Of a stretch of DNA of 33,642 bases, positions 1-33,642 are shown piece after piece. The first letter of the stretch is position 1. Every line of letters starts with the position of its first letter. The stretch covers positions 1 to 33,642 of the forward strand of contig JANYDM010000135.1 in NCBI GenBank assembly GCA_025363575.1, given 5' to 3'. Position numbers and translations under genes: made by a program. The notes under the pieces were generated by a model. The model worked only from the letters and a program-made list of their open reading frames with translations, was not told the origin of the DNA and did no database searches. Source of the DNA: Betaproteobacteria bacterium (GTDB lineage Bacteria; Pseudomonadota; Gammaproteobacteria; Burkholderiales; SG8-41).

Positions 1-306
1 CACGAATACGACGAGCGTTTCGCCGTTGCCCGTCACGGTCTTTTCCTGAATATTGAGCTGGCGAATTGCACCGGCATCGATCGTCCACTGCTCTTCCGCG
101 TAGTCTCCATGCAACTCGGGGACCGAGAGTTTCTTCCCGGCAATGTCGCCGGCAATCGTTTCAGCAGTTATCTCGGGTCTGCGGGCATTCTTGGCAATTT
201 CCTGCAGGTCGGGTTTGCGTGTGCCCGTGGGCGCAGGGTCTGGCGCCTGCCCGCAACCTGTCAAAGCCAGTAGCACTGCCGCTGCATTCATCACAACTCG
301 AATCAT
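1..306 (-). CDS. lipoprotein of unknown function (5' part; C-terminus lies outside the window)
   Basis: The reverse strand reads open from an ATG at 306 to the window edge, giving 102 codons. The N-terminus is a short hydrophobic stretch ending in the lipobox L-A-L-T-G-C, with Cys18 as the likely lipidated residue, followed by a Pro/Thr-rich linker. The leader is short because the ATG at codon 1 is used; a GAGGAAG ribosome-binding site lies just upstream of it. I do not recognise the visible mature part (around P-E-L-H-G-D-Y and Q-W-T-I-D-A-G). It is probably a membrane-anchored periplasmic protein. Its stop codon is not in the window. Confidence 0.72.
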   Translation of the reverse strand, partial: MIRVVMNAAAVLLALTGCGQAPDPAPTGTRKPDLQEIAKNARRPEITAETIAGDIAGKKLSVPELHGDYAEEQWTIDAGAIRQLNIQEKTVTGNGETLVVFV

Positions 307-344
307 CGATAGCTTCCTCGCGTAATCGAATTCAAGGCCATCAA

Positions 345-1328
345 TCAAGCGCGCGCAAACAGGTCTGCCAGTTCTTTTCTGTCTTTCGTCTTCGCCAGCG
401 CAACCATCAGCAGAATCCGCGCCTTGATGCCCGTCAGGTAGCAGCCCGTGATCGCGCCTTTCTCCATCACGCTTTTCAGCGAGCCGACGTAGCCTTTCGA
501 AATATGCGGCTGGCCCCCCAGGTGGCGCGAGGTGATGACGACCGGAATGCCGGCGGCCAGCGCGTCGCAGATGGCATGATAGAAGGGCACGTTCATATTA
601 CCGCCGCCGACGCCGTCGACGACGATGCCGTCCACCTTGCCCGCGATGCACGCGCGCAGCAGCAGGTCGTTAGAGCCTTGCGTCATGACGACGTACTGAA
701 CATTGTCCTTGATGTGGTCGACGGCAAAATGCAGGCGGCGCTCGGGCCGATTGAAATAAATCACGCAGTCTTCATTGACTTCGCCTATTTTTCCGCCGTC
801 GCGCGATGAGAAAGCGTTCAAGCGATAGGTATGCGACTTGATGACGTCGCGCGCCGAGTGGATCTCGCCGCCAACCGCGACCATCACGCCGCGGTCAGCG
901 GATGCCGGATCGACCGCGACCTTGACGGCATTGAAGACGTTGCGCGGGCCGTCGGCATCTTTCACGTCGAAATTGCGCTGCGCGCCGGTCACGACGACGG
1001 GCTTGGGCGAATCGATGAGCAGATCCATCATATAAGCCGTTTCTTCAAGCGTCGCGGTGCCGTGCGTGATGACCGCGCCGGCGACGGCCGGGTCCGCCAG
1101 CAATTTCACTAGTCGGTCGCGCAGGCCGAACACCGTCGGCGTATCGATGCCGGCGCTATTGATGCGCGAGTGCTCGACCGCGCGGATCTCCGCGTATTCG
1201 GTCAGCGACGGCGCCGCGGCGACCAGATCTTCGGCGCCGACCGCGGCGACGTGGCCGCCGAGCTTGGCGTCGTACTTGGAGGCGATCGTGCCGCCGGTGC
1301 CCACCACCCAGACGACGGGTTTGCTCAT
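345..1328 (-). CDS. L-asparaginase-like protein (type II fold) with an altered active-site motif
   Basis: A 327-residue protein of normal asparaginase length. The first signature V-G-T-G-G-T-I lies at residues 9-15 with nucleophile candidate Thr11. The second signature is H-G-T-A-T-L-E-E-T-A at 89-98, and the partner Lys is Lys164 (D-V-I-K-S-H-T). In canonical enzymes such as E. coli AnsB the second signature is H-G-T-D-T. Here the catalytic Asp is Ala92, codon GCG. The start was taken at the ATG at 1328 (M-S-K-P-V), because family similarity begins there and the upstream codons look non-native. There is no obvious export signal, so it is probably cytoplasmic. The fold assignment is secure. 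Asparaginase activity is uncertain because of the Asp loss, and another amide or a non-catalytic role is possible. Confidence 0.88.
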   Translation of the reverse strand: MSKPVVWVVGTGGTIASKYDAKLGGHVAAVGAEDLVAAAPSLTEYAEIRAVEHSRINSAGIDTPTVFGLRDRLVKLLADPAVAGAVITHGTATLEETAYMMDLLIDSPKPVVVTGAQRNFDVKDADGPRNVFNAVKVAVDPASADRGVMVAVGGEIHSARDVIKSHTYRLNAFSSRDGGKIGEVNEDCVIYFNRPERRLHFAVDHIKDNVQYVVMTQGSNDLLLRACIAGKVDGIVVDGVGGGNMNVPFYHAICDALAAGIPVVITSRHLGGQPHISKGYVGSLKSVMEKGAITGCYLTGIKARILLMVALAKTKDRKELADLFARA

Positions 1329-1491
1329 TTGTGATTCCATTGAAGGAGTGAAAAATAAAGAGGAAGGCGCAAGGATGAAGGATGAAGGAAACCCGCGCAA
1401 GCAAAAGCGCCAGCCCCGCCCCTGCAGCTATGAGACAACGCATCCGCGCTCTGCAAGACAGGCTTGCATAACCGCCCGCGTGTGCGCGTTT

Positions 1492-1520
1492 TTGTCTTTG
1501 CATCTGCCATGCGCTATAGT
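1492..1520 (+). promoter_or_regulatory. candidate sigma70 promoter for the outer-membrane protein gene
   Basis: A -35 box TTGTCT (1492-1497) is followed by a 17-bp spacer and a -10 box TATAGT (1515-1520, 5 of 6 matches). It lies about 50 bp before the ATG at 1569, in the divergent interval between the asparaginase-like gene and the beta-barrel gene. This rests on consensus matching only. Confidence 0.45.
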
Positions 1521-1568
1521 TTGCGCCCAGCGCTGGGACAAGCGCATATCGAAAATCAGGGAGAGATT

Positions 1569-2228
1569 ATGCGTTCATCTACGGCGGTCGGGTTCATCAA
1601 GGCAATGCTTTGCGCGTGGGCGTTGTGCGCGAGCGTGCCGGACGTGCTGGCGCAGTGGTATGCCGGCGGCGGCCTGGGATTCAGTAAAAACCATTATGAT
1701 TCCGACGGCCTCGCCAGCGATCTTGCGACCGGCGGCATCACGGGCACCGGCGCCGTGGGCGGGTCCACCGCGTCGGGCAGGATATTCGGCGGCTACCAGT
1801 TCGGCGAATCGGTCGCGCTCGAAGCCGGCTATTTCAATCTCGGCGATTACGTGAATGTGAACGGCACTTACACGCGGCCGGCGCCCGCTTCCACGTTTTC
1901 CGGCACGTCGAAAGGGCAGGGCGTCGGCCTCGACCTGGTGTGGACGGTGCCGATCGCCAGAGGCTTTTCGGGAATCGCGCGCATCGGCGGCGCGATGTTC
2001 AGATCCGACCCGTCGTGGAACGCGAACGCCGCGGCATTCACCACGATGTCGACGGCTGCGCGGAAAAACAATCTCATCGGCGAAGGCGGGCTGGGCCTGC
2101 AGTACGACTTCAACAAGCAGGTCGCGGCGCGGCTCGAGTGGTTGCGGCTCGGGAATGTGGGCACCGGCCTCACCGGCGGCTCGAGCTCGATCGACAATTA
2201 TTCGATGAGCGTGATGTTCAAGTTCTAG
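1569..2228 (+). CDS. outer-membrane beta-barrel protein (OmpA/OmpW-like small porin fold)
   Basis: A 219-residue precursor. A Sec signal peptide of about 28 residues ends V-L-A before Q-W-Y-A-G-G-G-L-G. The mature part has alternating aromatic and glycine-rich strands, such as F-G-G-Y-Q-F-G and A-L-E-A-G-Y-F-N-L-G. It closes with Y-S-M-S-V-M-F-K-F, a C-terminal phenylalanine strand typical of BAM-assembled proteins. The start at 1569 is supported by an upstream AGGGAGAG ribosome-binding site and by the signal peptide; further-upstream starts would bury that peptide. It resembles eight-stranded OmpA-like barrels without the peptidoglycan-binding domain. Its substrate or function cannot be read from the sequence. 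Confidence 0.85.
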   Translation: MRSSTAVGFIKAMLCAWALCASVPDVLAQWYAGGGLGFSKNHYDSDGLASDLATGGITGTGAVGGSTASGRIFGGYQFGESVALEAGYFNLGDYVNVNGTYTRPAPASTFSGTSKGQGVGLDLVWTVPIARGFSGIARIGGAMFRSDPSWNANAAAFTTMSTAARKNNLIGEGGLGLQYDFNKQVAARLEWLRLGNVGTGLTGGSSSIDNYSMSVMFKF

Positions 2229-2304
2229 TCTGCGGCAAGGATCGTCGCGGGAGGCGGGTGGTCGGTGGGCAGGCGCGGGTGTTGGTTTAGTTCTTCAATC
2301 GCCT

Positions 2305-2992
2305 TGTCATTCCCGCATGCGCGGGAATTCAGGGTCGCCGGTGGCAGACCGGCAGCTGGTTACTTTCTCTTGCGTCGCCAAGAGAAGAGTAACCAAAGAG
2401 AAGGCGACCCTGGTGAGACGCTCCCTGACGGGAGTTCCCTGTGCTGCTCGACGTGAAAAGCGGCTCCAAAAACTCGCTCGCAGTTAGAGAAGCCACATAG
2501 GGATTGCGAGCTCAGACAGTTTCTCGCCGAAAACCCTTTTCACGCCTGCGACTGCTCGGCGTCTCACAAGGGGATAACGGCAGGTTGAGTCGTGAGATTG
2601 GACGGCAGTGAAACTGCGAGCGGAGCGATTTACAGCCTGAGAACCCGACTTCTCATTCACCGCTCGTTGCGTCCCGTCGTGACTCTGCGCGGTCTTTCGA
2701 CCCTTGTAAGCCGCTGAGTAACGCAGGCGAGTTCGGTGCTGTGGTCGAGGAACTGTCTGAGCTCGCAACCCTACTGTGTTTTCTCACTATTCGAGCGAGT
2801 TTTGCGAGACCCCGAACTCGTCGAGTAACGCAAGGGATTCCCATAGGGAACGGCTTACCAGGGCGGCCTTCCCTTTGGTTACTTTCGCTTGGCCGCGCAA
2901 GGGAAAGTGACCAGCCCCGGGTCTGCCACCCGGATAGCTTGAGAGTGGTCTGCCACCGGACGCTTTCACTTCCCGCTTCCGCGGGAATGACA
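2305..2992. repeat. ~680-bp imperfect palindromic intergenic repeat element
   Basis: The gap between the porin gene and the acetyltransferase gene (2229-3037) holds no convincing gene; its reading frames arise from this element. It is bounded by ATTCCC-N8-GGGAAT-type palindromes at 2309-2328 and 2969-2988. The inner parts match as inverted copies. The hairpin GGTTACTTTC..CCAAGAGAAGAGTAACC at 2358-2394 is mirrored at 2877-2912. CTCGCTCG and GCGAGCTCAGACAGTT at about 2471-2522 are mirrored at about 2751-2802. Symmetry centres near 2649. The boundary palindromes resemble the dRS3 repeat of Neisseria. No transposase is encoded, so a non-autonomous (MITE-like) or extragenic palindromic element is likely. 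Confidence 0.8.
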
Positions 2993-3016
2993 GCGTCAAG
3001 ACATGTAAAATACAAT
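2987..3016 (+). promoter_or_regulatory. candidate sigma70 promoter for the acetyltransferase gene
   Basis: ATGACA (2987-2992, 5 of 6 to the -35 consensus) is followed by an 18-bp spacer and TACAAT (3011-3016, 5 of 6 to the -10 consensus), 22 bp before the ATG at 3038. The -35 box overlaps the outer boundary of the palindromic repeat, so the repeat edge may contribute part of the promoter. Consensus match only. Confidence 0.4.
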
Positions 3017-3037
3017 CCGCATCACACGGAGAACAGC

Positions 3038-3529
3038 ATGGAATACACGGTCGCGCCGCTTACTGAAGAACACATCGCCGGCTATCGCGCTGCGTTCGAC
3101 CAGGTCGCGCAAGAGCATCGCTTCCTCGACTACCTGGAAGCGCCGTCAGCCGCGGCCGTGCAGAAGTTCGTGGCGGGCAATATCGAAAACAAAGTGCCTC
3201 AGTTCGTCGCGCTCGACGGCACGGCTGTGGTCGGCTGGTGCGTTATCGTCCCGAAGGTGAAGCCGATCTACCAGCACGCGGCTGTGCTGGGCATGGGCAT
3301 CGTCGAGGGCTGGCGCGGCCGCGGCATCGGCACGGCGCTGGTGACGGCGGCGCTCGTCGCCGCGCGGCAGCGCGGGCTGAAACGCATCGAGCTGCAGGTG
3401 AGAGAGAACAGCATTTCCGCCGTGACATTGTTCGAGCGGTCGGGCTTCGTCATGGAAGGCATGATGCGCAAGCACGCGTTCGTCGACGGGAAATACGAGA
3501 ACAGCATGCTGATGGCGCTGTTGTTCTGA
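3038..3529 (+). CDS. GNAT-family N-acetyltransferase
   Basis: A 163-residue single-domain GNAT protein. The acetyl-CoA pyrophosphate loop (motif A) is G-W-R-G-R-G-I-G-T-A-L near residues 90-100, after the strand V-L-G-M-G-I-V. Motif B is clear at N-S-I-S-A-V-T-L-F-E-R-S-G-F with E-G-M-M-R-K following, as in RimI/PhnO-like N-acetyltransferases. The start at 3038 has a CGGAG ribosome-binding site, and the reading frame upstream of it is repeat DNA. The substrate is unknown; small amines, antibiotics or protein N-termini are all possible. It is flanked by the palindromic repeat and stands alone. Confidence 0.9.
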   Translation: MEYTVAPLTEEHIAGYRAAFDQVAQEHRFLDYLEAPSAAAVQKFVAGNIENKVPQFVALDGTAVVGWCVIVPKVKPIYQHAAVLGMGIVEGWRGRGIGTALVTAALVAARQRGLKRIELQVRENSISAVTLFERSGFVMEGMMRKHAFVDGKYENSMLMALLF

Positions 3530-3550
3530 AATCGAGGGGCTAAAAAATAA

Positions 3551-3609
3551 AGGCGTCAGACGCCAGGGTGGGAAATGAATTGCTCCCGGTCACCTGACGC
3601 CCGACGCCT
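3551..3609. repeat. inverted repeat between convergent genes, possible bidirectional terminator
   Basis: AGGCGTCAGACGCC at 3551-3564 is partly mirrored by CTGACGCCCGACGCCT at 3594-3609 across a loop of about 28 bp. It lies between the convergent acetyltransferase and transglycosylase genes. An A-rich run (TAAAAAATAAA) precedes it on the + strand, which would be a U-tract for minus-strand transcripts. The arms match imperfectly. Confidence 0.3.
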
Positions 3610-3705
3610 CAGCCTTGCGGCTTGTCCCCTTTATCCCTTCCCCTTGCCCTTTTTTTCTGCTTCCTCCCGACGATTGCCCCAGCCTGGGCCAGCTGCGGCA
3701 ACGAA

Positions 3706-4551
3706 TTACGAGGGCGACCTGGCGAGATAAATTACGCTGGCTCCGCTGCGGGCGCCGTGCTTCTTTGTCGCCGCGGCTGCGCGCCGATAACTCGCCGATC
3801 CCGACGAAGCGACGCGCTGATAGCTGACTGCCCCGGCCGCCGACGATACAGCGCGTTTGTAGCTGATCATGCGTGTAGAGGCAGCGTGCCGGTAACCGGA
3901 CGACTCCGCCGCGGGGAGGCCATTGCGAAAACGCTCGTAGAACTTCAGCACTTTCGGCACATAGGCGATCGTCTCGCGATAGGGCGGAATGTGGTTGCCG
4001 TATTTGATGACGGCCTGCTCGCCTGCGTTGTAAGCGGCGACGGCAAGGCGCACGTCCTGGTTGAACATTTGCAGCAGGTCGCGCAGGTAGCGCGCGCCGC
4101 CATGAATGTTCTGCCCGGGGTCGCGCGAATCCGTGACGTTATAGCGGCTGGCGGTTTCGGGCATCAACTGCATCAGGCCGACGGCGCCCGTTCTTGAAAC
4201 CGCGTAAGGATTGTTGCCCGATTCGGCCGTGATCACCGCGCGGATCAGCGCGGCATCAATATTGTTCGCCGTCGCCGCCGCCTGAATGTGGTCTGCATAA
4301 GGCGCTTGGCTGTTCACCGCGAAGCGCTGCGGCGCGGGCGCCGGCTCTGCGCGGACAGCGGCCGGCGTTTCTTTGATTACGACTTCCCAGCGCCCTTCGG
4401 CGGGCGGCGTGTTGGTATAGACCGGCGGGTTGCGATCGAGGCTGCGATAGATATCGGCTTGCACCGCGCCATTGAGCAGCATCGACGCGGGCAGGGCGAT
4501 CAGGGTCAGCAGCGCGCGGGATTTATTGATGACGGGCAAAAAATTCAACAA
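3706..4551 (-). CDS. lytic transglycosylase, SLT (GH23) domain
   Basis: About 281 residues. An N-terminal hydrophobic export segment precedes a short DUF4124-like stretch (A-D-I-Y-R-S-L-D near residue 33). The SLT domain covers about residues 84-210. Catalytic Glu110 lies in I-T-A-E-S-G-N-N-P, followed by G-A-V-G-L-M-Q-L-M-P-E-T-A and A-A-Y-N-A-G-E-Q-A. This enzyme class cleaves peptidoglycan between MurNAc and GlcNAc to give 1,6-anhydro ends, in the periplasm. The start appears to be TTG, at 4551 or one codon in at 4548. An AGGAG site at 4556-4560 favours 4548 slightly by spacing. The C-terminal tail carries three degenerate S-Y-(K/Q/R)-R repeats and is basic, perhaps a cell-wall-contacting tail. 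Confidence 0.88.
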   Translation of the reverse strand: MLNFLPVINKSRALLTLIALPASMLLNGAVQADIYRSLDRNPPVYTNTPPAEGRWEVVIKETPAAVRAEPAPAPQRFAVNSQAPYADHIQAAATANNIDAALIRAVITAESGNNPYAVSRTGAVGLMQLMPETASRYNVTDSRDPGQNIHGGARYLRDLLQMFNQDVRLAVAAYNAGEQAVIKYGNHIPPYRETIAYVPKVLKFYERFRNGLPAAESSGYRHAASTRMISYKRAVSSAAGAVSYQRVASSGSASYRRAAAATKKHGARSGASVIYLARSPS

Positions 4552-4742
4552 AGTGCTCCTCGATTTTCGCGATGTGCGGCACTTGTTCCCAAGGAAGCGC
4601 TGCGATTCGACGTAGGTGGACAGGCTGCAGTTTTGTCAGACAGCTCCTACACGATGCCCGCATTATAGGTTCCGTCAGCGCCCGTGACAACGACCCATCG
4701 CACGGAAGTGACGTGACTGTGCTCACCTTTTGCAGGTAATTC

Positions 4743-4915
4743 CTGTTATTCCCGCGCAGGCGGGAATCCAGGGGTGCCGGTGTAGAACGATTCAGTCGTT
4801 CCGGGTGGCAGACCCCGTGCCGGGTTTTCCTGTTGCGCCTTTCATTTCCGGCGTACGCCAGAATGATAAGAAGTATTAAAGCCAGCCCCGGGTCTGTCAC
4901 CCGGGAATCAGGCCT
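4743..4915. repeat. second copy of the palindromic repeat family (short form)
   Basis: ATTCCC-GCGCAGGC-GGGAAT at 4748-4767 is a perfect ATTCCC-N8-GGGAAT unit. GGGTGGCAGACCC (4803-4815) is mirrored by GGGTCTGTCACCC (4890-4902) with one mismatch. CCAGCCCCGGGTCTG-T-CACCCGG here matches 2911-2933 of the larger element at 22 of 23 positions. A degraded boundary unit (CATTTCCGGCGTACGCCAGAATG) sits at about 4843-4865. The rest of the gap 4552-4976 holds no gene I can support. Confidence 0.7.
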
Positions 4916-4976
4916 GCGGTTTCGTTGAGTTATGATCTCGCCGCATCATTTTGTATTCCCTACCGGAGAAAACCCC

Positions 4977-5474
4977 ATGGCCTTATCGATGTATCAAGCG
5001 TCCGTCCCCGTCTACACCAAAATGCTGAACGGGCTGGCTAACTGTCTGAAGAAAGCCGCGGCGCATTACGCCGAACATAAATACGACGAGGCAGGCCTGC
5101 TCAATTACCGGCTGTTCCCGGACATGTTCCTGTTCGCGAAACAGGTGCAGGAAGCGACCAATCACGCGCGCAACGTCGTGCGGCTGGCCGGGCAGGAGCC
5201 GCCGAAGGTAGAAGAAAACGAAAAGAGCCTGGCCGAGCTCATCGCGCGCGTCGAGCAGACGGTGGCGTTCATGAACACGCTCAAGCCGGCGCAGATCGAC
5301 GGCTCGGAAGACAAAGTCATCACGCTCACGCGCCGCGATGTGTCGGTGGACTACAGCGGCATGCAGTTCCTGCTCAACCGCTCGATCCCGAACTTCTGCT
5401 TTCACTGCACGACGGCATACAACATCCTGCGCCACAACGGCGTGGCAGTCGGCAAGCGCGATTATCTGGGATGA
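4977..5474 (+). CDS. DUF1993 family protein
   Basis: A 165-residue soluble protein matching the DUF1993 family over its full length. It starts M-A-L-S-M-Y-Q-A-S-V-P-V-Y, has a central helical part (L-F-P-D-M-F-L-F-A-K-Q-V-Q) and ends with the characteristic F-H-C-T-T-A-Y-N-I-L-R-H-N-G-V-A-V-G-K-R-D-Y-L-G. The fold is expected to be a DinB-like four-helix bundle. The biochemical role is unknown. The start at 4977 has a CGGAG site 8 bp upstream, and the family's usual N-terminus begins there. No signal peptide is visible. The following interval contains an IS remnant, but the protein's C-terminus looks complete. Confidence 0.88.
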   Translation: MALSMYQASVPVYTKMLNGLANCLKKAAAHYAEHKYDEAGLLNYRLFPDMFLFAKQVQEATNHARNVVRLAGQEPPKVEENEKSLAELIARVEQTVAFMNTLKPAQIDGSEDKVITLTRRDVSVDYSGMQFLLNRSIPNFCFHCTTAYNILRHNGVAVGKRDYLG

Positions 5475-5614
5475 ATGGCCCGCGGCCAGCCGCTTACCTT
5501 TGACGCCCGCCGGCAGCTAGTCGGCACGCGCGCGGTCTTCAACGCCCAAGGCCTTGCGGTTGTTATACCGGAAGTCGACTTCTGCCAGATAACGGTGCAG
5601 AGGGTTGTGGCCGC
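5474..5614 (-). pseudogene. IS1595 (ISXO2-like) transposase remnant, C-terminal end only
   Basis: Reading the minus strand from about 5609 gives H-N-P-L-H-R-Y-L-A-E-V-D-F-R-Y-N-N-R, then an in-frame TAG at 5518-5520, then A-G-V-K-G-K-R-L. Together these match the C-terminal end of ISXO2-like (IS1595 family) transposases (L-H-R-Y-L-A-E-F-D-F-R-Y-N ... G-K-R-L). Everything N-terminal is missing. About 50 bp upstream on the same strand is GTGTCAACAAAAC, which looks like an IS terminal sequence, so the element seems internally deleted. It fills most of the gap between the DUF1993 gene and the amidohydrolase gene. It is non-functional. Confidence 0.65.
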
Positions 5615-5667
5615 ACTGCTTAATCCCCGGGAATCATCGGGGCCATCATGATTCGTTTTGAGTTTTG

Positions 5668-5696
5668 TTGACACCCCCGTATGACGCGACCACAAT
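5668..5696 (+). promoter_or_regulatory. candidate sigma70 promoter at the IS-remnant edge
   Basis: TTGACA (5668-5673, perfect -35), a 17-bp spacer and CACAAT (5691-5696, 5 of 6 for -10) point towards the amidohydrolase gene at 5802. The -35 box lies within what looks like the terminal sequence of the IS1595-type remnant. Confidence 0.5.
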
Positions 5697-5801
5697 CCAA
5701 AGCCACTGTCCCCGCCCGCCAGACGGCTTAAGCCGCATCAGGGTCTTGGCCGGGATCAGCGTTTTTTCGCGTCTCACAAAATAAACGGGGGAGATCCAAT
5801 C

Positions 5802-6995
5802 ATGTTGAACCGGCGTCAGTTCGTTTCCGCAGCTGCAGGCTTGGCAGGCGCTGCGATGTTCGCGCGTATTCCGAATGTGCTTGCGCAATCCATCGAGTTG
5901 ATCATCAAGGGCGGCCGCGTGGTCGATCCGTCGGTCGGGCTCGATGCGATCCGCGATATCGCAATCGCCGGCGGGCGCATTGTCGCGGTGGCGCCCGATA
6001 TTTCCGGCGGCGCTGCCGACACCCTGGATGCGCGCGGCAAGATCGTCACGCCGGGGCTCATCGATATTCACACGCACGCCGGGCGCGGCAAGGATGGCCC
6101 GCCGCTGGCGCTGCAGGATTGCGTGACGGGCTGGGTCGATGCGGGCACTGCCGGTGCGGACAACATCGATCAGGTTTCGGCCGTCGCGCGCGGATCGCCG
6201 CAGATCGGCCGCGTGCTGGTGAACATCGCGCGCACGGGCGTGCTGAGCCCGGGCGGCGAGCTGCACGACATCAATCAGGCCAATGTCGACCTGGCGCGCG
6301 GCGCGATTGCGCGTCATCGCGATGTCGTCGCCGGCATGAAGGTGCGGATGTCGAACGACGTCGCCGGACAGAACGATCTCGAAGCGCTGCGCCGCGCGCA
6401 GGAAGTAGCGACGCCGCTGAATCTGCCGGTGATGATCCACGTCGGCCAGAATTTCTCGCCGATGCGTTCTGTCCTTTCGTTGCTCAAGCGCGGCGACATC
6501 GTCACGCACATGTACGCGCCGCCGCCGAACAGCATCCTCGACGACCAGGGACGTCTGCTGCCGGAGGTTTCAGCCGCGCGCCGCCGCGGAGTGATTTTCG
6601 ACTTCGGCAACGGCGTCAACGGCCACTTCAACTGGGAGATGGTGGAGACCACGATGAAGCAGGGCTTCTGGCCCGATACCTTCTCCACTGACTGGAGCGT
6701 CCAGTCGAAGACGACCGGTGTCGTCGACTTCCCGAACGTGATGTCGAAGTTCTTCATGTTCGGCATGTCGTTGAGCCAGATCGTCGCGCGCGCGACCGTT
6801 GCCCCGGCGCGCTGCTTCCCCGCGTTCGATGGCCGCGGCACGCTCAACGTCGGCGCGCCGGCCGACGTCGCGATCATGGAGCTGAAGGAAGGCTCGTTCG
6901 ACTACGTCGATAACTACAAAGGCAAGCGCACCGGCACGCAGTGCCTGTTTCCGGTGGCGACGGTGCTCAACGGCAAGCGGGTCGCGCGCGCATAG
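5802..6995 (+). CDS. exported amidohydrolase/deacetylase family metallohydrolase
   Basis: A 397-residue amidohydrolase-superfamily enzyme. The N-terminus has a Tat-like leader (R-R-Q-F-V-S-A-A-A-G-L-A-G-A) with likely cleavage after V-L-A near residue 28, so it probably acts in the periplasm. The metal-site pattern is visible: H90-T-H92, Lys180 as the bridging carboxylated lysine (G-M-K-V-R-M), His213, His236 and Asp297 (S-T-D-W). The C-terminal G-A-P-A-D-V-A-I and L-N-G-K-R-V are typical of dihydroorotase/deacetylase-like members. The substrate is unknown; a cyclic amide, N-acyl amino acid or ester fits. It is the first gene of a same-strand run that includes Bug binding proteins and a LeuCD-type pair, which suggests carboxylic-acid catabolism. 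Confidence 0.87.
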   Translation: MLNRRQFVSAAAGLAGAAMFARIPNVLAQSIELIIKGGRVVDPSVGLDAIRDIAIAGGRIVAVAPDISGGAADTLDARGKIVTPGLIDIHTHAGRGKDGPPLALQDCVTGWVDAGTAGADNIDQVSAVARGSPQIGRVLVNIARTGVLSPGGELHDINQANVDLARGAIARHRDVVAGMKVRMSNDVAGQNDLEALRRAQEVATPLNLPVMIHVGQNFSPMRSVLSLLKRGDIVTHMYAPPPNSILDDQGRLLPEVSAARRRGVIFDFGNGVNGHFNWEMVETTMKQGFWPDTFSTDWSVQSKTTGVVDFPNVMSKFFMFGMSLSQIVARATVAPARCFPAFDGRGTLNVGAPADVAIMELKEGSFDYVDNYKGKRTGTQCLFPVATVLNGKRVARA

Positions 6996-7098
6996 CACCA
7001 GGCGCTCTGCCTGATATCGGCCACGGCTTCTGCAGCGCAGCGCGACGCTCCCGCGTTGACGCTTCGCCGGGCGGACAAGTTCGAGCGAGGAGGAATGC

Positions 7099-8070
7099 AT
7101 GCGAATTTTCCCGCGGATATTCTGCTGCGCCCTGCTGGCGGCCTGCCCATTGCCGGCTGCGGCCGCCGATGCATGGCCGTCGGCTGCGATCAAGCTCGTC
7201 GTCACATTTCCGCCTGGCGGCAGCACCGATGTCACCGCGCGCTTGATTGCGGACAAGCTGCGCACCGAGCTCGGCCGCGCGGTCGTCGTCGACAACAAAG
7301 CGGGCGCGGGCGGAAACATCGGCGCCGACTTCGTGGCGAAGGCGCCGGCCGACGGCTACACGCTGCTGTTGGCCACCAGCTCGCACGTGACCAACATGAC
7401 TTTGTACAAGGCGCTGCCGTACAATTTCATGCAGGACCTGGCGCCGGTCTCGCGCCTCTCGTTCGTGCCGAACCTGCTGGTCGTCAACCCGGCGTACCTG
7501 CGCGTCGACAACCTCGCCGATTTCATCCGGTATGCGAAGGACGGCAGCAAGACTAAATTGAATTACGGCACGGGCGGCAGCGGCACCTCGCATCATCTGG
7601 CGACGGCGCTATTCAACAGCATGATCAACGTCGAGATGGAGCACGTCCCGTATAAGGGCGGCGCGCCGGCGGTAACCGCCATTCTCGGCGGCCAGATCCA
7701 GGTGCTGTTCGCGCCGCTGGTCGAAGTCCTTCCGCACGTCGAAGCGGGCAAGCTGAAGGCGCTGGGCGTTTCCACCCGACAGCGCTCGGCGCTGTTTCCC
7801 GACATACCGGCGGTCGGCGAGCTGCTGCCAGGCTACGAGGTGGCTTTATGGAACGGCATCGTCGTTCCCGCCAGCACGCCCGCGGATATCGTCAACAAGC
7901 TGAACGCTGCCATCGTCAAGGCGCTGAATCAGGCAGACATCAAACAGCGGCTGGCCGAGCAGGGTGCCGACCCTGCGGGCACGACGCCCGCCGAGTTCAG
8001 GCAGTTCATAGTCACCGAAGTGGACAAGTGGGCCAACATCGTGCGCATCTCGGGCGCGAAGGTCGATTAG
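7099..8070 (+). CDS. Bug/TctC-family periplasmic solute-binding protein
   Basis: A 323-residue tripartite tricarboxylate transporter receptor (TctC/Bug) protein. A signal peptide of about 22 residues ends A-A-A. The family blocks are present in order: I-K-L-V-V-T-F-P-P-G-G-S-T-D near residue 35, V-V-V-D-N-K-A-G-A-G-G-N-I-G, A-D-G-Y-T-L-L, Y-G-T-G-G-S-G-T-S-H-H-L, and M-E-H-V-P-Y-K-G-G-A-P-A. These proteins bind carboxylates or related small acids in the periplasm. No TctA/TctB membrane partners are in the window, which is normal for the expanded orphan Bug set of Burkholderiales. An AGGAGG site precedes the ATG. The ligand may be related to the product or substrate of the adjacent amidohydrolase. 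Confidence 0.93.
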   Translation: MRIFPRIFCCALLAACPLPAAAADAWPSAAIKLVVTFPPGGSTDVTARLIADKLRTELGRAVVVDNKAGAGGNIGADFVAKAPADGYTLLLATSSHVTNMTLYKALPYNFMQDLAPVSRLSFVPNLLVVNPAYLRVDNLADFIRYAKDGSKTKLNYGTGGSGTSHHLATALFNSMINVEMEHVPYKGGAPAVTAILGGQIQVLFAPLVEVLPHVEAGKLKALGVSTRQRSALFPDIPAVGELLPGYEVALWNGIVVPASTPADIVNKLNAAIVKALNQADIKQRLAEQGADPAGTTPAEFRQFIVTEVDKWANIVRISGAKVD

Positions 8071-8230
8071 CTGCTCTTAAATTGTTCGCCCTGATGTATA
8101 GAAGGACGCACTGGCCATTCATGCATCGATACCTCGGCACGAACGGCCTGAAATAAGTGCCGGCCGGAGGGCGCCGCCCGCCGCGGCGTTTTCGCATATC
8201 ATTGCCGCCTGCACACAACAGGGGGCTGGC

Positions 8231-8518
8231 ATGAAATCCGCAATTACCGCATTGATCCTGACTGCCGCGTGGGCGGTCCTGCCCGCGACAGCCGCTGATC
8301 TTATGCTGGGCGCGAACGACACCGTGCAATCCACGCTGGTCGCGCAAAAAGGCGCGCGCGTGACCGTGCGGGTACGCTCGGGCCAGGAAATCACCGGCCT
8401 CGTGCGCGAAGTCAACGCGAACGTTGTCCAACTCGGCGCAGTCGGCGGCAAGGAATTTTTCGATGCGGTCGTGCCGTTGAGCGCGGTCGACGCCGTATTC
8501 GTCCGCGTGAAAGAGTAA
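8231..8518 (+). CDS. small secreted protein with a predicted Sm/SH3-like beta fold
   Basis: A 95-residue precursor with a clear signal peptide (cleavage after T-A-A near residue 22), leaving about 73 residues. The mature part alternates predicted beta strands: A-R-V-T-V-R-V-R-S-G-Q-E-I-T-G-L-V, then V-N-A-N-V-V-Q-L-G, then D-A-V-V-P-L-S-A-V-D-A-V-F-V-R-V. The pattern 'strand, G-x-x-x-x-G, strand' resembles small Sm/SH3-type barrels, but this is only pattern reading. It has no Cys. It sits between two Bug binding-protein genes with 3 bp before the next start, so it is probably translated with the downstream TctC gene. GGGGGC at about -9 may serve as a weak ribosome-binding site. Function unknown. 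Confidence 0.72.
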   Translation: MKSAITALILTAAWAVLPATAADLMLGANDTVQSTLVAQKGARVTVRVRSGQEITGLVREVNANVVQLGAVGGKEFFDAVVPLSAVDAVFVRVKE

Positions 8519-8521
8519 GCC

Positions 8522-9499
8522 ATGCCGTCCCTGCGCGACGGGTTCGCGGCAGCGCTCGCGGCATGTCTCGCGATGTGCGGCCCGCTGTGCGCGCAGGAAT
8601 GGACGCCGCAGCGCCCGCTGCGCCTGATCGTGCCGTTTCCGCCGGGCGGCACCGCCGATCTGCTCGCGCGCCTGCTCGCGACGCCGATGGGCAACGCGCT
8701 CGGCCAGCAGATCGTCGTCGATAACCGCGGCGGGGCCGGCGGCGTGATTTCGCTCGATGCGCTCGCGCACTCGCCCGCAGACGGCTACACGTTCGGCATT
8801 CCGTCGCTGAGCGCGCACGCGGCGAATGCAACGCTGATCGCGAAGCTGCCCTACGATTCGATCAGGGATTTCCAGCCGCTCACTTTCGTCGCGCAAGTGG
8901 CGCCCGTGCTCGTGGTCCATCCGTCAAATCCCGCCACATCCGTGCAGGACCTCATTGCGCGCGCGAAAGCGGCGAAGAAGCAGCTTACGTTCGGCTCATC
9001 GGGCACCGGCGTGTCCAACCACATCGCGGGTGAATTGCTGCGCCTCGAATCGAAAGCCGACATGGCGCATGTGCCCTACAAGGGCGGCGGCGCGGCGATG
9101 ATCGACGTCATGGGCGGGCAGATCGACATGATGTTCAACCCCGTGTCGTCGGTGCTGCCGTTTATCAACAGCGGCAAGCTGCGCGCGCTCGGCATCTCCG
9201 ACCGCAAGCGCTCACCGGTGCTGCCCAACGTGCCGACGATGATCGAGTCCGGATTTGCCGACTTCGACATTCTCGAATCGTGGGGCCTGGTGGCGCCTGC
9301 CGGCATCCCGGCGGACGCCGCGCGCCGGCTGCGCGCCGAGGCGATCAAGGTGATGTCGCAAGCGGACATCGTCGAGCGCTATGGCGCGCAAGGCCTCACC
9401 TTCGTGCCTTCGACGCCCGAGCGCCTGCGTGAAATCATGGCGGCCGAAATCAGAAAGTACCGCGACATTATCCAGCGCGCGGGCATCAAGGCGAACTGA
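8522..9499 (+). CDS. Bug/TctC-family periplasmic solute-binding protein
   Basis: A 325-residue TctC/Bug protein. The signal peptide ends L-C-A before Q-E-W-T-P near residue 24. Family motifs: L-R-L-I-V-P-F-P-P-G-G-T-A-D, I-V-V-D-N-R-G-G-A-G-G, A-D-G-Y-T-F-G, F-G-S-S-G-T-G-V-S-N-H-I and A-H-V-P-Y-K-G-G-G-A-A-M. It begins 3 bp after the small secreted protein and ends 22 bp before the LeuC-like gene, so the three are probably one transcript. It probably captures the acid that feeds the LeuC/LeuD-like hydro-lyase. It differs clearly from the other two Bug proteins in the window, so this is not a recent duplication. Confidence 0.93.
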   Translation: MPSLRDGFAAALAACLAMCGPLCAQEWTPQRPLRLIVPFPPGGTADLLARLLATPMGNALGQQIVVDNRGGAGGVISLDALAHSPADGYTFGIPSLSAHAANATLIAKLPYDSIRDFQPLTFVAQVAPVLVVHPSNPATSVQDLIARAKAAKKQLTFGSSGTGVSNHIAGELLRLESKADMAHVPYKGGGAAMIDVMGGQIDMMFNPVSSVLPFINSGKLRALGISDRKRSPVLPNVPTMIESGFADFDILESWGLVAPAGIPADAARRLRAEAIKVMSQADIVERYGAQGLTFVPSTPERLREIMAAEIRKYRDIIQRAGIKAN

Positions 9500-9521
9500 G
9501 GATCGAACAAGGAGCAATGAG

Positions 9522-10928
9522 ATGACGGCAAGGACGATGTACGAAAAGATCTGGGCTGCGCACCAGATGGCTGACGAGGGCGGCGAGGTGCTGCTGTATG
9601 TGGATCGCGCGTACATCCACGAGGGCTCATCGCACGCGTTCGCCGCGCTCGACGCGCGCGGCATCAAGGTTGCCAACCCGCGGCAGATCTTCGCGCATAC
9701 CGATCACTACGTGCCGACCGCGAGCCGCGCGGGCGGCGTGGAGGGCATCGCGGTCCCCGAGATTCGCGATATGGTGAAGCTGCTCACGGCCAACGCGGCG
9801 AAGCACGGCGTCACGCTGTTCGGCATCGACGATGCGCGCCAGGGCATTCTGCATATCGTCCCGCCCGAGCAGGGCATCACGCAGCCCGGGCTGCTGATCG
9901 TCGGCGCGGATTCGCATACGGCGACGCACGGCGCATTCGGCGCCCTCGCATTCGGCGCCGGCGCGTCGGAAGTCATGCACGTGATGGCAACGCAGCGGCT
10001 GTGGCAGCGCAAATCGAAGACGCTGCGCGTGACCGTCAGCGGCACGCCGGGATTCGGCGTCTCGGCGAAAGACATGATCCTCGCGATCATCGCGAAAATC
10101 GGCGTATTCGGCGGCGCGGGCCACGTTATCGAGTATGCGGGCAGCGCCGTCACGGGCCTCACGATGGAAGGCCGCATGACGTTGTGCAACATGTCGATCG
10201 AGGCCGGCGCGCGCGCGGGCATGATCGCGCCCGACGAGACGACTTACGCTTATATGGAAGGCCGCCCCTATGCGCCGAAGCAAGGCGCAGACTGGAACAG
10301 GGCGCTCGAATACTGGAAGTCGCTGCCGGGCGACACGGGCGCTGCGTTCGATAGCGAGGTGGCTCTCGACGGCACCGCGATTGCGCCGATGGTGACGTGG
10401 GGCACCAATCCCGAGCAGGGCGGGCCGGTGACGGGCCATGTCCCCAATGCGCGCGACATCGGCGACGAGAAATTGCGCAGCGAATTCGAGGCCGCGCTGG
10501 ATTACATGGGATTGCAATCGGGCATGGCCCTGCAGGACATCAAAGTCGATCGCGTTTTTATCGGCTCGTGCACCAACGGACGCATCGAGGACCTGCGCGC
10601 TGCCGCGCAAGTCGCGAAGCTCGGCAAGGCGGTCATTCCGGCGTGGATCGTGCCGGGGTCGGGCCCCGTCAAGGTGCAGGCCGAGAAAGAAGGGCTCGAC
10701 AGGATTTTCATCGCGGCGGGATTCGAGTGGCGCGAACCGGGCTGCTCGCTCTGCACGGCAATCAATGGCGACCAGCTGAAGCCGGGCGAGCGCTGCGCTT
10801 CGACGTCGAACCGCAATTTCCGCGGACGCCAGGGGACCGGAGGCCGCACGCATCTTCTCAGTCCTGCGATGGCGGCGGCAGCGGCATTGAAAGGCCGCCT
10901 GACCGACGTGCGCGAGTTACTGAAGTAA
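9522..10928 (+). CDS. leuC: 3-isopropylmalate dehydratase large subunit-like aconitase-family protein
   Basis: A 468-residue protein of typical LeuC length. The three 4Fe-4S cysteines are present: Cys350 (G-S-C-T-N-G-R), Cys408 and Cys411 (C-S-L-C). Other family blocks are D-R-A-Y-I-H-E-G-S-S, G-A-D-S-H-T-A-T-H-G-A-F-G and S-N-R-N-F-R-G-R-Q-G. It pairs with the LeuD-like small subunit 193 bp downstream to make a hydro-lyase that isomerises or hydrates a C4-C7 hydroxy-diacid. The start at 9522 has an AAGGAG site, and longer starts would run into the TctC gene. No leuA or leuB is present and Bug-protein and amidohydrolase genes surround it. A catabolic role, such as a dimethylmalate or maleate/citraconate type reaction, is therefore as likely as leucine synthesis. 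Confidence 0.88.
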   Translation: MTARTMYEKIWAAHQMADEGGEVLLYVDRAYIHEGSSHAFAALDARGIKVANPRQIFAHTDHYVPTASRAGGVEGIAVPEIRDMVKLLTANAAKHGVTLFGIDDARQGILHIVPPEQGITQPGLLIVGADSHTATHGAFGALAFGAGASEVMHVMATQRLWQRKSKTLRVTVSGTPGFGVSAKDMILAIIAKIGVFGGAGHVIEYAGSAVTGLTMEGRMTLCNMSIEAGARAGMIAPDETTYAYMEGRPYAPKQGADWNRALEYWKSLPGDTGAAFDSEVALDGTAIAPMVTWGTNPEQGGPVTGHVPNARDIGDEKLRSEFEAALDYMGLQSGMALQDIKVDRVFIGSCTNGRIEDLRAAAQVAKLGKAVIPAWIVPGSGPVKVQAEKEGLDRIFIAAGFEWREPGCSLCTAINGDQLKPGERCASTSNRNFRGRQGTGGRTHLLSPAMAAAAALKGRLTDVRELLK

Positions 10929-10957
10929 TCCGGCAGCTCTAAAGCGAATGCTGAATT

Positions 10958-11080
10958 GACCGCCGATGAACGCAGATCAACGCAGATGAAAATTGACTGA
11001 TAATGCCGCTTCCTTTTCCTTACGGCATTCCAAGTCGGCAATGCGAACTATCGGCGTTCATCGGCGTTTATCGGCGGTTA
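10958..11080. repeat. paired 10-bp triple repeats in inverted orientation
   Basis: Three consecutive near-identical 10-mers (CGCCGATGAA, CGCAGATCAA, CGCAGATGAA) at 10961-10990 face three inverted 10-mers (TCGGCGTTCA, TCGGCGTTTA, TCGGCGGTTA) at 11051-11080. They are separated by 60 bp that include ATTGACTGATAATG. The RNA could form a long stem between leuC and leuD. Related 10-bp tandem units occur as dispersed intergenic repeats in many genomes. It occupies most of the 193-bp leuC-leuD gap. Confidence 0.75.
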
Positions 11081-11121
11081 CCTATCGTGTTTAAAAATTT
11101 TATCAATGCGTGAGAGGATTT

Positions 11122-11733
11122 ATGCAGCCATTCACCAACTTGACCGGCATCGCGGCGCCGATAGACGAAGCGAACATCGACACCAACCAGCTATGCCCGA
11201 CGCGCTTCAACAAGGTACCGCGCGGGCCGAAATATCGCGAGGTGCTGTTCCACGACCGCCGCTTCAACGCCGACGGCACCGAGAAAGAGCATCTGCTGAA
11301 CGTCGAGCCGTTCAAGCACGCGCAGATCATCGTCGCTGACCGTAACTGGGGCGGCGGCTCTTCGCGCGAGAGCGCGGTCTACGCGCTCTACGAATTCGGC
11401 ATCCGCTGCGTGATTGCGCCGAGCTTCGCCGACATTCATTCGAGCAATTGCGCCAAGAACGGCCTGCTGACGCTGGTGTTGCCTGACTCGGAATGCGCTG
11501 CGATCCGCCAGCAGCTGCGCGAAAATCCCGGTGCAAAAGTGAGTGTCGATCTCGCGGCGCAGACAGTCACCGATCCCGCAGGCAAAGTGCATCGCTTCGA
11601 CGTGCATCCCGTGCGCAAAAAATGTTTGCTCGAAGGCCTGGACGACATTGCGCGCACCGCGCAGTACGACGCTGAATTCAGCGCGTTCGAAACCGGATAC
11701 AAACAGCAGCGGCCGTGGCTGTATGCGAATTGA
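11122..11733 (+). CDS. leuD: 3-isopropylmalate dehydratase small subunit-like protein
   Basis: A 203-residue swivel-domain protein of LeuD length. Family motifs are D-E-A-N-I-D-T-N-Q-L near residue 20 (substrate loop), A-D-R-N-W-G-G-G-S-S-R-E-S-A (canonical G-S-S-R-E-x-A) and I-A-P-S-F-A-D-I-H. The loop before the swivel contains P-R-G-P-K-Y-R. It assembles with the LeuC-like subunit encoded upstream. The ATG at 11122 was chosen over the in-frame GTG at 11110 because GAGAGG lies 4 bp before it and the family N-terminus (M-x-P-F) begins there. Substrate specificity sits largely in this subunit's loop and cannot be settled by eye. Confidence 0.88.
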   Translation: MQPFTNLTGIAAPIDEANIDTNQLCPTRFNKVPRGPKYREVLFHDRRFNADGTEKEHLLNVEPFKHAQIIVADRNWGGGSSRESAVYALYEFGIRCVIAPSFADIHSSNCAKNGLLTLVLPDSECAAIRQQLRENPGAKVSVDLAAQTVTDPAGKVHRFDVHPVRKKCLLEGLDDIARTAQYDAEFSAFETGYKQQRPWLYAN

Positions 11734-11788
11734 CGCGTGCCGGATGAATCTGCAAGCACCGATCACGCAGTTGTCAGGGAGCTTCTGA

Positions 11789-12511
11789 ATGCCTCAACTC
11801 GTTTTCATTCACGGCCCCGGCGCGGGCGCCTGCGCCGACGCTTACTACTACCAGCTCCAGCATTTCAAGGGCAGCGTCGCGCCGACTTTGCCCGGCCATC
11901 TCGAGGGTGCGCCTTGCCCCGACGTCAAAAGTTACACGGAGTGGGTGCGCGGCTGGCTGTGGGCGCAGGGGCTGAAGAAGGACCTCGTGCTCGTCGGCTA
12001 TACACTCGGCGCCTCGATCGGGCTGCAGTACGGACTCGACTATCCCGACGAAGTGAAAGGCCTCGTGCTGATGACGGTCGCGGCGAAACCGAAGACGCGC
12101 AAGCCCGATACTTATGAAATGCGCCTGCGCGCCGCGAAGGGGCCCGGCAAGGATTACGACGAGTGGCTCGCGTTTCAGATGAACGTCATGAAATTCGTGG
12201 AGCCGTCCTTGCGCGACAAGCTGATGGAACGCCACCGCCAGGTCGGACCGATGTCGCAATATCACGATCTGAAGACGATAGACGCGTTCGATGTGCGCGA
12301 TCGCATTGCCACTCTCAAGCCGAAGCTGCTGCTATTGCGCGGCCTCGACGATCCGGGCCAGCCGCCCGAATATGAAAAAGAAATTCATGAGGCGGTGCCG
12401 GGGTCTCAGTATATGAAGCTGTCTGGCATCGGTCATTTTCCGCCGACCGAAAATCCGGACAAGATCAATGCACTGATCGAGGAATTCGTGGCCGGCTGTC
12501 CTCCCGGATAA
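11789..12511 (+). CDS. alpha/beta-hydrolase-fold protein with Thr in place of the nucleophile Ser
   Basis: A 240-residue alpha/beta hydrolase. The oxyanion-hole loop is F-I-H-G-P-G-A-G at residues 6-13. The nucleophile elbow reads V-G-Y-T-L-G at 69-74 (codon ACA for Thr72), where the family normally has G-x-S-x-G. The acid is at L-R-G-L-D-D (187/188) and the histidine is His215 (G-I-G-H-F-P). So two of three triad residues are conventional and the nucleophile is substituted. It could be a reduced-activity esterase, a C-C hydrolase or lyase using other chemistry, or a non-catalytic member. It follows the LeuD-like gene by 55 bp and probably belongs to the same transcript. Its stop abuts the stop of the convergent TctC gene with no gap. 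Confidence 0.82.
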   Translation: MPQLVFIHGPGAGACADAYYYQLQHFKGSVAPTLPGHLEGAPCPDVKSYTEWVRGWLWAQGLKKDLVLVGYTLGASIGLQYGLDYPDEVKGLVLMTVAAKPKTRKPDTYEMRLRAAKGPGKDYDEWLAFQMNVMKFVEPSLRDKLMERHRQVGPMSQYHDLKTIDAFDVRDRIATLKPKLLLLRGLDDPGQPPEYEKEIHEAVPGSQYMKLSGIGHFPPTENPDKINALIEEFVAGCPPG

Positions 12512-13489
12512 TCAATCGGCGCTGATCTTGACGCGGCTCGCGAGATCGATCCAGAAAGCCACCAGCCGCCGCGTTTCCGCATCGTGTTCCGCAGGCGTGC
12601 TGCCCACCACGTCGTAGCCCGTCTCGGCTAGCCTGGCATTGACATCCGGCATGCGCATCACTGCGACCAGCGCATCACGCAAAACTCGGCGCACTGCGAG
12701 CGGCGTGCCGGCCGGGGCGTGTATGCCCCAGATGCTCGTGACGTCGACACCACTCAAGCCCGACTCTTCGAACGTTGGTACGGTGGGAACGGACGGGTCG
12801 CGCTTCCTGCCTGTCACTGCGATGGCGCGGATCCTGCCGGCGTCGATCTGCGCGCGCGCCGAGCTGATGCCGCCGAACTGCATCGTGACGTGATTGCCGA
12901 GCAGGCTTTCGAGCGCCTGGCCCGAGGACTTGAACGGGACGTGAATGAGGTCGACGCCGGCCGCGCGGTTGAACAGCACGCCGGCGAGATGCGTCGATGC
13001 GCCGATGCCGCCCGAGCCGTAAGTCAGCCTGCCCGGATTTTCCTGCGCGTACTGGATGAGGCTTTTGACGTCTATCGCGGGCACTGGCGCGCCGACGACG
13101 AGGATGACCGGCGACTGCGCGAGCATCGTCACGCCGCTGAAATCCTTCACTGCATCGTACGGCAGTTTCCTGATGATCGCCGGGTTCTGATAGAACGCGT
13201 TGTCGGCGAGGAAAACCGTGTAGCCGTCGGGCGTCGCGTGCGCGGCAAGCACGGCGCCGACCACGGCGGCTGCGTCCGGGCGGTTGTCGATCAGAAAAGT
13301 CTGGCCGGTCTTTTTCTGCATGCCGGGCGCAAGCAGGCGCGCAATGATGTCGGAGCCGCCGCCGGGCGAGCGCGGCACGATCACGCGGATTATTTTGGCC
13401 GGGTAGGTCTGGGCCGGGGCATCGGCGCCGAACGAACTCGCGAGCAGCAGAATCATGCCGAAAGCAACGTGGCGAATCCGTTTACGCAT
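12512..13489 (-). CDS. Bug/TctC-family periplasmic solute-binding protein
   Basis: A 325-residue TctC/Bug protein. The signal peptide ends A-P-A-Q near residue 27. Motifs: I-R-V-I-V-P-R-S-P-G-G-G-S-D near residue 36 (an Arg-Ser insertion into the usual V-P-F-P-P-G-G), F-L-I-D-N-R-P-D-A-A-A-V, P-D-G-Y-T-V-F-L, Y-G-S-G-G-I-G-A-S-T-H-L and I-H-V-P-F-K-S-S-G. Because the G-G-P block and D-N-R-x-G-A block deviate from the family, it probably binds a different ligand from the other two. The ATG at 13489 has an AAGGAG site. It is 44 bp downstream of the racemase-like gene on the same strand and is probably co-transcribed with it. Confidence 0.92.
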   Translation of the reverse strand: MRKRIRHVAFGMILLLASSFGADAPAQTYPAKIIRVIVPRSPGGGSDIIARLLAPGMQKKTGQTFLIDNRPDAAAVVGAVLAAHATPDGYTVFLADNAFYQNPAIIRKLPYDAVKDFSGVTMLAQSPVILVVGAPVPAIDVKSLIQYAQENPGRLTYGSGGIGASTHLAGVLFNRAAGVDLIHVPFKSSGQALESLLGNHVTMQFGGISSARAQIDAGRIRAIAVTGRKRDPSVPTVPTFEESGLSGVDVTSIWGIHAPAGTPLAVRRVLRDALVAVMRMPDVNARLAETGYDVVGSTPAEHDAETRRLVAFWIDLASRVKISAD

Positions 13490-13533
13490 GAGTGTCTCCT
13501 TGATAAGCCGGCGCAATTCTTTTGCGCTTGCTG

Positions 13534-14397
13534 CTAAACGAGTTTCCGGCGCCGCCATTTTTTCGGTTTGTCGGAGGGCAGCATGAGTCCGCTCGCGTCG
13601 ACGCCGAGATTGACGAGTGTTTTCGCCTGCTCGATCGCGCAGCGGTAGCCTTCGAGCACCGGCACTTCCCAGCCCATTTCCGCGAGGCGTTTTTGCAGGT
13701 GGGGTTGCATCCAGAACGCGCCCGAGCAGCCGAGCACGATGACTTCTGCGCCGTCTTCCTCGATGGCGACGACTGATTCCGCCAGCGCGGTTTCGAGCAT
13801 TTCCGATTTCTCGCCGCGCTGCGCCTTGTGCTTTTCGTCCTGGATCGGCCGCTCCTTGAAATCCGGCGGGCGCGGCAGCGGGAAGTTCACATTGCGCACC
13901 GAAGCGCACTTCTCCTTGAAGCGGTACTGCACGACCAGATCGCACAGGTGCATGTTGTGCGCTTCCGAAATGTCGATCACGCTGAACTTGTTGCCGAGCA
14001 TGGCGGCGATATGCAGCTGCGCGCTGAAGCAGGCGGTGACCGGGATGCCGTAGCGGCGGCCGATTTCGCGCGCTTCGATGAAGCCGGGATCGCCGCCGCC
14101 GAGCAGCACGATGGCATTGTATTTGCCGCTTGCGCACGCCGCCTTGACGATGGGCAGCCGGCTCACACCGACGATCGCGAATTCCTCGCGCGTTTCAACC
14201 GGCCAGTTACCGTGCGGATCCGTCGCGCCCGGATCGACTTCCCACTCGACGTCGTCGAGCAGATGCGAGAAGTCGGCGTAGTTCATCAGCATCGATTCTT
14301 TGGCGCCCTGCATGGGGCGCAGCTGATAGCTCGTGCTGCCCGACAGGTGGAAGGCCTGGATCAGGAGGAACCGGAATTTCTTTGCATATTGCGCCAT
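13534..14397 (-). CDS. Asp/Glu/hydantoin racemase-superfamily protein
   Basis: About 287 residues. Two cysteines lie where the superfamily's acid-base pair is expected: Cys123 (V-T-A-C-F-S-A-Q) and Cys224 (V-L-G-C-S-G-A-F). The N-terminal fold has L-L-I-Q-A-F-H and the loop L-L-G-G-G-D-P-G. Members racemise Asp, Glu or hydantoins, or act as maleate isomerases or decarboxylases. Longer than usual for hydantoin racemase (about 240), mainly through an insertion with K-E-R-P-I-Q-D-E-K-H-K. Two starts are possible: ATG 14397 (weak AAGG) or ATG 14430, which adds 11 residues. The C-terminus ends in a basic run (K-K-W-R-R-R-K). Its pairing with a Bug protein gene suggests uptake and isomerisation of one acid or amide. 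Confidence 0.8.
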   Translation of the reverse strand: MAQYAKKFRFLLIQAFHLSGSTSYQLRPMQGAKESMLMNYADFSHLLDDVEWEVDPGATDPHGNWPVETREEFAIVGVSRLPIVKAACASGKYNAIVLLGGGDPGFIEAREIGRRYGIPVTACFSAQLHIAAMLGNKFSVIDISEAHNMHLCDLVVQYRFKEKCASVRNVNFPLPRPPDFKERPIQDEKHKAQRGEKSEMLETALAESVVAIEEDGAEVIVLGCSGAFWMQPHLQKRLAEMGWEVPVLEGYRCAIEQAKTLVNLGVDASGLMLPSDKPKKWRRRKLV

Positions 14398-14540
14398 CGC
14401 ATCGCCTTGACCTGTTTTCGGAGAGCTCATTTTATCCGTGTACCGGCATCGACTTATGCGCGTGAATATGCAAATAATACGGCCGGGCGCAAGAACGTCA
14501 GGCGCTCTCTGCCATCGCGGCATTAAAAAACCGGGGAGCC

Positions 14541-16739
14541 ATGTTCAAGACCATCATTTCCATTGCGCTCGCGGTACGTGCCATAAGCGCAGTGCTCGCA
14601 TTGTGCGCGGCCGCACCTGTGCTCGCTCAGCCCCGTCTGCCCGAAGTGCGCGTCGAAGACAGCCGCACATCTCCGCTCAACATGGATGCGCCCGTGGACA
14701 GCGCGTCGCGCCTCGGGCTTACGGTGCGCGAAACGCCGGCGACGGTCGATGTCATCGACCAGGACGCCATGAAAAAGCAGGGCTACCGCACGACCACCGA
14801 AGCGGTGCAGGGCGCGGTCGGCGTTACCGGCGGTGATGCACCGGGCGCGCCCGCGAGTTTTTCGATGCGCGGGTTTTCCTTCGGCCAGCTCAATATGCTC
14901 TACAACGGCATACGCGTCGGCCCGGCCAGCATGACGTCGCGCGTAATGGACACCGCCAACCTCGATCGCATCGAGTTCCTCAGGGGGCCGGCCTCGCTGA
15001 TGTCGGGCGAAGGCGCGGTCGGCGGCGCGATCAACTTCGTGACCCGAAAGCCGCATACCGGCGCCATCGAAAGCGAGGCCTATCTTTCCTATGGATCGTT
15101 CAATACAGTGCGCGCCGGTTTCGGCTCGGGCGGGAGCACTTCGATCCAGGGGCTCGACTACCGTTTCGACCTCAATCGCTCATCCAGCAATGGCTTCATC
15201 GACGACACGCGCAGCGAAAGCTGGAACTTGTCCACGGAGCTCGACTACCGGGTGTCGTCGAGTTTCAAGCTGTTCGGCGCTTTCGAATACAAGAAAGACA
15301 AAGCGAACGCCTACTGGGGAACGCCGCTGGTGTCGGCGGCCGGCGCGGGCATCGTGCCCGCAGGCGGCATCGTGTCGGGAACGAGCGTCGCCAGCATCAG
15401 CGGCAACAACCTGGGCGCGGTCACCATCGATGCGCGCACGCTCAGCACCAACTACAACGTGGTCGACAATCGCAATCAGGCCAGCCAGTACTGGCTGCGT
15501 GGCGGTTTCGAATGGGCGGTGAACAGCAACGTGACCGTGCGCGACCAGGTGTACGGGTTCGCTGCGCGGCGCGAGTTCTATAACAGCGAAACGTATTCAT
15601 ACGATCCCACCACGGGTCTGGTCGACCGCGATCGTTTTTACGTTGCGCACGACCAGAACCTCGTCGGCAACAAAGCCGAGCTGCAGTGGGACAGCAAGAT
15701 CGCGGGACGCGAGAACCGCCTGGTTGCGGCATTCGAGATGAGCAATATCAATTTTTACGTCAATCAGTTCGACTTCACCAATGCGCCTTTCCCGACCGAT
15801 AGCGTGTCGGTGGTGAATCCCGCGCGCGGTACGTTCGGCCCGCTGGAAGTCGAGCACTTCACTACGCGCGTCGGCAATGTGGCCATGGCCGTGGAAGACC
15901 GCTTCAAAGTCACGCCGGCCGTCGCGCTGATCGGCGGTCTGCGCTACGAGGAGATCGCACTCGACCGCAACGCCCCCAACCGCGCCGGCTATCCGTATTC
16001 GCAGTCATGGACGCCGGTTACCGGACGCGTGGGCGCTACCTGGGAAGCGCGGCCCGGGCTTATGTTGTACAGCCAGTACGCGACCGCGGCGGACGTGGCG
16101 GCCGCCAACCTTTTCAACCTGCGTCCGGCGCAGGCGCAGAACCTGACGACCGCGCGCACTTATGAAGCAGGCGTCAAACATTTGTTCTGGGAGCGCAAGG
16201 CCGAATGGTCGCTGGCCGTGTTCGACATCGAGCGCAAAAACGTTCCCGTCGACCAGGCCGGGCACGTGCTCAACATCGCGGGCCGAGTGGTTTCCGACGG
16301 CGTTGAGCTCGCGGGCGCTGTGCGTCCGACCGTGCATTGGAATGTCTGGGGCAATGCGGCGTATACCGGCGCGCGCTATGCCGACTACGCGTTCGCAGGC
16401 GGCACTTTCTCCGGCAATACGCCGCCCAACGTGCCGCGCGTTGTCGCCAACGCGGGTACCGCCTATAAGTTCAATCTGCCGGCGCCCGTCGAGATCGGCG
16501 CTGCCATGCGCCACGTCGGCGACCGCTACAATGCCGACGCGAACACCGTGAAGATGCTCGCCTACACGACGGCAGATCTCTATGCGTTCATCGACCTGCA
16601 AAAGAAAACGCGCCTCACGCTGCGGGTGCGCAACATCACTGACAAAAAATACGCGATCTGGGCTGACCCCGGCTATCCCGATCAGATCCTGCTGGGCGCG
16701 CCGCGCAGCTACGAAGCGTCAGTCGCCATCAAGTTCTAG
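14541..16739 (+). CDS. TonB-dependent siderophore receptor
   Basis: A 732-residue outer-membrane receptor. Signal peptide residues 1-29 end V-L-A. The TonB-box region is near L-P-E-V-R-V-E-D. The plug domain spans about residues 60-170 (E-T-P-A-T-V-D-V-I-D, M-R-G-F-S-F-G, R-I-E-F-L-R-G-P, G-G-A-I-N-F-V-T-R-K-P). The 22-strand barrel follows, and the last strand ends Y-E-A-S-V-A-I-K-F with terminal Phe. Plug and barrel signatures are of the ferric-siderophore (FhuA/FpvA-like) type. A GGGGAG site precedes the ATG. It is 18 bp upstream of a PepSY membrane protein, a common partner for iron-siderophore uptake or reduction. No Fur box was identified with confidence. Confidence 0.93.
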   Translation: MFKTIISIALAVRAISAVLALCAAAPVLAQPRLPEVRVEDSRTSPLNMDAPVDSASRLGLTVRETPATVDVIDQDAMKKQGYRTTTEAVQGAVGVTGGDAPGAPASFSMRGFSFGQLNMLYNGIRVGPASMTSRVMDTANLDRIEFLRGPASLMSGEGAVGGAINFVTRKPHTGAIESEAYLSYGSFNTVRAGFGSGGSTSIQGLDYRFDLNRSSSNGFIDDTRSESWNLSTELDYRVSSSFKLFGAFEYKKDKANAYWGTPLVSAAGAGIVPAGGIVSGTSVASISGNNLGAVTIDARTLSTNYNVVDNRNQASQYWLRGGFEWAVNSNVTVRDQVYGFAARREFYNSETYSYDPTTGLVDRDRFYVAHDQNLVGNKAELQWDSKIAGRENRLVAAFEMSNINFYVNQFDFTNAPFPTDSVSVVNPARGTFGPLEVEHFTTRVGNVAMAVEDRFKVTPAVALIGGLRYEEIALDRNAPNRAGYPYSQSWTPVTGRVGATWEARPGLMLYSQYATAADVAAANLFNLRPAQAQNLTTARTYEAGVKHLFWERKAEWSLAVFDIERKNVPVDQAGHVLNIAGRVVSDGVELAGAVRPTVHWNVWGNAAYTGARYADYAFAGGTFSGNTPPNVPRVVANAGTAYKFNLPAPVEIGAAMRHVGDRYNADANTVKMLAYTTADLYAFIDLQKKTRLTLRVRNITDKKYAIWADPGYPDQILLGAPRSYEASVAIKF

Positions 16740-16757
16740 TCCAGAGACCGTGCCGGC

Positions 16758-18170
16758 ATGCGCGCGCTGATCCTGGTCCATCGCTGGTTCGGCGTCGCGT
16801 TCTGCCTGCTGTTCGCGATGTGGTTCGCGTCCGGTGCGATCATGCACTGGGTCGCGTACCCTGAACTCACCGAAGACGAGCGCATCGCGGGTTTGAGCAC
16901 ATTCGCCCCGGCCGCGATTACGCTCTCGCCCGTCGCGGTGCTGGAAAAAATCGACCGCAATGACGTCACGCGGCTACGGCTCACTGCGCCCGGCGGTCAT
17001 CCTGTTTATGTTGCAACGCTGGTCGACAGCACGCCGCTTGCGCTCGATGCAGCCACCGGCGCGCCACCCGCGGTCGACGCCGCTTTTGCATTGGCGAGCG
17101 CCACCGCTCACGCGACATCCAGCGGGCTCATCAAGATTGCGCCGGCCGCGGCCGCTCTCGCGGACTACGATCAATGGACGGTCGCGGGCGGACTCAACGC
17201 ACACCGGCCGCTGCATCGCATCGCGCTCAACGATGCTGCGGGCACCGAGCTTTATGTATCCTCGCTGACCGGCGAAGTCGTGCGCGATACGACGCGTTAC
17301 GAACGCGTATTCAATTACGCGGGCAGCGTGCTGCACTGGCTCTATCCGACCGCGCTGCGCAAGCACGCAGCGGCATGGAACGCGCTCGTCTGGTGGCTGT
17401 CGCTGATCGCGACGCTGGGCGCGCTCGCGGGCGCCGCGCTCGGCGTTTTACGCGCGCGTCGTTTTTCTTCGCCCTACCAGGGCTGGCAGTACTGGCACCA
17501 CGTGCTGGGCCTGTGCTGCGCGACTTTCGTATTGACGTGGATCTTCAGCGGCTGGCTGTCGATGGACAGCGGCACGATTTTTTCCGATGGCCGCGCGAGC
17601 GCGGATGAAATCGCGCGCATCAACGGCCCGCTGCTGACCAGCGCTGAAGAAGCCGCCGTTTTTCGCCGCGCGTACTCGTCGTTGCCGGATAGCGGCAAAG
17701 GTCTGCGCGAAATGGAGTGGTTTCGCCTCGGCGGATTCAATATCGAGCGCACGATCGCGGCGGATGGCACGCCGGCGTTCAGCAACAGCGGCGGCGCGCG
17801 CACTTTCCCGCCGCACGTGATCGCGCTGGCTGCGCAGCGGCTTGGCCAGGACTGCACCGTCAGTCCCGCCGACGACAGCTATGCCGCGCGATCGCGCACC
17901 GCTGGTGCGCCGGTCTACCGCATCGTGTGCGGCGACACGTGGTGGCATGTCGATAGCGCCGATGGACGCATCGTGGAAAAGCTGGACGCGTCGCGGCGGG
18001 CTTATCGCTGGGCGTTCCGCGCGCTACACACGCTCGATTTCCCCGCGTTGACCGCGCATCCGGCTTTGCATCACTTTGTCGTGATGTTGCTGTGCGCGGC
18101 GGGCTTCGCCTTCAGCATGACGGGTGTCGTCATCGGCTGGCGCCGGCTGCGCGCCCGCGGCGCCGGCTGA
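16758..18170 (+). CDS. PepSY-domain transmembrane protein (PiuB-like)
   Basis: A 470-residue inner-membrane protein. TM segments lie near residues 5-30 (R-W-F-G-V-A-F-C-L-L-F-A-M-W), about 210-235 (A-L-V-W-W-L-S-L-I-A-T-L-G), about 250-275 (L-G-L-C-C-A-T-F-V-L-T-W) and near the C-terminus (F-V-V-M-L-L-C-A-A-G-F-A-F). Conserved His residues occur at the membrane edge (H-R-W-F-G, V-L-H-W-L-Y-P, W-Q-Y-W-H-H-V-L-G). A PepSY-like periplasmic portion lies between the TMs. In this family such proteins are encoded next to siderophore receptors and are thought to reduce or release iron. The 18-bp gap to the receptor gene indicates one operon. Confidence 0.85.
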   Translation: MRALILVHRWFGVAFCLLFAMWFASGAIMHWVAYPELTEDERIAGLSTFAPAAITLSPVAVLEKIDRNDVTRLRLTAPGGHPVYVATLVDSTPLALDAATGAPPAVDAAFALASATAHATSSGLIKIAPAAAALADYDQWTVAGGLNAHRPLHRIALNDAAGTELYVSSLTGEVVRDTTRYERVFNYAGSVLHWLYPTALRKHAAAWNALVWWLSLIATLGALAGAALGVLRARRFSSPYQGWQYWHHVLGLCCATFVLTWIFSGWLSMDSGTIFSDGRASADEIARINGPLLTSAEEAAVFRRAYSSLPDSGKGLREMEWFRLGGFNIERTIAADGTPAFSNSGGARTFPPHVIALAAQRLGQDCTVSPADDSYAARSRTAGAPVYRIVCGDTWWHVDSADGRIVEKLDASRRAYRWAFRALHTLDFPALTAHPALHHFVVMLLCAAGFAFSMTGVVIGWRRLRARGAG

Positions 18171-18276
18171 CGCGGCCTGCACGCCGGTGTGGGAAAAATA
18201 AAATAAAATTGCAATAATCGAAGCATCGCGCGGAATTTCTTCGCGCCGCCGGATTCACGGGAACGACGCCGCCGAC

Positions 18277-18726
18277 ATGCCCACCCGCTATTGCACTCAT
18301 ATGAACCGCCGCCAGGCGGAGTGCGCGGGCAACCGGGAAGGCGCGGCGCTGGTATCGATCACTGATGTGAATGCAGGGCCGGCGAACCTTCAGCTGCCGG
18401 CCTGGGCGGACGTGCTGCGATTGCAGTTCAGCGACGTGGAGGACGATACGCCGGAGCAGCGCGCAGCCGGCCATATGCCGCCGCAACGCCAGCACGCGCA
18501 GCAAATCGCCACATTCATCCGCGCGCACCTGAACCGCAGCATCTACGTGCACTGCGAGTTAGGCGTCAGCCGCAGTGCGGCCGTATGCTCCGTGCTGGTC
18601 GACATGGGGTGGAAATATCTGAAGCCGCACGAAGAGGGCTTGAGCAACGCCCATCCCTTGTTGCTCCGGTTTTTGCGTGACGAGCTGCTCATTTCGCACG
18701 GTGCGGAAAATGCAGGCACGCGTTGA
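18277..18726 (+). CDS. dual-specificity/tyrosine phosphatase-like protein
   Basis: A 149-residue protein with the Cys-based phosphatase P-loop H-C-E-L-G-V-S-R-S: nucleophile Cys93 and Arg99 fit the H-C-X5-R motif. Upstream, V-S-I-T-D-V and the S-D-V-E-D-D segment occupy the positions of the core strand and the acid loop of DSP-type enzymes. It is a compact single-domain version lacking a signal peptide, so it is cytoplasmic. The start is uncertain: ATG 18277 or ATG 18301 (M-N-R-R-Q), neither with a strong ribosome-binding site. Its substrate is unknown; phosphotyrosine proteins or small phosphates are possible. Confidence 0.75.
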   Translation: MPTRYCTHMNRRQAECAGNREGAALVSITDVNAGPANLQLPAWADVLRLQFSDVEDDTPEQRAAGHMPPQRQHAQQIATFIRAHLNRSIYVHCELGVSRSAAVCSVLVDMGWKYLKPHEEGLSNAHPLLLRFLRDELLISHGAENAGTR

Positions 18727-18792
18727 CCGTGCCGGCGCGCGAAGGCGCCGCAGGTAGAAGAAGAGGTACTGCGCTACGGGGGAGAGGTGAAG

Positions 18793-19182
18793 CTAGCGGT
18801 CGGCGGGTGCGCCGGGGCCGCGCTTGCGCTTCTGAAAGAACCGCTTGCCCTGACGCTTGCCGCCTGCAGGGTCCTGACGTTGCTGCTGGTCCGGGCGCCG
18901 GCCCTGCTGCGGGCGATGGTTTTGCTGCTGGCGTCCGCCGCCGCCGCCGGTGGTAGGCTCGCCTTGCTGCGACGCGCGGTTGCCCGGGGCCATGTCGATT
19001 TCGAGATTGATGATTTCGTCCCATACCTCGTCGGCGCGGTCGCGCTCCGGTATGGCCAGAAGCTCACGCAGCCGGCTTTTCGGATCCTGCGACTGGCGCT
19101 TGACAGGCTGTACATCGGACCCGGGGGCCTCGACAAAAGGGGCTTCGCTTGACTGCTCTGTGGATGGTTGTTCTTCGCTCAT
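18793..19182 (-). CDS. low-complexity basic protein of unknown function
   Basis: A 129-residue protein with three parts. The N-terminal acidic, Ser/Glu-rich 25 residues are followed by an ordered-looking middle (S-R-L-R-E-L-L-A-I-P-E-R-D-R and W-D-E-I-I-N-L-E-I-D). The tail is Gly/Gln/Arg/Lys-rich (G-G-G-G-G-R-Q-Q-Q, K-R-F-F-Q-K-R-K-R). The tail has the composition of a disordered nucleic-acid-binding segment. The middle block resembles a conserved hypothetical in Burkholderiales, which supports the frame. It is cytoplasmic by sequence. It is convergent with the phosphatase-like gene. Function unknown. Confidence 0.7.
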   Translation of the reverse strand: MSEEQPSTEQSSEAPFVEAPGSDVQPVKRQSQDPKSRLRELLAIPERDRADEVWDEIINLEIDMAPGNRASQQGEPTTGGGGGRQQQNHRPQQGRRPDQQQRQDPAGGKRQGKRFFQKRKRGPGAPADR

Positions 19183-19261
19183 CGCCGCTATTATCCTCTA
19201 AACGCCGTCAGCCTGCCAGCCGGCCCCGACAGGCAATAATTCGAGCCGGGTCCCGCTGGCC

Positions 19262-19549
19262 TTGCGCTATTTCCCGGCAACCGCGCGCCCGAGCGACCCG
19301 CTGTCTGATTGCTTCATTTCTAGCAAGGCGGCTAAAGCGCTACGCGCTCTGCCCTGGTCGGAATCGTTGATCGTCGCGGATACCCGGGTAGTACCGTGCC
19401 GCTGCTGCGGCTGCAAGGCTACGCATCCGCCGCACGGGCATCTGTGCGTTACAGCACAAACGGTGTGCTCCCGCGCCTCAAGGTACCCGGATCATACGCA
19501 TGAATGGGAGTTTGATTGTGACGCGGCGGGTGCGCTGCGGTTAGAATGA
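19262..19549 (+). CDS. doubtful small Cys/His-rich reading frame
   Basis: The gap 19183-19660 has no firm gene. This 95-codon frame starts with TTG and lacks a clear ribosome-binding site. It carries a Cys/His-rich C-terminal half (P-C-R-C-C-G-C, H-P-P-H-G-H-L-C, H-T-H-E-W-E-F-D-C-D) that resembles a metal-binding segment. Third-position GC seems lower than in neighbouring genes, which argues against it. Kept only because such a Cys/His pattern is uncommon by chance. Confidence 0.18.
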   Translation: MRYFPATARPSDPLSDCFISSKAAKALRALPWSESLIVADTRVVPCRCCGCKATHPPHGHLCVTAQTVCSRASRYPDHTHEWEFDCDAAGALRLE

Positions 19550-19660
19550 CAACCGGCAGCAGCAGCCGGCGGAGCAAGCAAGCATTACTACAAAATCACG
19601 CCCGCAGGCACGGTTTGATCGGCGAGAACCGGGCCTTATAAAAAGAGGAGCTCCAGGACT

Positions 19661-21683
<2,023 letters not shown>

Positions 21684-21691
<8 letters not shown>

Positions 21692-22142
21692 AGAACACAA
21701 GGCCGCTCCGCCGGTCGAGATACTGCTGGTTGAAGACAATCCGGGCGACGTGCGTCTCACGCGCGAAGCGCTGCAGGAAGGCAAGGTCTACAACAACCTG
21801 CACTGGGCAAAAGACGGCATCGAGGCGCTGGACTTTCTGCACCGCCGCGGCAAGTTCGAAGGCGTGCCGCGCCCCGACATCATATTGCTCGACCTGAACC
21901 TGCCGAAAAAGGACGGGCGCGAAGTGCTGGCGGCGATCAAGGGCGACGCACACCTCAGGCATATTCCGGTCGTGGTGCTCACGACTTCGCAGGCGGAGGA
22001 AGACGTCGCGCGCAGCTACGATCTGCACGCGAATTGCTTCATCACCAAGCCGGTCGACCTGCAGAAATTCATCCAGGTCGTGCAGTCGATCGACCGCTTC
22101 TGGCTGACCATCGTCACGTTGCCGCCCGCGCGCATGCCATGA
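21684..22142 (+). CDS. single-domain response regulator (Rcp1-type CheY-like)
   Basis: A 152-residue receiver. L-L-V-E-D-N (14-19) holds the acidic pocket, phospho-acceptor Asp70 lies in I-I-L-L-D-L-N-L-P, and Thr100 (V-V-L-T-T-S) and Lys122 (F-I-T-K-P-V) complete the site. The sequence L-V-E-D-N-P-G-D-V and the L-D-L-N-L-P-x-x-D-G motif are typical of regulators paired with phytochrome-like kinases. It overlaps the kinase gene by 8 bp and the next gene by 4 bp (ATGA), so translation is coupled. With no output domain, it may relay phosphate onward to the REC domain of the GGDEF-EAL protein. Confidence 0.93.
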
Positions 22143-23869
22143 GCCTCCAATCCGTACTGCTGATCGAGGACAACCCCGGCGACACGCGCCTCATCGAAGA
22201 GATGCTGCGCGACCACCCGGCGGCGCCCTTCGAGCTGACGTGCGTGAACCGCCTCGCGGACGGCCTCGAGCAACTGGCGCTCGAGCAGACCAATCTCATA
22301 CTGCTCGATCTGTCGCTGCCGGACAGCGAAGGGCTCGACACTTTCGCCAGGGTATTCGCGCATTCGCCGAGGGTGCCGATCATCGTGCTCACCGGCAACG
22401 ACGACCGCAGTGTCGCGCTGGCAGCGGTGAAAACAGGCGCGCAGGATTACCTGACAAAAAACAATCTTGATGGCGAGCTGCTGGTGCGCTCGATGAACTA
22501 TTCGATCGAGCGCAAGCGCTACCAGGAAGAGCTCGAGCACCAGGCCAATTACGACTCGCTGACCGGGCTGCCCAACCGCAACCTGCTGCTCGACCGCCTC
22601 GGTCAGGCGCTGAGCGCGCAGCGCCAGGTGCGCCCGCTGGCGATCGCGTTCATCGACCTCGACCACTTCAAGCACGTCAACGACAGTCTCGGCCACAGCG
22701 CGGGGGACGTCCTGCTGCGCACAGTCGCGGAACGCCTGCAATCGACGCTGCGCGACGGCGACACCGTGGCGCGCCTGGGCGGCGACGAGTTCGTGCTGGT
22801 GCTGAAGGACCAGGTGAACGAGGAGATCATCTTTCGCGCGATGCAGCGCATCATCAAGAAAATCGGCGAATCGCTGACCATCGACCAGCAGGAGCTCAAC
22901 CTCACGTGCAGCGCGGGCATCAGTATTTATCCGCAGGACGGCACGGACGTCGACACGCTGCTGAGAAACGCCGACACCGCCATGTATCGCGCCAAGGACC
23001 ACGGGCGCAACAATTTCCAGTTTTTCACGCCGGAGATGAACCGGCTCGTCAGTGAGCGGCTGTCGATCGAGCACAGCCTGCGCCGCGCGCTCGAGCGCAA
23101 TGAGCTCATCCTCCACTATCAGCCCAAAGTGGACATCAAGACCGGCATGATCGTCGGCGCGGAAGCGCTCGTACGCTGGCAGCACCCGGAGTGGGGACTG
23201 GTGTCACCGTCCCGCTTCATCCCTATCGCCGAGGAGACCGGCCTCATTGTAAAGATCGGCGAATGGGTGCTGCGCACTGCGTGCGAACAGAACCGCCAGT
23301 GGCAGGACGCGGGGCTCGCGCCCATCGTCATCTCGGTCAACCTGTCGGCGCGCCAGTTTCGCCAGGAGAATTTCCCGGACACGGTAGGCCGGATACTCGG
23401 CGCGGCCAGTCTCGATCCGGCACAGCTCGAGATGGAGCTCACGGAAAGCGTAGTCATGCACGATTCCGAGATCGCGATTGCCGCGCTGCAGGCGCTGAAG
23501 GCGGTCGGCACGCGCTTGTCGGTCGATGATTTCGGCACGGGTTATTCGAGCCTTTCGTACTTGCACCGGCTGCCGATCGACACGCTGAAAATCGACCAGT
23601 CGTTTGTGCGCAATATCAGCATGAACGAAAATCCGGACGACGGCATACTCGCGCGCACCATCATCTCGCTCGGCCACAGCCTGCATTTGAACGTGATCGC
23701 CGAAGGCGTCGAAACCAACGAGCAGCTCAATTTTTTGAAGACACACCTGTGCGACGAAGTGCAGGGGTTTTATTTCAGCCGGCCGGTGTGCGCCACGGAA
23801 TTTGCGCAACTGCTGCAGGAAAAGGGATTCAGGCTGCAGAAAAAAAAGCGCGCTGGCAGGAAAAGCTGA
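22139..23869 (+). CDS. REC-GGDEF-EAL response regulator (c-di-GMP turnover)
   Basis: A 576-residue protein. REC domain residues 4-125 has phospho-acceptor Asp57 (L-I-L-L-D-L-S-L-P). GGDEF domain at about 138-295 has an intact G-G-D-E-F (214-218), and an upstream R-D-G-D at 205-208 gives a correctly spaced inhibitory I-site. EAL domain at about 305-560 has E-A-L (342-344), [10 protein letters not shown] (loop 6 signature) and a final E-G-V-E-T catalytic/metal segment. Both catalytic motifs are intact, so it could make or degrade c-di-GMP depending on phosphorylation. The ATG at 22139 overlaps the previous stop. It is the output arm of the kinase operon. Confidence 0.95.
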
Positions 23870-23953
23870 GGAGCGCAGTCGGATTTTCCGTTGCCACGGC
23901 GGCGGCGCGCGTTCCAGTATGATGCCGCGACGTTCGACCAGGGGAGTGCCGTC

Positions 23954-25282
23954 ATGCCGCATATTGCCGCTCGCGCTTTAGCGCTGTTGATCATCGCCAT
24001 GTCGTTGACGTCGTCCGCCGCGGAGGACCCGCGTTGGGTTACGAGCTGGGCCGCCTCGGTGCACGGGCCCTATCCGACAGGCAATCCGTCCGCGCAGCCC
24101 GATCTCTCGCGCGTGTTCCCGGTCCCCGAGAGCGGCGCGCGCGATCAATCGTTCCGCCTTATCGTCGCGCCCGGGTTCTGGGGCGACCGCGCGCGCGTGC
24201 GCCTGTCGAATGCGCTCGGCACGCAGCCCGTTACTTTCGACGGCGTTTTCGCCGGTCTGCAATGGTCGGGTTCCGCTCTGGTGCCCGGGACTAATCGCGC
24301 TGTCACGTTTGCGGGCAGCAGGCGCGTAACCGTAGCGCCGGGAGCGTCGGTGTGGAGCGACGCAGTCGCGTTGCCGTTCGCGCGCCGCGGCCGCGATTTG
24401 CGCGGGCGCAAGCTGGCGGTGAGTTTTCATGTCGCGGGCGCAAGCGGCCCGATGACCTGGCATGCGAAGGCGCTGCAATCGTCGTACGTTACCTTGCCGG
24501 GCGCGGGCGCCAAAGGTGACGATGTCGCCGAAGCCGCATTTCCGTATGCGACCGCCTCCTGGTATTTTCTCGATGCGCTCGACATGCGCGCGCCACCGGG
24601 TCTCGGCGCCATCGTCGCGTTCGGCGATTCGATCACCGACGGCACCGCCTCGACCCTTAACGGCGACGATCGGTGGCCCGACGTCCTGGCGCGGCGTCTC
24701 GACCGCCGCTGGGTCGTCATCAACGCAGGCATCGGCGGCAACCAGGTCATCGGCCCGGCGGCGTATTCTGCACAGAAGCCGTTTCCCGGCGGCCCCGCGG
24801 CACTGCAGCGTCTCGAGCGCGATGTGCTGACGTTGTCCGGCGTGAGGGCCGTGATCTGGCTCGAAGGCACCAACGATTTCAGTAAAAACGGCAATGCCGA
24901 CGCCGACGCCGTGATCGCCGGCATGCGCGAAGGGGTCGCGCGCATGCGCGCGCGGCTGCCGGGCGTGCGGGCCATAGGCGCCACTCTGACTTCAGCGCTC
25001 GGCAGCACCAACGCCGCGCACGGTTTCGACCTGCAGGACGAAAAGCGCAAGAAGCTCAACGAATTCATCCGCACCGGCGGCCTTTTCGACGGCGTCGCCG
25101 ATTTCGATCGGGCAACGACGGACCCCGACACCGGCGGCATGCGCGCTGAATTCGTGCCCGACAACACCATCGGAGGTCCCGGCGACAAGCTGCATCCGAA
25201 CCGCATGGGTTATCAGGCGATGGGCATGGCAGTCGATATAACGATGTTCGGCCCGCGCGTGGCGCGTGGGCCGCGCCCCTGA
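23954..25282 (+). CDS. exported SGNH/GDSL hydrolase
   Basis: A 442-residue secreted esterase/lipase-type enzyme. The signal peptide ends at S-S-A-A-E (about residue 23). An N-terminal beta-rich region (about 25-210) precedes the SGNH domain: block I F-G-D-S-I-T-D-G with nucleophile Ser226, block II A-G-I-G-G-N, block III L-E-G-T-N-D, and block V D-K-L-H-P-N with Asp411/His414. It acts in the periplasm or outside the cell. The start at 23954 has GGGGAG at -8; starts further upstream give no signal peptide. The GDSL domain with an N-terminal beta-rich part suggests deacylation of a carbohydrate or aryl ester. It is followed closely by a hotdog-fold gene. Confidence 0.9.
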   Translation: MPHIAARALALLIIAMSLTSSAAEDPRWVTSWAASVHGPYPTGNPSAQPDLSRVFPVPESGARDQSFRLIVAPGFWGDRARVRLSNALGTQPVTFDGVFAGLQWSGSALVPGTNRAVTFAGSRRVTVAPGASVWSDAVALPFARRGRDLRGRKLAVSFHVAGASGPMTWHAKALQSSYVTLPGAGAKGDDVAEAAFPYATASWYFLDALDMRAPPGLGAIVAFGDSITDGTASTLNGDDRWPDVLARRLDRRWVVINAGIGGNQVIGPAAYSAQKPFPGGPAALQRLERDVLTLSGVRAVIWLEGTNDFSKNGNADADAVIAGMREGVARMRARLPGVRAIGATLTSALGSTNAAHGFDLQDEKRKKLNEFIRTGGLFDGVADFDRATTDPDTGGMRAEFVPDNTIGGPGDKLHPNRMGYQAMGMAVDITMFGPRVARGPRP

Positions 25283-25300
25283 AATTTGCCGGGAGTCGAT

Positions 25301-26131
25301 ATGAATCCACCTGTCGCTGTCGCTGCCGCGGCCGCGTGGGCCGACTATGCGGTGCGCACGCATAATCCATCGGCGCATTCGGAAAACCGCATGCATAGCG
25401 ACGACGTCGCGCTCGCGTACGGGTTCAAAGGCGCGCTGGTGCCGGGCGTCACGGTGTTCAGTCACATGACAGTGCCGCTGGTCGCAGGGTACGGCGCGGA
25501 TTGGCTCGCGCGGGGCAGGGCGGAAGTGACGTTCGCCAAACCTGCCTACGAAGGAGACTTGCTGACCATACGCGCAGCGCGGGCCGACGGCGCGCAAACG
25601 CATACGCTGACTTGCGTCAACGAGCAGGGCGACGAGCTCGCGCGGATGTCTGCGCAACTCGACGGCGCGCCTTCCGCGATTGACGCACGCGCGGTGCTAG
25701 CGCCCGCGCCGCTGCGCCAGAAAGAGCCGGTGACGTGGGAACTGATGGAGATCGGCAAGTCCTTTCCCGCGCTGGCCTGGCGGCCGACGCAGGACGACAA
25801 CCTCGAATGGTGCGCGGACGCGCGCGATGAGTTGCCGCTGTATCGCAAAGGCGCGTCGCCCGTGCTGCATCCGGGTTTCGTGCTGCGCCAGGCCAACCTC
25901 GTGTTGCGCAACCGCTTTACGCTGCTGGCGTGGATACATACGGCGAGCCGCATCGTGTTTCATGCCGCCGCGCGCGCGGGCGAGACGTTCGAGGTGCGTG
26001 CCGTCCCGGCGGAGAAGTGGATGCGCAAAGGCCACGAATTCGTGCGGCTTTACGTGTGCATATTGCGCGCCGGTGACGTGGTGACGGAAATCGAGCATAC
26101 GGCAATATTCAGGCCGCGCAAGGCGGCGTGA
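25301..26131 (+). CDS. predicted hotdog-fold (MaoC-like) protein
   Basis: A 276-residue cytoplasmic protein. The N-terminal half contains N-P-S-A-H-S-E-N-R-M-H-S-D, then Y-G-F-K-G-A-L-V-P-G-V-T-V-F-S-H-M. It matches the hydratase-type hotdog pattern (D, then G-x-x-G-x-V-x-G, H), and A-R-G-R-A-E-V-T-F-A-K-P-A-Y-E-G-D is the following strand. The C-terminal half looks like a second, divergent hotdog unit. A double-hotdog enoyl-CoA hydratase or thioesterase-like role is the best guess. No Cys-based site is seen. GGGAG precedes the ATG at 25301. The 18-bp gap suggests co-transcription with the SGNH gene. Confidence 0.65.
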   Translation: MNPPVAVAAAAAWADYAVRTHNPSAHSENRMHSDDVALAYGFKGALVPGVTVFSHMTVPLVAGYGADWLARGRAEVTFAKPAYEGDLLTIRAARADGAQTHTLTCVNEQGDELARMSAQLDGAPSAIDARAVLAPAPLRQKEPVTWELMEIGKSFPALAWRPTQDDNLEWCADARDELPLYRKGASPVLHPGFVLRQANLVLRNRFTLLAWIHTASRIVFHAAARAGETFEVRAVPAEKWMRKGHEFVRLYVCILRAGDVVTEIEHTAIFRPRKAA

Positions 26132-26211
26132 AGCGGTATGCAGCGCGCTGCATTTTCCCGGGAAGACGCACGATAAAGCCGTCGCGGTTCGGCGTGCCGC
26201 GCGGCATGCGC

Positions 26212-26622
26212 TTACTTCGCGGGTGTGGCGATCGGCTTGCCTTTTTCCACGACGTAGGTCGCGAGCACTTTGGCCTTGCCGCTGCCGACGTTTCTGCCGT
26301 CGTGCACAGTGCCGGCCGGCACGAAAAAGTAGTCCCCGGCATTGAGCGTCACCGGCGGCTTGCCTTCCATCTCGACGACGAGCGTGCCCTCCAATATATA
26401 ACCGAGTTCCTCGCCGGGGTGCGTGTGTTTGCCCGCAGCGACGCCGGGATCGAATTCGGCCCTGACCTGGACCGCTTCGCGTCCGGGCGCGGAAATATCG
26501 CCTTTTTGCAGCAGCGCGCGGGTAAATCCGGGCTGCTGCGCCTGCAGTGGCTGCACGCCGGACACGCCTGTCAACGCTGCGATTGACGCGGCAACGGCCA
26601 GCGCAATTTTCGTGTTTTTCAT
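26212..26622 (-). CDS. exported small cupin-domain protein
   Basis: A 136-residue precursor. The signal peptide ends L-Q-A near residue 28. Cupin motif 1: G-K-H-T-H-P-G-E-E-L-G-Y-I-L-E-G (His66, His68, Glu72). Motif 2: G-D-Y-F-F-V-P-A-G-T-V-H-D (His107). The four metal-site residues are all present, so it binds a metal in the periplasm. ATG 26622 (M-K-N-T-K) has a GGGAGG site. The function of such single-domain cupins cannot be inferred; they may be dioxygenase-like or binding proteins. It is divergent from the selenoprotein pair across 188 bp. Confidence 0.85.
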   Translation of the reverse strand: MKNTKIALAVAASIAALTGVSGVQPLQAQQPGFTRALLQKGDISAPGREAVQVRAEFDPGVAAGKHTHPGEELGYILEGTLVVEMEGKPPVTLNAGDYFFVPAGTVHDGRNVGSGKAKVLATYVVEKGKPIATPAK

Positions 26623-26753
26623 TTGTGCCTCCCTGACGTTGGTTTTTTGGATTGCCGGCCCGCCCAGCAACGAGCGGGTTTATTCTACGCCGCGGTTTCC
26701 GAAGATTGGAATAAAAGCGCCGTCAGGCCCGTTAGCGCATTAATGCCGCATGC

Positions 26754-26782
26754 TTGTGAGTCAGCATGCAGTCTGCTATGTT
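26754..26782 (+). promoter_or_regulatory. candidate promoter for the selenoprotein pair, flanked by GCATGC copies
   Basis: TTGTGA (26754-26759), 17-bp spacer and TATGTT (26777-26782), 29 bp before the ATG at 26811. Two GCATGC palindromes (26748-26753 and 26764-26769) flank the -35 box at 16-bp centre spacing and could be an operator. Consensus match is only 4 of 6 at each box. Confidence 0.3.
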
Positions 26783-26810
26783 GGCCGTATCGGCAAATCC
26801 TGGAGGCAGT

Positions 26811-27365
26811 ATGCTTGCATTCAAATCTCAATTACGCACGGTGGCTGCAGCCGCGCTCGCGTCAATGGCGTTAGGCGCGTCCGCCGCTGAGCTTCCCCCG
26901 CTGCCGGCGGGGCTCACAGCGCCGGCCAAGCCGGCCCACCTGCCGGATTTTAATCTCGCGAAACCCGAGAGCGGCAGCGTTCGCGCGAGCGATTTCAAAG
27001 GTAAAGTGATGATCGCGAGGTTCTGGGCAACCTGGTGAGACATCTGCGTCGGTGAGATGCCCTCCGTGCAGAGGGCACATGATGAATACAAAAAGAGCGG
27101 CGTTCCCGTGCTGGCGATTTCCATCGACGGTGACGGCGCCAAGTCGGTAAAACCTTTCCTGGCCGAGCACAAGTACACGCTGCCCGTTCCACTCGATCCG
27201 GACATGGCAGTCGCGCGCGCCGTCGGCGTGCGAGTAACGCCATGGACGGTGATTTTCGACCGCGGCGGCAACGTGGTCGCGGGCGGCTATGGCAAGATCG
27301 AGCTCGGCAGCCCCGAATTCAAGGCTTACATCAAAGCGCTCGCCGCCACGCCGCCGGGCAAATAA
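26811..27365 (+). CDS. exported TlpA/thioredoxin-like selenoprotein (in-frame TGA as Sec76, U-x-x-C)
   Basis: 184 residues if TGA at 27036-27038 is read as selenocysteine. A signal peptide of about 26 residues ends A-S-A-A. The thioredoxin-fold core is V-M-I-A-R-F-W-A-T-W, then TGA, then D-I-C-V-G-E-M-P-S. The active-site C-x-x-C of TlpA-like proteins is thus U76-D-I-C79. After the TGA the same frame continues through V-L-A-I-S-I-D and the cis-Pro loop V-T-P-W-T-V-I-F-D to TAA at 27365, with no frameshift. Cys79 is the only Cys. GGAGG lies 4 bp before the ATG. A simple hairpin follows the TGA (27058-27077). Probable role: periplasmic reductant for the peroxiredoxin encoded next. Annotation pipelines would end it at residue 75. 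Confidence 0.85.
27058..27077 (+). promoter_or_regulatory. candidate bacterial SECIS hairpin for the thioredoxin-like gene
   Basis: TGCCCTC (27058-27064) pairs perfectly with GAGGGCA (27071-27077), giving 7 bp around loop CGTGCA. The loop begins 27 nt after the last base of TGA (27038) and has G at its second position. Known bacterial SECIS elements have a short stem, a G near the loop start and lie about 16-37 nt after the UGA. Those features fit; the folding was done by eye. Confidence 0.6.
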
Positions 27366-27429
27366 CGGCGGGGCGGACGCAACTGGCATTGACGTTCATT
27401 TTGCAGCATCGACAAAAAGGGAGGTTCGC

Positions 27430-28011
27430 ATGCAATCGAGACGATGGAAAATGCAGGGATGGAGAAGCGCGCTGGCTGCGGCGTTAGTAGCCGGATTGGG
27501 TCTGTTCGGCAGTGCCGCACACGCAATCGACGTTGGCGCCAAGGCGCCGGATTTCGCGTTGATGTCGACGACCGGCAAGGAAATCAAGCTCGCCGATTTC
27601 GCGGGCAAAAAGGCCGTTGTCCTGTTCTTCTACATCGGCGCGTTCACCAACACTTGAACGCAGGAAGCGCTGGCCTTCCAACTTGATCTTCCCAAGTTCG
27701 AAGCCGCGAATGCCCAGGTCCTGGGCATCAGTGTCGACTTTAACGATGCGAACAAAGCATGGGGCGACAAGCTCGGGCTGAAATTTCCGCTGATGACGGA
27801 TCTCCGCCGCGAGATGATACGTGCCTATGACGTAATCAACGATGACCCCACCGCGGCGAACGACACCAAGCGTATTGCGACTTACCTGCGCGCGAAACGT
27901 TCATGGTTCGTCATCGACAAGAACGGCACCATCGTTTATGCGCGCGTCACCGATCCGCGCGGTCTCGTCCCTAACGACGAGATACTCGAGGTGCTCTCGA
28001 AGCTGAAGTAG
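27430..28011 (+). CDS. exported AhpC/TSA-type peroxiredoxin selenoprotein (in-frame TGA as Sec76)
   Basis: 193 residues if TGA at 27655-27657 is read as selenocysteine. The signal peptide is M-Q-S-R-R-W-K-M then A-L-A-A-A-L-V-A-G-L-G and ends A-H-A near residue 32. The peroxiredoxin core reads V-V-L-F-F-Y-I-G-A-F-T-N-T, then TGA, then T-Q-E-A-L-A-F-Q. The peroxidatic Cys of T-x-x-C is thus Sec76 (T-U-T). The frame continues through V-L-G-I-S-V-D, F-P-L-M-T-D and W-F-V-I-D-K-N-G-T-I-V-Y to the end. No Cys codon is present, so it is a 1-Sec type enzyme needing an external reductant. GGGAGG is upstream of the ATG. It lies 64 bp after the thioredoxin-like gene. Confidence 0.86.
27672..27705 (+). 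promoter_or_regulatory. candidate bacterial SECIS hairpin for the peroxiredoxin gene
   Basis: AACTTG (27680-27685) pairs with CAAGTT (27693-27698), extended after a C-C mismatch by CTTC (27675-27678) with GAAG (27700-27703), and GG/CC beyond a bulge. The loop is ATCTTCC, starting 29 nt after the TGA. It lacks the G at the loop start seen in most bacterial SECIS elements unless the closing G-C pair opens. A nearer 5-bp hairpin (27663-27679) has G in its loop but lies too close to the TGA. So the structure is strong and the consensus fit imperfect. Confidence 0.5.
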
Positions 28012-28054
28012 GCCTACCCGGGGGCGGACGCCGTCATGGGCGCCCGGCTTCCGG

Positions 28055-29416
28055 TCAGCTTTCGATATGCATGAGATCGAGGATGCGGCCGGCTGGCGCA
28101 TCCTCGATTTTCCATAGCGCCGCCAGCAGAGCCCTGCGCTGCGCGTCGTCCATCAGCGGTTCGCACAAGTTCAGGAATTTCAATTCGACTTCGGCGTCGG
28201 TCATCGGATTTTTGGCGTGGCCCTTGGGGTATTGCGCGGTCACGTTCAGTTTCTCGCCTCCACGCATGACGACCTCTAACTGTGTTACCAGTTTTGCCGG
28301 AAACTGCGCCGTGAACGCCGGGTTTTCGGCGACCTTGATTTTCTGCATCAACTGCCGCAGTGCCGGATCGCGCATGCGCGCTGGCGAGAAGCTGTCGACC
28401 TTGATGAAGCCGTCGACGAGCCCCAGCGCCAGCAAATAGGGCAGGCTGTGGTCGGCGGTCTCGCGCGTCTGCGGGTCCCACTTCTCGGGCTCGCTGCCGA
28501 TCTCGCTCCAGGCGAAGTGATAAGTCTCGACATTGATCGCCTCGATGTCGGCCACATTTATTTTCGCGCGCAGCTCGACCGCCATCGCGACCGGCGCCTG
28601 TGAGTGGTATTCCGACGGAAAGAACTTCAGGTTCGTGCGCTCGACGCCGAATGGCACGCCGTCGCCGCCCAGGCGCTTGAGCTCGAACGGCCCTTTGGTC
28701 ACCTGGTCCCATACGCCGTCGCGCCCTTCGAACGCCGCGGTGGGGCCGTGCATGCCGTCAGCCGCAAGCAGCGCCGCGAATATACCCGCGCGCGCCGACA
28801 CGGCGGTTGCGCAACCTTTCCACATAGCGAGCTCGCCGCTGCGCGTTTGCCGCGTCGGTATATTGGCAGTTACGGCGATGGCGAGTGCATCGGCCGTCTG
28901 GTCACGCGTGAGTCCGAGCAGTCTGGATGCGGCCGCGGCGCTGCCGAGCACGACGAACAGGCCCTGGTCCCAGCCGAGATTGCGCAAAGGTACGACATCG
29001 GCGAGCCCGGTGTAGATCTCGTACGCAATGACGATAGACAACAGCAGATCCCTGCCGCTCGCGTTCTGCGCTTCGGCCACCGCGAGACACGCGGGGATCA
29101 TGTCGCTCGCGTGTCCCGAGCCGACGGAGATGTAAGTGTCGTTGTAGTCGAGATAGCGCGCCATTACGCAGTTGGTGAAGGCCGCCATTTCCATCGACGT
29201 GCGCTTGCCGGTTCCGATAATGCGCGCGGCAGGTTCGCCCTGCTGACGGGCAGCGATGCGCCGTGCAATTGCGGCCGGCTCGCTGTCATAGCCGCCGGCC
29301 GCGCAGCCCAGGGTATCGATGAGCCGCCGTTTCGCCTGGTGCAGTGCACTCGCAGTCAGTTGCGAGAATTCGAGATTGACTACGTAATCAGCGAGAGCCC
29401 GGGTGGTTTTGTCCAC
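28055..29416 (-). CDS. MmgE/PrpD family protein
   Basis: A 453-residue protein of the MmgE/PrpD family (2-methylcitrate dehydratase and related lyases). Typical N-terminal blocks: A-L-H-Q-A-K-R-R-L-I-D-T-L-G-C-A, then A-F-T-N-C-V-M-A-R-Y-L-D-Y-N-D-T-Y and G-H-A-S-D-M-I-P-A-C-L-A. The core segment N-L-K-F-F-P-S-E-Y-H-S-Q-A is followed by A-I-N-V-E-T-Y. Such proteins act in the cytoplasm on 2-methylcitrate or other hydroxy-tricarboxylates. No prpB/prpC neighbours are present, so a propionate role is not implied. It is convergent with the peroxiredoxin gene, which ends 43 bp away. Confidence 0.9.
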   Translation of the reverse strand: MDKTTRALADYVVNLEFSQLTASALHQAKRRLIDTLGCAAGGYDSEPAAIARRIAARQQGEPAARIIGTGKRTSMEMAAFTNCVMARYLDYNDTYISVGSGHASDMIPACLAVAEAQNASGRDLLLSIVIAYEIYTGLADVVPLRNLGWDQGLFVVLGSAAAASRLLGLTRDQTADALAIAVTANIPTRQTRSGELAMWKGCATAVSARAGIFAALLAADGMHGPTAAFEGRDGVWDQVTKGPFELKRLGGDGVPFGVERTNLKFFPSEYHSQAPVAMAVELRAKINVADIEAINVETYHFAWSEIGSEPEKWDPQTRETADHSLPYLLALGLVDGFIKVDSFSPARMRDPALRQLMQKIKVAENPAFTAQFPAKLVTQLEVVMRGGEKLNVTAQYPKGHAKNPMTDAEVELKFLNLCEPLMDDAQRRALLAALWKIEDAPAGRILDLMHIES

Positions 29417-29663
29417 GAGTGGTTGCCTTCCATGCGCCTAAACTCGAAGAATAACATCACGCAAAAAATATGATGGCGCGGCCTGCGCAATCCGGCGGGC
29501 GGGTCCGCGCTCCATCGACGTACTGTGTGTGCGTTAGCGTACAGATTTCACAGGCGGTTGTGATTACGCTGCCACACGATGCGAGGAGTTCGCCCCGCGG
29601 CGGAAACCTTCACCCGCCGGACCCGCGCGGGATCCCCCTATCAGTCCATTGTAAAGGCCCCGA

Positions 29664-30812
29664 TTGACCGTGAGCACCGCGCCGGCAGACCAACAGCAAG
29701 TCACAGCCGCTCCGCACCGGCGTGCCGTCGTCGTCACGGGCGACGGCGCTCACAGAACGATGTCGGGAGCGCTTGAGATATTTACACTGTCTGCCGCAGC
29801 CGATGCCCTCAAGTCCTGGTCGGAGCGCGGCGAATCTCGCGCGCTCGACGTCGCCGGCGTTGAAAGCCTCGATACCCCCGGCGCTTTGTTCCTCTGCGAC
29901 CTGCGCGATCGGGGCGTGAAGCTCACCGGCGTGCGCCCCGATCATCAAACTCTGCTCGAGTTGATTTGCGCGCTCGATCTGAAGCCGCTGCCCAGGGTCA
30001 CTGCGGTGCCGCACTGGCGCCAGCTCGTGATCGAACTGGGCAAAGGCGCCGACGACGCCTGGCACGACACGCGCGACATCATCACCTTCATCGGGCGCGC
30101 GGCGAGCTGGACGTTCAACGCGGTGCTGCATCCGGCGTGCATGCGGCCGGCTGCGATCGCGCGCCACGTGTCAGAAACCGGCATTCAGGCGCTGCCCATC
30201 ATCGGGCTTCTGGCGGTCATGATCGCGATCGTGCTCGGCTATCAGGGCGTCGCCCAGCTGCGCCCCTATGGGGGCGAGGATTTCACCATCAACCTCGTCG
30301 CCGTCTCGGTGCTGCGCGAAATGGCAGTGCTCATCACGTCCATCATGGTCGCCGGCCGCTCGGGCTCGGCGTACACGGCGGAAATCGGCGTGATGAAAAC
30401 CCGCGAGGAGGTGGACGCGCTGCAGGTGATGGGTATCGAGCCGATGCAAGTGCTGGTGGTGCCGCGGATAATCGCGCTCGTCATTACGCTGCCGCTGCTC
30501 ACTTTTTTCGCCGATATGATGGGCCTCATCGGCGGCGGCGCGATTGCGCAAATGCTGCTCGACGTGTCGCCGACGCAATACGTGATGCGCCTGCCGCAGG
30601 CGATCGAAGCGCAGGATCTTCTGGTCGGCCTCGTCAAGGCGCCGGTGTTCGCTTTCTTCATCGCCATCATCAGCTGCATGCACGGCTTGCGGGTCACCGG
30701 CTCGGCGGAGAGCGTAGGGCGCGAAACCACGCGCGCCGTCGTGAAATCGATTTTTCTGGTGATCGTGCTCGATGCGTTCTTCTCCATTCTGTTCGAAAAA
30801 ATGGGCCTATGA
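29664..30812 (+). CDS. mlaE: Mla-type ABC permease with an N-terminal STAS-like domain
   Basis: A 382-residue permease. Residues 1-110 form a STAS-like region (A-L-D-V-A-G-V-E-S-L-D-T-P-G-A-L-F-L-C) corresponding to MlaB, fused to the MlaE permease. The MlaE core has G-I-Q-A-L-P-I-I-G-L-L, Y-G-G-E-D-F, A-V-L-I-T-S-I-M-V-A-G-R-S-G-S-A-Y-T-A-E-I-G and E-E-V-D-A-L-Q-V-M-G-I-E-P, the coupling helix. About five to six TM segments follow. It acts in inner-membrane phospholipid transport. Start likely TTG at 29664 or GTG at 29670. The stop overlaps the next start (ATGA). The fused STAS domain explains why no separate MlaB is found. Confidence 0.9.
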   Translation: MTVSTAPADQQQVTAAPHRRAVVVTGDGAHRTMSGALEIFTLSAAADALKSWSERGESRALDVAGVESLDTPGALFLCDLRDRGVKLTGVRPDHQTLLELICALDLKPLPRVTAVPHWRQLVIELGKGADDAWHDTRDIITFIGRAASWTFNAVLHPACMRPAAIARHVSETGIQALPIIGLLAVMIAIVLGYQGVAQLRPYGGEDFTINLVAVSVLREMAVLITSIMVAGRSGSAYTAEIGVMKTREEVDALQVMGIEPMQVLVVPRIIALVITLPLLTFFADMMGLIGGGAIAQMLLDVSPTQYVMRLPQAIEAQDLLVGLVKAPVFAFFIAIISCMHGLRVTGSAESVGRETTRAVVKSIFLVIVLDAFFSILFEKMGL

Positions 30813-31600
30813 GCGCGCGCGCCGCGAATGACGCACCACCCATCGTGTCCGCGCGCGGGATCGTCAATCGCTTCGGCAGGCAGGTGGTGCACGACCAACT
30901 CGATCTCGAAATCGAGGCGGGTGAAATCCTCGGCATCGCAGGCGGGTCGGGCTCCGGCAAATCCGTGCTGCTGAAAACGCTCACCGGCCTGCACCGGCCG
31001 GATGCCGGCGAGGTCGTGGTCGACGGCCGGCCCGTATTGTCGATCAAAGCGGCGGACAAGGCGGCGCTCATCGGCGTGCTGTTCCAGCAAGGCGCGCTGT
31101 TCTCGTCCCTGACGGTGGCGCAAAACATCATGCTGCCCATACGCGAACACACGGCGCTGCCGCCTGCGCAGCAGGAGAAAATCGCGGCGATGAAACTCGC
31201 GCTTGCCGGGCTACAGTCGGATACCGGCGTCAAATTTCCGTCCGCGCTGTCGGGTGGCATGGTGAAACGCGCGGCGTTTGCGCGTGCACTCGCGCTCGAT
31301 CCGAAAATCATGTTTCTCGACGAACCCACGTCCGGTCTCGACCCGATCGCGGCCGGCGGCATCGACGAGCTGATCCGGCGGCTCAACGAATCTCTCGGCC
31401 TCACTTTCGTCATCGTCACGCACGATCTGACCACGCTCTTTACCACTTGCCACCGCATTGCCGTGATCGTCGATCGCAAAGTCGTGGTCGACACGGCGGA
31501 AAACCTCATGCAGTCCAACAATCCGTGGATCCACGAATATTTCCACGGGCCGCGCGCCGAAGGCGCGCTGAATGCCAGGAAGGCGAACCATGGAAACTGA
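30809..31600 (+). CDS. mlaF: Mla-type ABC transporter ATPase
   Basis: A 263-residue ATPase. Walker A is G-G-S-G-S-G-K-S (45-52), Q-loop L-F-Q-Q-G-A-L-F-S-S-L, signature A-L-S-G-G-M-V-K-R-A, Walker B I-M-F-L-D-E-P-T-S-G-L-D-P and the switch histidine in V-T-H-D-L. The L-S-G-G-M-x-x-R variant and Q-Q-G-A-L-F-S-S are hallmarks of MlaF/Ttg2A. It powers phospholipid trafficking between the inner membrane and the periplasmic MCE component. ATG 30809 overlaps the permease stop; its 3' end overlaps mlaD by 11 bp. Confidence 0.93.
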   Translation: MSARAANDAPPIVSARGIVNRFGRQVVHDQLDLEIEAGEILGIAGGSGSGKSVLLKTLTGLHRPDAGEVVVDGRPVLSIKAADKAALIGVLFQQGALFSSLTVAQNIMLPIREHTALPPAQQEKIAAMKLALAGLQSDTGVKFPSALSGGMVKRAAFARALALDPKIMFLDEPTSGLDPIAAGGIDELIRRLNESLGLTFVIVTHDLTTLFTTCHRIAVIVDRKVVVDTAENLMQSNNPWIHEYFHGPRAEGALNARKANHGN

Positions 31601-32219
31601 CAAGCACTATTTCTTCGAAGGGCTGTTCATCATCGGACTGTTTCTCGCCGCAGCGCTGTTTGCCGTCTGGCTCGGCCGTCCGGGCAGCAGCGATGACGTT
31701 GTTTACCACATCCATTTCCCGGATTCGGTCAGCGGCCTCTCGGTCGGCGAGCCCGTGAAATACCGGGGCGTGAATGTCGGCTCGGTCAAGGAAATCCTCA
31801 TCGAGCCCGATACGAGCAAAGTGCGCGTCGATGTCCGTCTGCGCAAGGGGACGCCGGTCAAAACCGATACGCGCGCGGGTCTCGAGCTCAAGGGGATCAC
31901 CGGCAACGTCTTCATAGAGTTGAGCGGCGGCAATCCGGCAGCGCAGACTCTGCTGGCGTCGACGCCAGCGGGGCAAACGCCGGAAATTCCATTTGAAAAG
32001 ACAGGCCTCAAGGCGATGATCGATGATCTGCCCAAGCTCGCCGCCAAGTTCTCCGCGCTGGCCGACAAATTCGGCGGCATCGGTGACCAGGTGAAAAAAG
32101 TCGTCAAAGGGGTGGGTGCGCTTACGGATAAAGTCACGGACAATCCTTCCCTGCTGCTCAGGGCACCCAAGAAGAAAGAAGAGAATGCGCCGGTGCCGCC
32201 TTCGTTCGGCAGGCACTGA
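31590..32219 (+). CDS. mlaD: MCE-domain lipid-transport component
   Basis: A 209-residue protein anchored by one N-terminal TM segment (F-F-E-G-L-F-I-I-G-L-F-L-A-A-A, about residues 8-30). The MCE domain is at about 38-120 (S-V-G-E-P-V-K-Y-R-G-V-N-V-G-S-V). The C-terminal part has P-F-E-K-T-G-L-K-A and a helical stretch rich in Lys. Periplasmic hexamer-forming MlaD-type component. The AGGAAGG site before ATG 31590 supports this start. No mlaC or mlaA follows, so the system depends on other loci or is a reduced MlaEFD-like set. Confidence 0.9.
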   Translation: METDKHYFFEGLFIIGLFLAAALFAVWLGRPGSSDDVVYHIHFPDSVSGLSVGEPVKYRGVNVGSVKEILIEPDTSKVRVDVRLRKGTPVKTDTRAGLELKGITGNVFIELSGGNPAAQTLLASTPAGQTPEIPFEKTGLKAMIDDLPKLAAKFSALADKFGGIGDQVKKVVKGVGALTDKVTDNPSLLLRAPKKKEENAPVPPSFGRH

Positions 32220-32269
32220 CTCAGATCTAGATTAACGGCGAGGCTGCTATGTGACTGCGGCGGTGGAAA

Positions 32270-32920
32270 TTACCAGCGCGCAGGCAGCGCCTTGTTAATG
32301 ATGATCTTCCTGCCCTCGACCTTGATGTAGCCGCCGACGGAGAGGTCGCGGAAGATGCGGTTGATCGTTTCGCGCGACGAGCCGACGCGGCTCGCCATGT
32401 CCTGCTGCGTCAGCTTCTCGGAGATGACCAGTTTTCCGTCGTGTTCGACGGCCAGATCGAGCAGAAGCCGCGATACCCGGCTGTAGACATCGCGCATGAC
32501 GAGGCTCTTGATGTTCTTGTTGAGCCCGCGCACGATCGCGATCAGGTTTCTGATGAGATGCTGGGAAATCTGCGGATAGGCAACCATCAGCTGCTTGAAA
32601 TCGCTTTGCGCAACGACCAGGAAGCGCGAGGATTCGAGCGTCACGATCGATGCCGATCGCGCTCGTTCATCGAGCGCCATTTCGCCGAAGTAGGCACCCG
32701 GCCCCTTGATATCGAGCACGACCTCCTTGCCGCATTCGTCGCCAAGGCAGACCTTGACTCTGCCCTCGAGAATGACATAAAGCGACGCGGTGAAATCGCC
32801 TTCGTTGATGACAACCGCGTCTTTTGGAAAAGTCTTGATCGCGCCCTTGACAGCGAGATCGTGCAGCAGGCCTTCGTCGATGCCGGCGAAGAGGGGAATA
32901 TTTTTGAGGTCGACTAACAT
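32270..32920 (-). CDS. Crp/Fnr-family transcriptional regulator
   Basis: A 216-residue regulator. The N-terminal cyclic-nucleotide-binding-like domain (about 5-115) includes V-V-I-N-E-G-D and G-A-Y-F-G-E-M-A-L-D-E-R-A-R-S-A-S-I, with F-G-E-M-A-L close to the cAMP-binding pattern. A dimerisation helix follows, then a winged helix with the recognition helix in S-S-R-E-T-I-N-R-I-F-R-D-L (about 178-190). It lacks the four-Cys FNR iron-sulfur set; only the Cys pair in V-C-L-G-D-E-C occurs. Effector and targets unknown. It is convergent with the mla genes; no site for it was identified. Confidence 0.92.
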   Translation of the reverse strand: MLVDLKNIPLFAGIDEGLLHDLAVKGAIKTFPKDAVVINEGDFTASLYVILEGRVKVCLGDECGKEVVLDIKGPGAYFGEMALDERARSASIVTLESSRFLVVAQSDFKQLMVAYPQISQHLIRNLIAIVRGLNKNIKSLVMRDVYSRVSRLLLDLAVEHDGKLVISEKLTQQDMASRVGSSRETINRIFRDLSVGGYIKVEGRKIIINKALPARW

Positions 32921-33004
32921 GGCAAGCCCGTCAGTTGTCGCATTCGCAGGAAAAACCCGCTCCCGGCGCCTGCCCTACGCCAGGATCGAGCGAGTTTCGT
33001 CGGG

Positions 33005-33433
33005 TTACATGCGGTAGACGCGGCCGCCGTCAATGCGCACGCGGTCGCCGGTGCGCAGATCGCTGATATCGTCCTGCCGTATGACCTCAGTGGCGCCATT
33101 GTCGAAACGCACGGTCACGCGGAAAGTCTCGTCCGCGCCGCGCCGGCGCTGCTGAATCTGATTGCCGGCAACCGCGCCGCCGACGCCGCCGATGATGGTG
33201 GCGGCCGTCTGCCCGCTGCCGCCGCCGATCTGGTGACCGATCAGCCCGCCCGCGATGCCGCCGATGATGGTGCCCGCGAGATTGTTGCGATCGCCTTTCT
33301 TGATGACTTCAATCCGGTCGACCACACCCTGGGAATACTGCGGGTTGTATGAACGTACCGGCTCTTCGGCGCAGCCTGCGAGCAACAGCACGGCGGTGAT
33401 AAGGGTGACGCTTAACGAACGCATGGTTTTCAT
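33005..33433 (-). CDS. glycine-zipper lipoprotein (SlyB/Rick_17kDa-like)
   Basis: A 142-residue outer-membrane lipoprotein. The lipobox L-L-L-A-G-C has lipidated Cys21. The glycine-zipper region (I-I-G-G-I-A-G-G-L-I-G-H-Q-I-G-G-G and I-I-G-G-V-G-G-A-V-A-G-N-Q-I) suggests two membrane-associated helices. The C-terminal domain (F-R-V-T-V-R-F-D-N-G-A-T and D-R-V-R-I) is a small beta unit, as in the SlyB/PcP family. ATG 33433 has GAGGAGA 6 bp upstream; ATG 33424 is an alternative. It probably affects outer-membrane stability. Confidence 0.9.
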   Translation of the reverse strand: MKTMRSLSVTLITAVLLLAGCAEEPVRSYNPQYSQGVVDRIEVIKKGDRNNLAGTIIGGIAGGLIGHQIGGGSGQTAATIIGGVGGAVAGNQIQQRRRGADETFRVTVRFDNGATEVIRQDDISDLRTGDRVRIDGGRVYRM

Positions 33434-33508
33434 TCTTCTCTCCTCAATATAAAAAACACCCAGCTTGCACGGTATTCCGTTGTGCCGCTGGAATCAAGCC
33501 GGAGTCTA

Positions 33509-33567
33509 TTCCAATATGGTATGAGCCTGAATGGGGTTTCGTATTTCCAACGAGGTATGAGCCTGAA
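33509..33567. repeat. two 23-bp direct repeats with 36-bp period
   Basis: TTCCAATATGGTATGAGCC(TGAA) at 33509-33531 and TTCCAACGAGGTATGAGCC(TGAA) at 33545-33567 match at 20 of 23 positions. They precede a short ORF start at the window edge. The arrangement resembles transposase-binding repeats near an IS end, but the other end is not in the window. Confidence 0.5.
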
Positions 33568-33608
33568 GCATGAGGTTTGGGTCGATCATCCTAGACATGG
33601 TGATCGAT

Positions 33609-33642
33609 ATGAACGAGACACGGCTCAATACGGTAGCGCAAT
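33609..33642 (+). CDS. start of a truncated reading frame, possibly a transposase
   Basis: ATG 33609 (or ATG 33597, which adds M-V-I-D) opens M-N-E-T-R-L-N-T-V-A-Q and runs to the edge of the window. It lies 40 bp after a pair of 23-bp direct repeats. The short peptide resembles N-termini I associate with IS-type transposases, but 11 residues are too few to identify it. Its end is outside the window. Confidence 0.3.
   Translation, partial: MNETRLNTVAQ

Follow-up and report, generated by a model that had tools for sequence, protein, structure and literature searches.

A cysteine-based pathway for peroxide reduction in the bacterial envelope, ScsB-TlpA-PprX of Caulobacter, was reportedly described by Cho et al. 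in 2012. Passages of PMC5403849 trace the route in Caulobacter crescentus from ScsB to TlpA and on to PprX. Selenium-containing proteins of both soluble kinds are known as well. Selenocysteine (Sec) peroxiredoxins with a TxxU active site appear in passages of PMC13188914 and PMC9312934, and a tally excerpted from PMC5029168 gives 91 such proteins in 78 organisms, placing peroxiredoxins below formate dehydrogenase and SelD, the two commonest bacterial selenoprotein families in it. Peroxiredoxin-like, TlpA-like and redoxin selenoproteins with a UxxC site are listed in the same passages of PMC13188914, which also name selenoprotein operons: grdA-grdB, prdB-prdC, frhA-frhD-hdrA, SAO and Tso, together with operons joining a peroxiredoxin to a SELENOW-like protein and a peroxiredoxin-like to an AhpD-like protein.

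Here, we describe two adjacent genes, for a TlpA-like protein and a peroxiredoxin (Prx), each with a TGA at the catalytic codon. They lie in a window, i.e., the whole stretch of 33,642 nucleotides that was analysed, from contig JANYDM010000135.1 of a Betaproteobacteria bacterium. Our preferred reading, to which we give a probability of about 0.78, is that they form a conserved selenoprotein operon in which the Sec-Prx is recycled by the UxxC TlpA in an envelope peroxide relay. As in Caulobacter, a periplasmic thioredoxin-like TlpA would take electrons from a membrane transporter and deliver them to a peroxiredoxin; unlike the Caulobacter pathway, the window pair is predicted to have Sec at both catalytic residues, its Prx has no resolving Cys and its genes stand without a transporter gene, and the likeness to PprX is one of description. 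The window Prx resembles the known TxxU enzymes in belonging to the AhpC/TSA family and in having U as its peroxidatic residue with T at −3, but differs from them in being exported (as judged by eye), in being paired with a Sec TlpA and in lacking the usual Pro at −7. The TlpA is, like known UxxC selenoproteins, a thioredoxin-fold protein of the AhpC-TSA/Redoxin/TlpA group; it is set apart by its WATWUDIC-type motif, by a Prx neighbour in all testable loci and by scores below the listed NCBIfam cut-offs. The arrangement shares with known selenoprotein operons at least two selenoprotein genes side by side, but none of the operons named in the passages of PMC13188914 is a Prx and TlpA pair. The TxxU Sec-Prx, the UxxC TlpA/redoxin-like selenoprotein and the selenoprotein operon are thus known kinds, and what appears new is their exported pairing. 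No description of a Sec-Prx and Sec-TlpA pair was found in the open-access literature searched; a prior description may exist, a 2025 article by Haft and Tolstoy, which by its title is said to treat selenoprotein neighbourhoods, falling outside that literature.

Layout and conservation of the gene pair

The two genes and their signals are laid out in the window as follows:

26802-26806, + strand: GGAGG, seen in the sequence; likely ribosome binding site of the TlpA gene
26811-27365, + strand: TlpA-like ORF, 184 aa read with TGA as U; motif FWATW-U-DIC (ATWUDIC)
26811-26885, + strand: likely Sec-type signal peptide of TlpA, residues 1-25, ...ALGASA; judged by eye
27036-27038, + strand: TGA codon 76 of the TlpA-like gene; predicted Sec76, first position of C-x-x-C
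27420-27424, + strand: GGAGG, seen in the sequence; likely ribosome binding site of the Prx gene
27430-28011, + strand: Prx ORF, 193 aa read with TGA as U; motif FTNT-U-TQE (TNTUTQE)
27430-27525, + strand: likely Sec-type signal peptide of Prx, residues 1-32, ...GSAAHA; judged by eye
27655-27657, + strand: TGA codon 76 of the Prx gene; predicted Sec76, peroxidatic position

The ORFs are separated by 64 nt, and a single internal TGA is all that interrupts each of them; coordinates, motifs, gap and the single TGA per frame were all part of the original prediction, and a re-reading of the sequence bears them out. Both proteins are probably exported, to judge by eye from their signal peptides. The flanking ORFs (named by eye), a cupin-like one upstream and a convergent MmgE/PrpD-like one downstream, are both oriented opposite to the pair, so the unit comprises two genes. 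The tandem operon proposed from the window alone is accordingly supported as a conserved one-strand, two-gene unit, the window copy apparently bounded by these two ORFs. TGA terminates 13 of the 24 window ORFs picked as likely genes; UGA is therefore a normal stop here, in agreement with the earlier claim. Within the window, a tRNA scan found no tRNA-Sec, an Rfam scan matched no family and a sigma-70 scan detected no promoter; terminator-like sites numbered 2 vs 1.9 expected.

Relatives were collected by a TlpA-first scan of the genome collection with a pattern that fixed the peptide and left the codons degenerate; at least 80 stretches were reduced to 28 loci, and further loci may exist. Among these listed matches, 25 of the 28 loci have TGA at the TlpA codon, with titles nearly all of Betaproteobacteria or Burkholderiales and one of Chitinophaga pinensis. 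Three (L025, L026 and L028; titles Terriglobales, Acidobacteria and Verrucomicrobiales) have TGT or TGC, and no Prx match was found near them. A TGA Prx lies directly downstream in 23 of the 25 listed TGA-TlpA loci; in the remaining two, the contig ends 162 nt (L010) and 184 nt (L017) past the TlpA stop, and the respective genomes, G009 and G016, have a TGA Prx on other contigs. With the window included, the codon is TGA in 26/26 TlpA and 24/24 Prx genes. Their frames continue to a stop ~104-117 codons past the TGA, free of the decay in close relatives that the original prediction had named as evidence against it. Across 22 pair tests dN/dS was always below 0.4, spanning 0.00-0.38 before the UGA, a short part in which some tests have dS above 1, and 0.02-0.24 after it. 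Retention of TGA in every copy, with constraint on both sides, is beyond chance, and the view that chance errors or decay were unlikely causes has held.

The linkage recurs in other searches. Starting from the Prx, a TGA TlpA was present at 10 of 10 loci from 10 genomes, four of them new. In the family of G001, a Prx match at E <= 1e-28 (weaker matches being left out of the list) occurs in 45 of 74 genomes, and each of the 46 matches has exactly one TGA; 20 were fetched from new genomes (17 orthologues and 3 diverged), 25 lie in genomes examined before, and a partial match in G331 at a contig edge was left out. At 16 of the 17 new orthologue loci a TGA TlpA is found 539-570 nt away on the same strand, while the contig ends at L052; the linkage misses across all tests are L010, L017 and L052, each at a contig edge. 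A class-wide search found the Prx in 0/368 genomes besides G001 at E <= 1e-28, and the plasmid collection gave no Prx match at E <= 1e-30, so the pair looks lineage-restricted. Selenium use is kept while identity to the window proteins falls to 38% (TlpA) and 55% (Prx), TGA being present in all 46 rows of the TlpA alignment and all 46 of the Prx alignment.

By eye, TlpA and Prx protein trees of the 28 loci have their main clades in common, L011 and L014 being placed differently. Naive ORF clusters around the loci yielded no constant third partner: they consist of flanks specific to clades, shadow ORFs arising from the two genes, and many ORFs of ~300 aa that form one family, receptor-like by eye, and sit in varied places, in L002 and L004-L007 just upstream on the same strand. 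Isolate RYN_557 has two operon copies (L001, L002) on different contigs, representing either a true duplication or a mixed bin. Four metagenome-bin loci (L004, L006, L016 and L024) are titled Chitinophaga pinensis or Bordetella parapertussis, and their proteins group with uncultured betaproteobacterial loci; these titles seem wrong and unreliable.

Selenocysteine machinery and SECIS-like hairpins

The original prediction had proposed a search for selA, selB, selD and tRNA-Sec elsewhere in the genome, and all four are found in relatives. Scores above cut-off were obtained for selB in 23/24 genomes (the exception, G014, has two partial selB-like matches near contig ends) and for tRNA-Sec in 23/24 (in the exception, G013, part of a selB lies close to the end of a contig); selA is present in 26/28 genomes (not found in G002 and G014) and selD in 28/28. 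The main selD copy itself contains one in-frame TGA in all 28 genomes. Order-wide, 12 of 300 genomes encode the Prx (>200 bits, the next match scoring 80 bits), each with one TGA, and all 12 are among the 83 that encode selB (hypergeometric P = 1.1e-7, kinship uncorrected).

Bacterial SECIS (bSECIS) elements are defined in passages of PMC13188914 by a loop of 3-9 nt, an upper stem of 4-16 bp, a spacing of 16-37 nt, a G in the first two loop positions and MFE <= −7.5. A candidate follows the UGA in each gene:

27058-27077, + strand: SECIS-like hairpin of TlpA, UGCCCUC-CGUGCA-GAGGGCA; loop 26 nt after the UGA
27672-27705, + strand: SECIS-like hairpin of Prx; apical loop ~27-28 nt after the UGA

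The TlpA hairpin agrees with the definition throughout: its loop, CGUGCA, has 6 nt with G second, the stem has 7 bp, the spacing is 26 nt, and the MFE of the 63-nt stretch is −16.1 kcal/mol. Over 46 rows (45 distinct), 98.1% of 315 cells are paired, compensatory changes occur at 3 of 7 pairs (17 cells, of which a single pair accounts for 15), and none of 500 shuffles reaches the covariation score. The helix is kept while the protein changes, with Ser for Pro, Lys for Arg and Thr for Ala in L040 and Ala for Ser in L055, and the hairpin codons TCC GTG CAG AGG are identical in 26/26 genes vs expected pair identities of 0.23-0.72. Folded alone, the hairpin is unexceptional (z −1.34; 23/200 shuffles as stable).

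The Prx hairpin fits in spacing, stem and MFE (−19.0 for its 63-nt stretch), with a loop of 7 or 9 nt and an upper stem of 6 bp (5 with the closing pair open), but the loop-G rule holds only when the closing G31-C39 pair opens. The check for bacterial SECIS elements proposed in the original prediction thus gives a full match for TlpA and, for Prx, one that depends on this opening. In the Prx hairpin, 92.5% of 468 cells are paired and 7 show double changes; 0/500 shuffles reach the covariation score, and 131/500 contain at least as many doubly changed pairs. Pairs 18-51, 20-49 and 30-40 are each broken in 11/39 distinct rows, and the register of the outer stem is, by eye, shifted by one in some rows. 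Sliding the structure by +2 gives 26 double-change cells vs 7, but just 33.5% of cells are then paired; since the structures were derived from the same sequences, this slide control is biased in their favour. Stability of the hairpin folded alone is modest (z −2.03; 7/200 shuffles as stable), and codons are most strongly conserved past the hairpin, at +19 to +24, with those inside it (+9 to +14) ranking lower among the top eight windows. Covariation argues strongly for the TlpA hairpin and more weakly for that of Prx.

At the level of sequence, these comparisons establish that codon 76 is kept as UGA in both genes, with selection on both sides and a hairpin behind it, clear in TlpA and fair in Prx. 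From the conserved UGA, the hairpins and the sel genes of the relatives we infer insertion by SelB and tRNA-Sec at both sites; that Sec is inserted at both UGAs is close to certain on this evidence.

Active sites, structure models and database entries

The TlpA-like protein matches Pfam AhpC-TSA/Redoxin and has a thioredoxin fold with a CxxC-type site before helix 1 (U76-D-I-C79; helix 77-94), and TP at 143-144 occupies the cis-Pro position. Its AF2 model (pLDDT 90.5) is nearest to 3kcm and Bradyrhizobium TlpA (4txo/1jfu); in this model, the fold, the CxxC-type site and the cis-Pro loop are those of a TlpA/ResA-like protein in which Sec would replace the first Cys. UxxC is present in 46/46 rows, L057 having one extra Cys. 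All 10 NCBIfam models listed for TlpA score it below their cut-offs (WAxxUGC_long: 49.6 of 300 bits).

The Prx scores 117.8 bits against Pfam AhpC-TSA (cut-off 26). Its model is of middling quality (pLDDT 72.8), with Bcp4 and the 1-Cys Prx AhpE as nearest folds; these closest solved structures (AhpE, 4x1u/1xvw; Bcp4, 3hjp) are 30-40% identical and among the best sequence matches. AhpE, a 1-Cys peroxiredoxin, and Bcp4 have Cys where the window Prx would have Sec, and neither is known to carry a signal peptide. There is no Cys in the window Prx, and 45/46 rows lack another Cys between the 40th residue ahead of U and the C terminus (L008 has one). The T of the T-x-x-U peroxidatic motif is present at −3 in 46/46 rows. 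Peroxiredoxins usually carry Pro at −7 as well (motif PxxxTxxC); this canonical Pro is absent, residue −7 (residue 69, window 27634-27636) being I, V or T in 46/46 TGA rows and I, L, V or F in 26 Trp rows, vs Pro in 4 Cys rows. Even without it the fold assignment stands, and by its sequence the Prx is a distinct subgroup.

L041-L045 also encode a second peroxiredoxin (at ~4000-4470; 1077-1508 in L045) with the motif PFAFTGGU, TGA at the peroxidatic site and no visible signal peptide; similar TGA matches occur in genomes of the order without the exported pair, e.g., G124, G081 and G230. This second protein keeps Pro at −7, so loss of that residue is not a rule for Sec enzymes.

Protein databases represent the pair poorly. 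Among the best 120 of 280 Prx relatives, 89 are fragments of 106-116 aa that start behind the TGA and 31 have at least 164 aa; in these full-length proteins among the matches listed, the residue at the site is Trp in 26 and Cys in 4, and one protein lacks the motif. In the best 120 of 417 TlpA relatives, the 60 listed entries closest after the window's own (P0124-P0183) have 101, 102 or 109 aa and all begin with MPSVQ, i.e., at the Met seven codons behind the TlpA UGA, and the full-length relatives shown have C-x-x-C. Gene callers therefore appear to halt at, or read through, the conserved UGA, and, with the closest listed entries mostly 101-116-aa fragments or proteins with active-site Trp, the pair is widely mis-annotated.

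Such entries are also what would be expected if the TGAs were sequencing errors or marks of pseudogenes and the full-length proteins were never made. The same codon is, however, TGA in tens of separate assemblies, and the frames continue to the stop under dN/dS below 0.4 after the TGA in 22/22 tests; this reading, rejected on recurrence and purifying selection, is extremely improbable. The Trp forms (26/31) would similarly suit a UGA read as tryptophan or by general suppression instead of as Sec. P0034, however, equals the product of the L022 gene except for W at the position where the L022 DNA has TGA, which makes at least this W a product of the translation setting (the other 25 Trp entries are known as protein only); UGA ends more than half of the picked window ORFs, homologues have Cys at the site, and Sec-specific machinery (in relatives) and hairpins are present. 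We put the chance of Trp decoding or suppression at next to nothing. An alternative code with UGA as Trp was rejected because of the UGA stops in the window.

Cys-containing homologues, which the original prediction had proposed to seek, were found for both proteins: the assignment of the TlpA TGA to the first Cys of C-x-x-C agrees with the full-length relatives shown, and that of the Prx TGA to the peroxidatic Cys with the four full-length relatives that carry Cys there. Since Cys occurs in 4 of the 31 full-length Prx relatives among the matches listed, selenium is not indispensable. In the tree, these four join a clade with L012, L037 and L046 (100/99), the Cys group being weakly supported (62/57); the placement hints at a later switch from Sec to Cys.

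A proposed electron relay in the cell envelope

With a single redox residue, a peroxidase depends on a reductant from outside. The constant neighbour of the Prx is a UxxC reductase, seemingly in the same compartment (signal peptides by eye), and, since the Prx lacks a resolving Cys, we propose that resolution is performed by the active site of TlpA. In the proposed mechanism, SelB and tRNA-Sec would insert Sec at codon 76 of TlpA and Prx. The exported Prx would use Sec76 of its TxxU motif, its only redox residue, to reduce peroxide, yielding a selenenic acid that the partner UxxC TlpA would resolve through its active site; the second UxxC residue would then free the reduced Prx, leaving TlpA oxidised, and a membrane transporter of the DsbD/ScsB type would re-reduce TlpA with cytoplasmic electrons. 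A DsbD_TM match is found in 26/28 relative genomes (not in G024 and G159), DsbD and ScsB being undistinguished by it. Running from transporter to TlpA to Prx, the scheme would be a counterpart, built on selenium, of the ScsB-TlpA-PprX pathway for envelope peroxides in Caulobacter, and transfer of electrons from TlpA to Prx is probable.

Three diverged loci (L047-L049) show a related arrangement. Each encodes an exported TGA Prx (motif LDFTPT-U-I-K/Q-ELS), followed after 6-41 nt by a TlpA with Cys, i.e., in the gene order opposite to the window pair and with mixed Sec/Cys use; the Prx/TlpA pairing thus recurs, with TGA kept at the peroxidatic site. The stretch behind the UGA folds well in L047 (z −2.4) and not in L049 (z −0.5).

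Both genes could instead encode real selenoproteins that are co-expressed against a common stress, with TlpA serving another client and Prx being reduced by a small thiol. Partnership in an operon may reflect a common need, not contact; the best TlpA fold matches include mixed-disulfide complexes with ScoI (4txo) and cytochrome subunit II (4txv), TlpA relatives act in cytochrome oxidase assembly, and AhpE, a related 1-Cys Prx, had been exposed to mycothiol before crystallisation (5id2). The client might then lie in cytochrome c maturation, or be a metallochaperone or a damaged envelope protein. We consider this arrangement, with any of these clients, unlikely: Prx and TlpA are paired in all testable loci, the Prx is devoid of a resolving Cys in nearly every row, and the separate exported pair of TGA Prx and Cys TlpA in reverse order suggests a working pair.

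Within the preferred reading, the envelope peroxide relay, the Prx selenenic acid may be resolved by the Sec of TlpA, via a transient inter-protein diselenide or selenenylsulfide, a version whose prospects we regard as evenly balanced. If it is true, the pair would be a peroxidase of two proteins that passes electrons from one Sec to another, maintained as a pair by selection in an uncultured lineage of Betaproteobacteria, and the active site of its Prx would be remodelled and lack the usual proline at −7. Selenium would then serve both members of a likely electron relay in the oxidising cell envelope. The pair makes it testable how a peroxiredoxin works without its active-site proline and, with selenium kept despite the divergence of the proteins, why two selenium sites in series repay their cost.
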